Assembly (NCBI RefSeq): GCF_029664245.1
Contig: NZ_JANAIE010000002.1
Coordinates: 186,001-250,000 of the forward strand
Reading direction: 5' to 3'
Source: Profundicola chukchiensis
GTDB taxonomy: Bacteria > Bacteroidota > Bacteroidia > Flavobacteriales > Weeksellaceae
Length of the DNA stretch: 64,000 nucleotides
Each line of letters begins with the position of its first letter. Position 1 is the first letter of the stretch. A program made the position numbers and the translations under genes. The notes beneath the pieces were generated by a model. The model saw only the letters and a program-made list of their open reading frames with translations. It had not been told where the DNA came from and did no database searches. This document shows, in pieces, positions 1 through 64,000 of this stretch.

Positions 1-306
1 CGTAAACTCTCCATTTTTCTTAATGAACTCTTTCGTACCATCAAGAGGATCTACCAACCAAAATTGCTTCCAGTCTTTTCGTTCTGCATAAGGAAGTTGT
101 TGGTTTTCTTCACTAATAATGGGAATGTCTAATGTATTTAAATAAGACATAATCACTTGATTCGACTTTTGATCAGCTTGCGTCAAGGGTGATTGATCTT
201 CTTTATAATCCACCTCAAAATCCGTGTCGTATATTTTCAAGATTTCCCGACCTGCTTCTATGGCAGCTTCTTGGGCTAATCTTAAGAGTGAAGTCGTGTC
301 TTTCAA
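1..306 (-). CDS. cysQ: 3'(2'),5'-bisphosphate nucleotidase CysQ, N-terminal part (cut by window edge)
   Basis: Inositol-monophosphatase-superfamily enzyme that removes a phosphate from 3'-phosphoadenosine 5'-phosphate, the by-product of sulfate assimilation. The first 102 codons are visible and the rest lies beyond the left edge. The metal-binding signature DPLDGT is at residues 86-91, and the SEE glutamates at 65-67 precede it, as in the family. I start it at the TTG at 306 because an exact -7 box (322-329) lies upstream of it. An in-frame ATG at 333 would add nine residues (LFLFKII-like, unlike family N-termini) but lies upstream of that box. If the promoter call is wrong, the ATG at 333 is the start. 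It follows the RND operon on the same strand but is separated from it by a terminator. Confidence 0.88.
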   Translation of the reverse strand, partial: MKDTTSLLRLAQEAAIEAGREILKIYDTDFEVDYKEDQSPLTQADQKSNQVIMSYLNTLDIPIISEENQQLPYAERKDWKQFWLVDPLDGTKEFIKKNGEFT

Positions 307-321
307 GTTTATAATTTTAAA

Positions 322-352
322 CAAAAATAGCATAAATCTTAATCCCCACCAA
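322..352 (-). promoter_or_regulatory. Bacteroidota-type promoter of cysQ
   Basis: On the minus strand TATTTTTG (322-329) matches the -7 consensus TAnnTTTG, with TTG at 350-352 and a 20-base spacer. The TTG sits in the loop of a long inverted repeat (339-367). Confidence 0.55.
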
Positions 353-367
353 TTTAGTGGGGATTAA
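339..367. repeat. 11-bp perfect inverted repeat overlapping the cysQ promoter
   Basis: TTAATCCCCAC (339-349) and GTGGGGATTAA (357-367) are perfect inverse copies around a 7-base loop. It lies between the efflux operon terminator and cysQ and covers the cysQ -33 region. It could be an operator or an RNA hairpin. It lacks a convincing U-tract in the direction of cysQ. Confidence 0.6.
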
Positions 368-411
368 AAATAGATAAGTTTAAATTCCTGAAGTTTAAGT
401 TTTTGAAGCAT

Positions 412-450
412 AAAAAAACTGCCTTAAAAAGCTTACTTCTTAAGGCAGTT
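412..450 (-). terminator. Rho-independent terminator of the efflux operon
   Basis: Minus-strand stem AACTGCCTTAA / TTAAGGCAGTT (440-450 with 417-427), 12-base loop, followed by a T-run at 418-412. It lies directly after the RND gene stop. Confidence 0.85.
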
Positions 451-474
451 AAAATATTTATTTATAACTAATGA

Positions 475-3400
475 TTAGTTTTTTATTTCGGATTCAGCAA
501 TAGGATATTTCTCTCCAGTCTTACCATATCTCGCTCTAAACTTCAATCCATTGACTAAATATTGAAGAATTGGAACGATCACCAAGGTTAAGAAAGTCGC
601 GAAAATTAATCCATAAATTACTGTTTTCGCTAAAGGTCCCCAGAACATCACGTTATCCCCTCCGATATAAATATCTGGATTGTAATCCATCAATAAACCT
701 TGGAAGTCGATATTTAATCCTGTTGCTAAAGGAACTAATCCTAAAACAGTTGTGATAGCGGTCAACAATACCGGTCTTAATCTAGATTTACCCCCGTTGA
801 TTACGGAATCTTTCATATCTTCTAAAGGCAACATTACATCTTCTGGAATCGCCAATCTACGCTTTTTACGATCGATTAAAAGCTGTGTATAATCAATCAA
901 TACAATCGCGTTGTTTACCACAATTCCGGCCAAGGAAATAATTCCCATCATCGTCATCATAATTACGAAATCATCGCCCATAACAATTAAACCTAAGAAT
1001 ACGCCAATAAAACTTAATAAGACCGAAAGCATAATAATCACAGGTTTCGAAACTGAGTTAAATTGTGCTACAATAATTAAGATAATTCCTGCTAATGCCA
1101 TTAGTAAGGCGCTTAATAAAAAGGACATATTCTCTTCTTGTTGCTCTTGCTCACCCGTAAATTCATAGCTCATGTCTTTAGGTAATTTGTAATTCGCATT
1201 ACTTAAAGTCGACTTAATATTATTTACCGTTTCAGTTGGATTAAAATCTCCAATTACGTTAGAATATAAAACAATGGTTCTCTCATAACCTCTACGTTTA
1301 ATCTTAGAGAATTGTTTACCCATTTCCTTTGACGTAATCGAAGAAATTGGAATCTGCAAAATCTGTCCTGTTGAAGGATTAGTGAAGGTAATCGGCTGAT
1401 TGAATACGATATTTTCATCAAATCTTTGAGCCTCGTTTAATCGAATATTGATTGGATAATCATCGTCGTCACCTTCTGGACGGTATCTTGAAACCTCATA
1501 ACCATAAATAGACTGACGAAGAGTTCCTCCTACCATTTCGTTAGTGATTCCCATAGAACCAGCTAGTTCACGATTTACGTTAATTCTCAGCTCTGGTATA
1601 TCACGACTCACATCGATTTTAAGCTCTTCAATTCCTTGGATTCCTGCTTCATCTATGAACGCTTGCATCTTTTCTGCTTCATCCATCATAGCGTTATAAT
1701 CCTGTCCTTTGATTTCAATGTTAATTGGATATCCCGCAGGTGGTCCAACATCGTCTTTTTCTACGGTAATAGAAGCTCCAGCAATTCCCTTCACATTCTT
1801 TCTAACTTCTTCTAAAACTTCAGAACTCTTCTTACCACGTCTATATTTAAACTCTCGCAAGGAAACTGTCACCTTACCTTTGTGTGGAATCTCAGCCGCC
1901 GAACCCGCATCGGTTTGAGGGTTTCCTGCTCCTTCTCCAACTTGGGCAACAATAGCCTCAGCCATGTAATTGTAAGGCTCTCCGTCTTTTTCAACGATAT
2001 AATTATCTAAAACCTCGATAACTTCAGATTCTACTTGCTTCGTAATTTCGTTGGTCTTTTCAATATCGGTTCCTTCAGGATATTCGATGTAGACAATAAT
2101 TTGGTTAGGTTCATTTTCTGGGAAGAACAATACTTTTGGTTGAACTAACATCAAAAGAGCGATACTTAAAACAAATAAAACCACCATCCCAAGCATCATA
2201 AAAACTGGACGTTTTCCGTGTAGAGACCAAGTCAAGAAGTCTTTGTATTTTTCTTCTAAGAATGGTAAACCTTTATCTTGCAACCAAATGCTCCAAGGGT
2301 AAAGAAACAACTCATACACCCAAGCCATAATTCCGAAGAAAATACCTAGGTTTCCTAAAACTCTTAAAACTCCTATCTCAAAAATATAACCAGCAACTAC
2401 CAATATAGCTCCAACGATTAATAAAATAAGTGAGTTTCTAATTAGTTTTTTCTTATTCGGTTCTTTCTTGTCCTCCGCCTCTGTGTGCATAAACTCAGAG
2501 GTCAACATAGAGTTAATAATTAATGCCACAAATAAGGATGATCCTAATACAACAGATAGCGTCATCGGGAAAACCATCATAAATTTACCCATCATTCCTG
2601 GCCATAAAGCCAATGGGAAGAATGCCGCTAAAGTGGTAGCTGTTGATGCAATAATAGGCCAAGCAATTTCACCAACACCTTGTATCGCTGCTTGTTTTCG
2701 AGTATATCCCTGATTCATTAAGGAATATACGTTCTCGACGACCACAATTCCATTATCCACCAGCATTCCTAGTCCCATCACAAGACCAAACAAAACCATG
2801 GTGTTCAAGGTTACGCCCATGAAGTTTAATATCATTAAAGACATTAACATCGACAATGGAATCGCCATTCCTACGAAGCTGGCGTTTCTAAGTCCTAAGA
2901 AGAACATTAAAACTCCAACTACCAGAATTACCCCAAATAAAATATTATTAATCAAGTCATTTACTTGGTTTTCAGTTTTTGGAGCTTGGTTGTTGGTAAT
3001 CGTGATTTCCACATCTGTAGGTAGATATTCCAATTTAGCCGCATCAATTAATCCTTCAATTTGCGCAATGGCTTCAATCATGTTTTCACCACTTCGCTTT
3101 TTGATATCCATCATGATTACCGGCTCTAGAGACTCTCTCGCATAGGTAGTTTTATCTTGCTCCCTGAAAATAACTTCAGCAATATCTCTTAGATAAACCA
3201 CACCATCTTTTTCTTTTACCGAAATACCTAACAAATCATCTGGTGAAGAAATCTCTCCTACCACACGAATATTCAGACGTTGTTGTTCGTTAATGATGTT
3301 ACCACCTGAAATGGTTTTGTTATCACCTGAAATAGATTGAGCTACATCGTTAAAACTAACTTGTGATGCACCCATTTTATAAACATCCAGCGCTACTTCC

Positions 3401-4017
3401 ACCTCTTTATCATTCACCCCACGAATCGGAGCTTCTTTAATGGCTTGTAGATTTTCGAAATCATCTTGTAAACGCTCGGCATAGTCTTTTAACTGTTGAA
3501 GCGAGTATTTACCTGTAATATTAATATTCGCAATAGGAAATTCCTCTGCAATATTTAAGTCAAAAACATTCGGCTCAACTTTAGCTCCCGTATCTAATGT
3601 CGGGAAATCGGCGTTGGCCTTTACTTGATCAACTTTATCTTTAATATCGATTTTAGCCGTTTCTAATGGAACATCATCATGAAACTCAACGATAGTCATG
3701 GCATAATCATTAAAGGAAGTAGAAACCACATCCTTAATCCCCGACACCCCTCGAATCTCTTTCTCGATAGGTTCGGTAATGAATTTCTCTACATCTTCTG
3801 CCGAGTTACCAGGATAAACCGATGAAATATACACCTTATTATCAATCACCTCTGGGAAAGATTCCCGAGGCATACTAGTAAACGCCATGATTCCTCCTAC
3901 CAAAATTATCGCCATGATTACATAGACGGTAATTTTGTTTTGGATGGCCCATGTAGAAATCGAGAAACTTTTGTCTCCTTCTTGCTCTATGGGCTTATTA
4001 TTTTTAATATCTGACAT
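475..4017 (-). CDS. Efflux RND transporter permease (AcrB/CusA-type inner-membrane pump)
   Basis: Proton-driven inner-membrane pump of a tripartite efflux complex with the adaptor and outer-membrane channel encoded just upstream. Residues 29-48 form the first membrane helix. Two large periplasmic loops follow, and the proton-relay helix carries LVDNGIVVVEN (419-429), the family motif with its aspartate. At 1180 residues it is longer than the usual 1030-1050. The excess lies between helix 6 and helix 7, where a charged linker (510-525) leads into two extra hydrophobic segments (about 525-575). The gene is the last of four in a tetR-led operon, 9 bases after the adaptor. Neither drug nor metal specificity can be read from the sequence; there is no Met or His-rich metal path that I can see. 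Confidence 0.95.
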   Translation of the reverse strand: MSDIKNNKPIEQEGDKSFSISTWAIQNKITVYVIMAIILVGGIMAFTSMPRESFPEVIDNKVYISSVYPGNSAEDVEKFITEPIEKEIRGVSGIKDVVSTSFNDYAMTIVEFHDDVPLETAKIDIKDKVDQVKANADFPTLDTGAKVEPNVFDLNIAEEFPIANINITGKYSLQQLKDYAERLQDDFENLQAIKEAPIRGVNDKEVEVALDVYKMGASQVSFNDVAQSISGDNKTISGGNIINEQQRLNIRVVGEISSPDDLLGISVKEKDGVVYLRDIAEVIFREQDKTTYARESLEPVIMMDIKKRSGENMIEAIAQIEGLIDAAKLEYLPTDVEITITNNQAPKTENQVNDLINNILFGVILVVGVLMFFLGLRNASFVGMAIPLSMLMSLMILNFMGVTLNTMVLFGLVMGLGMLVDNGIVVVENVYSLMNQGYTRKQAAIQGVGEIAWPIIASTATTLAAFFPLALWPGMMGKFMMVFPMTLSVVLGSSLFVALIINSMLTSEFMHTEAEDKKEPNKKKLIRNSLILLIVGAILVVAGYIFEIGVLRVLGNLGIFFGIMAWVYELFLYPWSIWLQDKGLPFLEEKYKDFLTWSLHGKRPVFMMLGMVVLFVLSIALLMLVQPKVLFFPENEPNQIIVYIEYPEGTDIEKTNEITKQVESEVIEVLDNYIVEKDGEPYNYMAEAIVAQVGEGAGNPQTDAGSAAEIPHKGKVTVSLREFKYRRGKKSSEVLEEVRKNVKGIAGASITVEKDDVGPPAGYPINIEIKGQDYNAMMDEAEKMQAFIDEAGIQGIEELKIDVSRDIPELRINVNRELAGSMGITNEMVGGTLRQSIYGYEVSRYRPEGDDDDYPINIRLNEAQRFDENIVFNQPITFTNPSTGQILQIPISSITSKEMGKQFSKIKRRGYERTIVLYSNVIGDFNPTETVNNIKSTLSNANYKLPKDMSYEFTGEQEQQEENMSFLLSALLMALAGIILIIVAQFNSVSKPVIIMLSVLLSFIGVFLGLIVMGDDFVIMMTMMGIISLAGIVVNNAIVLIDYTQLLIDRKKRRLAIPEDVMLPLEDMKDSVINGGKSRLRPVLLTAITTVLGLVPLATGLNIDFQGLLMDYNPDIYIGGDNVMFWGPLAKTVIYGLIFATFLTLVIVPILQYLVNGLKFRARYGKTGEKYPIAESEIKN

Positions 4018-4026
4018 AGCTATTTA

Positions 4027-5259
4027 TTATTTAGACCTAAGAACTCTATCACCTTCTTGCAACTTGCCTGGTCCTTCGGTGATGATGATTTGTCCTGCTT
4101 TAATTCCGTTTAATACCTCAACTTGTCCGTTAGATTCTGGACCGATTTCAACATAAACTTTTTTGGCGATACCTTCTTTCCCTTGAATCTGCTCAATGAC
4201 AAACACAAACTTACCTTCGCTATCTTCTCTCACAACGCTTTGTGGTAAAACAATCGCGTTTTCTGAGGTATAATCATTTAATTGAAGCTCAGCATTAAGG
4301 TTAGGCTTCACCAAACCATCTTTATCTGGAATTGGAACTTCTACTCTGAAGGTTCTATTTCCTGGATTAATCGATGAACTGATTAGACTCACTTGAGAAT
4401 CAAAAGTTCGCTCTAAGGCTGGTAAGGCAATTTTAGCTAAAGTTCCTTTTTGGATTTGAGCCAAATAATTCTCTGGAACATTCGCTACCGCTTTTACTGT
4501 ACTTGGGTTCACCAATCTAATTACTGGCGTACCTGGCGAAACAGCCTGTCCACTTTGGGTAATAACTTGTTCTACTCTACCGCTAAATGGAGCAACCAAA
4601 CGGGTTTTAGCTAATTGAGCTTGAGTTCCAGAAACTCCTTTTTGAGCCGCTGATACTTGTTGCTTAGCTGCTAAAACTTGTTTTTGAGAGGTTTCGTAAT
4701 TGGTTTTAGCTTGTAAAAACTGCATTTCTGAACCAATTTTCTGATTCCACAAACTTTGTTGTCTTTCGAAAGTAGTTTTCGCTAAATCTCTCTGAATCTC
4801 CGCTTGCTGTAATTGAGCTCTCGCTTGATCTACTTGAATTTTAGCTTGATTTAATTGATCACTCAATCCGCCATCTGAAATCGTTCCAATCAACTGACCT
4901 TTTCTAACAAAGCTTCCTTCTTTTACCATCAAACGAATCACTCCACCATATTCTGGCGTTACTTGAACGTCTTGTTCTGTTTCTATATTCGCTTGTATCT
5001 TGATGAAATGATGATATAAAGTATCTTTAGAAACTATATCCTTCACCAATTTAGCTGCTTTAGGATCTAACTCCGCCACTCTTTCATTTAATAAGCCCAC
5101 CATGCTTTGTAAACTATCGGCTTGGGCTCTTAACTGATCTCTTTTGGTTTTAACTTGTGCTAAATCTCCATTTTCAATGATATCTTCAAAAGACTGTTCT
5201 TGCTTGCTTTGGCAAGAGAACAAGATAGCACCGGTGAGTATAAATAATATTTTTTTCAT
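4027..5259 (-). CDS. Efflux RND periplasmic adaptor subunit (HlyD/MFP family lipoprotein)
   Basis: Membrane-fusion protein that bridges the RND pump and the TolC channel. The N-terminus is a lipoprotein signal (ILFSC lipobox, Cys16), so it is anchored to a membrane by lipid. A short coiled-coil precedes the first biotinyl-lipoyl half (about 95-130). The Gln/Ala-rich alpha-hairpin (about 130-205) is followed by the second lipoyl half (VAPFSGRV) and beta-barrel and membrane-proximal domains. The length of 410 residues is slightly above typical because of the extra N-terminal coil. It lies 28 bases after tolC and 9 bases before the pump, so the three are co-transcribed. Substrate unknown. Confidence 0.94.
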   Translation of the reverse strand: MKKILFILTGAILFSCQSKQEQSFEDIIENGDLAQVKTKRDQLRAQADSLQSMVGLLNERVAELDPKAAKLVKDIVSKDTLYHHFIKIQANIETEQDVQVTPEYGGVIRLMVKEGSFVRKGQLIGTISDGGLSDQLNQAKIQVDQARAQLQQAEIQRDLAKTTFERQQSLWNQKIGSEMQFLQAKTNYETSQKQVLAAKQQVSAAQKGVSGTQAQLAKTRLVAPFSGRVEQVITQSGQAVSPGTPVIRLVNPSTVKAVANVPENYLAQIQKGTLAKIALPALERTFDSQVSLISSSINPGNRTFRVEVPIPDKDGLVKPNLNAELQLNDYTSENAIVLPQSVVREDSEGKFVFVIEQIQGKEGIAKKVYVEIGPESNGQVEVLNGIKAGQIIITEGPGKLQEGDRVLRSK

Positions 5260-5287
5260 TTTAATTGATCTGCTTGTTATTCTAATT

Positions 5288-6589
5288 TTAATATTGACCT
5301 AATGCTTGGTATAAAGCTGTTTTAGACTGCATTACATCAAAAGCCGCTTGGATATATTGATTTTGAGCTCTGTATAATTGCTCTTCTGCGTTGGTTAAAT
5401 CCATACTAGAAGAAATTCCTTCATTGAATTTAATTTGTTCTTTCTCTAAGATTTTGCTCGATAAATCCACTAAATCCTTTGAGGTATAGTAAGATTCAAT
5501 AGCGTTATCATAAGCTACTTCAGCATTTCTAACATCTTGAATTAACTTTTGTTCTGTTTTCTTACGATCCACTTCAGCCATTTCTAGGTCGATTTGGGCT
5601 TGTTGTGTTTTGGCTCTTCTTTCGAAGGAACTAAAAATCGGAACATTTAATTTGATTCCCCATATGGTGGATGCAAAATGATTCCCGAAATCCTTAAACA
5701 AAGCTGCCTCATTGGTAGACCAGTTTTCGCTATGACTCAAATATGTACTTAAACTTGGTAAAGCCATAGTTTTCTGATATTTAACTTGCAATTCACTAGT
5801 TTTAACTTGGTGATTAGCAATTTGATAGTCAATATGCTTGTCAATTTCAGCTTTTAAATCATCTCGCAATAAAGCCAAATGATCCATCATTAAATCATCT
5901 AGATTATTGGTTAAAACCAAACGCGCATCTTGATCAACTCCCATGATGAACTTTAAAGAATTCAAAGCACTCTGGCGCTGACGCTGTGCATAATTCTTAG
6001 ATGTCATTAATTGTTTTAAAGTATAATTAATCTGATCTACGTTTTGTTCTTCAGTAAAACCAGCTTTATAAATTTCTTTAATATCATTTAGGTTTTTCTC
6101 AGAAGAAGCTACGTTCTTCTCAAGAATGGCTAGGTTCTCATCTGCAATCGCAACTGCAGCATAAGCGTTAATTACTGCTTCTGTCAACTGAGCTTTGGTT
6201 TTCTCCTTAGCTAACCCTGAAATTTCTTTATAAGCCTTCGCCGATTGCAATCCTACGATATAAGATCCACTAAAAATCAATTGATTAATCTGTATAGAAG
6301 GCGAGAAATTCTGTTTTTGTCCTGCTTGAAAAACGGTATCCATCAAGAAGATTTTCTGCATTTGGATATTATTCTGATAATCCACTGCACCATCAATATG
6401 CGGTAGACCTGTTGCAGTCGTTTCCCAAACTCTTCTTTCGGCCTTTTTGATTTCTAAATCTGCCTTTACAATATCATAATTGTTTGTAAGGGTGTGTTGA
6501 ATTGCTTCTTCTAGAGAAAATCTCATTTCCTCTTGCGCAAAACTAAATACTCCCAACATGGAGAGCATGATGAGTAATCTATTTTTCAT
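5288..6589 (-). CDS. TolC family outer-membrane efflux channel
   Basis: Outer-membrane channel of the tripartite pump. It has a cleavable signal peptide (cut after FSFAQ) followed by two repeats rich in long amphipathic helices. Heptad-like segments ending in conserved AYxxxxAxxxYxxS-type patterns form the periplasmic tunnel. 433 residues is normal for the family. Its start codon overlaps the end of the tetR gene by 11 bases, so the regulator and channel are likely translated from one mRNA. The name TolC is used at family level; no gene symbol is assigned because Bacteroidota carry many paralogues. Confidence 0.93.
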   Translation of the reverse strand: MKNRLLIMLSMLGVFSFAQEEMRFSLEEAIQHTLTNNYDIVKADLEIKKAERRVWETTATGLPHIDGAVDYQNNIQMQKIFLMDTVFQAGQKQNFSPSIQINQLIFSGSYIVGLQSAKAYKEISGLAKEKTKAQLTEAVINAYAAVAIADENLAILEKNVASSEKNLNDIKEIYKAGFTEEQNVDQINYTLKQLMTSKNYAQRQRQSALNSLKFIMGVDQDARLVLTNNLDDLMMDHLALLRDDLKAEIDKHIDYQIANHQVKTSELQVKYQKTMALPSLSTYLSHSENWSTNEAALFKDFGNHFASTIWGIKLNVPIFSSFERRAKTQQAQIDLEMAEVDRKKTEQKLIQDVRNAEVAYDNAIESYYTSKDLVDLSSKILEKEQIKFNEGISSSMDLTNAEEQLYRAQNQYIQAAFDVMQSKTALYQALGQY

Positions 6590-7193
6590 TGGTTTTTGTT
6601 TCTAGTTGGGTTAATTTTTCTAGACCTGCTGGTGTTACCATGCCTATCAACATTAAGTTAAAATGTACATTTGATAAATATTCCATCTTCTCGGTATCGT
6701 TGATACTTTTCTCGTTACTTCTTAAAAAGCTCTGAACTTGAATCAAGATTTCGGCCAAATCTGATGCCTTTACATCTTTTCTGTATAAACCATTTTCTTG
6801 ACCTTTCTCTATATTGGCTTCTAATGCATTTTGAATAAATACAACCTGTTCTACATAGACTTTGCGATATATTTTTGCATAATACTTCTGTAGCTGATAC
6901 ACGGCGTTTTTATGTTGAGGCGTTCCAATCATCGTACGGATTTTATCCATAATAAAATGCATTTCAGAGATTGCATCTAAATTTAGATTGAAAGCCTCTT
7001 CGAAAACTGTACGTAATTCCTGAAATTGAAATTCTATGCTTAAACGTATCAAGCCTTCTTTGTTCCCAAAAATCTCGTACAAGGTTTTTTTTGAAACACC
7101 AAGGTCAGATGCCACATCGTCCATGGTTACAGTTTTATAGCCATTAGACAAAAAGGTTTTTGCAGCATGTTGAACGATTAATTCTTTGGTCAT
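6579..7193 (-). CDS. TetR/AcrR family transcriptional regulator of the efflux operon
   Basis: Ligand-controlled repressor of 204 residues. The N-terminal helix-turn-helix is clear (TMDDVASDLGVSKKTLYEIF, about residues 23-42), followed by the divergent all-helical effector domain. I chose the ATG at 7193 because the upstream in-frame ATG at 7223 precedes an exact -7 box (7211-7218). The gene is the first of the operon tetR-tolC-adaptor-pump rather than divergent from it, so repression would be autogenous. An inverted repeat upstream (7227-7250) is a possible operator. What ligand it senses cannot be told. Confidence 0.92.
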   Translation of the reverse strand: MTKELIVQHAAKTFLSNGYKTVTMDDVASDLGVSKKTLYEIFGNKEGLIRLSIEFQFQELRTVFEEAFNLNLDAISEMHFIMDKIRTMIGTPQHKNAVYQLQKYYAKIYRKVYVEQVVFIQNALEANIEKGQENGLYRKDVKASDLAEILIQVQSFLRSNEKSINDTEKMEYLSNVHFNLMLIGMVTPAGLEKLTQLETKTNEK

Positions 7194-7210
7194 TCTAGTG
7201 AATTTGACTG

Positions 7211-7218
7211 CAAAGATA
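7211..7218 (-). promoter_or_regulatory. -7 promoter box of the tetR efflux operon
   Basis: TATCTTTG on the minus strand, an exact TAnnTTTG match, 17 bases before the chosen tetR start. No clear TTG is seen at the -33 distance. Confidence 0.55.
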
Positions 7219-7226
7219 CGCATAAA

Positions 7227-7250
7227 AAACTTTATAAACGTAATAAGTTT
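7227..7250. promoter_or_regulatory. Possible TetR operator (inverted repeat)
   Basis: AAACTT (7227-7232) and AAGTTT (7245-7250) are inverted around a 12-base centre that includes the palindrome TTTATAAA (7231-7238). Its place just upstream of the -7 box fits autorepression. The arms are short and AT-rich, so chance is possible. Confidence 0.3.
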
Positions 7251-7348
7251 CTTAAGTAATCAATAATAAAAGTCTATAACAGAATTAGTTTTTATTAAAA
7301 TCTCATGAAACTTTAAGCATAATTTAGTTTTCTTTAAAATTAGGGGAT

Positions 7349-7380
7349 AAAAAAATCGCTTCTTTTTGAGAAGCGATTTT
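7349..7380 (-). terminator. Rho-independent terminator of glmS
   Basis: Stem AAAATCGCTTCT / AGAAGCGATTTT (7352-7363 and 7369-7380) with a 5-base loop, and a T-run on the minus strand after the stem, just beyond the glmS stop. Confidence 0.88.
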
Positions 7381-7401
7381 GTATATAAATAAAATTTCTA
7401 A

Positions 7402-9246
7402 TTACTCAACGGTAACAGATTTTGCTAAGTTTCTTGGTTGATCTACGTTGCGATTTAACATTACAGCAATGTGGTAAGACAATAATTGTAATGGAATTGA
7501 AGCCAAGATTGGAGAGAATTCCTCTGAACAATCAGGGATTTCAATCACGTGGTCAGCAATGTTTTTCACTTGCTCATCACCTTCAGTTACAACGGCAATG
7601 ATTTGACCTTTTCTAGCTTTAATTTCCTGAACGTTAGATACTACTTTGTCATAGTGACCTTTCTTTGGAGCAATCACAATTACTGGCATATTCTCGTCGA
7701 TTAGAGCAATTGGACCATGTTTCATCTCAGCTGCTGGATAACCTTCGGCATGGATGTAAGAAATCTCTTTCAACTTCAATGCACCCTCTAAAGCTGTAGG
7801 GAAGTTATATCCTCTACCTAAGTATAATGCATTTTTAGCATCCTTATAAACTTTAGAAATCTCTTGAACTAGCGCATCTGTTTTCAAAGCTTTCTCAACT
7901 TTAGTTGGAAGACTTTCTAACTCATAACATAGACTCATGAATTTCTCATTCGATAAGTTACCATTGTGTTTACCTAGTTTTAAGGCAATCAAGGTAAGAA
8001 TAGTCAACTGAGAAGTAAATGCTTTTGTTGAAGCCACACCAATCTCTGGACCCGCGTGTGTAAATGAACCAGCATCGGTTAAACGAGCGATTGAAGATCC
8101 AACAACGTTACAGATACCATAAATAAATGCACCATTAGCTTTCGCTAATTTTAAAGCAGCTAAAGTATCCGCAGTCTCTCCTGATTGAGAAATAGCAATA
8201 ACGATATCATCTTTATTAATGATAGGATTTCTATATCTAAACTCAGATGCATACTCAACCTCAACTGGGATACGAGCAAACTCTTCGATTAAATATTCAC
8301 CTACCAAACCTGCGTGCCATGAAGTACCACAAGCTACGATGATAATTCTCTTAGCATTACGGAATTTCTCCATGTGATCCCAAATACCTGCCATCTTGAT
8401 AATACCTTCTTCAGGTAAAAGACGACCTCTCATCGTATCATGAATTGATTTAGGTTGCTCGTAGATTTCTTTTAACATGAAATGCTCAAACCCACCTTTT
8501 TCGATTTGCTCTAAGTCTAAGTGTAGTTTTTGAATTGAAGGAGAAATAATTTCGTTCTCAACAATTTTCTTAACAACAACGCCATTCTCACGAGATATAG
8601 ACGCCATTTCCCCATCTTCTAAATAGATAGCATCTTTGGTGAATTCAACAAATGGTGAGGCATCAGAAGCAATAAAGAATTCATTGTCTCCCATCCCGAT
8701 TGCTAAAGGACTTCCTAATCTACCTACGACAATCTCGTCGGTATTTGAGTTATCTAAAACCGCAATCGCATAAGCTCCTACTACTTCGTTTAAAGCATAT
8801 CTAACCGCTTCTGCTAAATCAAGATTCTCGCTTTTTTTGAAATATTCAATTAAGTTAACTAAAACCTCTGAATCTGTCTCAGATTGAAAAGTGAAACCTT
8901 CTTCCTGTAATTTAGTTTTAATAGAATCATAGTTTTCAATAATTCCATTGTGCACTAAAACGATCTCACCATTGGTAGACACATGTGGATGTGAGTTTAC
9001 ATCATTTGGTTCACCGTGAGTTGCCCATCTTGTATGACCAACACCAATATTAGCGCTTAATTTTTTACCTTCTGATTTAGTTTCTAAATCAGCTACTTTA
9101 CCTTTGGTCTTCACCACTTCCATTCCTTCTGAATAATTCAGAATGAATCCAGCACTATCATATCCTCGATATTCTAGTCTTTTTAATCCATTGATTATAA
9201 TCGGGTATGCTTCTCTGCTCCCTATGTAACCTACTATTCCACACAT
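7402..9246 (-). CDS. glmS: Glutamine--fructose-6-phosphate aminotransferase (isomerizing)
   Basis: Makes glucosamine-6-phosphate from fructose-6-phosphate and glutamine, the entry step to UDP-GlcNAc for peptidoglycan and lipopolysaccharide. The N-terminal Cys2 glutaminase nucleophile (MCGIVGYIG) starts the class II amidotransferase domain. Two SIS sugar-isomerase domains follow, with CGTS (306-309) and SQSGET (353-358), and the C-terminus ends in the family DQPRNLAKSVTVE tail. 614 residues is the normal length. It is the third gene of a leftward unit, 21 bases after the DUF4270 gene. The 21-base gap leaves no room for a glmS ribozyme. Confidence 0.98.
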   Translation of the reverse strand: MCGIVGYIGSREAYPIIINGLKRLEYRGYDSAGFILNYSEGMEVVKTKGKVADLETKSEGKKLSANIGVGHTRWATHGEPNDVNSHPHVSTNGEIVLVHNGIIENYDSIKTKLQEEGFTFQSETDSEVLVNLIEYFKKSENLDLAEAVRYALNEVVGAYAIAVLDNSNTDEIVVGRLGSPLAIGMGDNEFFIASDASPFVEFTKDAIYLEDGEMASISRENGVVVKKIVENEIISPSIQKLHLDLEQIEKGGFEHFMLKEIYEQPKSIHDTMRGRLLPEEGIIKMAGIWDHMEKFRNAKRIIIVACGTSWHAGLVGEYLIEEFARIPVEVEYASEFRYRNPIINKDDIVIAISQSGETADTLAALKLAKANGAFIYGICNVVGSSIARLTDAGSFTHAGPEIGVASTKAFTSQLTILTLIALKLGKHNGNLSNEKFMSLCYELESLPTKVEKALKTDALVQEISKVYKDAKNALYLGRGYNFPTALEGALKLKEISYIHAEGYPAAEMKHGPIALIDENMPVIVIAPKKGHYDKVVSNVQEIKARKGQIIAVVTEGDEQVKNIADHVIEIPDCSEEFSPILASIPLQLLSYHIAVMLNRNVDQPRNLAKSVTVE

Positions 9247-9267
9247 ATAATTTCTAGTTTTAGGTTT

Positions 9268-10950
9268 TTAGTTTTCTTTTTTGTTGTAATAAATCTCTAA
9301 TTGAAGTTTCTTATCCATTAAATCAGCTGTTGGGTTAGAACCAACTATCGCTAATCTATAAGGATTAAATACACGATTAGAGTAAAAAGCGTTTTTAGGC
9401 GTATAGAAATAATCAGCGTTTGAGAAACCTAAATAAGTTCCCATTTCAATAGCCAAATCATCTATCTCTGCATTCTTTTCGACAACATTCTTGAAGTACT
9501 CGGTAACACGTAATAAGTAATATTTCTTCTCTTCGTCATATGGACGACTGATTTGTAAATAAGGGAATACTTGAATATTATCTGAGTCTACATCCTCTAT
9601 ATCACCATAATCAGCAAGCAATTTATTCTTAGATAAATTAAATGCATATAAATATTCTGGTAAAGGTAAATTTCCTTGAGTTGCCGTATGAGGATAAACC
9701 TTAAGATGGGCTTCAGAAATCACCCAATTGTTATTTCTTACAGAATCACGAATAGCTTCAATCTGCTGTGGATCTAAAGAGATTTTAACTCTTGCTCCAC
9801 CCATTCCTTCCACAAAGTTCACTGCTGTGTTAGGTTGGTTATAGCTCACACTACCAGGACTATTTTCAATTCTACTCTGTACAACATTATAGTATTGATT
9901 TCCGCTGTTCATGGCTAAATTAGAACCGATTACAAAATCTAAATTCTTATTCACACGAGCTTTGGTCATTACCGCTCCACAGTTCTCCTCTGGATCATGA
10001 ATACCATTGTTGTTCTCATCCACGAAGTTTTCATTATCAACAGAGATGTAAGCAACTAATTTTAAGAAAGAAGGATTAATCGTTAAAATAAATCCGTTTT
10101 CATCTTGTACTCCAATTCTAATCCCTTGAATAACATTATTAATAAAAGAAACTTGATCTCCTAAATTTGGAGAACCTACTTGATCAACAATTTGATTTTG
10201 AACGAAAGTTTTCATTCCATCCAACTTCATATTAATCACCGCACTTGCATCTTGAGCAATAATAGTACTATCAGCCCCAGAACCTACATTTCTAAATTGA
10301 GACGTAAAAGTTTTGTAAGCCTTAGAGTTAATTTGCTTGCTTCCAAACAATTCTCCTATCTGAACACTTTGATTAGAATATCTAGCCGAGTCAATCGTCT
10401 TAAGACCTTCCATTACTCTATGAACTTGTAAATTCATAGTAGCACTTTTATTACCATAAATAGAATCAATATTAAACAAAAGTCTTGTCTTATATTGCTT
10501 TAACGTATCTGTGATAGAACATTCACCATCTTCAGGGTTCGATAAAGTATAATTGGTATTAAAAAGATAATGCTCTCTAGAAAGTGTATCTTTTGTTTGA
10601 GTAAAAACCGGAATCGACAACACCACAGAATCGACAACAGCATTATTCCCAAACTCGGGATTTGTTGTACCTAATCTAACCTGTGAATATAGATATGATT
10701 TTGTTTTCCCTAGAAGCGGCTCATCATAAACACCAATACTAGCGTTTTGCAAAACAGTTCTATCTGCTCTTAATGTATCGGTTGCTAAAGTTGTAGCAAC
10801 TAAGTCAACATATGCTTTATGAAATTGCGCGGCTCCATCTCCTACTACATTAGATCCTACAAATCTGTCTTCTTGCTCGCAACTTGTTAATCCTAACAAC
10901 ATTAATCCTACGATTGCGGCCAAAGACCATCCAAAATTATGTTTCTTCAT
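9268..10950 (-). CDS. DUF4270 family lipoprotein
   Basis: Envelope lipoprotein of 560 residues. The signal peptide ends in the lipobox LTSC, followed by EQED, an acidic stretch common after the lipidated cysteine in Bacteroidota proteins destined for the outer membrane or surface. The rest is rich in beta-strand and matches the DUF4270 family from memory. It contains a DENNNGIHDPEEN calcium-loop-like stretch around residue 310. Function is unknown. It sits between the starch-synthase-like gene and glmS with gaps of 17 and 21 bases, a grouping I recall as conserved in flavobacteria. That suggests an envelope or glycan role, but this is inference. Confidence 0.85.
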   Translation of the reverse strand: MKKHNFGWSLAAIVGLMLLGLTSCEQEDRFVGSNVVGDGAAQFHKAYVDLVATTLATDTLRADRTVLQNASIGVYDEPLLGKTKSYLYSQVRLGTTNPEFGNNAVVDSVVLSIPVFTQTKDTLSREHYLFNTNYTLSNPEDGECSITDTLKQYKTRLLFNIDSIYGNKSATMNLQVHRVMEGLKTIDSARYSNQSVQIGELFGSKQINSKAYKTFTSQFRNVGSGADSTIIAQDASAVINMKLDGMKTFVQNQIVDQVGSPNLGDQVSFINNVIQGIRIGVQDENGFILTINPSFLKLVAYISVDNENFVDENNNGIHDPEENCGAVMTKARVNKNLDFVIGSNLAMNSGNQYYNVVQSRIENSPGSVSYNQPNTAVNFVEGMGGARVKISLDPQQIEAIRDSVRNNNWVISEAHLKVYPHTATQGNLPLPEYLYAFNLSKNKLLADYGDIEDVDSDNIQVFPYLQISRPYDEEKKYYLLRVTEYFKNVVEKNAEIDDLAIEMGTYLGFSNADYFYTPKNAFYSNRVFNPYRLAIVGSNPTADLMDKKLQLEIYYNKKEN

Positions 10951-10967
10951 TCTGGTTATTCAGTTAT

Positions 10968-11762
10968 TTATTCAACCTCTTCGCAAAGTGTGGGATAGAT
11001 ATCGCACAAACTTTCTGGAGCTTGATGTGGTTTAAATTCTTTCTTACTATTTTCGATGTAATCCATAATGTCCTGTGGCAATACCTCATCACCTTGAACC
11101 ACTAAGTCTGCATTATCGATTCCAACTTTTAATAAGTTTTCAAAAGTAGGTTTTTCTAAGTGTTTTAAGTCATCTTTAGAGATACCATCAAAATGAACTT
11201 TCTCGATCATTTGTTCGTCTAGCTCTCCTTCAAATGGATTATCGAAAACAGAGAATACCATTTTTACATCATCAAAGAAGGCATCATCTGCATAATATTT
11301 CTTTAAGTATAATGGCATTAAAGCTGACATCCAGCCTTGTGCATGAATTACATCAGGCTTCCAGTTTAATTTCTTGATGGTTTCTAAGATTCCTTTTACA
11401 AAGAAAATAGAACGCTCATCGTTATCTGGATAGAACTCACCTGTTTTGTTGACATAAATTCCTTTACGCTTAAAATACTCCTCGTTGTCGATAAAATAAA
11501 CCTGCAACCTCTCATTTGGCAAAGACGCCACTTTGATGATTAGAGGTTGATCCATATCGTTAATGATCATATTCATACCAGATAAACGAATTACTTCATG
11601 TAATTGGTGTCTTCTTTCGTTTATCGTTCCGAAACGAGGCATAAAAATCCGAACATCATTGCCTTTTGAGTGCATAAGCTTTGGAATTTCCAATGAAGCC
11701 TCCGACAAAGTGTTTTCTGGTGTGTACGGTACAAGTTCCGTAGAAACATACAAAATCCGCAT
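10968..11762 (-). CDS. Glycogen/starch synthase N-terminal (GT5) domain-only protein
   Basis: 264 residues resembling only the N-terminal half of GlgA-type synthases (about 477 residues); the second Rossmann domain that completes the active site is absent. The start MRILYVSTELVPY aligns without gaps to E. coli GlgA, but the ADP-glucose-binding K15-T-G-G-L is P15-E-N-T-L here. HAQGW (usually HxHDW) is kept in part. There is no frameshifted second half downstream, since the DUF4270 gene begins 17 bases later. It is therefore probably not a glycogen synthase. Full-length short proteins of this type are, as I recall, standard in flavobacteria next to panC, so this is a stable family rather than a fresh truncation. 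Confidence 0.85.
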   Translation of the reverse strand: MRILYVSTELVPYTPENTLSEASLEIPKLMHSKGNDVRIFMPRFGTINERRHQLHEVIRLSGMNMIINDMDQPLIIKVASLPNERLQVYFIDNEEYFKRKGIYVNKTGEFYPDNDERSIFFVKGILETIKKLNWKPDVIHAQGWMSALMPLYLKKYYADDAFFDDVKMVFSVFDNPFEGELDEQMIEKVHFDGISKDDLKHLEKPTFENLLKVGIDNADLVVQGDEVLPQDIMDYIENSKKEFKPHQAPESLCDIYPTLCEEVE

Positions 11763-11802
11763 AATATAGCTTTATTTCTTTAGGTAAGTTATTAATAGGA
11801 TG

Positions 11803-11810
11803 CAAAAGTA
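11803..11810 (-). promoter_or_regulatory. -7 box for the starch-synthase-like / DUF4270 / glmS unit
   Basis: TACTTTTG on the minus strand, an exact TAnnTTTG match, 40 bases before the ATG, in the divergent spacer shared with panC. Confidence 0.5.
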
Positions 11811-11820
11811 CAAAAAATCA

Positions 11821-11850
11821 TTGTAAAAGCTTTGCTAAACCATAGCTTTG
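11821..11850 (+). promoter_or_regulatory. Promoter of panC-panD
   Basis: TTG (11821-11823), 19-base spacer, TAGCTTTG (11843-11850): one of the best matches to the Bacteroidota TTG / TAnnTTTG promoter in the window, 32 bases before the panC ATG. Confidence 0.7.
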
Positions 11851-11882
11851 TTTTAAATTGACGCTTTTTACAGAATATACCA

Positions 11883-12725
11883 ATGCAGATATTTCATGAT
11901 AGACGTAGCTTAGAAGCTTGGGTTGCGCAACAAAAGGATTCCCAACGCTCGATAGGCTTCGTGCCGACCATGGGCGCATTACATAAGGGACATGTTTCGC
12001 TTATTCAAAAAAGTATTTCACAAAACGACCTTACTATATGTAGTGTTTTTGTGAATCCTACTCAATTCGATAACCCCGAAGATTTAGAAAAATATCCTAG
12101 AGATACCGACAAAGATGCTCAATTACTTGAAAGTGTAGGCTGCGATGCCGTATTTTTTCCTCAGGTGGAAGATATGTATCCAGATAGCTTGAGTTCAGAA
12201 TCTTTTGACTTTAATGGTTTAGATCAAGTGATGGAAGGAAGGTTCAGAAAAGGTCACTTTGACGGAGTAGCTACCATAGTTTCTCGCTTTTTTGAGTTAG
12301 TACAGCCAGATAAAGCTTATTTTGGAGAGAAGGATTTTCAACAACTTAGAATTATTCAAGAATTGGTAAAGTTGAAGAATTATCCAATCCAGATTCAGCC
12401 TATGCCTATTTTCAGAGAAGAAAGTGGCTTGGCGATGAGTTCTAGAAATGCTCGATTAAAACCTGAATACCTAGCAGAAGCTCCACAGATTTATAAATTA
12501 TTGAATTTATTAAAGGATTGGAAAATGGAATCTACGGTTGAAGAATGCATTCACAGAGCTGAAGAATTCTTTTTGAACACCAGTCTAGAGCTAGAATACA
12601 TTTTGATTTGCGACGAAAAAACTCTGGAATCTATCTCTTCTTGGGACGAGGCTGAAGACATTCGTGCATTTATTGCTGTATATGCAGGTGATATTAGGTT
12701 AATTGATAACTTAAAAATCGTTTAA
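11883..12725 (+). CDS. panC: Pantothenate synthetase
   Basis: ATP-dependent condensation of pantoate and beta-alanine to pantothenate, the vitamin B5 precursor of CoA. Nucleotidyltransferase fold with the HIGH-like motif HKGH at 34-37 within FVPTMGALHKGH, the FxxPTQF pantoate-binding region, and the SSRN segment in place of KMSKS. 280 residues is the normal length. It is followed by panD, which supplies beta-alanine, 19 bases downstream. The coaE gene at 36 kb completes the far end of the same pathway. Confidence 0.97.
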   Translation: MQIFHDRRSLEAWVAQQKDSQRSIGFVPTMGALHKGHVSLIQKSISQNDLTICSVFVNPTQFDNPEDLEKYPRDTDKDAQLLESVGCDAVFFPQVEDMYPDSLSSESFDFNGLDQVMEGRFRKGHFDGVATIVSRFFELVQPDKAYFGEKDFQQLRIIQELVKLKNYPIQIQPMPIFREESGLAMSSRNARLKPEYLAEAPQIYKLLNLLKDWKMESTVEECIHRAEEFFLNTSLELEYILICDEKTLESISSWDEAEDIRAFIAVYAGDIRLIDNLKIV

Positions 12726-12732
12726 ATAATTT

Positions 12733-12740
12733 TATCTTTG
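12733..12740 (+). promoter_or_regulatory. -7 box immediately before panD (leaderless candidate)
   Basis: TATCTTTG, an exact TAnnTTTG match, ends four bases before the panD ATG at 12745. A transcript from here would begin at or next to the start codon. Confidence 0.5.
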
Positions 12741-12744
12741 CCGC

Positions 12745-13095
12745 ATGTTAGTCCAAGTATTTAAATCAAAAATCCATCGCGTACGAGTTACGGATGCAGA
12801 ACTTAACTATATCGGAAGCATCACTTTAGATGCTGACTTAATAGACGCCGCTGGTATTATTGTCGGTGAGCGAGTTCAAATTGTAAACATCAATAACGGT
12901 GAACGTTTTGAGACTTATGTCATTAAAGGCGAAAGAGGCTCGGGCGAGGTATGTCTTAATGGGCCTGCTGCACGTCGCGTAGCCAAAGGCGATCTTATCA
13001 TTATTATTGCCTATGGTTTTATGTCTGTTGACGAAGCCAAAGACTTTCAACCGAAAATGGTTTTCCCAAATGAGGAGACCAATTTATTGATGTAA
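12745..13095 (+). CDS. panD: Aspartate 1-decarboxylase (pyruvoyl enzyme)
   Basis: Converts aspartate to beta-alanine for pantothenate synthesis. The proenzyme cleaves itself between Gly24 and Ser25, and exactly that pair is present in NYIGSITLD, giving the pyruvoyl cofactor. Lys9 in KSKIHR and the later NGPAARR motif (substrate and processing region) are conserved. 116 residues is normal. Its stop overlaps the ATG of the next gene (TAATG), so translation of the two is probably coupled. Confidence 0.97.
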
Positions 13096-14099
13096 TGACA
13101 AAATCAGCCAAAACCGGCTTAACTGTTTCGATTTCTTTATTGCTAGCCCTTGTTTTGATATGGTGGGCTATGCGAGATGTTGATTTTAATCAAGCTTGGG
13201 AATCGATTCAAAGAGCTAATTATTGGTGGATTTTGTTATCTTTCTTTTTAGGCGTTATTGCCTATGCATTGAGAAGTGAGCGATGGAAGCTTCTTCTAGA
13301 ACCGATGGGGCATCAAGTCTCTTCTTCTCATTCTTTTTATGCGATTTGCATGAACTATTTTTGGAATTTAATTATTCCACGTTCAGGTGAAGTAGCCAGA
13401 TGCACTACCTTATATACCTTAGATAAAACTCCAGTCGATCAATCCTTCGGGACCGTGATTAGCGAGAGAGTGATAGATTTCTTGTGCCTTTCTTTTATGG
13501 GGCTTCTAGCTGTTATTTTTAATTTCGATTTAATCTTAAAGCTATTTAATGAAGTTTTGACTTTAAGACAAGATGGCGAAACAGAATCCTCTTTCACAGG
13601 ACTTTTTATAATAGGTGGAGTTGCTCTTGTTGGATTTTTAGCTATCATTATTTTTTGGAAGAAAATTAAAAATTTAGCCATTTTCCCTAAGATTAGAAAT
13701 TTCATCTATGGTTTAAGACAAGGATTAAAAAGCATTTTTCAACTTAAGAAAAGTGGTTTATTTATCTTCTACACCATCCTAATTTGGGTGTTTTATTATT
13801 TAATGACTTATTTGGTTGTTTTTGCCTTACCAGAAACTTCACATCTTACGATGGCAGATGGTCTATACCTTTTACTAGTAGGCGGAATTGGAATGATCAT
13901 CCCTGCTAGTGGCGGAATTGGAGCTTTCCATAGCGCAATGAGATTAGGCTTCATAGTACTTGGTTTAGGTAGCGAAATCGGTGTTATCTTTGGATTCCTA
14001 GTACATACACCACATACTTTAATCGCCTTGATTCTAGGAGGAATTTCCTTGGTAATGATGTCTATCGAGAAAAGCTCAAAGAAAGCTAAATCAGCTTAA
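13095..14099 (+). CDS. Lysylphosphatidylglycerol synthase-type flippase-domain membrane protein
   Basis: Integral membrane protein of 334 residues with about eight hydrophobic segments and the family signatures ALRSERW (near residue 60), RSGEVARC (near 100) and PASGGIGAFH near the C-terminus. It corresponds to the transmembrane flippase part of MprF/YbhN-like proteins (UPF0104) without the soluble aminoacyl-transfer domain. It may therefore move a lipid rather than aminoacylate it. It overlaps panD by one base and ends the panC-panD unit. The substrate is unknown. Confidence 0.88.
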   Translation: MTKSAKTGLTVSISLLLALVLIWWAMRDVDFNQAWESIQRANYWWILLSFFLGVIAYALRSERWKLLLEPMGHQVSSSHSFYAICMNYFWNLIIPRSGEVARCTTLYTLDKTPVDQSFGTVISERVIDFLCLSFMGLLAVIFNFDLILKLFNEVLTLRQDGETESSFTGLFIIGGVALVGFLAIIIFWKKIKNLAIFPKIRNFIYGLRQGLKSIFQLKKSGLFIFYTILIWVFYYLMTYLVVFALPETSHLTMADGLYLLLVGGIGMIIPASGGIGAFHSAMRLGFIVLGLGSEIGVIFGFLVHTPHTLIALILGGISLVMMSIEKSSKKAKSA

Positions 14100-14118
14100 G
14101 GTCTAAACTTAGTAAACA

Positions 14119-14150
14119 TAAAAATGCCCCAAAAATAAGTCTTGAGGCAT
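14119..14150 (-). terminator. Terminator of ndk
   Basis: ATGCCCCAA (14124-14132) and TTGAGGCAT (14142-14150) pair with one mismatch. On the minus strand the stem is followed by TTTTT. It lies between two convergent genes and may work in both directions. Confidence 0.7.
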
Positions 14151-14192
14151 GTATATTTTAATCATTGAGCTTGATTAAAAGCTCTTTATGAT

Positions 14193-14609
14193 TTAGAAAA
14201 AATCTCTTCCTGAAAAATGGAAATTAGCTTCGATTAAAGCATTTTCATCTGAATCTGAACCGTGAACAGCATTTTCACCTACAGAGTTTGCATATTTTTG
14301 TCTGATGGTTCCGATTTTAGCATCAGCTGGGTTGGTGTTACCAATCAACTCTCTAAAGTCAGCAACTGCATTTTCTTTCTCTAAAACAGCAGCAACGATA
14401 GGACCTGATGACATGAACTCAACTAATTCTCCGTAGAATGGTCTTCCTGCGTGAACTTCATAAAATTTCTTAGCCTCATCCATAGATAACTGAGTGAATT
14501 TCATTGCTTTGATAGCAAATCCAGCATCTGTAATTTGTTGTAAAATAGCACCGATGTTTCCTGCTCTAACAGCATCCGGCTTAATCATTGTGAAAGTAAT
14601 ATTCGACAT
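14193..14609 (-). CDS. ndk: Nucleoside diphosphate kinase
   Basis: Transfers the gamma phosphate of ATP to nucleoside diphosphates through a phosphohistidine. The active-site histidine is His116 in NAVHGSDS, and the phosphate-binding N-terminal IKPDAVRAG stretch is intact. 138 residues is normal for the family, ending in a short FHFSGRDFF tail. It is a single-gene unit with its own promoter and terminator, convergent with the flippase-like gene. Confidence 0.98.
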
Positions 14610-14626
14610 TCTTCTATAATTTTATG

Positions 14627-14657
14627 CAAAAGTAAGCGAAATCCAAGGATTAGACAA
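14627..14657 (-). promoter_or_regulatory. Promoter of ndk
   Basis: On the minus strand TTG (14655-14657), 20-base spacer, TACTTTTG (14627-14634). The box ends 17 bases before the ATG. Confidence 0.65.
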
Positions 14658-14715
14658 TTAAACATCTTCTACGAGTTTAATTTTTTTTGATTAAATAATA
14701 GCGAAGTGGATTTAT

Positions 14716-14742
14716 AGCTCAAAAAACTGAAGCCTTTGAGCT
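14716..14742. repeat. 8-bp perfect inverted repeat upstream of the DMT permease
   Basis: AGCTCAAA (14716-14723) and TTTGAGCT (14735-14742) flank an 11-base loop, ending 9 bases before the -7 box of the permease gene. It is a candidate operator at the -33 region. Confidence 0.45.
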
Positions 14743-14751
14743 TTAAATTAT

Positions 14752-14759
14752 TACTTTTG
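14752..14759 (+). promoter_or_regulatory. -7 box of the DMT permease gene
   Basis: TACTTTTG, an exact TAnnTTTG match, 20 bases before the TTG start at 14780. Confidence 0.5.
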
Positions 14760-14779
14760 GGGCTTAAAATTCTTAGGTC

Positions 14780-15625
14780 TTGATTTATCTTATCATAAGT
14801 ATTATTGCGAGTGTTTCGGTTTCGATTTTATTGAAAATCGCCAAGAAAAAGAAGGTTAATATTGCCCAAGCTGTTGCGTTCAACTATCCTGTAGCGATTA
14901 TTCTAAGTTTCATTTTATTACAACCTGACTTTAGTAATTTTCAATTTAGCCAGCAATCATGGTTATTTGCCGGTTTGGGAATTTTACTTCCTTTGATTTT
15001 TATTATCATGGGAATGGCCGTGCAAAAGGCAGGTATCGTAAAAGCTGACATCGCACAAAGATTATCATTGATTTTAACTTTAATGGTAGCTTTCTTCTTC
15101 TGGAATGAAGCTTTTACTACACAAAAACTCATTGGAGTTGGTTTGGCTTTTATAGCCTTGTTGTTTATTCTCAACAAAAAATCCAAAAGCAAATCTAAAG
15201 CTAGTTCAAGCTGGCTTTATCTACTATTAGTTTGGTTGGGCTATGGTGTGATAGATCTTATGTTTAAGTTAATTTCAAAAACATCTGACAATGCTTTCAG
15301 CACAACGCTTACCTTAGCTTTTAGTGTTGCTACCTTAATTATTTTTGCTTATTTATTTCTGAAGAATACCAAGTTTAATCAAGCCTCTATTATTGGAGGA
15401 ATAATATTAGGTGTTTTAAATTTCACCAATATCTACACTTATATTAAAGCGCATCAGTTTTTAAATGAAAGCCCAAGTCTTGTCTTCACCGGAATGAACT
15501 TAGGCGTTATAGTCTTAGGAACGATGGTAGGAACTATTGTTTTCGACGAAAAATTGAATAGATATAATTACATTGGAATCCTTCTGGCAGCCCTAGCGAT
15601 TCTACTATTGTTCTTACAGTTCTAA
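14780..15625 (+). CDS. EamA/DMT family transporter
   Basis: Ten hydrophobic helices in two EamA-like halves (about 1-130 and 145-281), the layout of drug/metabolite permeases that export or import small metabolites. The start is a TTG at 14780, because an in-frame TAG occurs two codons upstream and no ATG is available near it; a -7 box 20 bases upstream supports this. A lysine/serine-rich linker separates the halves. It ends three bases before the convergent uvrA stop. Substrate unknown. Confidence 0.88.
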   Translation: MIYLIISIIASVSVSILLKIAKKKKVNIAQAVAFNYPVAIILSFILLQPDFSNFQFSQQSWLFAGLGILLPLIFIIMGMAVQKAGIVKADIAQRLSLILTLMVAFFFWNEAFTTQKLIGVGLAFIALLFILNKKSKSKSKASSSWLYLLLVWLGYGVIDLMFKLISKTSDNAFSTTLTLAFSVATLIIFAYLFLKNTKFNQASIIGGIILGVLNFTNIYTYIKAHQFLNESPSLVFTGMNLGVIVLGTMVGTIVFDEKLNRYNYIGILLAALAILLLFLQF

Positions 15626-15628
15626 GAA

Positions 15629-18427
15629 TTAAACCAATTTCTCTTCTAGGCATTTACCCGTAAGGCTTTTCTTATTCTTAACGATTTGCTCTGGCGTTCC
15701 CATGGCAACCAATTCACCGCCATGTTTTCCACCTAATGGACCTAAATCTACAATAAAATCAGCTGTTTTAATAATATCCGGTTGGTGTTCAATCACCCAC
15801 ACCGAATGGCCATTTTCGATTAAAGCTCGTAATGAAGCCAATAACTTTTTAATGTCATGGAAATGCAATCCTGTTGAAGGCTCATCAAAAATGAATAAGG
15901 TCTTCTTGCTTGAAGTTCCTTTGGTTAAAAAAGATGCTAACTTAATTCTTTGTGCTTCTCCTCCACTCAGGGTGCTGCTGGATTGACCTAATTGAACATA
16001 ACCTAAACCAACGTCTTGCAGTGCTTGTAACTTGTCAGTCACTTTGGTTTCTCCATGTTTATTAAAGAATTCAATGGCATCATCTACCGTCATGTGAAGC
16101 ACATCGGCAATGTTTTTTCCTTCGAATTTAATTTCTAATATATCTTTCTTGAACCTAGCTCCTTTACACACTTCACATTCTAAGGTAACATCGGCCATGA
16201 ACTGCATTTCGATGGTAATACTACCTTCTCCTTTACACTCATCACATCTACCGCCATCTACGTTGAATGAGAAATGTTTTGGTTGATAACCTCTTACTTT
16301 ACTCAGCTTTTGTTTAGCAAACAACGAACGAATGTCATCGTAAGCTTTGGTGTAAGTCACTGGATTTGAACGCGAAGATTTACCAATTGGATTTTGATCA
16401 ATAAACTCAATGGCTTCAACTTTCTTAATATCACCTTCTAAACTCTCGAAGTCACCAATTCTATTTCCATAGATGCCCAATTCTCTTTGCAAGGCTGGTG
16501 TAGCAATATCTTTGATTAAAGTAGACTTACCCGAACCCGAAACTCCTGTAATCACCGTCAACATATTCAACGGCAATTCAACGTCGATATTCTTTAAGTT
16601 ATGTTCGCGTGCACCCTTGATTAAAATTGAATTTTTAATTTTAATTCTATCCTTCGGAACTTCGATTTCCTTTCTATGGTTAAAGTAATCTGCCGTAAGT
16701 GTATTCGACTTCATTAATTCATCGAAACTACCTTCGAAAACAACTTCTCCACCATAAGTTCCAGCTTCTGGTCCTATATCTATAATATGATCTGCCTGGC
16801 GAATGATGTCCTCGTCGTGCTCCACCACAATCACCGTATTTCCTAGATCACGAAGTTGCTTTAATACTTTTATCAAACTTTCTGTATCCTTAGAATGCAA
16901 ACCGATCGAAGGCTCATCTAAGATATACATACTACCTACCAAGCTACTTCCTAAAGAAGTGGCCAAGTTAATTCTTTGCGACTCTCCACCTGAAAGTGAG
17001 TTAGAGGTTCTATTGATGGTTAAGTAACTCAAACCAACATTCATTAAAAACTCGATTCTATTCTCAATTTCTAATAAAATTCGCTTAGCTACTGCACTAT
17101 CATATTCGTTAAGAACTAATTCCTTAAAGAAAACCTGCAATTCATCTAAAGGTAAATTCACCAAATCCGACAAAGATTTGCCACCAATTTTAACGTAATC
17201 GGTTTCTTTTCTAAGTCGTTTTCCTTTACATGTAGGACAAATTGTTTTTCCGCGATAGCGAGATAACATTACACGGTATTGAATTTTATAGGTGTTTTCT
17301 TCTAACATTTGAAAGAACCTATCCAATCCTTCCCATTTACCTTTTCCATGCCACAGAATGTCTTTTTGTTCTTCTGAAAGCTCAAAATATGGCTTATGAA
17401 TAGGGAAATCTAATTTATCTGAATGTCGGATCAATTCATTTTTCCATTCGCTCATCTTGTCACCTTTCCAAGCAACTACAGCATCTTCATAAATGGATAA
17501 ATTCTTATTAGGAATGACTAAATCAGCGTCTACTCCAACAATCTTTCCATAGCCCTCACATGTGGGACATGCTCCAAATGGATTATTAAAGCTAAAGAAA
17601 TGAACATTTGGCTCTGTGAAATCAATTCCGTCTAATTCAAACTTATTCGAAAACACATGTAGACTTTCTTCATCTACATTTCTTAGGAAAAGTTCACCTT
17701 TACCTTCATAGAATGCAGTTTGAACAGAATCCGCTAAACGGTGGTAGAAGTCTTCGTCATTTTGCGTCGTAACACGGTCGATGATAAGGTTTACTTCCAT
17801 GTCATCAGTCGGTTCAAAATTAAAATCGATTAAGTTTTTGATTTTCTGCATTTGACCAGCTACCTCAACTCTTTGAAAACCTTGCTGCTGAAGAATTTCT
17901 AATTGTTGTTTAAATGTTCTATCCTCTGCCACTAACAAAGGAGATCCTAGAACCACATTGGTTCCCTCTTTTAAAGCTTGAATAAAATTAATCACATCGG
18001 TAACCGTATCCTTCTTCACTTCTTGCCCCGAAGTTGGTGAATAAGTTTTACCAATTCTTGCGTAAAGTAGCTTTAAGTAATCATAAATCTCAGTAGTTGT
18101 ACCCACCGTTGAACGAGGGTTGGTAGAGTTTACTTTTTGTTCAATCGCAATAGCAGGTGCAATTCCTTTAATTTGATCAACTTGAGGTTTATCTAAACGT
18201 CCCAAGAACTGACGTGCATAGGAAGACAGGCTTTCAACATACCTTCTTTGACCTTCCGCATAAAGCGTATCGAAGGCTAAAGTTGACTTACCCGACCCCG
18301 ATAAACCAGTGATAACCACCAATTTATTCTTAGGAATAGTAAGTGATATATTTTTAAGATTATGGAGTTTTGCTCCAATAATTTGAATATCTGTTTTAGG
18401 ATTGAATGTCGAATTTTTAACTGTCAT
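15629..18427 (-). CDS. uvrA: Excinuclease ABC subunit A
   Basis: ATP-binding damage sensor of nucleotide excision repair that loads UvrB on DNA. It has two ABC ATPase modules. The first has Walker A GLSGSGKST (41-49) and signature LSGGESQR; the second has GVSGSGKST and LSGGEAQR. Zinc-finger modules CPTCEGYG / CPTCKGKR and CDECKGEG / CEVCKGAR are intact. 932 residues is normal. It stands alone on the minus strand and its stop is three bases from the convergent permease gene. No clear LexA-type operator is seen upstream. Confidence 0.98.
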   Translation of the reverse strand: MTVKNSTFNPKTDIQIIGAKLHNLKNISLTIPKNKLVVITGLSGSGKSTLAFDTLYAEGQRRYVESLSSYARQFLGRLDKPQVDQIKGIAPAIAIEQKVNSTNPRSTVGTTTEIYDYLKLLYARIGKTYSPTSGQEVKKDTVTDVINFIQALKEGTNVVLGSPLLVAEDRTFKQQLEILQQQGFQRVEVAGQMQKIKNLIDFNFEPTDDMEVNLIIDRVTTQNDEDFYHRLADSVQTAFYEGKGELFLRNVDEESLHVFSNKFELDGIDFTEPNVHFFSFNNPFGACPTCEGYGKIVGVDADLVIPNKNLSIYEDAVVAWKGDKMSEWKNELIRHSDKLDFPIHKPYFELSEEQKDILWHGKGKWEGLDRFFQMLEENTYKIQYRVMLSRYRGKTICPTCKGKRLRKETDYVKIGGKSLSDLVNLPLDELQVFFKELVLNEYDSAVAKRILLEIENRIEFLMNVGLSYLTINRTSNSLSGGESQRINLATSLGSSLVGSMYILDEPSIGLHSKDTESLIKVLKQLRDLGNTVIVVEHDEDIIRQADHIIDIGPEAGTYGGEVVFEGSFDELMKSNTLTADYFNHRKEIEVPKDRIKIKNSILIKGAREHNLKNIDVELPLNMLTVITGVSGSGKSTLIKDIATPALQRELGIYGNRIGDFESLEGDIKKVEAIEFIDQNPIGKSSRSNPVTYTKAYDDIRSLFAKQKLSKVRGYQPKHFSFNVDGGRCDECKGEGSITIEMQFMADVTLECEVCKGARFKKDILEIKFEGKNIADVLHMTVDDAIEFFNKHGETKVTDKLQALQDVGLGYVQLGQSSSTLSGGEAQRIKLASFLTKGTSSKKTLFIFDEPSTGLHFHDIKKLLASLRALIENGHSVWVIEHQPDIIKTADFIVDLGPLGGKHGGELVAMGTPEQIVKNKKSLTGKCLEEKLV

Positions 18428-18542
18428 AAGTGTTTAGAAAACGGCGTGCAAGGTACGATTTTTAAAGGAGTTTAGTATGAGCTTTCATTTAAAACCCTCC
18501 TAAGGCTATCTTAAAACAAATACAAGAATAAAAATTGAGCAT

Positions 18543-18573
18543 AAAAAAATCCCGCACATTTCAGCGCGGGATT
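18543..18573 (-). terminator. Terminator of the aconitase gene
   Basis: AATCCCGC (18548-18555) and GCGGGATT (18566-18573), GC-rich stem with a 10-base loop and a T-run following on the minus strand. Confidence 0.85.
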
Positions 18574-18594
18574 CATTCTTAGAAATTAAGAATA

Positions 18595-20862
18595 TTATTT
18601 ATTTGCATTTTCCTTTTTGATTAAGTTCAATGCAGAACCTTCTTTATACCAGTCAATTTGAGATTGGTTATAAGTGTGGTTTAACATGATAGTATCCTGA
18701 GATCCATCTTTGTGAGTAACTACTAAAGTAAGTTGCTTTTCTGGAGCAAACTCGTTTAGATCTACAAAGTTGAATGTATCATCTTCTTGGATTAAGTCAT
18801 AATCTGCTTCGTTAGCAAATGTTAAACCTAACATACCTTGTTTCTTAAGGTTAGTTTCGTGGATACGAGCAAATGATTTAACAATCACTGCAACAACACC
18901 TAAGTGTCTTGGCTCCATAGCCGCGTGCTCACGAGAAGAACCTTCACCATAGTTATGATCACCTACAACAACAGAAGGAATTCCTTTTGCTTTGTAATCT
19001 CTTGCCGTATCTGGCACAGGACCATATTCACCTGTCAATTGATTTTTAACAAAGTTTGTTTTTTGGTTGTAAGCGTTAACCGCACCAATCAACATATTGT
19101 TAGAAATATTATCTAAGTGTCCACGGAATCTTAACCAAGGTCCAGCCATAGAAATGTGGTCGGTAGTACATTTACCAAATGCTTTAATTAACAATTTAGC
19201 ATTGTCGATTTTATCACCAATTGGCTCGAAAGGAGTAAGTAATTGTAATCTATCAGAGTTTGGATCAACAATAATTTCTACTTTACTTCCGTCTTCTTCC
19301 GGTGCTTGGTATCCAGCATCTTCCACTGCGAAACCTTTTTCTGGAAGCTCCATTCCTTTTGGCTCATCTAACATAACTTTCTCACCATCCTCATTGATTA
19401 AATAATCTTTGGTTGGGTCAAAGTCTAATCTACCAGAAATAGCAATTGCTGCTACAATCTCTGGAGATGCTACGAAAGCGTGAGTATTTGGGTTACCATC
19501 CGCACGTTTAGAGAAGTTTCTGTTGAACGAGTGGATAATTGTGTTCTTTGGTTGCTCAGGACCATTGTATCTAGCCCATTGACCAATACAAGGACCACAA
19601 GCGTTTGTAAAGATAGTTGCATCTAAATCTTCAAAAATCTTTAGAATTCCATCTCTTTCAGCTGTAAATCTAATTTGCTCTGAACCTGGGTTGATACCAA
19701 ATTCTGATTTAGCTTTAATTTTCTTGTCAACTGCTTGTTTAGCAACAGATGCTGCACGTGTTAAATCCTCGTAAGAAGAGTTCGTACAAGATCCGATTAA
19801 TCCCCACTCAACGTCTAAAGGCCATCCGTTTTCAACGGCTTTATCGTGGATTTCACCAACTGGTGTTCCTAAATCTGGTGTGAAAGGACCGTTTAATTGT
19901 GGTTTTAATTCGTCTAAGTTAATTTCAATTAACTGATCGAAATATTTCTCTGGATTAGCATAAACTTCTGGGTCAGCTGTTAAGTAATCTTTTAATTCAT
20001 TAGCTGCATCAGCTACTTCATTTCTATCTGTAGCACGTAAGTAACGCTCCATAGACTCATCGTAACCGAAAGTTGAAGTAGTTGCTCCAATCTCAGCACC
20101 CATGTTACAGATGGTTCCTTTACCTGTACAAGAAATAGACTTAGCTCCCTCTCCGAAGTATTCTACGATAGCACCTGTACCACCTTTTACAGTTAAGATA
20201 TCAGCTACTTTTAGAATAACGTCTTTAGGTGCAGACCAACCGCTTAATTTACCAGTTAATTTAACACCAATTAATTTAGGGAATTTCAACTCCCAAGCCA
20301 TTCCAGCCATTACGTCTACCGCATCAGCTCCACCAACACCAATAGCAACCATTCCTAGTCCACCAGCGTTAACAGTGTGTGAGTCGGTACCGATCATCAT
20401 ACCTCCTGGGAAAGCATAGTTTTCTAATACTACTTGGTGAATAATACCAGCACCTGGTTTCCAGAATCCTAAACCATATTTGTTTGAAACAGATTCTAAG
20501 AATTTAAATACCTCTGAACTCTGATCTAAAGCACTTGCCAAATCGGTTTCAGCACCAGATTTAGCTTGAATCAAGTGGTCACAGTGAGTTGTTGTAGGAA
20601 CAGCAACTTTTGCTTTACCAGCTTGCATAAATTGTAATAATGCCATTTGAGCCGTTGCATCCTGAAGAGCAATTCTATCTGGAGCAAAGTCAACATAAGA
20701 CTTTCCGCGCTCGTAAGCTTGTGTAGCTTCACCATCCCAAAGGTGAGCATAAAGAATTTTTTCTGAATGTGTTAGTGGTTTACCTACGACTTCACGTGCT
20801 TTGTCCACACGCTGCTTGTAGTTTGCGTAGGTTTTTTTTATCATATCAATATCAAAGGCCAT
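18595..20862 (-). CDS. Aconitate hydratase (mitochondrial type)
   Basis: Citrate-isocitrate isomerase of the TCA cycle carrying a 4Fe-4S cluster. The cluster ligands are Cys359 (GSCTNS) and Cys422/Cys425 (ACGPCIG). The catalytic swivel domain contains the HISMAGPW and [10 protein letters not shown] segments. The length (755) and the [11 protein letters not shown] wording fit the mitochondrial-type subfamily rather than E. coli AcnA (about 890) or AcnB. It is a single gene with its own promoter and terminator, divergent from the lipocalin gene across a 278-base spacer. The spacer holds both promoters and nothing else I recognise. Confidence 0.97.
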
Positions 20863-20897
20863 ATAACTTAAGATTTGTTTTTTATTATTAATTGTTA

Positions 20898-20905
20898 CAA
20901 ATTTA
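20898..20905 (-). promoter_or_regulatory. -7 box of the aconitase gene
   Basis: TAAATTTG on the minus strand, an exact TAnnTTTG match, 35 bases before the ATG; no TTG at the -33 distance. Confidence 0.45.
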
Positions 20906-21104
20906 CATTATTTGTTAGGTTTTTCCTATTTCATTTAATAAGACGAATTTATTTCGTTATAAAAGGCAGTAATTTAGATGGATTCTAATCAAACTGATGA
21001 ATAATTCTCAATACTCAAATCGCCTAATTCAATAATTTAACCCAAGTCAATTTTAGAATACCATAAAACAAATGGGCTCAAAATCCCATATTTCCAATCT
21101 TGGC

Positions 21105-21135
21105 TTGATTATTACACTTAAATGAATTAAATTTA
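21105..21135 (+). promoter_or_regulatory. Promoter of the lipocalin gene (leaderless candidate)
   Basis: TTG (21105-21107), 20-base spacer, TAAATTTA (21128-21135; one mismatch to TAnnTTTG). The box ends five bases before the ATG. Confidence 0.5.
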
Positions 21136-21140
21136 AGATT

Positions 21141-21683
21141 ATGGAAAAATTATTTGCTGCACTAAGTTTATTGTTTTTATGGAGTTGTAACACTCAGCAA
21201 CTGCCTGAAGGAGCTACAGCCGTAACCGATTTTGAGCAAGAAAAATACCTTGGAAAATGGTACGAGATTGCACGATTAGACTTTACTTTCGAGAAAGACA
21301 TGGACAATACCATGGCTGAATATTCATTAAATGAGGATCAAAGCATTAAAGTCATTAATTCTGGCTATAACTATAAAAAGGAGAAATGGAGTCAAGTGGA
21401 AGGTAAAGCTAAATTTGTAGGTGAACCGAGCGTTGCTGAACTCAAAGTTTCATTCTTCGGGCCATTTTATGCACCTTATAACGTTATTGCCTTAGAGGGT
21501 GATTATCAATATGCGCTAGTAGCCGGAAAAAACACAGAATATTTATGGATTCTATCGCGTGAGAAAACAATCCCAAATGATGTCAAAGAAAGATTCTTAG
21601 AGCAAGCCAAAGATTTAGGTTATAAAATCAATGATCTTGTTTGGCCTACGCACGAGAGACCTCGTCCAGATAAAATCGACTAA
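21141..21683 (+). CDS. blc: Bacterial lipocalin (Blc-type lipoprotein)
   Basis: Outer-membrane lipocalin that binds hydrophobic ligands, probably lysophospholipids or fatty acids as known for E. coli Blc. It has a lipoprotein signal (LWSC lipobox, Cys16). The first lipocalin signature is YLGKWYEIARL, then NxAEYSL, the VxGKAKFV strand and the C-terminal LWILSREK with the conserved arginine. 180 residues is normal. It shares a bidirectional terminator with the convergent rpoN-asnS unit. Confidence 0.94.
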   Translation: MEKLFAALSLLFLWSCNTQQLPEGATAVTDFEQEKYLGKWYEIARLDFTFEKDMDNTMAEYSLNEDQSIKVINSGYNYKKEKWSQVEGKAKFVGEPSVAELKVSFFGPFYAPYNVIALEGDYQYALVAGKNTEYLWILSREKTIPNDVKERFLEQAKDLGYKINDLVWPTHERPRPDKID

Positions 21684-21707
21684 TCTTAATAGAGTTTTAA
21701 GGATATA

Positions 21708-21743
21708 AAAAAAGGCTTTAATATTTCTATTAAAGCCTTTTTT
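21708..21743. terminator. Bidirectional terminator between lipocalin and rpoN
   Basis: Perfect 16-bp inverted repeat (21708-21723 and 21728-21743) with loop TTTC. Its A-rich and T-rich ends provide a U-tract on both strands. Confidence 0.92.
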
Positions 21744-21756
21744 GTATTAATTATTT

Positions 21757-23235
21757 TTAAATTTCCTTTCTTAATCGTGCTACAGGAATGTTCAACTGCT
21801 CTCTATATTTTGCTACCGTTCTACGAGCAATAGCATAACCTTTTTCTTTGAGCATTTTAGCCAATTTCTCATCGGTTAATGGCTTCAATTTATTCTCCTG
21901 ATCAACAATATCCTCTAGAATTCTTTTGATTTCTCTGGTTGAAACTTCTTCTCCATCTTCGTTGGTCATTGACTCAGAGAATAAATCTTTAATCAAGAAC
22001 GTACCATAAGGTGTGTTCACATATTTACTGTTAGCAACACGCGAAACCGTAGAAATATCCATATCGATTATCTCAGCAATGTCCTTGAGAATCATCGGAC
22101 GAATTTCTCTTTCGTCACCCGTCAAGAAGTACTCACGTTGATAATCCATAATCGCCTCCATGGTAATCATGAGCGTGTTCTGACGTTGAATAATAGCATC
22201 GATAAACCATTTAGCCGCATCTAATTTTTGCTTAACGAAAAGCACCGCCTTTTTCTGCTCCTTAGATTTCTTTTCTGTTTTTTTATAAGTATCAAACATT
22301 TCTGAATACTCTCTAGAAACATATAATTGTGGCGTGTTTCGGCCGTTTAAACTTAAATCTAATTCTCCATTAATAATTCGAATTGTAAAATCCGGAACTA
22401 TATGCTCAATGATTTTGGTATTTCCACCAAAAGCCTTTCCTGGTTTAGGATTCAAACGCTCAACTTCGCTAATAGCTTCTCTTAATTCATCCTCTGTAAT
22501 ACCATGTTTCTGCATCAATTTCTTGTAATGCTTCTTGGTAAATGCATCGAATGATTTAGCTAATAAATCATGCGCTAGTTCAACAGTTTCAGTTTGAGTC
22601 TTATTTTCTAATTGAATTAATAAACACTCTTTTAAATCCCTTGCTCCTACTCCAACTGGATCTAACTTTTGGATATAATTCGTAAGTAAATTCTCTAAAA
22701 CACTAACTTCTGTGTAAATATTTGAAGAGAATGCCATATCATCTACAATCGATTGCAAGTCTCTTCTTAAATAACCGTCTTCATCTAAGTTTCCGATTAA
22801 GAAATCTGCAATTTTAAGATCATCTTCGTCAATTCTAAAAGTGTGTAGTTGTGATGTTAAGTAATCATAGAAAGACTTTCCTTGCGCATAAGGAACCTTT
22901 TTCTCTTCATCATCCGAACTATAGTTGTTGGTGTATGATTTATAAGAAGGATATTCATCATCACTTAGGTATTCATCAATATTGATGTCTACTTCGTCTA
23001 TAGAATCACGTTCAGGCTCGTTTTGATCTTCATAATCATCATAATCGTCCTTGTTAGATTCTAACATTTCATCCTCGCTATAGTCTGGCTGATCGTCTAA
23101 GGCAGGGTTTTCTTCCATCTCTTCCTTAATACGCTGCTCAAAAGCGACGGTAGGCAGCTGCACCAACTTCATCAATTGAATTTGTTGAGGTGATAGCTTT
23201 TGCTGTAACTTATGTTGTAATTCCTGTCTTAACAT
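21757..23235 (-). CDS. rpoN: RNA polymerase sigma-54 factor
   Basis: Alternative sigma factor that recognises -24/-12 promoters and needs an AAA+ activator. The N-terminal glutamine-rich activator region (RQELQHKLQQKLSPQQIQL-like) is followed by a long acidic stretch (about 45-110), the core-binding domain, the helix-turn-helix and the diagnostic RpoN box ARRTVAKYRE at about 470-479. 492 residues is normal for Bacteroidota. It lies 14 bases after asnS on the same strand, so the two are probably co-transcribed. No sigma-54 activator is encoded in the window and I see no clear -24/-12 promoter. Confidence 0.97.
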   Translation of the reverse strand: MLRQELQHKLQQKLSPQQIQLMKLVQLPTVAFEQRIKEEMEENPALDDQPDYSEDEMLESNKDDYDDYEDQNEPERDSIDEVDINIDEYLSDDEYPSYKSYTNNYSSDDEEKKVPYAQGKSFYDYLTSQLHTFRIDEDDLKIADFLIGNLDEDGYLRRDLQSIVDDMAFSSNIYTEVSVLENLLTNYIQKLDPVGVGARDLKECLLIQLENKTQTETVELAHDLLAKSFDAFTKKHYKKLMQKHGITEDELREAISEVERLNPKPGKAFGGNTKIIEHIVPDFTIRIINGELDLSLNGRNTPQLYVSREYSEMFDTYKKTEKKSKEQKKAVLFVKQKLDAAKWFIDAIIQRQNTLMITMEAIMDYQREYFLTGDEREIRPMILKDIAEIIDMDISTVSRVANSKYVNTPYGTFLIKDLFSESMTNEDGEEVSTREIKRILEDIVDQENKLKPLTDEKLAKMLKEKGYAIARRTVAKYREQLNIPVARLRKEI

Positions 23236-23249
23236 CTATTTCTTAATTC

Positions 23250-24698
23250 TTAAAATTCTGCACTTTTTGGCGTTCGTGGGAATGGAATCACATCTCTAAT
23301 GTTGGTCATCCCAGTCACGAATAAAACTAATCTTTCTAAACCTAATCCGAAACCACTATGTGGAACAGTTCCGAATTTACGGGTATCTAAATACCACCAT
23401 AACTCTTCTTGGTCGACATTAAATTCTTCCATTTTCTTACGAAGTACATCTAAACGTTCCTCACGCTGAGATCCTCCGATGATTTCCCCAATTCCTGGGA
23501 ATAAAACATCCATCGCACGAACTGTTTTTCCGTCTTCATTCAAACGCATGTAGAATGCCTTGATTTCCGCTGGATAATCGAACAAAATAACCGGTGATTT
23601 AAAGTGTTTCTCCACTAAATAACGTTCGTGCTCTGATTGTAGGTCTGCACCCCAACCATCGATACTATATTTAAATTTACCTTTTTTATTCGGTTTTGAA
23701 TCTTTTAAAATATCAATCGCTTCGGTGTAAGTTAAGCGAACGAATTTGTTATTTAAAACATACTCTAATCTCTCGATTAATCCTAAATCCGAACGCTGAT
23801 CTTTTGGTTTTTGACTTTGCTCTTTTTCGTATCTATCGTTTAAGAAAGCTAAATCATCTTTACAGTTGTCTAAAGCATATTGAATCACATACTTCATGAA
23901 ATCTTCTGCCAAATCCATGTTGTCGTCTAAATCATTAAACGCAACCTCTGGCTCGATCATCCAAAACTCTGCTAAGTGGCGCGAAGTATTAGAATTCTCT
24001 GCACGGAAAGTAGGCCCAAAGGTATAAACCTTACCTAATCCCATTGCTGCTGCTTCGGCTTCTAATTGACCAGAAACCGTTAAATTCGTTTTCTTTGAAA
24101 AGAAATCTTGACTAAAGTCTACTTTACCATCTTCTGTTTTTGGTAAGTTATCAAAATCAAAGTTAGTTACACAAAACATTTCTCCAGCACCTTCAGCATC
24201 AGAACCTGTTACAATAGGTGTGTTTACATAGAAAAATCCTTTATCGTTGTAGTATTGGTGAATCGCAAACATCAACGCATGACGAACACGCATAATGGCC
24301 GCGAAAGTATTTGTTCTAAAGCGTAAATGAGCTTGTTCTCTTAAGAACTCTAACGTGTGTCTTTTAGGTTGAAGAATCGTTCCTTGTAAATCATCTGAAT
24401 TTACACCACCGTAGATTTTAATGCTCTTAGCTTGGATTTCAATTTCCTGACCTTTTCCTTGACTTTCTACTACTACTCCAGTTACCTTGATAGCAGCTGC
24501 CACAGATATTTGATCTAGGGTTTCCTCATCGAAATTCTCGAAATCTACCACCACTTGAATACTATTAATAGTGGATCCGTCATTTAATGCAATAAAACGA
24601 TTGCTTCTGAACGAGCGTACCCAGCCTTTAACAATAACATCCTGATGAATGGCTTCCTTACCTTTAACTAATAATTGATCTATACTATATGAAATCAT
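23250..24698 (-). CDS. asnS: Asparagine--tRNA ligase
   Basis: Class IIb aminoacyl-tRNA synthetase charging tRNA-Asn. An N-terminal OB-fold anticodon-binding domain (about 15-115, beginning [11 protein letters not shown]) is followed by the catalytic core. That core has motif 2 ([16 protein letters not shown]) and motif 3 ([10 protein letters not shown]), and the [11 protein letters not shown]-terminus typical of AsnRS rather than AspRS. 482 residues is normal for this group. It is the first gene of an asnS-rpoN unit. Confidence 0.97.
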
Positions 24699-24717
24699 TT
24701 CTGTGTTTTGGTTTATA

Positions 24718-24725
24718 CAAAAGTA
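24718..24725 (-). promoter_or_regulatory. -7 box of asnS-rpoN
   Basis: TACTTTTG on the minus strand, an exact TAnnTTTG match, 19 bases before the asnS ATG. Confidence 0.5.
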
Positions 24726-24943
24726 ATCAATTCTCCATAGATAGACACATTGAGGTATAATTTTTGCTTAATGCTTGATTTAATCTGGCTTTTTAATACT
24801 TCATCGAAGCTTTTTCGGTCAATCTTCAGCCTTAAATTAAGCTAATTTTATTGCGCCGAAAGAAATTAAAAACAGCTTGAAGAAAGCTATATTTCAATAA
24901 TTTCCTTCTAAACTATTCGCTCTTAAGCTCAACTGTCACTACT

Positions 24944-25123
24944 ATGAACAACAAATATTTATTTATCGCCATCTTACTTTTTGCTATAGGAATCAACCTT
25001 TTAAGCATTGAATATGACGACATTTTTGACTTAAAACAAAACGGTCCTGCATTGGCTTTTACAGCCCTGAGCACCGTCTTATTGTTTTATTATTTATTAA
25101 AAAAAGACAAACCTAAAAACTAG
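24944..25123 (+). CDS. Small two-helix membrane protein, 59 residues, unknown
   Basis: Short reading frame ATG to TAG. Residues 4-22 (YLFIAILLFAIGINLLSI) form one hydrophobic helix. A short acidic loop (EYDDIFDLKQNG) follows, then a second helix (about 35-52, ending LLFYYLL) and a lysine-rich cytosolic tail KKDKPKN. The positive-inside pattern and clean ends argue for a real gene. The upstream spacer (24726-24943) has TATATTTC at 24888-24895, one mismatch from a -7 box. It stands between divergent asnS and a convergent hydrolase gene. I do not recognise the family. Confidence 0.65.
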   Translation: MNNKYLFIAILLFAIGINLLSIEYDDIFDLKQNGPALAFTALSTVLLFYYLLKKDKPKN

Positions 25124-25126
25124 GTT
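25101..25126 (-). terminator. Weak terminator of the serine hydrolase gene
   Basis: AACCTA (25110-25115) and TAGGTT (25121-25126) form a 6-bp hairpin, followed on the minus strand by TGTCTTTTT. It overlaps the end of the small membrane-protein gene. Confidence 0.35.
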
Positions 25127-25135
25127 TTGTTGGAA

Positions 25136-26395
25136 TTACGGAAAATTCGATACGATTTGAATTCCGTCCGTAATATCATCTACCTGCTCTTGCTGAGTTT
25201 CAACCTCAGGCATCTCAATCTTCTTGTTTAAATCTGTTAAAGGAAGATATTTAGCTGCAGTTTCATAAATTAACTCAGAGTTATCAGAAATTCCGCTGAT
25301 ATAACGATTAGATAAAATCACTACGGTAAACTCATCTTGTAAATATCTCGCGAAAATCCCTTGGTATCCATGCCACCAACCTGTGTGATAAGCATACTTA
25401 TGTCCGCTTGGATAAGTTTTAATTCTCCATCCTAAACCATAATTCTTAGTAAAACTCCATGGTCTTCTAGGCTCGAAAATATCTTCTGCTGTTGACTCAG
25501 ACACAAAATCATTATTGTATAGAGCTTGATCCCATTTAAATAAATCTTCAGCAGTGGTATAAATTCCTTTATCCCCATAAACACCATCTTGATGAGTATT
25601 TTTCCAAATACTAAAGTTGGCATTATAGCTTTTTGCGAATTTAAATTTAGGCTCATTGTTTGGATCATAAACAAACGTATTATCCATATTTAATGGCTTA
25701 AAAACATATTTAGACATAAAGTCCTTATAAGCCATTCCCGTCACCTTCTCCATCACCAAAGCTAATATGGCATAGTTTGAGTTGCTATAATCGAATTTAG
25801 TTCCAGGGGTAAACCTTAAACCAAATTTATAAGTAGAGAATTGTCTCAAAACCTCATCATTATACATTGGCTCAGAAGAACTCCAATATCTTCCACTAAA
25901 TTTTAAATAATCTGGCAATCCTGATTGATGAGCAAGTAAATGCTCGATAGTAATGTTGCTGTATGGAAATTCCCAAAGATATTTTTGAACTGGATCTTTG
26001 ATGTTTAAAATTCCTTTTTCTTGTAACCAAGCAACCGCTGTTCCGGTGAATGTCTTAGTAATAGAAGCAACCTGTGTAGGCGTGTCTAAAGTGTTTTTTA
26101 GACCAATTGAACGATCTGCATCACCAAATGCATTTTGATAAATCACCTTTCCCTTATAACCAATCAAGATGGTACCATTGAATTTAGAATTCTTCGCACC
26201 AATATTTACTCGGTCTAATACTTCGTTCAATTCCTTGTATGGAGAAACGCTGGTATCGTAATAAGAAATTCCTTCGGGTGTAGTCTTTGTATCAACTTTT
26301 AAGTAGGCTAATAATGGGTTTTCTGCAAATCCGAAAGAAAAAGCAAAAACAAAGACTAAATTGATAAAATTACGGGATGATTTGTTCAACTTCAT
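25136..26395 (-). CDS. Class C beta-lactamase-related serine hydrolase (secreted)
   Basis: Serine hydrolase of the AmpC / D-aminopeptidase / esterase group. The signal peptide ends near FGFAEN. The catalytic SxxK is Ser111-Ile-Thr-Lys114, the YxN-type triad is Tyr203-Ser-Asn205, and the third motif is HTGWWHG in place of K-T-G. HTG is usual in esterase and peptidase members rather than in true beta-lactamases, so antibiotic hydrolysis should not be assumed. 419 residues is normal. It is a single gene with a -7 box at 26436-26443. The spacer to folC (26396-26590) holds that box and otherwise nothing I recognise. Confidence 0.9.
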   Translation of the reverse strand: MKLNKSSRNFINLVFVFAFSFGFAENPLLAYLKVDTKTTPEGISYYDTSVSPYKELNEVLDRVNIGAKNSKFNGTILIGYKGKVIYQNAFGDADRSIGLKNTLDTPTQVASITKTFTGTAVAWLQEKGILNIKDPVQKYLWEFPYSNITIEHLLAHQSGLPDYLKFSGRYWSSSEPMYNDEVLRQFSTYKFGLRFTPGTKFDYSNSNYAILALVMEKVTGMAYKDFMSKYVFKPLNMDNTFVYDPNNEPKFKFAKSYNANFSIWKNTHQDGVYGDKGIYTTAEDLFKWDQALYNNDFVSESTAEDIFEPRRPWSFTKNYGLGWRIKTYPSGHKYAYHTGWWHGYQGIFARYLQDEFTVVILSNRYISGISDNSELIYETAAKYLPLTDLNKKIEMPEVETQQEQVDDITDGIQIVSNFP

Positions 26396-26435
26396 AAAAC
26401 TACTACTCTACATTTTTAACAACTTAACAAAAGAA

Positions 26436-26443
26436 CAAAAATA
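26436..26443 (-). promoter_or_regulatory. -7 box of the serine hydrolase gene
   Basis: TATTTTTG on the minus strand, an exact TAnnTTTG match, 40 bases before the ATG. Confidence 0.4.
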
Positions 26444-26590
26444 AATGACACTATAATTTTAATCTATTGTTAAAGTTATTCTTCAAGAGAGAAGTATATG
26501 TTAAACTTTTCTTAATTAAACGTTTTTATCCTAAAAACACACCACTTAATGCAATTTGGATTTTAGTAATTAAAATTAATAATCGAAAAA

Positions 26591-27808
26591 TTAAACCACC
26601 TCAGCAACCACAAAAGTGCTTCCGCCGACGTAGATCATATCGTCTTGTTTTGCGCTCTTTTTAGCAGCATTCAAGGCTTCTTGTACACTTGTATAATAAG
26701 CAGCATTTAAATCACTCGAAACCACTTCTTTGAGCTGATCTATTTCTAATTTTCGAGGTACATTTGGAGCACAAAAATAATACTGTGCGTCTTGCGGAAA
26801 TTGACTTAAAATTGAATTGACATCTTTATCATTTACAAATCCCAAAACCATGTGCAGCTGATCATATTTTGTAGCAGCTATTTGAGCTTTCACTTGATTT
26901 ATTCCATCCGGATTGTGCGCAGTATCAGCTACAATTAATGGACTTTGCTGTAAAACATCCCATCGTCCACGTAGCTGAGTATTTTCAACTACTTTTTTGA
27001 GTCCGTCTATTATGTTTTCTTCAGTGATTTTCCAACCTAAATCTTTTAATACTCTTAAGGACTGCGCGGCGGTTTTTACATTTTTTCTTTGATAAATACC
27101 TTTTAAATCAGATTCGTAACCAGGCAGATTTAAATCTTGAACAAAGTAAATTTGAGCATTCTTTTCCTCAGCCGTAGATTTAAAAATATCTTTAGTTTCA
27201 GGTAAATATTCACCAATAACAATAGGTATGTTTTCTTTAATGATTCCAGCCTTCTCTTTGGCGATATCCTTTACATTATCCCCTAGAATCGACACATGAT
27301 CTATTCCGATATTTGTAATCACCGAAATCTCTGGATGAATGATATTGGTAGAGTCTAACCTTCCACCTAAACCAGTTTCAATAACTGCTATATCTACTTT
27401 TTGCTTGGCAAAATAAGCAAATCCCATAGTTACAGCTACCTCAAAGAAAGATGCAGCCGAGTTTTCTATATATTCTTTATGTTGATTAACGAAATCTATG
27501 ATAAAGACATCAGGCATATTTTGACCATTGATTCTAGATCGCTCTCCAAAGTGTTTTAGATGTGGAGAGGTGTGAAGCCCTACCTTATAACCAGCCTCTT
27601 GCAAGACTGAAGCCATCATATGGGATGTGCTACCCTTTCCGTTGGTGCCTGCCACATGAATCGTTTTGAACTGATCCTGTGGGTTGCCTAAATACTTACA
27701 GAAATTAATGATATTATCTAAATTGGCTTTATATGCAGTTGCTCCCACACGTTGAAACATGGGTAGTTTTTGAAAAAGCCATTGCTCGACTTCGTTATAA
27801 TTCTTCAA
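26591..27808 (-). CDS. folC: Folylpolyglutamate synthase / dihydrofolate synthase
   Basis: Mur-ligase-family enzyme adding glutamate to dihydropteroate and folates. The P-loop is GTNGKGS (54-60), followed by SPHL and the ETGLGGRLDSTN omega-loop region. The C-terminal ligase domain has the VADTAHNPDG motif. 405 residues is normal. It is the last gene of the exbB-exbD-tonB-folC unit, 42 bases after the tonB-like gene. The association of folate synthesis with a TonB system is positional only. Confidence 0.96.
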   Translation of the reverse strand: MKNYNEVEQWLFQKLPMFQRVGATAYKANLDNIINFCKYLGNPQDQFKTIHVAGTNGKGSTSHMMASVLQEAGYKVGLHTSPHLKHFGERSRINGQNMPDVFIIDFVNQHKEYIENSAASFFEVAVTMGFAYFAKQKVDIAVIETGLGGRLDSTNIIHPEISVITNIGIDHVSILGDNVKDIAKEKAGIIKENIPIVIGEYLPETKDIFKSTAEEKNAQIYFVQDLNLPGYESDLKGIYQRKNVKTAAQSLRVLKDLGWKITEENIIDGLKKVVENTQLRGRWDVLQQSPLIVADTAHNPDGINQVKAQIAATKYDQLHMVLGFVNDKDVNSILSQFPQDAQYYFCAPNVPRKLEIDQLKEVVSSDLNAAYYTSVQEALNAAKKSAKQDDMIYVGGSTFVVAEVV

Positions 27809-27850
27809 AGGAATGAGATATTAAATATTGTAAAATTAAACTTGATGAAA

Positions 27851-28642
27851 TTATCTCAAGTTTACTTTATAGGTCCCACGTCTACCATCCGAACCTGGGT
27901 AAGCTCTAACATATTGTTCCACTAGCGACTTAGCCTTGGTTTTAAGACAAGCATCATTAGAAGTACTTCCTCTTGCCCCTGGAATAGCCGATTTAATACC
28001 ACCACTAGCATTAACAATAATATCGACAACGATTACTCCAGAAGATGTACAATCATGGGACTGTGGCTCTGGAATGGTAGATCTCCAATTTTGACCAATA
28101 CCTGTACCATCGCTATCGCTACCTTTTGGATCTCCTACATTTCCAGCTGTACCGTCATTCCCTTGACCACCTGAATTTGCTTTTCCTTTACCTCCAATAA
28201 GGCTACTTAAAGCAGAATTTGCTTTAGCATCTCCCTTAGGTTGAGGAGATTCTGTTTGTTGCGGTGCAGGAGTAGGTTTAGTCTGCGTCTTTGGCTGCGG
28301 TTTAGGCGTTGGAGTTTTAGTCGCAGCTGGCCTAGTTTCGGTTGTGTTTTGCGTCACTGCATTTGTAACCGGTGTAGAAGGCGTCACAGTTTGTGGTTGC
28401 TCTACTGCTGGCGAAGAAGACTCCGCTGCTTCTTGTGTTTCTGCCGGCATTGGCTCAGCTTCACCTTGACCAACATCTGTATTCCCAAAATTCATAGCGA
28501 TTTCAATCGGTTGAAACTTTGGATAAGTATCTTCAAAAGTAAATGTGACTAAAAGTAACAACAAGGACAGAATCCCTATCACAACAGATATGATAAGGCT
28601 TTGGTTACTTGCTTTAACTTCTATGTCTCTAAAATCACTCAT
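27851..28642 (-). CDS. Energy transducer TonB-like protein
   Basis: Spans the periplasm to pass proton-motive energy from ExbB/ExbD to outer-membrane receptors. It has a short cytosolic start and one membrane helix (about 15-37). A long Pro/Thr/Gln-rich spacer (about 60-140, with KTPTPKPQPK-type repeats) is followed by a Gly-rich stretch (about 145-185) and a C-terminal TonB-like domain containing GVIVVDIIVNASGGI. The C-terminal domain is divergent and has two cysteines. The gene overlaps exbD by 8 bases. No TonB-dependent receptor gene is nearby, so it is probably a general transducer. Confidence 0.87.
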   Translation of the reverse strand: MSDFRDIEVKASNQSLIISVVIGILSLLLLLVTFTFEDTYPKFQPIEIAMNFGNTDVGQGEAEPMPAETQEAAESSSPAVEQPQTVTPSTPVTNAVTQNTTETRPAATKTPTPKPQPKTQTKPTPAPQQTESPQPKGDAKANSALSSLIGGKGKANSGGQGNDGTAGNVGDPKGSDSDGTGIGQNWRSTIPEPQSHDCTSSGVIVVDIIVNASGGIKSAIPGARGSTSNDACLKTKAKSLVEQYVRAYPGSDGRRGTYKVNLR

Positions 28643-29030
28643 TCGGTTGGGTGGCTAAAACCATTTTATATTTATTACGATTGGCAACATCCATTACATA
28701 CACAATATCTTTAGTATATGTATTTTCTTCTGCCTGCAATACAAATGAACCTTCCGGAACATTTTGTAAGAGATTATTTAATTCAAATTCTAATTGATCT
28801 TTACTAATGCTTCTTTCTCCAACAAAGTATTCTCCCTCGTTGTTGATACTAACAATCACTTGCTCTTGCTGAACAGTTTCTCCGTCTGCTTTAGGAAGTT
28901 TTAACTCCAATACATTAGAAGGAACCAAAGATGATGTCAATAAAAAGAAGATCAACAATAGGAATACAATATCCGTCATTGATGACATACTGAAACTTGG
29001 ATCGATTTTATTTCTAGATCTTAATTCCAT
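28635..29030 (-). CDS. exbD: ExbD/TolR family biopolymer transport protein
   Basis: Stator partner of ExbB in the TonB-energising proton channel. A basic N-terminus is followed by one membrane helix carrying Asp20 in MTDIVFLLLIFF, the position of the essential proton-binding aspartate, then a periplasmic domain. 131 residues is normal. It overlaps exbB by one base and the tonB-like gene by 8 bases, indicating coupled translation. TolR is the alternative name, but the tonB-like neighbour favours ExbD. Confidence 0.92.
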   Translation of the reverse strand: MELRSRNKIDPSFSMSSMTDIVFLLLIFFLLTSSLVPSNVLELKLPKADGETVQQEQVIVSINNEGEYFVGERSISKDQLEFELNNLLQNVPEGSFVLQAEENTYTKDIVYVMDVANRNKYKMVLATQPNE

Positions 29031-29725
29031 TATTTCACAACTGGTTTATTCAATAAATCTAAGAAATCAGTTACAGATGATTCCATGCTGTGTACACTCT
29101 TATCAACTTTCATAACTAAGAAGTTATAAAATAAATAAGCCAAAATACCAACTACTAAACCAGCAGCTGTGGTTAACATAGCCACATAAATACCTGAAGA
29201 TAATAACTTAGGATCTACTTGCCCTTCGGTGTTAGCGATTTCCATAAAGGCCATAATCATACCGATTACTGTCCCCAAGAATCCAATCATAGGCGCTGCA
29301 CCCGCAATGGTAGCTAGATAATTAATATTCCTTTCTAATTTATAGACTTCTAGTCTTCCTGTATTTTCAATAGCATCGCTAATTTCCTTTAAAGGACGAC
29401 CAATTCTCTGTAAACCTTTTTGAATCATTCTCGCTTCTGGAGAATTAGTTCTGCGACAAAGTTCTACAGCAGATTCAATTTTATTGTCATATACAAAATC
29501 CTTAATGTGATGGATAAAGTTTTCATCGATTTGAGATGATCGCTTGATCGTTAAAAAGCGCTCTATAAAAAGATAGATGGCGGCTACAAAGAGTAAAAAT
29601 AGAACAATCATAATAATGACTCCAAAGGTTCCACCTTGCGTAATCATATCATAAATAGAAACTTCTTTGGTCAAAACTTGATTCACAGTTTCGTTAAGTG
29701 CTAGAGAATCCTGTATTTCTTGCAT
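29030..29725 (-). CDS. exbB: MotA/TolQ/ExbB family proton channel protein
   Basis: Three-helix inner-membrane proton channel subunit, first gene of the energy-transduction operon. Helix 1 lies at about 32-57. The long cytosolic region follows, and the paired helices 2 and 3 carry the family motif YLATIAGAAPMIGFLGTVIG and LTTAAGLVVGI. I start at the ATG at 29725; the longer frame would need a TTG two codons upstream. 231 residues is normal. A strong promoter lies 20 bases upstream. Confidence 0.93.
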   Translation of the reverse strand: MQEIQDSLALNETVNQVLTKEVSIYDMITQGGTFGVIIMIVLFLLFVAAIYLFIERFLTIKRSSQIDENFIHHIKDFVYDNKIESAVELCRRTNSPEARMIQKGLQRIGRPLKEISDAIENTGRLEVYKLERNINYLATIAGAAPMIGFLGTVIGMIMAFMEIANTEGQVDPKLLSSGIYVAMLTTAAGLVVGILAYLFYNFLVMKVDKSVHSMESSVTDFLDLLNKPVVK

Positions 29726-29745
29726 ATTCAATTAAAAATTTAAAG

Positions 29746-29775
29746 CAAAAGTAATTGCTTTTGTAGTGTATTCAA
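29746..29775 (-). promoter_or_regulatory. Promoter of the exbB-exbD-tonB-folC operon
   Basis: On the minus strand TTG (29773-29775), 19-base spacer, TACTTTTG (29746-29753), both elements exact. Confidence 0.72.
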
Positions 29776-29828
29776 AAAAATAACGACGATTATAGACAAA
29801 GATTGTTTAAATCTTCAGCTATCTCTCC

Positions 29829-30266
29829 TTATTTCTTCTTTAGGGTATAAAATTCAGCTAATGTTCCGGTATTTGGTGTGGCATCTGGATTTAGATATTC
29901 CACTTTACCCGGTTTTACTTTAAATTTATTAGACAAAGAATCTAACTCTTTTAAAACGATGGTTGTACTATCTTCATCCCAATGAATATCTCCCGTGAAT
30001 TCTTTCACTTCGTTATCCTTAGGGTTGGTACGTAGATGGGTAATTTGCAAACTATAAGTATTGGATGGGTTTAAAATCAATTTCATTTCCAAACCAATAT
30101 CTTTAGAACTAGGAACTGTACCAAAGTACTCTCCTATCCAATCTGCAGTATCCGTTTTGGGAATTGCTTTCTCTTGACTTGCTTCTACGGCAGTAGCCTC
30201 AGCTGCTTTATTATTACAACTAAAAAGAATCCCTATTAAAGCAAAACTAAACAACCATCTTTTCAT
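29829..30266 (-). CDS. NlpE-like lipoprotein lacking the CxxC motif
   Basis: Lipoprotein of 145 residues (lipobox LFSC, Cys17). It resembles the NlpE N-terminal domain and its own upstream neighbour: IGEYFGTVP, then MKLILNPSNTYSLQ, IHWDEDSTTIVLK and a terminal AEFYTLKKK. Where the neighbour has PCASCPG, this protein has P52-S-S-K-D-I-G, so both cysteines are gone. It begins 11 bases after the neighbour's stop and is probably a diverged tandem duplicate. The role is unknown; copper or thiol sensing by a CxxC is excluded. Confidence 0.82.
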   Translation of the reverse strand: MKRWLFSFALIGILFSCNNKAAEATAVEASQEKAIPKTDTADWIGEYFGTVPSSKDIGLEMKLILNPSNTYSLQITHLRTNPKDNEVKEFTGDIHWDEDSTTIVLKELDSLSNKFKVKPGKVEYLNPDATPNTGTLAEFYTLKKK

Positions 30267-30277
30267 TTTCTTATAAT

Positions 30278-30727
30278 TTATTTTTTCCTTTTTAGAATAT
30301 AGGCTTTACCAATATTCCCAGTTACAGCTTTTCCATCATTCTTTAAAAAACGAACTTGATCTTTCTCGATCTTGAATTGTAAATCATCGTTATTCTTTAA
30401 AGTTACCTGGTTTCCTATTTTATGCCAATCAAAGTTACCTCTCTCTATGATAGGCTTTTTATCGGTATCTTGATAAATAGTTTTTAATTCAAAAGTTTGA
30501 TCTGGTTTCAATTCTAAAGTTGTTTCTATCCCAGGACAACTTGCACAAGGCAGAATCCCATAATAGGTTCCTACCCAATTCAATATTCTCTCAGCATTAC
30601 GTCGCTCTAGGTCGATTTGACTAACTTGATTAGCACTAAACCTATCTACCACAACAACTTTATTACTCTCTTTGCTACATGAAACCATAAGAAGTAAAAG
30701 CCCCATAGTTAGCAATATATTTTTCAT
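30278..30727 (-). CDS. NlpE-domain envelope-stress / copper-resistance lipoprotein
   Basis: Lipoprotein of 149 residues (lipobox MVSC, Cys17) with the NlpE N-terminal beta-barrel pattern. WVGTYYGILPCASCPGIE carries the redox-type Cys61-x-x-Cys64, then TLELKPDQTFELK, and a closing AYILKRKK strand. In E. coli NlpE this domain senses lipoprotein trafficking and surface contact; only the domain match is claimed here. It is followed 11 bases later by a paralogue that has lost the CxxC. The pair forms a short two-gene unit. Confidence 0.87.
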   Translation of the reverse strand: MKNILLTMGLLLLMVSCSKESNKVVVVDRFSANQVSQIDLERRNAERILNWVGTYYGILPCASCPGIETTLELKPDQTFELKTIYQDTDKKPIIERGNFDWHKIGNQVTLKNNDDLQFKIEKDQVRFLKNDGKAVTGNIGKAYILKRKK

Positions 30728-30813
30728 GATGACTTTTTTGTTTAATTAATTCAAATTTTAAGCCAATGTATTATCAGCTTGAAAGATAATTTCTTAATAT
30801 TGAAAGTTGAAAT

Positions 30814-33612
30814 ATGAAAAAGGGTTTTATCTTATTGTTTTTCTTGAATTTCCTTCTACTATCGGCGCAGTCTGATAGTATAGATATTCATTTTAGCTAC
30901 GAAGGCTTTTCGCCCATTGTAGATGTTCAGCAGCGCTTTGATGTGCTGCCCAACTCTAGCAATAATGAGTACTTTATATATGCTTGGGCAAACGCCTATA
31001 AGGATAAGAACACAACACTTGCTAAGACCAAACTTAGCAACCGAAAAGATGAATTGCATTTTGCGCCAATTTCAGATAGAGGTTGGATTGAAGATTTACG
31101 CTTTTTAGACGAAAACAATAAGCGAATTCCCTACACCTATGTTGACAATGAAATCATTAAATTGATTGTTCCTAAGGGAAAAGACCGACTTAAGTTTAAA
31201 GCTAATTACTCCATACATTTACCTCATGCTAAGATTACGAACTATGGCCTAAAAGAAGATGGTAGTTTGTTATTGAAATACTTCTTTTTGCAACCTGGCG
31301 TAAAAAAAGATGACCATATCATCGTTCAGCATTATAAAGATTTTGAATCTCTTTCTGGAAATCATACGCATTATGAATTGCATACCAACATTCCAGATAA
31401 TTTTGAGGTTTATACTGACTTGAAGGAAATTCGTTCTAATTATTATGTTGGCGATAAATTAGATTTCTTTCAACTTGCCGTGGTTTCATCTGAAGTTGTT
31501 GAAACTATTTCGACAGAACATGGAGATGTAATTTTCGGATTTGATATGGATTCGGCTGATGTAGCGAAATTAAAACCTGTTATTACAGAGGAATTAGCGT
31601 TCCTAAAAAATACTCTAGGAGGACTCAAAGAACCTTTATTTATTTCTAAAAAATCATATTCTAAGCATAAGTTTGATGGTGTTCAGGATATTGATATCCC
31701 GTTGATTGGGAAATATCAAATTTTTGATACAGAAACGCGGTTGAATCTAGAAATGATTGCGCAGCTAACATCTGCCTACGCCGATAAAAATATCATTGTT
31801 GATATGCGAAATGACCATTGGATTAGAAATGGGATTAAGGCTTATCTTCAAATGAAATATATTGAACAAAAGTATCCAGATCTATTGCTGAGTGGAAAAG
31901 TAAGCGATGATATTCGATTGTTTAATATTCGCCCGCTCAAGATGTTTGAAGCTTCTAAGCTAAAAATGACTGAGCGTTCGAAGATTTTTTATCAGATGTT
32001 TCTTACGGAAAATCTTGACCAAGCAATTAACACTCCTTTTGATGAGTTAAGCAATCTTAACCAAAAGAATGTTAGTTATTTCAAGACGGGATTAGCTTTT
32101 GAGAACTTCTCTACCTATTTGGGTGAAGACAATTTCCACTTCATTTTACAAAAAATGATAGAAGACCATTGTTGTTCTCCTATCACCGCTGAAAGCTTTG
32201 AAGACTATTTCAAAACCTATACAGATAAGGACGTAAGTTGGTTTTTTGATAGTTTTATCCCCAACAGAAAGAATTTAGATTTTGCCATTAAAAACGCAAA
32301 ATTTAAAGGAGATAGCACTATTATTAACATTAAGAATAAAACAGAATTAGATTTACCCTTTAGGATTTCGGCTTACGAAAATGGAGTTAAAACCTATGAC
32401 ACTTGGACGATTTCTAAAGATAAAATTACTAGCCTAAGCATTCCCAACAACAATTATGATTTAATTGTTCTGAATGACAGCATAAGTTTTCCAGACTTTA
32501 ATCCAAGAAACAATTACTATCGACCTAAAAATCTATTCCGTAGAAAATTAAAATTTGGATTAGTTACGGATTATCCTTCTTATGAGTACAACCAAATCTT
32601 CCTTTTCCCAGATATCGGGTGGAACAATTATGACAAGTTACAATTGGGTGTAAGTGTTAGTAACAAAACGATTTTACCACAAATTTGGACCTATAAAATC
32701 AAACCTCAATATAGTACGGGGGAAAGCACATTAACAGGTACTTTCTCTACCAGCTACAATATATATCCTAACCAAGGCTGGTTTAGAAAAATCAAATTAC
32801 AAGCTGGAATGGGATATCGACATTATAATAAAGGGCTATCCTATAAAAGCTATTCTTTAGGCACTAATTTCACTTTCAATAAGTCTCCACGCTCTTTAAG
32901 AAATCGTTCGATAGTTACTAATTTTCAACACATTGACAGAGAATTAGCCCTCGATGCTTCACCAGAAGATATTGAGTTAAAAGAATATAAATTATATAAT
33001 TTAGGATATCAATATTGGAATCCAGGCGTGATTCATGAGAAGAAAGCTTTTGTTAACTTTCAGTTATCTAATAAGTTCAGTAAGATTTATGGTGAATTCT
33101 ATTGGCGTTGGAAATTCTCCGAAAACAAAAGATTGGGCGTTCGTATTTTTGGTGGAAGCTTCATTAATCATAGCTTAGAAAACTCTGATTACTTCGACTT
33201 TGGTTTAGACCGAATCACGGATTACACTTTTAGTTATCCACTTTTAGGTAGATCAGAAACAAGTGGTCTTTTGAGTCAACAGTTTGTATTGGCAGAAGGT
33301 GGTTTTAAATCTAATTTCTTCGTTCAAGCCGATCAATATATGTATGCTATGAATCTAGAATATCCTATTTGGAAGATTTTTGATTTATATGGCGATATGG
33401 GTATTTATAAAAACAAGTTACAACCTACCAAATTTGTATACGATAGTGGATTGCGTGTGCGTTTAATACCTGACTTCTTAGAGATTTATCTACCGATTCA
33501 ATCTAGTTTAGGCTTTGAACCTACATTAGGCGCATACCACGATAGAATTCGATTTATGCTCAACTTGGATTTAGGAAAAGTAATTCAATACTGGCAAAGA
33601 GGTAAGTATTAA
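30814..33612 (+). CDS. Pseudo-M1 peptidase-like protein with C-terminal beta-barrel-like domain
   Basis: 932-residue exported protein (signal peptide cut after LLSAQ). Residues about 25-490 follow the layout of M1 (gluzincin) aminopeptidases. An N-terminal beta domain comes first, then a segment MIAQLTSAY (314-322) where HExxH should be, DHWIRNGIKAYL (334-345) where W-x-N-E-G-xx-Y should be, and DVSWFFDSFI (474-483). Both zinc histidines and the catalytic glutamate are absent, so it is not expected to be a peptidase. From about 570 to the end, alternating aromatic and polar strands with short turns resemble an outer-membrane beta-barrel. The gene is monocistronic, with a terminator-like hairpin after it. 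Confidence 0.78.
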   Translation: MKKGFILLFFLNFLLLSAQSDSIDIHFSYEGFSPIVDVQQRFDVLPNSSNNEYFIYAWANAYKDKNTTLAKTKLSNRKDELHFAPISDRGWIEDLRFLDENNKRIPYTYVDNEIIKLIVPKGKDRLKFKANYSIHLPHAKITNYGLKEDGSLLLKYFFLQPGVKKDDHIIVQHYKDFESLSGNHTHYELHTNIPDNFEVYTDLKEIRSNYYVGDKLDFFQLAVVSSEVVETISTEHGDVIFGFDMDSADVAKLKPVITEELAFLKNTLGGLKEPLFISKKSYSKHKFDGVQDIDIPLIGKYQIFDTETRLNLEMIAQLTSAYADKNIIVDMRNDHWIRNGIKAYLQMKYIEQKYPDLLLSGKVSDDIRLFNIRPLKMFEASKLKMTERSKIFYQMFLTENLDQAINTPFDELSNLNQKNVSYFKTGLAFENFSTYLGEDNFHFILQKMIEDHCCSPITAESFEDYFKTYTDKDVSWFFDSFIPNRKNLDFAIKNAKFKGDSTIINIKNKTELDLPFRISAYENGVKTYDTWTISKDKITSLSIPNNNYDLIVLNDSISFPDFNPRNNYYRPKNLFRRKLKFGLVTDYPSYEYNQIFLFPDIGWNNYDKLQLGVSVSNKTILPQIWTYKIKPQYSTGESTLTGTFSTSYNIYPNQGWFRKIKLQAGMGYRHYNKGLSYKSYSLGTNFTFNKSPRSLRNRSIVTNFQHIDRELALDASPEDIELKEYKLYNLGYQYWNPGVIHEKKAFVNFQLSNKFSKIYGEFYWRWKFSENKRLGVRIFGGSFINHSLENSDYFDFGLDRITDYTFSYPLLGRSETSGLLSQQFVLAEGGFKSNFFVQADQYMYAMNLEYPIWKIFDLYGDMGIYKNKLQPTKFVYDSGLRVRLIPDFLEIYLPIQSSLGFEPTLGAYHDRIRFMLNLDLGKVIQYWQRGKY

Positions 33613-33623
33613 AATTAGGACAT

Positions 33624-33660
33624 AAAAAAAAGTTCCATGAAAATTAATTCATAGAACTTT
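33624..33660 (-). terminator. Terminator of the response-regulator operon
   Basis: AAAGTTCCATGAA (33629-33641) and TTCATAGAACTTT (33648-33660) pair with one mismatch; a T-run follows on the minus strand. It may also serve the convergent pseudo-M1 gene. Confidence 0.8.
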
Positions 33661-33683
33661 AATATTTTTAAATCAGAATTTCT

Positions 33684-34400
33684 TTATTCTTCTGTATCCT
33701 CTTCATCACCTTCGGCTACCAATCTAAATCCTTCTCCGTGAATATTCACGATTTCAACATCTGGATCATCTTTTAAATACTTTCTCAATTTGGCGATATA
33801 AACATCCATACTTCTAGATGTGAAGTAGTTATCTTCGTTCCAAATTCTTGTTAAAGCAATCTCACGAGGCATTAAATCATTTTTATAAACACATAACATG
33901 CGTAACAACTCATTCTCTTTTGGAGATAGTTTATAATGATTTCCGCTTATGTTTAACTGTCTTAATTTCGCATTAAATTCAAAGTTAGCAATCTTGAACT
34001 CATCTTGATTAAATCGCTCGTCGTTGATGCCATTTCTTTGAATAATCGCTTTAATCTTATATAATAGTACCTCTGAGTCAAAAGGCTTGGTGATATAATC
34101 ATCAGCTCCTAACTTATATCCTTTTAATACATCCTCGCGCATGTTCTTAGCGGTTAAGAAGATGATTGGAATATCAGAATTAACTTCTTTAATTTCTTTG
34201 GCTAGCGTAAATCCGTCTTTTTTAGGCATCATCACGTCTAAAATAACAAGATTGAATTTATCACTCTTGAATTTAGCCCAGCCCTCTTCACCATCGATAG
34301 CATGGGTAACATCATACTCGTTTATTTGCAAGTAATCTTTTAGAACGGTTCCAAAACTTGGATCGTCTTCCACCAAAAGTAATTTTATATTTTCAGCCAT
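33684..34400 (-). CDS. OmpR-family response regulator (RprY-like)
   Basis: Two-component response regulator of 238 residues. The receiver domain has the acidic pair Glu11/Asp12-Asp13, the phosphoacceptor Asp55 in VILDVMMPKKDG, Thr in FLTAKN and Lys in YITKPFD. The winged-helix DNA-binding domain covers about 135-230, with RSMDVYIAKLRKYL as recognition helix region. It lies four bases after the histidine kinase gene and is its likely partner. The pair resembles Bacteroides RprX/RprY; targets are not evident. Confidence 0.94.
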   Translation of the reverse strand: MAENIKLLLVEDDPSFGTVLKDYLQINEYDVTHAIDGEEGWAKFKSDKFNLVILDVMMPKKDGFTLAKEIKEVNSDIPIIFLTAKNMREDVLKGYKLGADDYITKPFDSEVLLYKIKAIIQRNGINDERFNQDEFKIANFEFNAKLRQLNISGNHYKLSPKENELLRMLCVYKNDLMPREIALTRIWNEDNYFTSRSMDVYIAKLRKYLKDDPDVEIVNIHGEGFRLVAEGDEEDTEE

Positions 34401-34404
34401 AATC

Positions 34405-35952
34405 TTATTTTATTGGTAATTTTAAATAGAAGGTACTACCATTACCTTTTTCACTTTCTACATCAACCTCTCCACCATGTAGCTCAACAATATATTTAAC
34501 ATAAGCAAGTCCTAGTCCATGTCCTTTAACATTGTGAACATTTCCTGTTTCTTCGCGGTAAAATTTATCAAAAACTTTACCTAAAACAGCTTTGCTCATC
34601 CCAATACCCTTGTCGGCTATTTTTATAACGAAATTGTTATTTACGTTATAGGTTTCAACATTGATTTGAGGGCTTTCAGGGGAATATTTGTTTGCGTTTT
34701 CTAACACATTTAAAATAATATTTCCTAAATGTAAGCTGTCCGCTGACAACTCGTCCCTATCAGCTTTATAATTTTCAAAGATTGTGCCATTCCTATTTTC
34801 TACTATCAATCTGATGGATTCTACGCTCTGTTTTACCAAATCATTAACATTAACAATAGATTTTTCGAGTCTTACTTCATTTCTTTCGAATTGAGACATG
34901 CGCAATACCATTTCAACTTGATGGTTCATGCGTTTGTTTTCTTGTTTAATTACATTCGCATAATGCTTTACCTTTTCCGGGTCGCTAGAAATCGTTTTAC
35001 TTTTTAGCGCATCGGTTGCAACTGAAATTGTAGCCAATGGTGTTTTGAATTCATGCGTCATATTATTCATGAAATCTGTCTTCAATTGAGAGATCTGTCT
35101 TTGTCTTAACATCGCCCAAAGTGAAGTCCCATAAATCCCTAAAATGATTAAAGTAAACAATATAGTAACCGCAAAAAGTGCCGAAATATTAGAGAAAATC
35201 GTCTTCTTTTTAGAAGGTAAATAAACCGATAAATAATAACTTGGCTTATCGTCTTTATGATAGAATAAAGGCGTTATGTAATTTTGATTGGTTTGTGAAA
35301 AACCTTGTGTTTTTATGGCTACCGTAAGAGAATCTTCATTTGTGACAGCTAATTCTACAGGTGTTTCAATATGCCATTTTTTAAGCTTATTCTTAAATAG
35401 AGAATCCAATTTATTTAAATCAATTCTTCTGGAAATTGGTTTATTTCCCGCATCGAAACGAGCAAATCTCTCCAAGGTATAATTGGCATCTTTGAACTCC
35501 GCTTCTAAGTTCACATCAATTGGCTGAAAATGCTGTAAACTACTATCTTTCTTAAGTTTTATAGCTCGCTCGGCAGAATACATTTCGGTTACATTCAATG
35601 AGTCTTCGTAAATACCCGAAACAGGTAATACGATTTTATCCATCATATAACGCGTGAGGTAAACATACTTCACATTTGCCGAGTCACTTTCTATTTGAGA
35701 CGTAATCACTTGAGGCGCATTAACGCTATCCTTCATTGTTTTACGCGTCTCATTAAATAATTTATAATATTGGTTTAACTCATTTTGATTCACAAATTGA
35801 ACCGTCTCGTCCATGGCTTTAATCACACGAGAGTTGAACTCATTTTCTCCTTGACGGAAGGCTTGGTTGAGCCAATAAAGTTGCACGACAATCAATCCAA
35901 TAATGGAGAATGTCATTAACAAGATTAATATTTTGAAAAATTTTGCTTTCAA
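34405..35952 (-). CDS. Sensor histidine kinase (RprX-like)
   Basis: Membrane sensor kinase of 515 residues. Helix 1 covers about 8-28. A roughly 220-residue extracytoplasmic sensor region follows, and helix 2 covers about 255-280. The dimerisation domain has His300 in FMNNMTHEFKTP. The ATPase domain has the N box (NVLENANKYS), G1 (ADKGIGM) and G2 (GHGLGLAYVKYI). It is 33 bases after coaE and four bases before its regulator, within the nadE-led leftward operon. The signal is unknown. Confidence 0.94.
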   Translation of the reverse strand: MKAKFFKILILLMTFSIIGLIVVQLYWLNQAFRQGENEFNSRVIKAMDETVQFVNQNELNQYYKLFNETRKTMKDSVNAPQVITSQIESDSANVKYVYLTRYMMDKIVLPVSGIYEDSLNVTEMYSAERAIKLKKDSSLQHFQPIDVNLEAEFKDANYTLERFARFDAGNKPISRRIDLNKLDSLFKNKLKKWHIETPVELAVTNEDSLTVAIKTQGFSQTNQNYITPLFYHKDDKPSYYLSVYLPSKKKTIFSNISALFAVTILFTLIILGIYGTSLWAMLRQRQISQLKTDFMNNMTHEFKTPLATISVATDALKSKTISSDPEKVKHYANVIKQENKRMNHQVEMVLRMSQFERNEVRLEKSIVNVNDLVKQSVESIRLIVENRNGTIFENYKADRDELSADSLHLGNIILNVLENANKYSPESPQINVETYNVNNNFVIKIADKGIGMSKAVLGKVFDKFYREETGNVHNVKGHGLGLAYVKYIVELHGGEVDVESEKGNGSTFYLKLPIK

Positions 35953-35985
35953 ATTGTGAATTTAATTTTTGCGTTATTTATAAGC

Positions 35986-36573
35986 TTAAATTGAATTTTG
36001 CAACCAATAATAAAACTGCTCTACCTCTCTTTCTAAATCCAAGAAGCTACTGTCGTTTTTAATAATATAGTCAGCTTTCTCTTCACGTTGCTCGTCCGTC
36101 CATTGTTTTGAAATTCTATCCATCACTTCTTCTCTAGATTTATCATCTCTTGCCATCGTTCGGATAATTCTTGTTTCTAAAGGAGCTGAAACGGTTACTA
36201 CAATATCACAACTCTTATATGAACCAGATTCGAATAAAATAGCAGCTTCCTTAATAATGAAATCTGAATTTTGTTCTTTTTTCCAAGTATCGAAATCAGC
36301 AAAAACTTCTGGATGAACTAACTCGTTCAATGCAGCTAACTTATCCTTACCTGCAAAAACTATACTACCTAATTTCTCACGATTTAATTTTCCGTCTACA
36401 TATATATCGTCCCCATACAGTTCCTTGAGCGTGCTAACGATTTTATCGGATTCATTCATGATTTCATGTGCGCGTAAATCAGAATAATAAATAGGAATAT
36501 TCTTATGCTCTAGAAGGTTCCCAACGCTACTCTTACCAGATCCAATTCCTCCTGTAAGTCCAATTATTTTCAT
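35986..36573 (-). CDS. coaE: Dephospho-CoA kinase
   Basis: Phosphorylates the 3' hydroxyl of dephospho-CoA, the last step of CoA synthesis. The P-loop is GGIGSGKS (8-15), with the DLRAHE substrate region and the lid RTMARDDKSREEV. 195 residues is normal. It lies 25 bases after the DUF6048 gene. With panC and panD 24 kb away it covers both ends of the CoA pathway. Confidence 0.96.
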   Translation of the reverse strand: MKIIGLTGGIGSGKSSVGNLLEHKNIPIYYSDLRAHEIMNESDKIVSTLKELYGDDIYVDGKLNREKLGSIVFAGKDKLAALNELVHPEVFADFDTWKKEQNSDFIIKEAAILFESGSYKSCDIVVTVSAPLETRIIRTMARDDKSREEVMDRISKQWTDEQREEKADYIIKNDSSFLDLEREVEQFYYWLQNSI

Positions 36574-36598
36574 GATATGATTAATTTATATGATATTA

Positions 36599-37249
36599 TT
36601 AAAAAGAAAAAACATAACCCAAGCTCCAGTTCACCCCAAAATTCAAACCATTGTTGTTCGTTCCGAAGCCAGGAATAATCAGAGGCGTTAAATCCTCCTC
36701 GTTGGTGTCGAATAATTTAATTTTAAGTCGAACATTAGCGTCCACATAAAACGGCGTATTAAACACCTGAACTCTACCACCCGCCAAAGGCTCTAACCAT
36801 GCCGCCGAAGCATTATGTTGTGGTAAACTTCCTTCTACATTAGGCATGTCCACACCTTGAATTACATATTTGTTGATAGTTTGCTGAAAAGGAGAAAAAC
36901 CAATTCGTCCACCAAAATAATAGCCCATATTGGGATTAGTATTATCCTGAGAAACAAACCAATTTACACCAGCTCTTGCATAAATTCCTTTGGCATCAAC
37001 ATCCCAATTGTTATTATCAAAATGATTTTGCTCGTAACCAACCTCAGCTACAACATTCCAACGTTTTTTAATCGGAACAGCAACCATAGCTTCAAATCCC
37101 TTTTTATCAGAAAATGCACTTACAATTGGATTAAATAAATCCACACCCACTAAAACGCCCTGTTGATTGGATTTTACTTGGGTAGAATCTACTTGAGCCA
37201 ATAGCCAAAAAGGACTAATAATAAAGCAATAAATGAGGAGCTTCTTCAT
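36599..37249 (-). CDS. DUF6048 family outer-membrane-type protein
   Basis: Exported protein of 216 residues with a signal peptide (cut after WLLAQ). The mature part consists of amphipathic beta-strands with glycine-aromatic turns and a C-terminal aromatic residue (LGYVFSF), the look of a small outer-membrane barrel. From memory it fits DUF6048. It starts inside the DUF6452 gene (35-base overlap in another frame), so the two products are probably made together. Function unknown. Confidence 0.82.
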   Translation of the reverse strand: MKKLLIYCFIISPFWLLAQVDSTQVKSNQQGVLVGVDLFNPIVSAFSDKKGFEAMVAVPIKKRWNVVAEVGYEQNHFDNNNWDVDAKGIYARAGVNWFVSQDNTNPNMGYYFGGRIGFSPFQQTINKYVIQGVDMPNVEGSLPQHNASAAWLEPLAGGRVQVFNTPFYVDANVRLKIKLFDTNEEDLTPLIIPGFGTNNNGLNFGVNWSLGYVFSF

Positions 37250-37694
37250 TGGTTATATTCGTATCTAATTCTTCTTTATCAACAAAAAATTGTTGTGTTA
37301 TATTATATTCTGTTTGAATGTAATTCACTTTGTAACCACAAGCTTTAGAGCCATAAACCACATTTCTATCATAGTTAACCCTTAACGTATCATACAAAGC
37401 AGGTTCATTTCTTCTTGTTGTTAAAATCAACTCTGTTTGATTCACCTCATCAATTCTTAAGGAAACCTTAGCCGAATCAATTGCATTTAATTGAGCTTTT
37501 ACTAAAATCATTTCAAAGTTTCCATTGGCTTCTTTTCTATAAACAATCAAAGAATCCATTCTACCTTCACTTGCTGGTGTTTGGTTTTGGAACTTAAGAT
37601 ATAATTGCGGTGTTTTTCCGTCTAAGCAAATATCATCCTCTTCGCAAGAGGCTAAAAGAGTTAAAACAGATAATATGAAAATGAAATATTTCAT
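37215..37694 (-). CDS. DUF6452 family lipoprotein
   Basis: Lipoprotein of 159 residues with lipobox LASC followed by EEDD, and several further cysteines (ICLDG, ACGYK) that could form a disulfide. It fits the DUF6452 family from memory. It starts nine bases after the rlmD stop and overlaps the next gene by 35 bases. The DUF6452-DUF6048-coaE order appears to be a conserved flavobacterial block. Function unknown. Confidence 0.82.
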   Translation of the reverse strand: MKYFIFILSVLTLLASCEEDDICLDGKTPQLYLKFQNQTPASEGRMDSLIVYRKEANGNFEMILVKAQLNAIDSAKVSLRIDEVNQTELILTTRRNEPALYDTLRVNYDRNVVYGSKACGYKVNYIQTEYNITQQFFVDKEELDTNITNEEAPHLLLYY

Positions 37695-37703
37695 TGGAGA
37701 AAG

Positions 37704-39116
37704 TTACGATTTTCGTTGCATTAGCACTACATTCTCAACATGATATGTTTGTGGGAACATATCTACCGGCTGAATTTTAACTATATCGTAATCATCCTTC
37801 ATCAAGTTTAAATCTCTTGCTTGAGTCGCTGAATTACAACTTACATAAACCACTTTTTCTGGAGCGATTTTCAAGATATTCTCAACTACTTTAGGGTGCA
37901 TTCCATTTCTTGGTGGATCGGTAATAATTACATCTGGTTGACCATATTTCGTCACAAAATCATCATTTAATACATCTTTCATATCTCCACAAAGGAATTC
38001 GCAGTTATCGATGTTATTAAATTTAGCATTTTCCTGAGCCGCGTCAATCGCTTCTTGCACAGACTCAACACCAATTACTTTTTGTGCTTTTTTAGAAACA
38101 AACTGAGCAATAGTTCCGGTTCCTGTGTATAAATCATATACCAATTCATCCCCAGATAGGTTGGCGAAATCTCTAGCTACTTTATATAATTCGTAAGCTT
38201 GTTTTGGATTGGTTTGGTAAAAACTCTTAGGTCCAATTTTAAAATTAAGACCTTCCATTTCTTCCATAATAAAATCTTCGCCCGCATAGGTTTGGATATC
38301 TAAATCATATACAGAATCATTCCCTTTTGGATTGATTGCGTATAATAAACTTGTAATCTGCGGGAAAGTTTGCTTTAAATGCTCTAGCAACTGAATTCTT
38401 TGTTCTTCATTTTCTTTAAAGAACTGAATCATTACCATTACTTGGCCCGTCGTAGTTGTGCGAATCATTAAAGTTCTTAAAAACCCAGCTTGTTCAACCG
38501 GATCAAAAAACTCATAATCATGCTCATCAGCAAATTTCTTTACCTCTAAACGAATCGCATTGGAAGGATCTTCTTGCAGCCAACATTTTTTAACATCTAA
38601 AATCTTACTCCAACGACCTGGAATATGAAATCCTAATGCATTTCTATCTTCAATAACGTCATTTTCCTGCATCTCGTCTTCAGTAATCCAACGTTGATTT
38701 GAAAATGAAAATTCTAGCTTATTTCTATAAAAGAAAATCTCCTTAGACCCCATAATTGGCGAGCAATGATCTACATTGATTTTACCAATACGCTCTAAGT
38801 TATCTTTAACTTCTTTCTCTTTGTAGAACAACTGGGTATCATAACCCATGTTTTGCCATTTACAACCTCCACAAACACCAAAGTGTTGACATTCTGGTTG
38901 AATTCTATGCGGTGATTCTTCTAAAACCTCCGTAACGATTCCCTCAAAAAAACGTTTGTTTCTCTTGGTTACTCTAATGTTTACCGTATCACCTGGAATG
39001 GCATTTCTAACGAAGACAGTTTTTCCTTCTTCGGTTTTACCAATAGCTGCTCCTTTAGCACCAGCTGTGGTTAATTTTATATTTTCTATAATTAATGGCG
39101 GTCTTTTTCTACGCAT
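37704..39116 (-). CDS. rlmD: 23S rRNA (uracil-5-)-methyltransferase RlmD
   Basis: SAM-dependent methyltransferase of the TrmA/RumA family that makes m5U in 23S rRNA. An N-terminal TRAM domain (about 8-65) precedes an iron-sulfur site: Cys76, Cys82, Cys85 and Cys178. The SAM motif is DLYTGTGTIAQF, and the catalytic cysteine is in VYVSCNSATQ. 470 residues is normal. RlmD is the usual name; the RlmC/TrmA alternatives lack this combination of TRAM and four cysteines. It follows nadE after a single base. Confidence 0.93.
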   Translation of the reverse strand: MRRKRPPLIIENIKLTTAGAKGAAIGKTEEGKTVFVRNAIPGDTVNIRVTKRNKRFFEGIVTEVLEESPHRIQPECQHFGVCGGCKWQNMGYDTQLFYKEKEVKDNLERIGKINVDHCSPIMGSKEIFFYRNKLEFSFSNQRWITEDEMQENDVIEDRNALGFHIPGRWSKILDVKKCWLQEDPSNAIRLEVKKFADEHDYEFFDPVEQAGFLRTLMIRTTTTGQVMVMIQFFKENEEQRIQLLEHLKQTFPQITSLLYAINPKGNDSVYDLDIQTYAGEDFIMEEMEGLNFKIGPKSFYQTNPKQAYELYKVARDFANLSGDELVYDLYTGTGTIAQFVSKKAQKVIGVESVQEAIDAAQENAKFNNIDNCEFLCGDMKDVLNDDFVTKYGQPDVIITDPPRNGMHPKVVENILKIAPEKVVYVSCNSATQARDLNLMKDDYDIVKIQPVDMFPQTYHVENVVLMQRKS

Positions 39117-39117
39117 A

Positions 39118-39906
39118 TTATACTTTTAAATCTTCTGGAATATAGGCAACTGGAATCGGATTTAATTTGTGTTGAGCAGCACGATTCAGTCTTCTATATA
39201 TAGTCAAAACTTCTTTTTCTCTACCTTCAAAATCATCTGGAGTTTTATCAGCATCTACTTTCATAGCCCACTCTAGCTCATCATAAGTTGCTCCCATCTG
39301 ATCTTCGTCGGTTCTATTATCAGCCCAAAGTCCATCGGTTGGTTGAGCTTTTTGAATAGACTCAACAATATTAAGTTCTTTGGCTAACAAAAATACTTCA
39401 CTCTTCAATAAATCTGCAATAGGAGAAACATCTACTCCTCCATCACCATATTTAGTAAAGAATCCTACACCGAAATCTTCAATTTTATTTCCAGTACCCA
39501 ATACTAAATATCGATGTAAACCTGCATAATAATACAAAGTCGTCATGCGCAATCTCGATCTAGAATTAGCAAGTGAAAGTTCCCATTCGCTGTCTGATTT
39601 ATCTACGTCTATCGCTTCTACAAAAGAATCAAACGTAGTTGTTAAATCTACCACTGAACTGTGCACATTTGAGAAATTTTCTTTTAACCATGCGATATGT
39701 TCTTTACCTCTAGTAACTTGATTAGGATCCTGATGAATCGGCATTTCTATTACCATAAGAGGTTTTCCGGTCATGGCGGCTAAAGTTGAAGTTACCGCTG
39801 AATCTATACCTCCAGAAATCCCGATTACATAGCCGTTTTGTCTTGAGTTTGTCAAATAATCATCTAACCATTTAACAATATAGTCAATTACTGCTTTTGT
39901 CTGCAT
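39118..39906 (-). CDS. nadE: NH3-dependent NAD(+) synthase
   Basis: Amidates nicotinic acid adenine dinucleotide to NAD using ammonia. The N-type ATP pyrophosphatase P-loop is SGGIDSA (31-37), and there is no glutaminase domain, so it depends on free ammonia. I start at the ATG at 39906 (262 residues); the longer frame from 39960 would add an 18-residue unconserved extension that spans the promoter region. It is the first gene of the long leftward operon down to the response regulator and is divergent from gldB. Confidence 0.95.
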   Translation of the reverse strand: MQTKAVIDYIVKWLDDYLTNSRQNGYVIGISGGIDSAVTSTLAAMTGKPLMVIEMPIHQDPNQVTRGKEHIAWLKENFSNVHSSVVDLTTTFDSFVEAIDVDKSDSEWELSLANSRSRLRMTTLYYYAGLHRYLVLGTGNKIEDFGVGFFTKYGDGGVDVSPIADLLKSEVFLLAKELNIVESIQKAQPTDGLWADNRTDEDQMGATYDELEWAMKVDADKTPDDFEGREKEVLTIYRRLNRAAQHKLNPIPVAYIPEDLKV

Positions 39907-39931
39907 TATTATCTTTAATTTTGACTTTTTG

Positions 39932-39939
39932 AGAAATGT
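39932..39939 (-). promoter_or_regulatory. -7-like box of the nadE operon
   Basis: TACATTTC on the minus strand, one mismatch to TAnnTTTG, 25 bases before the chosen nadE ATG and downstream of the rejected upstream ATG. Confidence 0.35.
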
Positions 39940-39946
39940 AAAGGTA

Positions 39947-40930
39947 ATGAATGTATTCAAAGTATTAAGCTTATTGAGCGTTTTCCTATTGTTGAGTTGT
40001 GGAGATAAAGATTCCTATCGTTGGGAAATCGAAACTACTCCCGAAATTGAAGACATAAATTTAGTCGATATTTCAAGCACTTATTATGATGCTTCGGTTT
40101 CTAATGAGGATTTAAAAGCTAAATTCCCAGACTTTTTTGAAGCTGCAACAGACTCACTTCTAAACACTCGTCGCCAAGATTCTCTTAGCAATGCATTACA
40201 CCAAGATGTATTAAAAACTTATAACAATCCACAAGCGATTAAAGATTCATTGGCTGATATTTTTAAGAGATTAAAATACTTCTATCCTAATTTTGAAGTT
40301 CCCAACGTGTATACTTTTACTGGGGAATTGCCTTATGAATATCCCGTTGCTTATTTTCCTAAATCTAAGGATATGGTAATTGGTTTGGATTGGTTTTTAG
40401 GAGAAGACAACTCATCTTATGAGGCTATGAGAATTCAAGATTATTTCAGAGTTCAAATGAATCCTAACAACTTTAAACCAAAAGTGGTAGAAAGCATGGC
40501 AAGACAAATGGTTCCTTATGATATTAGAAAAAGGAATTTTATTGAAAAAATGATTTACGAAGGAAAGGTTTTAATCATTCAAGATGCATTATTACCACAC
40601 ACTTCAGATGCTGCTAAAATTGGATATACAGAAGAAGAAATTGCTTGGTCTTATGACAACGAAGCGCAGGTATATTTATATTTCACGGAAGAGCAGATTT
40701 TCTTTAATGATGATAAAAAATTAAATGAAAGGTTCTTAGATCCTGCACCTTTTTCTAAATTCTTTTCAGATAACGACACCAAATCACCAGGAAAAATTGG
40801 TGCATGGATGGGCTGGCAAATTTGTAGAGCTTATTTAGACAAGAAAAAGGATGTTGATTTACAAACATTCTTAACAGATCAAGATTTATTAAAAATATTT
40901 AAAGAATCAGGTTACAAGCCTGTAAATTAA
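39947..40930 (+). CDS. gldB: Gliding motility lipoprotein GldB
   Basis: Lipoprotein of 327 residues (lipobox LLSC, Cys18) matching GldB, one of the proteins needed for flavobacterial gliding and linked to type IX secretion. The start at 39947 gives the lipoprotein signal directly; the upstream ATG at 39929 only adds MRNVKV. GldB-like proteins also have a distant DUF2268 protease-like relationship, but no HExxH is visible here. gldC follows after 12 bases, the same order as in Flavobacterium johnsoniae. Whether the organism glides cannot be told, since gld genes also occur in non-gliding relatives. Confidence 0.92.
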   Translation: MNVFKVLSLLSVFLLLSCGDKDSYRWEIETTPEIEDINLVDISSTYYDASVSNEDLKAKFPDFFEAATDSLLNTRRQDSLSNALHQDVLKTYNNPQAIKDSLADIFKRLKYFYPNFEVPNVYTFTGELPYEYPVAYFPKSKDMVIGLDWFLGEDNSSYEAMRIQDYFRVQMNPNNFKPKVVESMARQMVPYDIRKRNFIEKMIYEGKVLIIQDALLPHTSDAAKIGYTEEEIAWSYDNEAQVYLYFTEEQIFFNDDKKLNERFLDPAPFSKFFSDNDTKSPGKIGAWMGWQICRAYLDKKKDVDLQTFLTDQDLLKIFKESGYKPVN

Positions 40931-40942
40931 ACTATAATTAAA

Positions 40943-41269
40943 ATGAAGAAATCAGAAATTATAATAGAAGTTGGTTTAGATGACAACAACGTTCCAGAAA
41001 CTTTGCATTGGAGTGCGAAAGATGGTGGTGTTGAAAGACAAGAAACCAAAGCAGCCATTTTATCGGTTTGGGATTTAGATAACAAAGAAGCTTTGCGCAT
41101 CGATTTATGGACCAAAGAAATGCCAATGGATGATATGAAAATATTTTTTCACCAGATGTTTGCTTCTATGGCGAGCACATACGAAAGAGCCACATCTGAG
41201 AAAGATGTAGCTCAAAAAATAAGATTATTTGCAGAAGAATTCGCAGTAGCTTCTGGAATTAGAGACTAA
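40943..41269 (+). CDS. gldC: Gliding motility protein GldC
   Basis: Soluble protein of 108 residues without signal peptide, matching GldC: N-terminal KKSEIIIEVGLD, central LHWSAKDGG, and helical C-terminus ending ASGIRD. In F. johnsoniae GldC is accessory rather than essential for gliding. It is co-transcribed with gldB (12-base gap). Its stop codon abuts the stop of the convergent ArsC-like gene with no base between them. Confidence 0.93.
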   Translation: MKKSEIIIEVGLDDNNVPETLHWSAKDGGVERQETKAAILSVWDLDNKEALRIDLWTKEMPMDDMKIFFHQMFASMASTYERATSEKDVAQKIRLFAEEFAVASGIRD

Positions 41270-41620
41270 TTATTTTCCAAACTTTTCTTGAAGCGCAGCT
41301 TTTGTCTTAGGACTACTTCCAATAAATATTTCATCATTAGAAATTATCACAGGACGCTTTAAGAAAGTATAATGCTCTAAAATATATTGTTCGAAGTCTT
41401 TTTCTTGAAGATCAACATCTTTTAATCCTTTTTCTTGGTAAAGTTTTGCTCTTCGAGAAAAAAGCGCTTCGTAGCTTCCACTCAGTTCTTTCATTTCCTT
41501 TAACTGTTCTTTGGTTATCGGTTCAGACTTGATGTCTTGTAATTCAAAGCCATCAAGATTTAGAGAATCCATGATTTTCTTACATGTAGAACAAGTCGAT
41601 AGATAATATATTTTTTTCAT
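41270..41620 (-). CDS. ArsC/Spx/YffB-family thioredoxin-fold protein
   Basis: 116 residues with Cys10-Ser-Thr-Cys13 near the N-terminus and the later motif TFLKRPVI with the family arginine. ArsC-type arsenate reductases use the first cysteine, while Spx-type regulators use the CxxC as a redox switch. The CxxC here resembles Spx/MgsR more than the single-cysteine ArsC, but Spx normally acts in Firmicutes, so the role is open. There are no other arsenic genes nearby. It has a -7-like box only four bases before its ATG. Confidence 0.82.
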   Translation of the reverse strand: MKKIYYLSTCSTCKKIMDSLNLDGFELQDIKSEPITKEQLKEMKELSGSYEALFSRRAKLYQEKGLKDVDLQEKDFEQYILEHYTFLKRPVIISNDEIFIGSSPKTKAALQEKFGK

Positions 41621-41624
41621 CCTA

Positions 41625-41644
41625 TAAAGATATCTTTAATTTTG
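41625..41644. promoter_or_regulatory. Divergent promoter core with 14-bp perfect palindrome
   Basis: TAAAGATATCTTTA (41625-41638) is a perfect palindrome, so both strands read TATCTTTA, one base off TAnnTTTG. On the minus strand the box ends four bases before the ArsC-like ATG. On the plus strand an exact TAATTTTG (41637-41644) follows, 17 bases before the cystathionine enzyme ATG. Confidence 0.5.
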
Positions 41645-41661
41645 AATACAATTTAAAACAT

Positions 41662-42807
41662 ATGAAATTTAATACCAAAACCATACACGGCAATCAACAT
41701 CCAGAACCTTCTACAGGTGCGGTAATGCCTCCTATTTTTCAAACTTCAACCTACGTACAATCTAGTCCTGGTCAGTTCAAAGGCTATGAATATTCGCGTG
41801 GCGCAAACCCTACACGTACAGCTTTAGAAAACGCTTTAGCTAGCATTGAAAATGGTGTTGCAGGATTTGCCTTCGGAAGTGGATTAGCTGCTATTGATGC
41901 TGTTTTAAAATTATTAAATCCAGGGGATGAGGTAATTGCTGGAGATGATTTATACGGTGGAACTTATAGAATGTTTACCAAAATTTATGAGAAATATGGC
42001 ATCAAATTCAAATTTGTAGCGGGTTCTCATAAAGAAGATTTCGCAGCACATATTACAGATAAAACTAAATTAATCTGGCTAGAAACACCTACCAATCCTT
42101 TATTAAAGGTAATTGACATCGAAGGTGTAGCAAGTTTAGCTAAAGGAAAAGATATTTTGGTAGCGGTTGACAATACCTTTGCTTCTCCTTATAACCAAAC
42201 ACCACTAGATATGGGCGCTGATATTGTTATGCACTCGGCTACGAAATATTTAGGTGGTCATTCAGATTTAGTTGCTGGTGCATTAATCGTGAAAGACGAA
42301 GAATTAGCGGAAAAAGTTCACTTTCAAATTTTTGCTGGGGGAGGAATTTTAGGACCACAGGATTCGTTTTTGGTTTTAAGAGGAATTAAAACTTTAGGTT
42401 TAAGAATGCAAAGACATGCCGAGAACGCTATGCAAGTGGCTCAGTTCTTAGCTTCACACCCAAAAGTGGATAAAGTTTATTATCCAGGCTTAGAAAGTCA
42501 TCCAAATCATGAACTTGCTAAGAAGCAGATGAAAACTTTCGGTGGAATGCTTTCATTTACATTAAAATCAGGAAAGAAAGAAGATTCTTTTAAGCTTTTA
42601 GAAAACTTAAAAGTTATTACGCTTGCAGAATCATTAGGTGGTGTTGAATCATTAGCAAATCACCCTGCAACGATGACACATGCTTCTATTCCAGCAGATA
42701 TTAGAGCTCAAATTGGAATCACAGATGACTTGGTTCGATTGAGTATCGGGATCGAAGACATTGAGGATTTATTGAAAGATGTTGAAAACGTTTTAGACCT
42801 TATTTAA
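41662..42807 (+). CDS. Cystathionine gamma-synthase/gamma-lyase family PLP enzyme
   Basis: Trans-sulfuration enzyme of 381 residues. The PLP-binding lysine is Lys195 in HSATKYLGGH, with YSRGANPTR near the N-terminus, AGDDLYGGTY, and the C-terminal SLGGVESLANHPATMTH substrate loop. The sequence class includes both MetB (O-acylhomoserine plus cysteine to cystathionine) and the gamma-lyase, and motifs alone do not separate them. Flavobacterial copies are generally annotated as gamma-synthase. It starts a two-gene unit with a lipoprotein one base downstream. Confidence 0.93.
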   Translation: MKFNTKTIHGNQHPEPSTGAVMPPIFQTSTYVQSSPGQFKGYEYSRGANPTRTALENALASIENGVAGFAFGSGLAAIDAVLKLLNPGDEVIAGDDLYGGTYRMFTKIYEKYGIKFKFVAGSHKEDFAAHITDKTKLIWLETPTNPLLKVIDIEGVASLAKGKDILVAVDNTFASPYNQTPLDMGADIVMHSATKYLGGHSDLVAGALIVKDEELAEKVHFQIFAGGGILGPQDSFLVLRGIKTLGLRMQRHAENAMQVAQFLASHPKVDKVYYPGLESHPNHELAKKQMKTFGGMLSFTLKSGKKEDSFKLLENLKVITLAESLGGVESLANHPATMTHASIPADIRAQIGITDDLVRLSIGIEDIEDLLKDVENVLDLI

Positions 42808-42808
42808 T

Positions 42809-43270
42809 ATGAAATATTTTAGCATATTAGCAGCTATTCTGTTTTTGGTATCGTGTAATACTTCAAAAATCCCTGTGAAGAAAGATTTTAAAATTATTGA
42901 TTTAACCCAACAAAAATGGCAAGGAAAGGGTAGCATAAACGGTGTTTACTATAAAGCTAGTTTAGAGCAAACCACCAAGGGTGAAGTTCAATTTGATTCT
43001 ATTTATGTAGAAAACAATTGGCACAAAGCCTTTGTGGAAGATGAAAACCCATTTGTTGTCATGGCGAATATTACCAGAGAAAGCACAGAACAAGAACAGG
43101 GTCAAATGACACCAGAGGACATTTCTACCAATGATAAATCCAAAATTGAAATCATTCGTCCTTCTGAAAGCACGAATGAATTCAATGGTAAAAATATGTT
43201 GCTTTATCGTTTAAACGGTAAAAAGAGATATTTAGAATTAGGGAAGTTTAGATTTATCAATCCTAACTAA
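42809..43270 (+). CDS. Small lipoprotein, unknown function
   Basis: 153-residue lipoprotein with lipobox LVSC (Cys16). The mature part is a probable small beta-sandwich (QKWQGKGSINGVYYKASLEQ, then charged segments and KRYLELGKFRFI). I do not recognise the family. The start codon follows the cystathionine enzyme stop after one base, so it is translated from the same mRNA. Its last 8 bases overlap the end of the convergent oxidoreductase gene. Confidence 0.75.
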   Translation: MKYFSILAAILFLVSCNTSKIPVKKDFKIIDLTQQKWQGKGSINGVYYKASLEQTTKGEVQFDSIYVENNWHKAFVEDENPFVVMANITRESTEQEQGQMTPEDISTNDKSKIEIIRPSESTNEFNGKNMLLYRLNGKKRYLELGKFRFINPN

Positions 43271-44201
43271 CCACTTCTAAAAACTGAATCACATTTCTAG
43301 CATTCTCGGCATCGAGGATGCTTTTTCTTTTATGCTCAATCGCATCTACAATTTCTTCAATCGCATTTTGGTGAAATCTATTTCCAATAGGTTCGTTAAA
43401 AGGATTTTCTAAATCAGTAGCATTTAGATAATTGATCTCATTCATATACTGTCCACCTATCTGTAAAGTTCCTTTCTCAGCAAGAATCGTGATATTACTT
43501 TCAAAATTCTTTTCAAAAGTTGAAATCGTGTAATTCATGTGACCAAATCCTTCTTTCTCTAACTCAAAAGTTAGCATTCCAGAATCTGGAAACTCAGTGC
43601 AATCTTGATGATTAAAATTGAATTTACGAATATCCAGAGGCTTTAACTCCTCGAACCAATAATGCAAAACATCCACAAAATGAGAGAATTGCGTAAATAA
43701 CACACCGCCGTCCATTGCTTTGGTTCCGTGCCATTCTTTCTGTTGATAATAAGCAGCATTTCTGTTCCAATAGCAATTGACATTAACCATATAGATTTCA
43801 CCTAATTTATTCTCGTTCAAAGCCTCTTTCAGCCACTGAACCACCGGAGAGAATCGAAGTTGCAACATATTAAAAATACGTTTTCCTTGCTGTTCTCCAA
43901 TATAAATTAAACGCTCAAAATCTCGTGAATTCAAAGTAATTGGCTTCTCTACCAAGACATGATAACCCGCCTCTAAACTGGCTTTAGCATGTTCAAAATG
44001 AAGCCCATTCGGTGTTGCAATTACGATGACATCTACCTCTAAACCTGAATCTTTTAAGGAAGCAACATCTGTAAAATGAGGAAGTTCTACTTCTGGTTTT
44101 ACTTGATCAATAACAGCTACCAACTCGGCCTTTTGAGAGTTCTGCATCGCTTGTTGATGCACTTTCCCAATATGCCCGAATCCAAATAATGCAAACTTCA
44201 T
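43263..44201 (-). CDS. Gfo/Idh/MocA family NAD(P)-dependent sugar oxidoreductase
   Basis: 312 residues. The Rossmann start is FGFGHIGKVH, followed by VIVIATPNGLH, the VEKPI catalytic lysine region (about residue 95) and DGGVLFTQFSHFVDVL with the family histidine. The wording NCYWNRNAAYYQQKEWHGT recalls WbpB/WlbA enzymes that oxidise UDP-aminosugar uronates for O-antigen sugars, but no other such genes are nearby, so the substrate is open. It is the last of three genes separated by single bases, after the phosphorylase-like protein. Confidence 0.88.
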   Translation of the reverse strand: MKFALFGFGHIGKVHQQAMQNSQKAELVAVIDQVKPEVELPHFTDVASLKDSGLEVDVIVIATPNGLHFEHAKASLEAGYHVLVEKPITLNSRDFERLIYIGEQQGKRIFNMLQLRFSPVVQWLKEALNENKLGEIYMVNVNCYWNRNAAYYQQKEWHGTKAMDGGVLFTQFSHFVDVLHYWFEELKPLDIRKFNFNHQDCTEFPDSGMLTFELEKEGFGHMNYTISTFEKNFESNITILAEKGTLQIGGQYMNEINYLNATDLENPFNEPIGNRFHQNAIEEIVDAIEHKRKSILDAENARNVIQFLEVVS

Positions 44202-44202
44202 A

Positions 44203-45873
44203 TTAGTTGGTTAGAATCTTATCAATCATTCGTTGAGTAATTAGATAGGTTGGCTTAACTCCTGTAAGTCCTAAACCTCCCGACGCCAATGTACTACCGG
44301 TTTCTAATGGGTTATCCGACGCATAGTAGGCATAACTCACACGAACATCAGAACTGATATGATTTCTAATTTTACTAGCAATTTGAATGGCTTTGTGATA
44401 ATGTGCACCTTCCATTTCTAGTCCAATCGAATTCCAAGAAGTTTGCTTAAAGAATTTCAATACATTTCTATTCTGCAAAGATGTACCTAAAACAGTAATC
44501 ATCATTCCTTCAAAAACACCCAAACCTTGACCTTCAAAATCAGCAAGATTTAATTGGTTTTCAAATGGATAATTATCAGCAGTTCCCTCATGAACAAATG
44601 AATTAGGAACCATGATATCTCCTTTAACTCCCTCTAGAATACCAGCTTTCCCCATGATAGAGATACTCTTGACATTCATCTTAAAAGGTTGATTTATTTT
44701 GTATGGTTTTAATAACTCATCCATTAACTCAAATGCTTGCTCACCAAAAGCATAGTCCATGACAATAATTACATCATCACCCTTGAAATTATGCTTAGCA
44801 AAAGCTGTTTCATTTAAATCTAAATCCTTTAAATCAATGATTTGCGCATCGGTATTTGCTCCTGATCTATCTTTTATATAAATCAAACCATTCTCTATCG
44901 AATAGTTCTTAACACTACGTCTTAATTCCTTGTTCAAGCTAGAAGATAACTCCTCATATACCTGAAACTCTAAATCAGCATCGTATTTTTTGTCCAATCC
45001 TCTATGTGCAAAAAGCATATTCTGAACTGAGTGCATGTTAGCACTTATAATATGAACTGGTCTTTCGTGTAGATTGTTTGCTAATAATTGCTCTTTAATT
45101 TGGTTCGCCCATTTCTCACCAGTAATATGGTGTCCGATTTGTGAACGCAACGCCGAAGTAAAGGTTACCTCTCTATTCACTTGACCCGTGATGTCCATTT
45201 GACTTAATTTCCCCATCCAATAAATAATGTGGAATAATCTGTCTTTGTTTTTATCGAAACTAAAAGCATTATAAGCATTCAAAGTTTCCTGAAAAGATCT
45301 ACCCAAAATATAAGAAAGATGCATTAAAGCCACTTCTCTCTCTTCTAAGGTTAAAGGTTTTTTAGCTTTAACAACGGCTTCAATTTTCTCCCAAACACGT
45401 GTTATTTTTTTAGGATTTCCATCATAAGCACGCTGCATAATTTTATCAGCTTCGTTATAGAAGAAAGTTAGGTGCGTCAAGATATCATACACATCCGAAC
45501 GACCTCTCAAAACCTCAATATTCATTTGGTCTTGGTCAATTCTATAACAATTTCTACGTCTTTTTAACGGAATAATTGGCTCAAAGTGCGAAGCATCATA
45601 TCCTTCATCAGCAGTCAAGTTAATGAATGGTGTCTGCTCTATACCTTCTGGCAATCTATCCAACACATACATTAAACCTTGTAGCTCAACTTTATTGGGA
45701 TCTGCAATCGTTCCATAAATTTCTGGGTTTAATTTTAAAAGTAATTCTCTTAAAGCTAAACCTGAAGTTCCACTAATTTTGAATGAACCACGATAAAACA
45801 AGTGTCTCATCGTAATATATAATCTCTCTATAGACTCTGTAGATTGTCTTGCTAATGCTGAATTTCCTAACAC
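44203..45873 (-). CDS. Uncharacterised 556-residue protein with nucleoside-phosphorylase-like C-terminal motifs
   Basis: Cytosolic protein without signal or membrane helices; probably the family listed as DUF6909 in Bacteroidota (from memory, not certain). The N-terminal 280 residues are mostly helical and unfamiliar. The C-terminal half has three features that look like the purine/uridine phosphorylase and MTA/SAH nucleosidase fold: DDVIIVMDYAFGEQA, then SIMGKAGILEG-VKGDIMVPNSF (compare the family AGG...GD-V-P strand), and SIGLEMEGAHYHKAI (compare the ME-binding helix for ribose). This is inference from motifs. It lies one base from both neighbours. Confidence 0.75.
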   Translation of the reverse strand: MLGNSALARQSTESIERLYITMRHLFYRGSFKISGTSGLALRELLLKLNPEIYGTIADPNKVELQGLMYVLDRLPEGIEQTPFINLTADEGYDASHFEPIIPLKRRRNCYRIDQDQMNIEVLRGRSDVYDILTHLTFFYNEADKIMQRAYDGNPKKITRVWEKIEAVVKAKKPLTLEEREVALMHLSYILGRSFQETLNAYNAFSFDKNKDRLFHIIYWMGKLSQMDITGQVNREVTFTSALRSQIGHHITGEKWANQIKEQLLANNLHERPVHIISANMHSVQNMLFAHRGLDKKYDADLEFQVYEELSSSLNKELRRSVKNYSIENGLIYIKDRSGANTDAQIIDLKDLDLNETAFAKHNFKGDDVIIVMDYAFGEQAFELMDELLKPYKINQPFKMNVKSISIMGKAGILEGVKGDIMVPNSFVHEGTADNYPFENQLNLADFEGQGLGVFEGMMITVLGTSLQNRNVLKFFKQTSWNSIGLEMEGAHYHKAIQIASKIRNHISSDVRVSYAYYASDNPLETGSTLASGGLGLTGVKPTYLITQRMIDKILTN

Positions 45874-45874
45874 G

Positions 45875-46456
45875 TTAAAATAATTTAAAATTTTTGACTT
45901 CGTCCTTTGCGATCATTAGCTGATCATACCATTCTTGTCCAAACTTCTTAATAAGAGGTTCTTTTAAGAATTCGGCTACGGTAACATTAAGTTCCTGACC
46001 TAGTGTACAAGCATCCGAACAAATGTCCCATTTATGATAATTCACCGCCGTAAAAGCTTTGTATTTATCAACTCTTACAGGATATAAATGACATGAAATA
46101 GGTTTCTGAAAATCGGTAGCACCTTCTTCATAAGCCTTTTCGATACCGCATTTGGTTATTCCCTTCTCATCGAAAATAACATATGCGCATTCGGCTCCGT
46201 CCACTAAAGGAGTTACCCAATCGCCGTCATCATCTTTCACATAAGTTCCCTGTTCCTCAATCGCCTTGATTCCCTCGGGACGTAGAAATGGTTTAATATC
46301 AGTAAAAATCTCTTCTAATATCGGTAATTCCTCTTCGTCTAGAGGAGCGCCTGAATCTCCTTCTACACAGCAAATGCCTTTACATTTTTGTATATTGCAG
46401 ACAAATTCTTTCCTAAGAATGTCTGTACTAATTATGGTGTCGTCTATCTGAATCAT
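45875..46456 (-). CDS. DUF3109 family cysteine-rich protein
   Basis: 193-residue cytosolic protein with Cys20, Cys25, Cys29 and Cys30 at the N-terminus (VCNIQKCKGICC) and further cysteines in GAECAY, TKCGIE, ISCHLYPVR and WDICSDAC. The spacing recalls YkgJ/UPF0153 metal-binding proteins, so it may hold zinc or an iron-sulfur cluster. It fits DUF3109. It is the first gene of a three-gene leftward unit with one-base gaps, sharing a divergent spacer with dxs. Confidence 0.88.
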   Translation of the reverse strand: MIQIDDTIISTDILRKEFVCNIQKCKGICCVEGDSGAPLDEEELPILEEIFTDIKPFLRPEGIKAIEEQGTYVKDDDGDWVTPLVDGAECAYVIFDEKGITKCGIEKAYEEGATDFQKPISCHLYPVRVDKYKAFTAVNYHKWDICSDACTLGQELNVTVAEFLKEPLIKKFGQEWYDQLMIAKDEVKNFKLF

Positions 46457-46469
46457 ATCAATAAAGTCA

Positions 46470-46477
46470 CAAAGATA
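46470..46477 (-). promoter_or_regulatory. -7 box of the DUF3109 unit
   Basis: TATCTTTG on the minus strand, an exact TAnnTTTG match, 13 bases before the ATG. Confidence 0.5.
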
Positions 46478-46478
46478 A

Positions 46479-46507
46479 TTGTATTGCTACGAAATATCGT
46501 AATTTTA
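46479..46507 (+). promoter_or_regulatory. Promoter of dxs
   Basis: TTG (46479-46481), 18-base spacer, TAATTTTA (46500-46507; one mismatch), 13 bases before the ATG and back to back with the DUF3109 -7 box. Confidence 0.45.
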
Positions 46508-46520
46508 GCGCGAATAAGCA

Positions 46521-48248
46521 ATGTATAAGTATTTAAACATTTTAGAAACCCCATCAGATTTACGTAAACTTAAACGTGAAGACCTTCCTATATTGGCAGA
46601 AGAAGCACGTGATTTTATCCTAGATATCGTTTCTACCAAAACTGGTCATCTCGGGGCTAGCCTTGGCGTCATCGAACTTACCATTGCTTTACATTATTAT
46701 TATAACACGCCGTCCGACTTACTCATTTGGGATGTTGGCCACCAAGCTTATGGCCATAAATTATTTACCGGAAGAAAATCAGATTTTCAAAGTTTAAGAC
46801 AACTAAACGGCATGTCGGGTTTTCCAGATCGAACCGAAAGTGAGTTTGATGCTTTTGGAGTAGGACATTCTTCCACTTCTATTTCTGCTATAACAGGAAT
46901 GGCTCTAGCCAATCGCCTGAAAAATGACAATAGAAAACATTTGGCTGTCATCGGTGATGCATCGATTGTATCGGGTATGGCCTTCGAAGGATTAAATCAT
47001 TTAGGTGATACGGATTTGAATGTAAATATCATCCTTAATGATAATAACATCGGAATTGATCCGGCTGTGGGAGCATTACAGAATCATTTTAATAATACTT
47101 CATCCGCTTCTAAAGTCGATTTCTTTGAGGCATTAGGTTTCAATTATATTGGTCCAATCGACGGACATAATTTTGATAATCTATTCAAGGCTTTTGATGA
47201 ATTAGAGAATTTAAAAGGACCTAACCTACTTCATATCAAAACCATTAAAGGAAAAGGATATGAAAGCGCCGAAAAAGATCAAGTTTTATGGCATTCCCCC
47301 GGTAAATTCGATAAGAAAACTGGAATTATCAGCCCTAAAAAAGAAAAATTAAGCTATCAAAAAGTTGTTGGAGATAGTCTTATTGAATTATTTAAAGGCA
47401 ATAACGAAGTAGCTGCTATAACGCCAGCTATGCCCACAGGAAGTGGTATGGTTGAGTTAATGCAACTTTATCCCAATCGTGTTTGGAATGTTGGTATTGC
47501 CGAACAACACGCTGTTACTTTAGCTGCAGGACTAGCAACACAAGGCATTACACCTTATTGCGTGATTTACTCCACCTTTTTGCAGCGCGCATATGACCAG
47601 GTGATTCATGATGTAGCTTTACAAAATCTCCCGGTAGTTTTCTTAATCGATAGAGCTGGTTTTGTAGGTAGCGATGGAGCAACTCACCACGGTTTATTTG
47701 ATATTTCATTCTTAAATTCTATTCCAAATATGTCGGTAGCTTGTCCTGCTGATGATAAGGAGTTAAAAGAATTAATTGAAATAGGAGCTCATACCTCAAC
47801 ACCTTTAGCTATTCGCTATCCAAAGGGTGAGGTTCAATCATTGAATTTCCCTTTTCAAAACACAGAATTAGGTAAAGCCAAAACCTTAAAAAAAGGAGAA
47901 AAAGTTGCTATTTTATCCACCGGACATATAGCTAGTAACATTCAAAAAGCTATAGAAGGACTGAATTTAAGTTGGTATCACTTCCCATTTGTTAAGCCTT
48001 TAGATTTAGAAGCTTTAAAAAATATCTTCGAGAATTACAGTCATATCTTAACTTTTGAGAATGGAATTAAAAATGGTGGCTTTGGTGCTAGCATTTTAGA
48101 TGTAGCCAATTCTAACAATTATAAAGGTAAAGTTGAAATTCACGCCTATCCAGATGAATTTATTGCGCATGGCACAATTGATGAACTAGAAAATTTGGCT
48201 GGCTTAGATAGCATATCGATCAGAAAAAGATTCGAAGAGCTAATCTAG
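46521..48248 (+). CDS. dxs: 1-deoxy-D-xylulose-5-phosphate synthase
   Basis: Thiamine-diphosphate enzyme that joins pyruvate and glyceraldehyde-3-phosphate, first step of the MEP isoprenoid pathway. WDVGHQAYGHKLFTGR and GDASIVSGMAFEGLNH (ThDP and magnesium binding) lie in the N-terminal domain. GIAEQHAVTLAAGLA, with the cofactor-activating glutamate, lies in the pyrimidine domain, and a transketolase C-terminal domain follows. 575 residues is somewhat shorter than the E. coli enzyme (620). Two small envelope genes follow on the same strand. Confidence 0.97.
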   Translation: MYKYLNILETPSDLRKLKREDLPILAEEARDFILDIVSTKTGHLGASLGVIELTIALHYYYNTPSDLLIWDVGHQAYGHKLFTGRKSDFQSLRQLNGMSGFPDRTESEFDAFGVGHSSTSISAITGMALANRLKNDNRKHLAVIGDASIVSGMAFEGLNHLGDTDLNVNIILNDNNIGIDPAVGALQNHFNNTSSASKVDFFEALGFNYIGPIDGHNFDNLFKAFDELENLKGPNLLHIKTIKGKGYESAEKDQVLWHSPGKFDKKTGIISPKKEKLSYQKVVGDSLIELFKGNNEVAAITPAMPTGSGMVELMQLYPNRVWNVGIAEQHAVTLAAGLATQGITPYCVIYSTFLQRAYDQVIHDVALQNLPVVFLIDRAGFVGSDGATHHGLFDISFLNSIPNMSVACPADDKELKELIEIGAHTSTPLAIRYPKGEVQSLNFPFQNTELGKAKTLKKGEKVAILSTGHIASNIQKAIEGLNLSWYHFPFVKPLDLEALKNIFENYSHILTFENGIKNGGFGASILDVANSNNYKGKVEIHAYPDEFIAHGTIDELENLAGLDSISIRKRFEELI

Positions 48249-48285
48249 GTTAAATATAGTTTAGTCAAATCAAAACCAAATCGCC

Positions 48286-48768
48286 ATGAAAAAACTAATA
48301 ATTTTATTTGTTTTAATATTCTCCATTAGCGCTTGTAAAACACAATACAACGTCAATAACTTCTACGATAGATATCAAAACACAGAAAACTCGATGAGTT
48401 TTAAGGCGCCTTTATTTCTAGCATCTCTTATGTTAGACGATGACCAAGAATTCAACACCTTTAAAGAAAAAGTAAAGTCAGTTCGCGTGCTTAGCCTACA
48501 GGATTTAGATGATGCTAAACACGACATGGTAAAAAAGGATATTCAATCTGCACTCACCAAAGATGGTTTCGAGAATTGGTTTAACGTCAACCAGGATGGA
48601 ATGAACATTAATGTTAGTGCTCAAAACAAAGGAAAAGCTGTGAAAAATGTAGTAGTTTCTTTACAAGGTTCTGATAACCTCATCTTTGTTAATGCTAAAA
48701 CACAACTCACCGAAAATGAATTGGTGGCATTTATCAGTAAGTTAATGAAAGCTGAAGATAAAAATTAA
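48286..48768 (+). CDS. DUF4252 family lipoprotein
   Basis: 160-residue lipoprotein with signal ISACK (Cys17). The mature part has the DUF4252 pattern: an N-terminal helix, VKSVRVLSL, a WFNV-x-QDG turn and a closing VVVSLQGSDNLIFVNAKTQL hairpin before the terminal helix. Proteins of this family are short Bacteroidota lipoproteins of unknown role. It begins 37 bases after dxs and may be read through from it. Confidence 0.78.
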   Translation: MKKLIILFVLIFSISACKTQYNVNNFYDRYQNTENSMSFKAPLFLASLMLDDDQEFNTFKEKVKSVRVLSLQDLDDAKHDMVKKDIQSALTKDGFENWFNVNQDGMNINVSAQNKGKAVKNVVVSLQGSDNLIFVNAKTQLTENELVAFISKLMKAEDKN

Positions 48769-48810
48769 CTCCTTTAAAAGATGCTAAAGCAAAGTACTTT
48801 CAATTTTTGT

Positions 48811-48818
48811 TATCTTCG
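48811..48818 (+). promoter_or_regulatory. -7-like box immediately before the 166-residue envelope protein
   Basis: TATCTTCG, one mismatch to TAnnTTTG, ends four bases before the ATG at 48823. It supports this start over the upstream ATG at 48781. Confidence 0.4.
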
Positions 48819-48822
48819 TTTC

Positions 48823-49323
48823 ATGAAAAAAGCATGGATTATAGTTTTGCTTATCTTTTGTTTCAACGCAAAAGCACAAGAATTAGAGTATCAGGATTTT
48901 ACGGCTTATTATCTTTTTAATATTGGCTATACCTACCATAACATCAACTACTTAGAAGCTGGACTAAATAGCTATTTGGTTCGCCCAAACGATGACATCA
49001 TCGATTTAGGCGCAACAGCAAATCTAGGCGTGAGCAATGGAAAGTTCATAGCTATTCCAGAAGCACAAGTTGGCTATTTATGGAATATTAAAGATTCTGC
49101 CATCGACCCTTATTCTAGCAATTTCAATTCTGCTTTTTGGGTGGTAAGAACTTCGGTTTCTCCTTGGCATGTTACTCCTGAAATTGGTATTTCCGTAGTT
49201 GATTTAATTGACCTAAGTGTAGGTTATGGTTTTGAATTCAATAAACATAATCATGTAGACTTAGATGGAATCAAGTTAGGCTTAAGCCTTAGATTACCCT
49301 TCTTACTATTCTGGCACGAATAA
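48823..49323 (+). CDS. Small exported beta-strand-rich protein (probable outer-membrane barrel), unknown
   Basis: 166 residues beginning with a signal peptide (MKKAWIIVLLIFCFNAKAQ). The mature part has about eight alternating strands (FTAYYLFNIGYTYHN, GVSNGKFIAIPEAQVGYLW, WVVRTSVSPWHVTPEIGIS, LSVGYGFEF, IKLGLSLRLPFLLFW), a pattern of small outer-membrane barrels. The ATG at 48781 would add 14 residues before the signal and lies upstream of a -7-like box, so I reject it. I do not recognise the family. It ends before a strong shared terminator. Confidence 0.8.
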   Translation: MKKAWIIVLLIFCFNAKAQELEYQDFTAYYLFNIGYTYHNINYLEAGLNSYLVRPNDDIIDLGATANLGVSNGKFIAIPEAQVGYLWNIKDSAIDPYSSNFNSAFWVVRTSVSPWHVTPEIGISVVDLIDLSVGYGFEFNKHNHVDLDGIKLGLSLRLPFLLFWHE

Positions 49324-49349
49324 AGAATTCCTTCAACAAGATATAAATG

Positions 49350-49383
49350 AAAGAAGCCCTTTTCAATTGAAAAGGGCTTCTTT
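49350..49383. terminator. Bidirectional terminator, 34-bp perfect palindrome
   Basis: A 17-base arm (49350-49366) is followed at once by its exact inverse (49367-49383), centred on CAATTG, with flanking A and T runs. It separates two convergent genes. Confidence 0.9.
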
Positions 49384-49406
49384 TATATCCTTAAAATATA
49401 TTATTC

Positions 49407-50738
49407 TTAAACGTCTTGGTCTACGTCAAATTTCTCTAAATAATCAGACACGCGTTTCACGAACATTCCACCTAATGCACCGTCTACAACTCTATGGTCA
49501 TAAGAATGTGATAAGTACATTTTCTGACGGATTCCAATCATATCACCTTCTGGTGTAGATACTACCGCAGGTTTTTTCTCAATCGCACCAATCGCCATAA
49601 TAGCAACTTGTGGTTGATTAATAATTGGCGTCCCTAAAATATTTCCGAAACTACCGATATTAGAAATTGTATATGTACCACCTTGAATTTCATCTGGTTT
49701 CAAGTTATTTGTTCTAGCTCTTTCTGCTAAATCATTAATTTTCTTAGCCAATCCAGCTAAATTATATTGATCTGCATTTTTAATAACTGGAACAATCAAG
49801 TTACCATCTGGACGCGCTGTTGCGATACCAATATTAATATCTTTCTTAACAATAATATGATCTCCATCTACAGAAACATTAATCATTGGGAAATCTTTAA
49901 TTGCCTTAACAATCGCTTCCACAATAATAGGCATAAAGGTCAACTTCTCTCCTTCTCTCTTCAAGAAATTATTTTTATGCTTATTTCTCCAGTTCCACAC
50001 TTTAGTCATATCTGTTTCAACGAATGAAGAAACGTGAGGCGCAGTTTGTAAACTATGTACCATGTGATTGGCAATCAGTTTACGCATACGATCCATTTCA
50101 ACGATTTCGTGGTTCTGACCTGGACTTACCACCGGTTGACTAACAGGCTGTGAAGTTTGCGGTGCAGATGTAGCTGCTTTAGGTTGAGATACTGCAGGAG
50201 TAGCTGCAGGAGCTGCTTTACGATTCTCTAAATACTTTTGAATATCGTCTTTATTCACTCTTCCACCTAATCCACTTCCTTGGATTTGACTTAATTCAGC
50301 TTGAGAAATACCTTCTTTCTCAGCAATTGATCTCACTAATGGAGAATAGAAATTAGCATCATCTGAAGTAATTTTCTCAGATTTAGCCGCTTCTAAAGGT
50401 GCTTCAAGTTCAGCAACTTCTTTTTGAACTTCTTCTGCTTCTGCAATTTGTTCGCTTGCTGGAGCTTCTACTTGTGCTGGTTCAGATGATCCTTCGCCTT
50501 CTACTTCTAGAATTGCTAAAGCCTCACCAACTTTGGCTACCTCATCTTTTTGAACTAAAATTTCTTTAATAACGCCAGAAACAGGTGTTGGAACATCACT
50601 ATCCACCTTGTCGGTAGCAATTTCCACAACAGATTCATCCTCTTCTACTGTGTCTCCTACGTTTTTAAGCCAGTCCGTAACTGTAGCTTCCATTACACCT
50701 TCGCCCATGGCAGGCAACAATAATTTATATTCAGCCAT
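49407..50738 (-). CDS. 2-oxoacid dehydrogenase E2 (dihydrolipoamide acyltransferase)
   Basis: Core acyltransferase of a pyruvate, 2-oxoglutarate or branched-chain oxoacid dehydrogenase complex. It has one lipoyl domain with Lys44 in ATDKVDSD, an Ala/Glu/Pro-rich linker, and a peripheral-subunit-binding domain (about 133-175, GLGGRVNKDDI). A second Pro/Gln-rich linker precedes the catalytic domain with His415 and Asp419 in SYDHRVVDG. 443 residues is normal. The lipoyl wording resembles branched-chain-type E2 but E1 and E3 genes are not in the window, so the substrate is unresolved. Confidence 0.94.
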   Translation of the reverse strand: MAEYKLLLPAMGEGVMEATVTDWLKNVGDTVEEDESVVEIATDKVDSDVPTPVSGVIKEILVQKDEVAKVGEALAILEVEGEGSSEPAQVEAPASEQIAEAEEVQKEVAELEAPLEAAKSEKITSDDANFYSPLVRSIAEKEGISQAELSQIQGSGLGGRVNKDDIQKYLENRKAAPAATPAVSQPKAATSAPQTSQPVSQPVVSPGQNHEIVEMDRMRKLIANHMVHSLQTAPHVSSFVETDMTKVWNWRNKHKNNFLKREGEKLTFMPIIVEAIVKAIKDFPMINVSVDGDHIIVKKDINIGIATARPDGNLIVPVIKNADQYNLAGLAKKINDLAERARTNNLKPDEIQGGTYTISNIGSFGNILGTPIINQPQVAIMAIGAIEKKPAVVSTPEGDMIGIRQKMYLSHSYDHRVVDGALGGMFVKRVSDYLEKFDVDQDV

Positions 50739-50759
50739 CTTAAGAAATTTGATTAATTA

Positions 50760-50767
50760 CAAATATA
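50760..50767 (-). promoter_or_regulatory. -7 box of the E2 gene
   Basis: TATATTTG on the minus strand, an exact TAnnTTTG match, 21 bases before the ATG. Confidence 0.5.
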
Positions 50768-50873
50768 ACAAAAGGTTAAAATAAAACTGACACTTAAGCT
50801 AATTTAATTTAATTCTGATTTATTTATTAAATCAATATTTTAGACCTAAATTAGTAAATTATAATTACGAATT

Positions 50874-52790
50874 ATGAACTTCAAGTCCGTTTTAATCCTC
50901 ATTATCGCAACATTTAGCGCCTGTGCTACACCCCAAAAACCGAATCAAAAAACACTTAAAATTGGTGAAGTTCCTACTTGGAGCAAAGAAGCAATTTGGT
51001 ATCAAATTTTTGTAGAAAGGTTCAGAAATGGAGATCCAAGCAACGATCCTACACCAAAAGATATCGCTGGAGCTTATCCTGATTTTGTTCCGGAAGGTTG
51101 GAAAATTACAGACTGGGGACATGATTGGTATAAAGATGACGATTACATTCAAAGCATTACTGAAGAACAAAAAGCAGAACACAATGGCTTTGAAACTTTT
51201 GGACAGAAATCTCAACTGAGAAGATACGGCGGCGACCTACAAGGCGTGTTTGATAAATTAGATTACTTAGAAGAATTGGGCATTACTGCAATTTATTTTA
51301 ATCCTTTAAATGATGCGCCTTCCCTACATAAATATGATGCGCGCTACTGGCGACATATCGATCGCAACTTTGGTCCAACCCCAGAAGAAGATTTAAAAAT
51401 TATAGAAAGTGAAGATCCCTTAGACCCTTCGACTTGGAAAATGACAGGCGCGGATAAAATGTTCTTAAGACTCATCAAAGAATTACATAAAAGAGATATT
51501 AAAGTTATTTTAGATTATTCTTGGAATCACACCGGAAACACCTTTTGGGCATGGCAAGACATTCTTAAAAATCAAGAAAAATCAGCTTACAAAGATTGGT
51601 ATTGGATAAATTCATTCGACGATCCGAACACCGAAACAGACGAGTTTGATTATGATGGTTGGTTAAACGTGAAGAGTTTACCTGAATTAAAAGAAACCCA
51701 AGCTCAAAATCATAAAAAAGGTATTAGCGCTTTTGAAGGAAACATCTCTAGTCAACAAGCTAAAGATTTAATTTTTAATATTACTAAAAGGTGGCTCGAT
51801 CCCAATAATGATGGCAATACCGACGATGGTGTAGATGGCTTCAGATTGGATGTGGCCGCAGAAGTTCCACTTGGCTTTTGGCGAGAATATCGTGAAGTTG
51901 TGAAATCCGTTAATCCAGAGGCTTATTTAATCGGAGAAGTGTGGTGGGAAGATTATCCTGATAAACTTTTAGATCCTAAACCATTTCTAGAAGGCGACGT
52001 ATTCGATGCGGTAATGAATTATCGTTGGTATCGTTCGGCTCGTCAATTTTTTAATGCTTCACCGAATAAGCTCGAGGCCTCTGAATTTGTTCAACAACTC
52101 GAATCTCAAAGAGAAAACTTAAATCCAGAAAATAATTATGCTATGATGAATTTAGTTTCAGGGCATGATTCTCCAAGAGTACTAACTTCCCTTTTCAATA
52201 AGAATAAGTATAAATACCAAGCAAAACCAGACGACAACAAGAATTATAAAATTCACAAACCAGACGCCGAGACCTATCAAACTTTAAAACTATTACTAGC
52301 ACAACAATATACCTATATAGGTGCTCCGCATATTTGGGCTGGTGACGAAATGGGCATGTGGGGCGCAGATGATCCAAGTTGCCGAAAACCTTTATTATGG
52401 AAAGACATTGAATTCGAAGATGAAATAGCGCATCCGCTTAATCTAGAAAGACCACGAGATAAAGTAGCTTTTGACGATGAATTATTTAATTATTACAAAA
52501 AATTAATCCAAATCAGAAAAGACCAACCAGTATTATCTCATGGAGAGATTGAATTCTTAGTAGTAAACGACCAAAAAGATTTGATTGCTTATAGTAGACA
52601 TGACGACCAAACCGAAGTTATTTCTGTTTTTAATAACTCAAATCAACCACAAACCATCAGAATTCCAGTAATTACATCTAGTGAAAATTACCAAGATGCA
52701 TTAAGCAATAAGATCTATCAAGTGAAAGATTTATATATAGAAGTTAGCCTAGCACCACGCACAGCTATGATTCTAATCCCTCAAGCCTAA
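50874..52790 (+). CDS. GH13 alpha-amylase family lipoprotein
   Basis: Alpha-glucan hydrolase of 638 residues anchored by lipid (lipobox FSAC, Cys17). The (beta/alpha)8 catalytic triad is visible: nucleophile Asp326 in DGFRLDVAAE, acid/base Glu355 in LIGEVWWE and Asp432 in SGHDSPR, with DYSWNHTG (about 214-221) as conserved region I. A C-terminal beta domain starts near 560. WYQIFVERFRNGDP near the N-terminus is typical of neopullulanase/cyclomaltodextrinase-like members. There are no susC/susD-like genes beside it; the mscS gene follows 23 bases later. Confidence 0.93.
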   Translation: MNFKSVLILIIATFSACATPQKPNQKTLKIGEVPTWSKEAIWYQIFVERFRNGDPSNDPTPKDIAGAYPDFVPEGWKITDWGHDWYKDDDYIQSITEEQKAEHNGFETFGQKSQLRRYGGDLQGVFDKLDYLEELGITAIYFNPLNDAPSLHKYDARYWRHIDRNFGPTPEEDLKIIESEDPLDPSTWKMTGADKMFLRLIKELHKRDIKVILDYSWNHTGNTFWAWQDILKNQEKSAYKDWYWINSFDDPNTETDEFDYDGWLNVKSLPELKETQAQNHKKGISAFEGNISSQQAKDLIFNITKRWLDPNNDGNTDDGVDGFRLDVAAEVPLGFWREYREVVKSVNPEAYLIGEVWWEDYPDKLLDPKPFLEGDVFDAVMNYRWYRSARQFFNASPNKLEASEFVQQLESQRENLNPENNYAMMNLVSGHDSPRVLTSLFNKNKYKYQAKPDDNKNYKIHKPDAETYQTLKLLLAQQYTYIGAPHIWAGDEMGMWGADDPSCRKPLLWKDIEFEDEIAHPLNLERPRDKVAFDDELFNYYKKLIQIRKDQPVLSHGEIEFLVVNDQKDLIAYSRHDDQTEVISVFNNSNQPQTIRIPVITSSENYQDALSNKIYQVKDLYIEVSLAPRTAMILIPQA

Positions 52791-52801
52791 AATAAATTAA
52801 C

Positions 52802-52809
52802 TACTTTTG
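52802..52809 (+). promoter_or_regulatory. -7 box immediately before mscS (leaderless candidate)
   Basis: TACTTTTG, an exact TAnnTTTG match, ends four bases before the mscS ATG at 52814. Confidence 0.5.
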
Positions 52810-52813
52810 GAAA

Positions 52814-53656
52814 ATGATACAAGAGCAAGATGTAGACCTTCAAAAACCAAGTATCACCATCCTTGATTCGCTTCAAGAGGCATGGCATGATTTCTTGTCA
52901 CAAATACCAGGAATTCTATTAGGTATTCTGATTGTTATAATTGGTTATGTATTGGCCAAGAAATTAAGCCAAATCACCTTAAAAGGAATCTCAAAAAGAT
53001 CTGAAGATCCTTTAATGTCGCGATTTTTATCGAATTCGGTTAAAATTATCGTTTTCACCATTGCCATCATGTGGGCGCTTAAGGCTGCCGGCCTTGAGTC
53101 AATCACCAATTTCATTATTACAGGTCTAGGTGCTTCGGCGGTTATTTTTGGTTTTGCGTTCCGAGATATTGGAGAGAACTTTTTAGCGGGAATCATCTTA
53201 GCCTTCAATCGACCCTTTAATGTCAACGACACCGTAAAAGTGGGAAGTCTTTTTGGGAAAATTAAATCCTTAGAATTCCGCTATACCAAAATGAAAACCT
53301 TCGATGGTTGCGATGTTTATATCCCTAATAGTGATGTACTTAAAAACCCTGTTATTAACTATACCGAAGATGGATTTTTCCGTTGGAATTTCGCGCTTAC
53401 TATTTCAAATGATGACGATATAATTGGTGCTAAAAAAATTATTAGTGATATTTTAGAAAAGCATCCAGATGTAGTTCACGATATAGAACACGAAAATTAT
53501 GTCGCTGAAGACGAACTCATTGGGAATTCACTTAAACTGAAAGTCTACTTCTGGGTACACACCTACGAGTTTAAAAAAGAAGCTGTTATCGTTAAAGGTG
53601 AAATAATAAAACAAGTTAAATATGCGTTAGAAGAAGGAGGCTACTTCAAATCTTAA
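52814..53656 (+). CDS. Small-conductance mechanosensitive channel (MscS family)
   Basis: Tension-gated channel that releases solutes on osmotic downshock. It has 280 residues with three membrane helices (about 28-50, 70-90, 95-130). The pore-lining third helix carries the Gly/Ala pattern LGASAVIFGFAFRDIGENFLAG. The beta domain follows, with FDGCDVYIPNSDVLKNPVINY. The length matches MscS (286) rather than the larger paralogues. It sits 23 bases after the GH13 gene but probably has its own promoter. Confidence 0.94.
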   Translation: MIQEQDVDLQKPSITILDSLQEAWHDFLSQIPGILLGILIVIIGYVLAKKLSQITLKGISKRSEDPLMSRFLSNSVKIIVFTIAIMWALKAAGLESITNFIITGLGASAVIFGFAFRDIGENFLAGIILAFNRPFNVNDTVKVGSLFGKIKSLEFRYTKMKTFDGCDVYIPNSDVLKNPVINYTEDGFFRWNFALTISNDDDIIGAKKIISDILEKHPDVVHDIEHENYVAEDELIGNSLKLKVYFWVHTYEFKKEAVIVKGEIIKQVKYALEEGGYFKS

Positions 53657-53752
53657 TAAGATATCCTTATATATAATGTATAGTCTTAGCTTCACGCAAC
53701 CTATAAAAACACTAATCGTCTAAACAAATAGAAACTTATAAAATTAAACCAT

Positions 53753-54715
53753 ATGAAATTTAGAAATCTTACACTTCTAGCCCTTATTTTCTTCACCCTA
53801 CAATCTTGTGTAGACAATGAAGCATACTTTGGAAGTGGCGGAGGTGTTGACAATCCAGAGATATACACACGTTTAGCAGACATCATTAAACACGAAAATG
53901 TTCCAACAGACACCATCGCTTTTAACCCATTAGAGGACAGCAATATTTCAGGTACTTTTGGCGTGGAAATCAATATTCCAGCTAACTCATGTATTCTAGG
54001 GAGCAATGAATTACCCGATGAGTTATTTGTTGTTTTAAGAGAATATCCTACGCTTAGCAAAATGGCTTTGAGTAATGTTCAAACTGAAAGCAATCAAGAA
54101 ATGCTGGTAACAGGTGGAAACTTTTGGTGGAAAATTATTGATGCCGATGGACGTGATTGGGATATCGTTCAACCAAGTCAAATTACGGCAACACAACCTG
54201 TAGTCTTAGACATGGGCGAATATGCTGATCAAGCTGCTTATTTTACTGGAGACATCATCAGTGGTGGTAGCCAACAAGTAATTAACTGGACACAAGTTAG
54301 AAACAACGAAAGCGGAATGGGTCCTAACAATGTTTTTGAATATAATGGACTTCAACTTAGATGGGCAAACGTTGATGCTTTATATCAATATCCAGGCGAG
54401 AGAACGCAATTTTCTGCGGTTTTAAATCCTAACGATGACATTCAACCCAACCAAGAAATGCTTCTATTAATCGTTGAAGACTTCCCAAGCGTAATCAACA
54501 TTTACACAAAGCAAGGCGATAGCTTCGTAACACACAACAATGCAATACCAGTAGGTCTTTCAGGTACTTTGGTAGCGATTGCATTAGATAACAACGACGA
54601 ACTTTTAATCGGCTCAACAGATATCACGGTTGCAGGTGATGACGAATTCAGCGTTGACGTAGCTCCTGGCTCAATGTCGCAATTAACTAGCTTAATTAAT
54701 CAAATTACCAATTAA
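53753..54715 (+). CDS. Lipoprotein of unknown function, 320 residues
   Basis: Lipoprotein signal with lipobox LQSC (Cys19), followed by VDNEAYFGSGGG. The mature region is beta-rich, with NSCILGSNELPDE (a second cysteine), NFWWKIIDADGRDWD and a Ser/Thr-rich C-terminus. I recognise no family or catalytic motif. Composition (Asn, Gln, Asp rich) fits a surface-exposed Bacteroidota lipoprotein. It is a single gene with its own terminator; no clear -7 box is seen in the 96-base upstream spacer. Confidence 0.8.
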   Translation: MKFRNLTLLALIFFTLQSCVDNEAYFGSGGGVDNPEIYTRLADIIKHENVPTDTIAFNPLEDSNISGTFGVEINIPANSCILGSNELPDELFVVLREYPTLSKMALSNVQTESNQEMLVTGGNFWWKIIDADGRDWDIVQPSQITATQPVVLDMGEYADQAAYFTGDIISGGSQQVINWTQVRNNESGMGPNNVFEYNGLQLRWANVDALYQYPGERTQFSAVLNPNDDIQPNQEMLLLIVEDFPSVINIYTKQGDSFVTHNNAIPVGLSGTLVAIALDNNDELLIGSTDITVAGDDEFSVDVAPGSMSQLTSLINQITN

Positions 54716-54783
54716 TTCGCGCAACCTTATTTGCAACTTCACGTCTAACTTATGAAGTTGTCATAATATTATATTTTTGATGG

Positions 54784-54814
54784 AAACGCTGTGAGTCATT
54801 CACAGCGTTTTTTT
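54784..54814 (+). terminator. Rho-independent terminator
   Basis: AAACGCTGTGA (54784-54794), 5-base loop, TCACAGCGTTT (54800-54810), then T-run to 54814; ends the unknown lipoprotein gene. Confidence 0.92.
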
Positions 54815-55137
54815 ATACCCTAATTTCTTAATTTTCTTTTGGGCGACTTTTGCTTTTTTCCCTTCGCTCCCACCCCACATTTGAATAATCAAAAACAACT
54901 CGCACACCTCAATACATCCTACATCCACATAAAAAAAAAAGCAAAACCAGGCTTTCGTTGCAATCTATGCCCATGGACAAGACAAAGCATCTCATACAAG
55001 GAGTTTACTCCGTTCCACTCTTGTATTTCGTGCTTTGTTGCTTGCCCACAAGCATAGGATTTCCACATCAATCCTTGCCGCAGCTCCGTTTGCACACCTC
55101 ATCATTTGACATTAATTTTATACGCTCAATTCAACAC
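54815..55137. other. Non-genic stretch of unusual composition
   Basis: 323 bases without a supported gene. From 54860 to 54930 the plus strand has 29 C but only 3 G, followed by ten A (54931-54940). GCACACCTCA occurs twice (54902-54911 and 55092-55101). Frames crossing it code for Cys/His/Pro-rich peptides with no protein-like pattern. It probably contains a remnant or dispersed intergenic element; the start region of the aldolase gene lies at its right end. Confidence 0.5.
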
Positions 55138-56166
55138 ATGAAATATTCATTTAAAGACGACTACAGCGAAGGCTGTCATCCTCATATCCTCAAAAAACTC
55201 ATCGAAACCAATTTCGAGCAAACTGCCAACGCCAATTATGGTCAAGATGTTTTCACGAAAGAAGCCAAAGCTTTAATCCATAAAAAACTAAATCACCCCA
55301 AGGCCGAAATCCACTTAGTTTCTGGTGGAACCCAAGCTAATTTGGTGGTGATTTCGAGCTTACTAAAACCATATGAGGCGGTAATTTCTGCTGAATCCGG
55401 ACATATAGAAGTTCACGAAACTGGCGCTATAGAAGCTACAGGACATAAAGTATTAACTATTCCCACAAAAGATGGAAAATTAAGCCCGAACTTGATTCAA
55501 CCAACTTTAGATGCACATAAAGATGAGCATCAGGTTTTGCCAAGAATGGTCTATATCTCTAACGCGACAGAGTTAGGAACAATTTATTCTCAACAAGAAT
55601 TACATGAACTTTCTAGCTTTTGTAAAGAAAAAGATCTACTTCTCTTCATGGACGGAGCAAGATTAGGAACAGCGCTAACTTCCTCTTCCAACGACTTAGA
55701 CCTTGAATTAATTGCAAAATACATGGACGTATTTTATATCGGAGGAACCAAAAACGGTGCTTTATTAGGAGAAGCCATTGTGATTTGCAATCCAGAACTT
55801 CAAGCTAACTTTCGATTTGCTTTAAAACAAAAAGGTGCTTTATTAGCTAAAGGTAGATTGTTGGGAATTCAATTTTTAGAATTATTCACCGATGATTTAT
55901 TTTTTGAATTGGGTAAATACGCCAATCGTCAAGCTGAAGTTTTATCTAAAGCGATTGAAGACAAAGGCTTTGAGTTTTTAGCTCCCACCGAATCCAATCA
56001 AGTCTTTCCGATTTTACCCAAAACTTTGATTCAAAAGCTACAAGAGAAATACGAATTCCATATTTGGCAAGCTTACAACGAAACACATAACGTTATTCGC
56101 TTGGTTACCTCCTGGGCAACACCTTTAGATAAGGTACAAGAATTCATTAATGATTTAGAGGATTAA
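55138..56166 (+). CDS. Low-specificity L-threonine aldolase-like PLP enzyme
   Basis: Beta-eliminating-lyase/threonine-aldolase fold of 342 residues that would split threonine to glycine and acetaldehyde. FKDDYSEGCHP opens the protein, VSGGTQANL binds the cofactor phosphate, FMDGARLG holds the PLP aspartate and Lys205 in IGGTKNG is the Schiff-base lysine. I start at 55138; an ATG at 54958 gives 60 extra residues without family character inside the odd-composition spacer. The exact substrate cannot be fixed from sequence. Confidence 0.9.
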   Translation: MKYSFKDDYSEGCHPHILKKLIETNFEQTANANYGQDVFTKEAKALIHKKLNHPKAEIHLVSGGTQANLVVISSLLKPYEAVISAESGHIEVHETGAIEATGHKVLTIPTKDGKLSPNLIQPTLDAHKDEHQVLPRMVYISNATELGTIYSQQELHELSSFCKEKDLLLFMDGARLGTALTSSSNDLDLELIAKYMDVFYIGGTKNGALLGEAIVICNPELQANFRFALKQKGALLAKGRLLGIQFLELFTDDLFFELGKYANRQAEVLSKAIEDKGFEFLAPTESNQVFPILPKTLIQKLQEKYEFHIWQAYNETHNVIRLVTSWATPLDKVQEFINDLED

Positions 56167-56297
56167 TTTTTAAACTAATATTCATTTCATCGATTGAATC
56201 GCTTGAAATTAAAGTTAAATTCATACAAGCTAAGACTTCTATTCCTTGTTTTTAAAATTAAATTGTACATTTAATTTTTCTAAATAAAATCAACTTT

Positions 56298-57752
56298 ATG
56301 GCGACTAGTACAGTTTCAGCGAACCCAAGCAATAACTCAACCATTTGGGGACAGTTTTTTCCATTAGTTTCGGTATTCTTTTTCTGGGGATTCGTTGCAG
56401 CAAGTAATGATATTTTAATTCCAGTTTTCAGAAAGGAATTCGACCTAAGCAACACCCAAGGGCAGTTTGTAGCATTTGCTTTTTACATCGCCTACACCGT
56501 TGGTTCTTTAGCCTATATGGGATTATCGAAATTGAGAGGTAGAGATGTCATTAACTCATTAGGTTATAAAAACGCCTTAATCATTGGGCTCGTGGTCTCC
56601 GCTTTAGGAACTTTATTATTTATTCCAGCCGCCAATAATCGTTCGTTTGAGTTAATGTTATCTGGTTTATTTATTGTTGGTTTAGGTTTCTCTTTACAAC
56701 AAACCGTTGCTAATCCATTAGCTATTCTTATGGGACCTAGAAAAACAGGTTCTCAACGACTTACACTAGCCGGAGGAATCAACAACTTAGGTACGACTAT
56801 CGGTCCGTTGATTGTTAGTTTCGCCATTTTCGGGAGTGTACTTTCTGACAATACAGAAGCCAGCATTGAAAGTGTAAAGACGCCTTATTTAATACTTGGA
56901 GCAGCTTTCTTGGTAGTAGCCGTAGTTTTGAAATTCACCAAACTTCCAGACCAAGATACTACAGAAGAAATAGAAGAGGATAACGAAACCAATGACGGGA
57001 AGGAAAGATCATCGGCATTCAAATATCCACAATTGCTATTAGGTATGGTTGCCATCTTTGTCTATGTAGGTGTTGAGGTTTCTACAGCGAGTAACTTACC
57101 GGAATACATGGAAAAAGTGATGGGCTTCGAAACTAAAGACATTGCCCCTTATATATCATTGTATTGGGCGAGTTTAATGATTGGTCGTTGGTCTGGAGCG
57201 ATTGAGGCATTTAATCCAAAAAAAGACATGCTTCAATTTCTTAAGTTCCTTGCGCCTTATTTAGCGTTTGGAGTTTTCTTAGCCGTAAATGCGATTATGA
57301 AACATGACTTAACACCTTTCTACTACTATGCGGCCTTGATTGTGGTCTTGATTTTAGCCGATATGGCTAGTAAAGGAAACCCAGTTAGAATGTTACTTAT
57401 CTTCTCTTTGATGGGAATTTTATCCTTATTAATAGGAATATTCGGGACAGGCATGGTGAGTGTTTATGCGTTTACCAGCGTAGGGTTGTTCTGCAGTACG
57501 CTTTGGCCTTGTATTTTCACCATTGCGATTGCCGGTTTGGGTAAACACACCAACACAGGAAGTAGTTTATTGATTATGATGATTATGGGCGGGGCATTTA
57601 TTCCACTTACACAAGGTTTTGTAGCTGATTACATTAATATTAATTATAGCTATTTCGTAGGAGTTGCTTGTTTTGCCTATTTAGCTTTTTATGCCGTTCG
57701 CGGTGGACAAATTCTTAAAAAACAAGGAATTGATTATGATGAGTTAACCTAA
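56298..57752 (+). CDS. Sugar MFS transporter (FucP/GluP-like)
   Basis: Major-facilitator permease of 484 residues with twelve hydrophobic helices. It shows FFFWGFVAASNDILIPVF in helix 1, the mark of the fucose/glucose/galactose symporter group, then GLGFSLQQTVANPLAI and GGINNLGTTIGPL. A charged acidic loop (about 220-240) splits the two halves. It likely imports a hexose with protons, but which one is open. Monocistronic; the 131-base spacer upstream has only a one-mismatch -7-like TACATTTA. Confidence 0.92.
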   Translation: MATSTVSANPSNNSTIWGQFFPLVSVFFFWGFVAASNDILIPVFRKEFDLSNTQGQFVAFAFYIAYTVGSLAYMGLSKLRGRDVINSLGYKNALIIGLVVSALGTLLFIPAANNRSFELMLSGLFIVGLGFSLQQTVANPLAILMGPRKTGSQRLTLAGGINNLGTTIGPLIVSFAIFGSVLSDNTEASIESVKTPYLILGAAFLVVAVVLKFTKLPDQDTTEEIEEDNETNDGKERSSAFKYPQLLLGMVAIFVYVGVEVSTASNLPEYMEKVMGFETKDIAPYISLYWASLMIGRWSGAIEAFNPKKDMLQFLKFLAPYLAFGVFLAVNAIMKHDLTPFYYYAALIVVLILADMASKGNPVRMLLIFSLMGILSLLIGIFGTGMVSVYAFTSVGLFCSTLWPCIFTIAIAGLGKHTNTGSSLLIMMIMGGAFIPLTQGFVADYININYSYFVGVACFAYLAFYAVRGGQILKKQGIDYDELT

Positions 57753-57814
57753 GACGGTTGACTGTTCTCAGTTTTCTGTTCACAATTCACTGTTTGGAGT
57801 TCGTAAATGAACGA

Positions 57815-58059
57815 CTTTGCTCCTCTCGTGTCTAAATTTTCGATACATTTTTGTTGCACAAAAACACTCAAACTGACAAGAGGATTCATGTTTAAATTTA
57901 TTTTAAGCAATATTAAACTACTTAAACCATCCTTAGACAATCTTCATCACTCTTCCTTATAAGATTCCGAATCAAGTTCGGAATGACACTTCGGGCTAGA
58001 TTAGTTTAGCGTGTAAAGTGTAGGGTTTAGAGGTTTGTAGTGCTACAGCATGAGAATTA
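57815..58059. repeat. Tandem repeat copy A
   Basis: 245-base unit. Bases 57837-57888 are identical for 52 bases to copy B. By eye the two blocks I aligned agree at about 94 percent, most differences being transitions. It contains the palindrome TTTTTGT-TGC-ACAAAAA (57848-57864) and ATTCCGAA-TCAAG-TTCGGAAT (57964-57984). Confidence 0.9.
57964..57984. repeat. 8-bp inverted repeat of copy A (dispersed-palindrome type)
   Basis: ATTCCGAA, loop TCAAG, TTCGGAAT, perfect stem. The same element is at 58264-58284 in copy B. It is read as FRIKFGMT or IPNQVRND in translation, wording I remember from many spurious short ORFs. Confidence 0.8.
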
Positions 58060-58190
58060 TTTGTATTGAAATCTAAAAAATGTTTAACAACTTCGCTCCT
58101 CTCGTATCCAAGTTTTCGATACATTTTTGTTGCACAAAAACACTCAAACTGACAAGAGGATTCACGTTTAAATTTACTTTAAGTAATATT

Positions 58191-58234
58191 AAACTACATT
58201 TAAACCATCCTTAAACTACATTTAAACCATCCTT
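58191..58234. repeat. 22-base perfect tandem duplication inside copy B
   Basis: AAACTACATTTAAACCATCC plus TT occurs twice in a row (58191-58212, 58213-58234), followed by a degenerate third start. Copy A has a single shortened version. Confidence 0.88.
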
Positions 58235-58263
58235 AAACCACCTTTATCCCACTTATCTATGAG

Positions 58264-58284
58264 ATTCCGAATCAAGTTCGGAAT
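58264..58284. repeat. 8-bp inverted repeat of copy B
   Basis: Identical to the element at 57964-57984. Confidence 0.8.
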
Positions 58285-58479
58285 GACGCTTCGAGCTAGA
58301 TTAGTTTAGGGGGTAAGGTGTAGGGTTTAGAGGTTTGTTGTGCTACAGCATGAGAATTAATTCAAAATTTAGAATTTAAAATCCATCATTCACTATTCCA
58401 ATCCTTCTTTTAAGTTTCTTTAACAAACTGTCAATGACTATTTACCAATCACTAAGTAGTAAATTTCCATAAAAGTCCT

Positions 58480-58487
58480 TACCTTTG
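58480..58487 (+). promoter_or_regulatory. -7 box of tig-clpP
   Basis: TACCTTTG, an exact TAnnTTTG match, 19 bases before the tig ATG. Confidence 0.55.
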
Positions 58488-58506
58488 CCAACCTAAATTA
58501 CAATAG

Positions 58507-59859
58507 ATGAATTTTACACAATCTCAGATAGATGATTTGAATGCCGTACTTACGGTTACTGTTGAAAAAGCAGATTATGCAGATAAAGTTGCAGCTGACT
58601 TAAAGAATTACCGCAAAAATGCTAACGTTCCTGGTTTCAGAAAGGGTCAGGTTCCTATGAGCATGATTAAAAAGCAATATGAAATGCCTTTGATTTACGA
58701 AGAGGTAAATAAATTATTGCAATCAGGAGTAGAAGATTATTTGAGAGAAAATAAAATCGACATTTTAGGTCAGCCTCTTCCAAAAGCTGATGAGAACTTT
58801 AGCTGGGAAGCAGATGAATTAAACTTTAGTTTCGACTTAGGTTTAGCTCCAAAATTTGAGGTTGATTTAGAAAAAGTTGAAATTCCTTACCACAAAATCG
58901 AAGTTAGCGAAGAAGACGTTGATAAATACGTTGATAATTTTGCTTTAAGATATGGTAAAATGTCTGCCGCTGACGAAGTGAAAGAAGGTGCTGTTTTAAA
59001 AGGTGTTTTCCACGAAGTTGGTGAAGACGGAGAAGTAGCAGAAGGTGGAGAACACTACCACTCTACTTTACGTTTCGATGATTTGAAAGCTAAAGATGCT
59101 TTTGAAGGTAAGAAAGTAGAAGATAAAATTACAGTTGCTTCTAAGGATTTATACGAAGACGAGAATTTATTAGCTGAAACACTTGGTTTAGAAGAAGCAG
59201 GTGATTTCGATAAGACTTTACAATTCAAAATCAATGAAATCGTAAATCAAGAGAAAGCAGCTATCGACCAAGATCTTTTTGATAAAGTATATGGTGAAGG
59301 CGAAGTTGATTCAGAAGAAGCTTTCCGTGCGAAAGTGAAAGAAGAGGCTGAGAAAATGTATGAAGGCGAAGCGGATAGAGTAATGTTAAGTGCAGTTTTA
59401 ATGGACTTAGTAGAAAATTCTAGCTTTGACTTACCAGATGAGTTCTTGAAAAAATGGTTAAAATTCAACTCAGAGCAGCCTAAAACAGACGAAGAAGTAG
59501 AGAAAATCTACAACGAAGCTAAAAAAGGAATGCGTTACCAATTAATCGAAGGTAAGATTGCTGATAAATTTGAAATCGAGGTTAAACAAGATGATATCTT
59601 AGACCAAGCGGTTAAAATGATTAAGCAACAAATGCAGATGTATGGTATCAGCAACCCAGAAATGGACGATAACCAATTGAAGCAAATCGCTATGAGCAGC
59701 TTACAAAACGAAAACGAATACAAGCGTTTAGCTGATCAAGTTTTTGCTGAGAAAATGTTGGCTGTTGTTAAGGACAAAGTAAAATTAGTTGAGAAAACAG
59801 TTAGTTTTGATGAGTTTGTAGAAGAAGTTAAGAAACAAAACGAAAAAGCAGAAGCATAA
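58507..59859 (+). CDS. tig: Trigger factor
   Basis: Ribosome-associated chaperone of 450 residues. The N-terminal ribosome-binding signature is GFRKGQVPMSMI (about 37-48). The middle FKBP-like region (about 155-235) is divergent, as in other Bacteroidota, and may lack isomerase activity. The long acidic and helical C-terminal domain completes the chaperone. It shares one base with clpP (TAATG), so folding and degradation factors are translated together, with clpX downstream. Confidence 0.95.
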   Translation: MNFTQSQIDDLNAVLTVTVEKADYADKVAADLKNYRKNANVPGFRKGQVPMSMIKKQYEMPLIYEEVNKLLQSGVEDYLRENKIDILGQPLPKADENFSWEADELNFSFDLGLAPKFEVDLEKVEIPYHKIEVSEEDVDKYVDNFALRYGKMSAADEVKEGAVLKGVFHEVGEDGEVAEGGEHYHSTLRFDDLKAKDAFEGKKVEDKITVASKDLYEDENLLAETLGLEEAGDFDKTLQFKINEIVNQEKAAIDQDLFDKVYGEGEVDSEEAFRAKVKEEAEKMYEGEADRVMLSAVLMDLVENSSFDLPDEFLKKWLKFNSEQPKTDEEVEKIYNEAKKGMRYQLIEGKIADKFEIEVKQDDILDQAVKMIKQQMQMYGISNPEMDDNQLKQIAMSSLQNENEYKRLADQVFAEKMLAVVKDKVKLVEKTVSFDEFVEEVKKQNEKAEA

Positions 59860-60530
59860 TGGATTACGGAAAAGAGTTCGAAAAGTTTGCAGTTAAAGAT
59901 CAAAATATTAGCGGTCAAACTTTACACGATTTCATAAAAAACGTTACGCCTTATATTATAGAGGAACGTAAGATGAATGTGGCTCAAATGGATGTATTCT
60001 CTCGTCTGATGATGGATAGAATTATCTTTTTGGGAACAGGAATCGACGACCAAGTAGCTAATATTGTTACCGCTCAGTTGCTTTTCTTAGAGTCTGTAGA
60101 CGCTAGCAAGGATATTCAGATTTACATCAACTCTCCAGGAGGAAGTGTTTATGCTGGATTGGGAATCTATGACACGATGCAAATCGTTAAGCCAGATGTA
60201 GCAACTATCTGTACGGGTATGGCAGCTTCTATGGGTGCTGTATTATTAGTAGCAGGTGAGAAAGGGAAACGTTCGGCACTTAAACATTCGCGTGTAATGA
60301 TTCACCAACCATCGGGTGGCGCTAGAGGTGTTGCATCTGATATGGAGATCAACTTACGCGAGATGTTGAAATTAAAAGACGAATTATATAAGATTATTGC
60401 AGAGCATTCAGGAATGCCTTATGATTGGGTAGAGAAAAGCTCTGACCGTGATTATTGGATGACTTCTTCTGAAGCTAAAGAAAACGGAATGATCGATGAG
60501 GTTTTATTAAACTCTAAAGACAGAGCTTAA
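59859..60530 (+). CDS. clpP: ATP-dependent Clp protease proteolytic subunit
   Basis: Serine peptidase forming the 14-subunit chamber that works with ClpX. Ser124 (GMAASMGAVLL) and His149 (VMIHQPSGG) are the catalytic residues, with the aspartate in SSDRDYWM. 223 residues include a longer N-terminal extension than the E. coli mature form (about 193). It overlaps tig by one base and is followed by a terminator, after which clpX has its own promoter. Confidence 0.97.
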   Translation: MDYGKEFEKFAVKDQNISGQTLHDFIKNVTPYIIEERKMNVAQMDVFSRLMMDRIIFLGTGIDDQVANIVTAQLLFLESVDASKDIQIYINSPGGSVYAGLGIYDTMQIVKPDVATICTGMAASMGAVLLVAGEKGKRSALKHSRVMIHQPSGGARGVASDMEINLREMLKLKDELYKIIAEHSGMPYDWVEKSSDRDYWMTSSEAKENGMIDEVLLNSKDRA

Positions 60531-60550
60531 TAGATTTCAAATAATAAATC

Positions 60551-60594
60551 AACAGCCTTTTGTTTGTGATTCACTTTCAAAAGGCTGTTTTTTT
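60551..60594 (+). terminator. Terminator of tig-clpP
   Basis: AACAGCCTTTTG (60551-60562) and CAAAAGGCTGTT (60578-60589) form a perfect 12-bp stem, followed by T to 60594. Confidence 0.92.
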
Positions 60595-60671
60595 ATGCTT
60601 AAAATTTAAAACCAAATTCTAACTCACAAGCTTGGTACGTGCATTGCACTTAAACTTCCTATAAAAAGTTG

Positions 60672-60679
60672 TAATTTTG
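60672..60679 (+). promoter_or_regulatory. -7 box of clpX
   Basis: TAATTTTG, an exact TAnnTTTG match, leaving a 67-base leader before the clpX ATG. Confidence 0.45.
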
Positions 60680-60746
60680 CATTCTTATTTCTTCATAGAA
60701 CTGAAGAGTGAATAATTTGACTACGCTTATAAAATTGAAATAATAA

Positions 60747-61973
60747 ATGGCTAAAGAGAAAAAAACATGTTCTTTTTGTGGAAGAACCGAAGAGGAATCT
60801 GCATTATTAATTGCTGGACTACACGGACATATTTGTAATACCTGTGTGAGTCAGGCATATGATATCGTAGTACAAGAAGGAGCATTTTCTGATAAAAAAC
60901 CAAAAAATCTAGAATTAGATCTTAAAAATCCTAAGGAGATTAAATCTTTCTTAGATGAATATGTGATTGGACAAGATGCAGCTAAGAAAGTTCTTTCTGT
61001 TGCAGTATATAATCACTATAAAAGAATCCTACAATCGATTAGTGACGACGAAGTTGAAATCGAAAAGTCGAATGTATTGATGGTGGGAGAAACAGGTACG
61101 GGTAAGACCTTATTAGCAAAAACTATTGCTAAAAAACTTAATGTTCCCTTTACCATTGTAGATGCTACCGTATTAACCGAGGCAGGTTATGTAGGAGAAG
61201 ATGTAGAAAGTATCTTGAGTAGACTTTTGCAAGCAGCAGATTATGATGTAGCCAAGGCTGAGCGAGGTATTGTATTTATTGATGAAATTGATAAAGTTGC
61301 ACGTAAAGGTGACAATCCATCGATTACTAGAGATGTTTCTGGTGAGGGTGTGCAACAAGCATTATTAAAAATCTTAGAAGGTTCGGTGGTGAATGTTCCA
61401 CCACAAGGAGGAAGAAAACATCCAGATCAAAAATATATTCAGGTAGATACTAAGAATATTTTATTTATTGCCGGTGGAGCATTTGCAGGCATTGAAAAAG
61501 ATATCGCCAAGAGATTAAATACCAATGCGATTGGATTTAAAGGCGAAACGGCCCAAAAGTTCGACGACAAAGGTATGTTGCAGTATATCAATGCACAAGA
61601 TTTAAGAAGTTTTGGTCTTATCCCAGAGTTGCTAGGTAGATTACCTTTGGTTTCTCACCTAGATCCATTAGACGCAACGACTTTGAGAAGTATTTTAACC
61701 GAGCCAAAGAATGCTATCATCAAGCAATTCAAGAAACTTTTTGCTTTAGACAATGTCGATTTAGAGATTACCGACGAAGCATTAGATTATTTTGTAGAAA
61801 AAACTATGGAATTATCTTTAGGGGCAAGAGGATTGCGTGCGCTAACCGAGAAGGTTTTTACAGATTTAATGTTTGATATTGACGAAATGGATGCGGAATA
61901 TGTTTTAACGAAAGACAAAGCTGAAGAAATTCTAAGCCAGAAGTACTTATTAGAAATCAGACGAGCTTCTTAA
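60747..61973 (+). CDS. clpX: ATP-dependent Clp protease ATP-binding subunit ClpX
   Basis: AAA+ unfoldase that feeds substrates to ClpP. An N-terminal C4 zinc-binding domain (CSFCGR and CNTC) is followed by Walker A GETGTGKT, Walker B VFIDEIDK, sensor 2 GARGLR and the IGF-type ClpP-binding region. 408 residues is normal. It lies 216 bases after clpP with its own promoter and terminator, a split arrangement that allows separate control of the two subunits. Confidence 0.98.
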
Positions 61974-62005
61974 TATTATCGACTTAACTCCTTGAGTTTT
62001 ATAAT

Positions 62006-62041
62006 AAAAATAGTGGATTTAATTATAAATTCACTATTTTT
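62006..62041 (+). terminator. Terminator of clpX, overlapping the next promoter
   Basis: AAAAATAGTGGATTTA and TAAATTCACTATTTTT pair over 16 positions with one G-T, loop ATTA, with the T-run inside the descending arm. The right arm also contains the -7 box of the next gene. Confidence 0.7.
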
Positions 62042-62042
62042 G
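62035..62042 (+). promoter_or_regulatory. -7 box of the type IX secreted protein gene
   Basis: TATTTTTG, an exact TAnnTTTG match, 55 bases before the ATG, lying within the right arm of the clpX terminator. Confidence 0.45.
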
Positions 62043-62097
62043 TAGCATAAAGTTTAGTGTAAAAAACAACGTTAAGTTTAACTTAAAACTAATTGGT

Positions 62098-63990
62098 ATG
62101 AAAAAAAATTTATTAATCGCCGCTATGGTGTTACCTCTTTTATCGGTATCAGCACAGTGGACACAGACCGGTGGAACCGTTTCGGTGAAACCTAACACGC
62201 TTCACTACATGAGTGGATCGTATGAAGTTAAAAATGGTGGAAAGGCCATCAACGAAGGAAATGTTAATGTTAGAGGTAGCTTTACTATTGACAATATAAC
62301 TGAGCCGACTACGGAATTCAGAAATAAATATAATGGTGGAACTCAATATGGGCAATTAATCATTAATGAATCAAGCACAGCAACCGGTAAAATTGTAGGT
62401 GAGTTTCTAAATACAGCCCACACACAATTTTTCAACCAACCACTTGCAATTCCATATACGGATATGACCGCTCAAGAGATAGCTGAGCAATCAAACATTC
62501 AAAACCCAATTGAGGCTAATCACCCTCGTAACGGAATATTTGATCCTAATAGATGGAAAAACTCTGTTTACACATGGCTAAATGAAGACTACGCATTAGC
62601 AGATATGAGTTTAGCAGATAAAATTGAACCAAATTCTATCGATAAATATTTTCCTACTAATTACTATAGTATTAATTTAGGATTTGAGGAATTAACTTCT
62701 CAGTTAGCTGAATATAAAGGTACTCCAGCGAATATGGTGCATGATACTTGGTTGGATCCAGTAAATATTAATCCTGGTAGTGAAGCTCAAGTTAACAACT
62801 ATTCTAAAAACATGTTTGGTGAAATGTTAGGTACTTATTTAAAAGATGCCTTTACAGCTATGCCGGATCATAGCGCTTGGTCAACGCCAGGAAGATATAA
62901 CAGTCCAGATGGTTATGGTGATAACGTATATTACTTTGGAAACCCTTACACCTCAAATATTCGACTAGATAGTTTATTAGGTCACACGGGTATGATTGGT
63001 GTAACTCAATTTCAACAAAATAATTTTGATCCAAATGTAGATCAAGGAAATAGTAATATTGGACCTCTTATTCTTCCGTTGATTGCTACCTACAATGGTG
63101 GAGAGTGGCAAGGAGACCTAGAAGCATTAGAGGTTAGACCTTACCATACTTTCGCCTTTAAACAGGATCCGCATATGCAAATTATTAATTTTGGGGATAG
63201 GGAGAAGACATTTGGAGTTGATGTTGATGCTCCTCATTATAATACGGCTAGAAATCAATCTAGTACATCTTATCAAGTTAAATTAGAGTTGCTTAAAAAT
63301 GATAACACTGTAGGTCGTACTTATGTTGTTGCATCTTCTAATTATGAAGCTGCTGCACAAGCAGGAAATGAAGCTTATTTAGAAATTCACAATTCTGACT
63401 TCGATCAAATTTATACATTGCAAGAAAATGCAGATGGTACAGTTAATCAAGAGTTAATGAATTCTAAAGTTTACATTAATGGTATTAATGCTGAAACCTA
63501 TACGGCTAAGCCAGTTATGCTTGCTAATCAAGTAGCAAACCCAGGCCAATTCACTATTAAAGCTAATTTATCAAACAACGTATTAAACAGTGGTAATGAA
63601 TTCTATTTTGAAGATGCTCAAGAAGGATTCATCCAGAATATTACAGAAGATTTTGAATACACATTCACAGCTAATGAAACAACTACGGATAGATTTAGAA
63701 TCTACTGGAATGGTACTCCAGAAGTATTAAATGTTTCGGAAGTAGAAAGTGTTGCTAAAACATTGGTTTACAAAAACGTTGATGATACATTTAAAGTTAG
63801 ATTTGCAGAAAATTGGAACAAAGCTGATATCTTTGTATATAATGTAATGGGACAATTAGTACATTCAGCAAAATCTGTGGATGCATCAATTGACTATACT
63901 TTACCATTGAAAGGTCATACTTCAGCTTATATTGTTAAAGCAGTAAGTGATAAAGGTGAAGTGGCTACGCAAAAAATTATCAAGAAATAA
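62098..63990 (+). CDS. Type IX secretion system cargo protein with C-terminal sorting domain
   Basis: 630-residue exported protein. A Sec signal peptide (cut after SVSAQ) leads into a large region without a family I recognise, containing GNPYTSNIRLDSLLG (near 280) and many Asn/Gly-rich strands. The last 80 residues form a type A sorting domain: VYNVMGQLVHS, then the DYTLPL strand, AYIVKAVSD and the terminal KIIKK. That tail directs passage through the type IX system and attachment or release at the cell surface. It is intact, ending 10 bases before the window edge. No protease or adhesin motif is seen. Confidence 0.9.
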   Translation: MKKNLLIAAMVLPLLSVSAQWTQTGGTVSVKPNTLHYMSGSYEVKNGGKAINEGNVNVRGSFTIDNITEPTTEFRNKYNGGTQYGQLIINESSTATGKIVGEFLNTAHTQFFNQPLAIPYTDMTAQEIAEQSNIQNPIEANHPRNGIFDPNRWKNSVYTWLNEDYALADMSLADKIEPNSIDKYFPTNYYSINLGFEELTSQLAEYKGTPANMVHDTWLDPVNINPGSEAQVNNYSKNMFGEMLGTYLKDAFTAMPDHSAWSTPGRYNSPDGYGDNVYYFGNPYTSNIRLDSLLGHTGMIGVTQFQQNNFDPNVDQGNSNIGPLILPLIATYNGGEWQGDLEALEVRPYHTFAFKQDPHMQIINFGDREKTFGVDVDAPHYNTARNQSSTSYQVKLELLKNDNTVGRTYVVASSNYEAAAQAGNEAYLEIHNSDFDQIYTLQENADGTVNQELMNSKVYINGINAETYTAKPVMLANQVANPGQFTIKANLSNNVLNSGNEFYFEDAQEGFIQNITEDFEYTFTANETTTDRFRIYWNGTPEVLNVSEVESVAKTLVYKNVDDTFKVRFAENWNKADIFVYNVMGQLVHSAKSVDASIDYTLPLKGHTSAYIVKAVSDKGEVATQKIIKK

Positions 63991-64000
63991 TTAATTAAAA

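Follow-up and report, generated by a model that had tools for sequence, protein, structure and literature searches.

AMP nucleosidase (Amn, EC 3.2.2.4) combines the domains PF10423 and PF01048 and is represented by PDB entries 2guw, 1t8s and 7uwq. In this enzyme (AMN), ribose and base are bound by the Met and Glu of a fourth sequence motif and by the Asp of a fifth (PMC9584410). Bacteroidota harbour an AMN-like protein of about 260 aa, captured by the model TIGR01721, which carries the RefSeq name AMP nucleosidase. Amongst proteins of the Gfo/Idh/MocA fold, WlbA/WbpB is a UDP-GlcNAcA 3-dehydrogenase, and this step has been described (PMC10622841). The unit considered here encodes a DUF6909 protein, which is compared below to the two nucleosidases, a Gfo/Idh/MocA oxidoreductase (Gfo), which is compared to WlbA, and a cysteine-rich DUF3109 protein. 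Amongst the papers covered by a literature search, none dealt with DUF6909 or DUF3109.

Organisation of the three-gene unit

The source genome is a 2.6-Mb draft (99.96 % complete), and the window, i.e. the whole stretch of 64,000 nucleotides that was analysed, lies within its contig C32. The features of the locus are as follows.

45875..46456, minus strand: DUF3109 (PF11307), 193 aa, Pfam score 278.3 bits
44203..45873, minus strand: DUF6909 (PF21850), 556 aa, GTG start, Pfam score 215.9 bits (gathering score 27 bits)
45070..45873, minus strand: N-terminal domain of DUF6909, residues 1–268, model pLDDT 90.5
About residues 270–556 of DUF6909: predicted NP-I fold (nucleoside-phosphorylase/AMP-nucleosidase), from structure model and Foldseek
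44314..44418 (approximate), minus strand: catalytic-type motifs E486-M487-E488-G489 and S519-D520-N521-P522 of DUF6909, invariant in 35 sequences
43263..44201, minus strand: Gfo/Idh/MocA oxidoreductase, 312 aa, PF01408, PF22725 and PF02894
46470..46477, minus strand: weak candidate −7 promoter element, TATCTTTG, motif frequency at chance level
46521..48248, plus strand: dxs, divergent neighbour, outside the unit and given for context

The genes are transcribed head to tail in the order DUF3109, DUF6909, Gfo. Pfam matches and open reading frame positions agree with the coordinates and families given in an earlier note on this DNA, whose "phosphorylase-like protein" is DUF6909 and which also held that each stop codon is followed by the next ATG after a single base. 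One intervening base is indeed found at both junctions (TAA-C-GTG and TAA-T-ATG, as stop, base and start), but the ATG is not found for DUF6909, which begins at GTG and has its next in-frame ATG 63 bases further in. Lying 13 bases before the ATG of DUF3109, TATCTTTG has the form of a Bacteroidota-type −7 element and is possibly, as a weak candidate, the promoter element of the operon; the motif shows no excess in the window (92 observed, 86 ± 9 expected). At the other end of the unit, there is an 8-base overlap between the Gfo stop and the end of a convergent lipoprotein gene. A comparison of neighbourhoods shows that several genera retain dxs as a neighbour of the unit.

Conservation of the unit across genomes

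The three proteins were searched in the same 120 Weeksellaceae genomes, with adjacency judged from coordinates and a threshold of E ≤ 1e-40 for a close Gfo homologue. The named relatives Flavobacteriaceae bacterium Ap0902, Faecalibacter, Chryseobacterium and Elizabethkingia, taken from the best matches, suggest that the source organism belongs to Weeksellaceae as GTDB defines the family. Within the family sample, DUF6909 is present in 117 genomes, DUF3109 in 119 and a close Gfo homologue in 60. DUF3109 and DUF6909 are neighbours in 27/120 genomes belonging to five genera (g1, g132, g142, g149 and g150), and the full trio stands in a row in 17/120 from three of these (g1, g142 and g149). A different arrangement is seen in genus g139, where Gfo follows DUF6909 without DUF3109, several cases having one gene for a Wzz-like protein in between. 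Because near-contiguity is kept within five genera, co-transcription there is not a matter of chance, and the unit is a genuine operon, but one that is limited to a clade; the earlier suggestion that its products are probably made together is supported. The single-base spacing was rejected as a meaningful feature, since the gaps in relatives range from −4 to about 38 bases: 1, 11, 4, 8, 6, 4, −4 and 23 between DUF3109 and DUF6909, and about 38 (29 from a TTG), 9 and 4 between DUF6909 and Gfo.

In a phylum sample of 248 Bacteroidota genomes, DUF3109 occurs in 237, as against 37 for DUF6909. Amongst the 36 other DUF6909-bearing genomes of this sample (33 of them outside Weeksellaceae), there is no case in which DUF3109 lies next to DUF6909, the nearest DUF3109 being about 9–12 kb away. 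On this synteny the trio was rejected as a conserved functional module. The earlier note had suggested that the three products could belong to one undescribed pathway acting on a sugar or nucleotide-sugar intermediate, had proposed neighbourhood conservation as the check, and had named a lack of adjacency in most related genomes as grounds for giving the idea up; such a lack is what both the family and the phylum sample show. Whilst the runs in three genera and the pairing in five are what such a pathway would lead one to expect, the genes stand apart in most family genomes, DUF3109 is separated from DUF6909 in all of the 36 other DUF6909-bearing genomes of the phylum sample, the prevalence of DUF3109 is quite unlike that of DUF6909, and Gfo is patchy, being missing from half of the family. 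DUF3109, moreover, sits beside nrdAB or rpoN elsewhere, and a common pathway is therefore considered very improbable.

The company that these genes keep in other genomes is varied. In Flavobacteriaceae and other relatives, DUF6909 commonly comes after a GH3 protein and before a Wzz-like protein with two membrane helices and rmlA/B/C/D; in Chryseobacterium-type genomes it adjoins the genes for glutamine synthetase III and for an M1 peptidase, and in Elizabethkingia it is beside other genes again. DUF3109 neighbours nrdAB and MarC in Flavobacteriaceae and rpoN in Bacteroidales (this last label being inferred from kinship rank). Each of the three thus has a history of its own, and the unit was probably put together in one Weeksellaceae branch from genes that are independent elsewhere, with no dedicated pathway. 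Co-transcription of DUF6909 with the other two would then be an accident of position. No DUF6909 was found in phage or viral sequences, and the only plasmid copies are on two Persicobacter megaplasmids.

The sugar-nucleotide genes could alternatively signify that DUF6909 works in the synthesis of cell-surface polysaccharide, in which case its association with Wzz-like and rml genes, and the Wzz-like protein between DUF6909 and Gfo in g139, would be functional. The unrelated neighbours in Chryseobacterium-type genomes and Elizabethkingia argue against this, and we know of no role for the NP-I fold in sugar-nucleotide synthesis; we hold such a function to be very improbable. In the genome studied here a Wzz-like protein is absent from beside the unit, with one distant match elsewhere.

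The DUF3109 and Gfo proteins

DUF3109 matches PF11307 over its full length, and to our knowledge no member of that family has been characterised. Eight of its cysteines (C20, C25, C29, C30, C90, C103, C122 and C146) are invariant across the phylum, which is consistent with a metal or Fe–S site. It is near-universal, and kept with or without DUF6909 and Gfo; the protein would be a cysteine-rich metal or Fe–S protein of general use.

The statement that none of the three proteins has a known function proves too strong for Gfo, for which the closest solved proteins are the WlbA-type dehydrogenases 3q2i/3q2k (best PDB match 154 bits). Like WlbA/WbpB, it displays the Gfo/Idh/MocA fold, and its Lys86 (EKP) and His174 (SHFVD) align with the active-site Lys and His of 3q2k, residues that we take to be catalytic in WlbA. 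Unlike WlbA/WbpB, it falls in a clade apart from the capsule-locus homologues, in a tree whose long branches call for care. Capsule loci of other Weeksellaceae carry WlbA together with a 6-dehydrogenase, an aminotransferase and an acetyltransferase; no partner genes of the WlbA pathway adjoin the unit, and the genus has no close orthologue of the acetyltransferase WbpD/WlbB. Gfo is probably a WlbA-type 3-dehydrogenase of a sugar, likely a UDP-sugar, left beside DUF6909 from an older polysaccharide neighbourhood.

The catalytic domain of DUF6909

An alignment of 35 DUF6909 sequences has a mean column identity of 67 %, and the structure model is confident (pLDDT 88.7, pTM 0.86). With this model, Foldseek retrieves 341 PDB chains at E ≤ 0.001, the best 50 of which are all AMP nucleosidase, MTAN, uridine or purine phosphorylase, or futalosine hydrolase; the top match is AMP nucleosidase 2guw (E 3e-8, probability 1.00). 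TM-scores are about 0.3 over the whole query, because only the C-terminal half of DUF6909 matches, and reach 0.6–0.67 when normalised to the target for single-domain nucleosidases. Met487, Glu488, Asp520, Asn279 and Lys409 are invariant. On the model, then, the C-terminus is predicted to be a nucleoside-phosphorylase/nucleosidase catalytic domain with an invariant Met–Glu pair and Asp, which bears out the earlier description of a possible nucleoside-cleaving enzyme.

Like Amn, DUF6909 is built of two domains, the C-terminal one being the catalytic NP-I domain. The hhalign alignment pairs its M487, E488 and D520 with Met404, Glu405 and Asp428 of AMN, and AMN residues His188/Tyr189 and Asn205 have plausible counterparts in H248-H249 and N279, the position of the invariant Asn279 being compatible with that of Asn205. 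Profile alignment also reveals that the motifs GKAG, GD, EGTADNY, EMEG and SDNP of DUF6909 follow one another just as GKCGG, GD, EGTSNDY, DMET and SDQP do in the AMN-like protein (in general form GKxG, GD, EGTxxxY, MEx and SDxP). Unlike Amn, to which identity is about 12 %, DUF6909 has no clear counterpart of Arg381, Trp383 and Lys436, which bind the 5′-phosphate. As these three are not evidently kept, the substrate may not be AMP, and the phosphate pocket, if there is one, must differ from that of AMN.

Direct proof of AMN homology by sequence was sought with weak support: hhalign of DUF6909 against AMN and AMN-like proteins gives P 0.008–0.04, and in a HMMER search of 665 proteins an AMN-like protein ranks first outside the DUF6909 family, but at E 0.28. 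TIGR01721, with a model cut-off of 307 bits, does not match the DUF6909 protein up to E 0.1, and a sequence search of the PDB for relatives of DUF6909 or DUF3109 gave none that was meaningful.

The N-terminal domain and a spirochaete fusion

Residues 1–268 of DUF6909 are absent from TIGR01721 proteins. They are conserved equally with the catalytic domain and contain the invariant motifs MRHxFxRG, PxKRRRxxYRxD and GRS as well as invariant Arg/Lys clusters. Modelled alone and searched against PDB and BFVD, the domain found no fold match (best E 0.53 and 0.94, respectively). It is unrelated to the N-terminal domain of Amn by sequence or fold: there is no Pfam match to AMNp_N (PF10423) in DUF6909, and an identity with AMNp_N was rejected, the structural matches listed being at chance level.

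A Spirochaetales homologue (L109) matches DUF6909 with 414.7 bits and carries a cNMP_binding domain (4.9e-12) in front, whilst its catalytic part shows a weak match to PNP_UDP_1 (E 0.0015). This fusion and match tie the DUF6909 family independently to phosphorylases and to nucleotide control.

Mutual exclusion of DUF6909 and the AMN-like protein

Across Bacteroidota, DUF6909 and TIGR01721 exclude each other. Amongst the 248 genomes of the phylum sample, the 37 with DUF6909 share none with the 101 that match TIGR01721 strongly (Fisher p 5e-10, phylogeny not corrected), and DUF3109 shows no such exclusion. The genome studied here likewise has no TIGR01721 match. Of 295 genomes of the class, 20 harbour DUF6909 and 199 TIGR01721, again with none shared, and about 76 seem to be without either. 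Outside the organism's own order the counts are 9 and 199 of 284 (Fisher p 1.4e-5, phylogeny not corrected); at genus level, all seven DUF6909 genera are without the AMN-like protein (probability about 2e-4, phylogeny not corrected). Four families (f5, f8, f44 and f88) include some genera with DUF6909 and others with the AMN-like protein, and owing to these swaps the exclusion is not merely a split between orders. TIGR01721 was the sole nucleosidase family in this comparison. That the two keep to different genomes suggests that DUF6909 and the AMN-like protein fill the same role.

Proposed role of DUF6909

The best explanation, in which we place slightly more belief than doubt, is that the operon was assembled within a clade and is not a pathway, and that DUF6909 would be an AMN-type purine 5′-nucleotide N-ribohydrolase. 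It would cleave the N-glycosidic bond of a purine 5′-nucleotide, most likely AMP, to give adenine and ribose 5-phosphate. In an AMN-like mechanism, Asp520 would protonate the base and Met487/Glu488 would hold the ribose; the N-terminal domain may be a regulatory or oligomerising part, as AMNp_N is in enterobacterial AMN, and the spirochaete relative would have a cyclic-nucleotide-binding domain added in front. DUF6909 would be a regulated nucleotide N-ribohydrolase standing in for AMP nucleosidase in these bacteria.

It is also conceivable, if distinctly less probable, that DUF6909 employs the NP-I fold for another job, as a nucleoside phosphorylase, as a nucleosidase of a different (modified or signalling) nucleotide, or as a non-catalytic nucleotide sensor. 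Phosphorylases and nucleosidases acting on a wide range of substrates share this fold, and the doubtful retention of the AMN phosphate-binding residues, the cNMP-binding domain of the spirochaete homologue and the N-terminal Arg/Lys clusters are all in keeping with such a job. Strict exclusion with the AMN-like protein, also inside the four families, nevertheless points to the same role, and a dead sensor is unlikely since the catalytic Met, Glu and Asp are invariant.

Returning to the N-ribohydrolase, a bolder proposal, on which we are nearly evenly divided with doubt slightly to the fore, is that DUF6909 is the founding member of a second class of regulated nucleosidases for AMP (or for purine nucleotides), with an NP-I domain under a previously unseen N-terminal fold, fused to a cyclic-nucleotide sensor in spirochaetes and fixed in Flavobacteriales in AMN's stead. 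The idea of a pathway for the three-gene unit should be dropped, and DUF6909, as a probable nucleotide nucleosidase of a different build, is the part worth following. The model of its N-terminal domain is a confident one but has no counterpart in the fold libraries searched (PDB and BFVD), and the protein, very highly conserved in Flavobacteriales, would gain a testable role in the control of purine nucleotides and energy charge.

Genes flanking the unit

Within the window, the DUF3109–DUF6909–Gfo unit is bordered on both sides:
42809-43270, gene for a small lipoprotein with no family assignment, convergent to Gfo
46521-48248, dxs, transcribed divergently from the unit and encoding just 575 aa

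The divergent arrangement of dxs and the unit is conserved across several genera. The lipoprotein gene overlaps the Gfo stop by 8 bases. An ORF of equal length occupies the position matching this lipoprotein gene in another genome, G288.

In Faecalibacter and genus g149 of the same family (Weeksellaceae), a 4HBT thioesterase gene lies directly 3′ of Gfo, touching or overlapping it, and is possibly a fourth gene of the operon in these genera:
L083:10634-11032, 4HBT thioesterase gene after Gfo
L113:10616-11011, 4HBT thioesterase gene after Gfo

Contexts of DUF6909 and DUF3109 in other genomes

A family of 337-359 aa proteins, displaying an apparent membrane segment close to either end in a Wzz-like layout (as judged by eye), recurs between DUF6909 and rml sugar-nucleotide or Gfo genes, with no Pfam match in the members scanned:
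L127:10018-11097, Wzz-like family member
L128:9166-10218, Wzz-like family member
L129:9475-10512, Wzz-like family member
L102:9647-10726, Wzz-like family member
L120:6810-7823, Wzz-like family member

DUF6909 is also carried, annotated as a hypothetical protein, by the 380-kb plasmid pPP3 of Persicobacter psychrovividus (L177), with a further plasmid-borne copy in Persicobacter sp. JZB09. In one Spirochaetales protein, a cyclic-nucleotide-binding domain is fused to its N-terminal side:
L109:3290-5356, fusion protein of 688 aa

With regard to DUF3109, class I ribonucleotide reductase genes (nrdAB) and MarC adjoin it in Flavobacteriaceae (L149, L152, L153 and L155). In that setting the cysteines of DUF3109 may have a metal-related or redox function.
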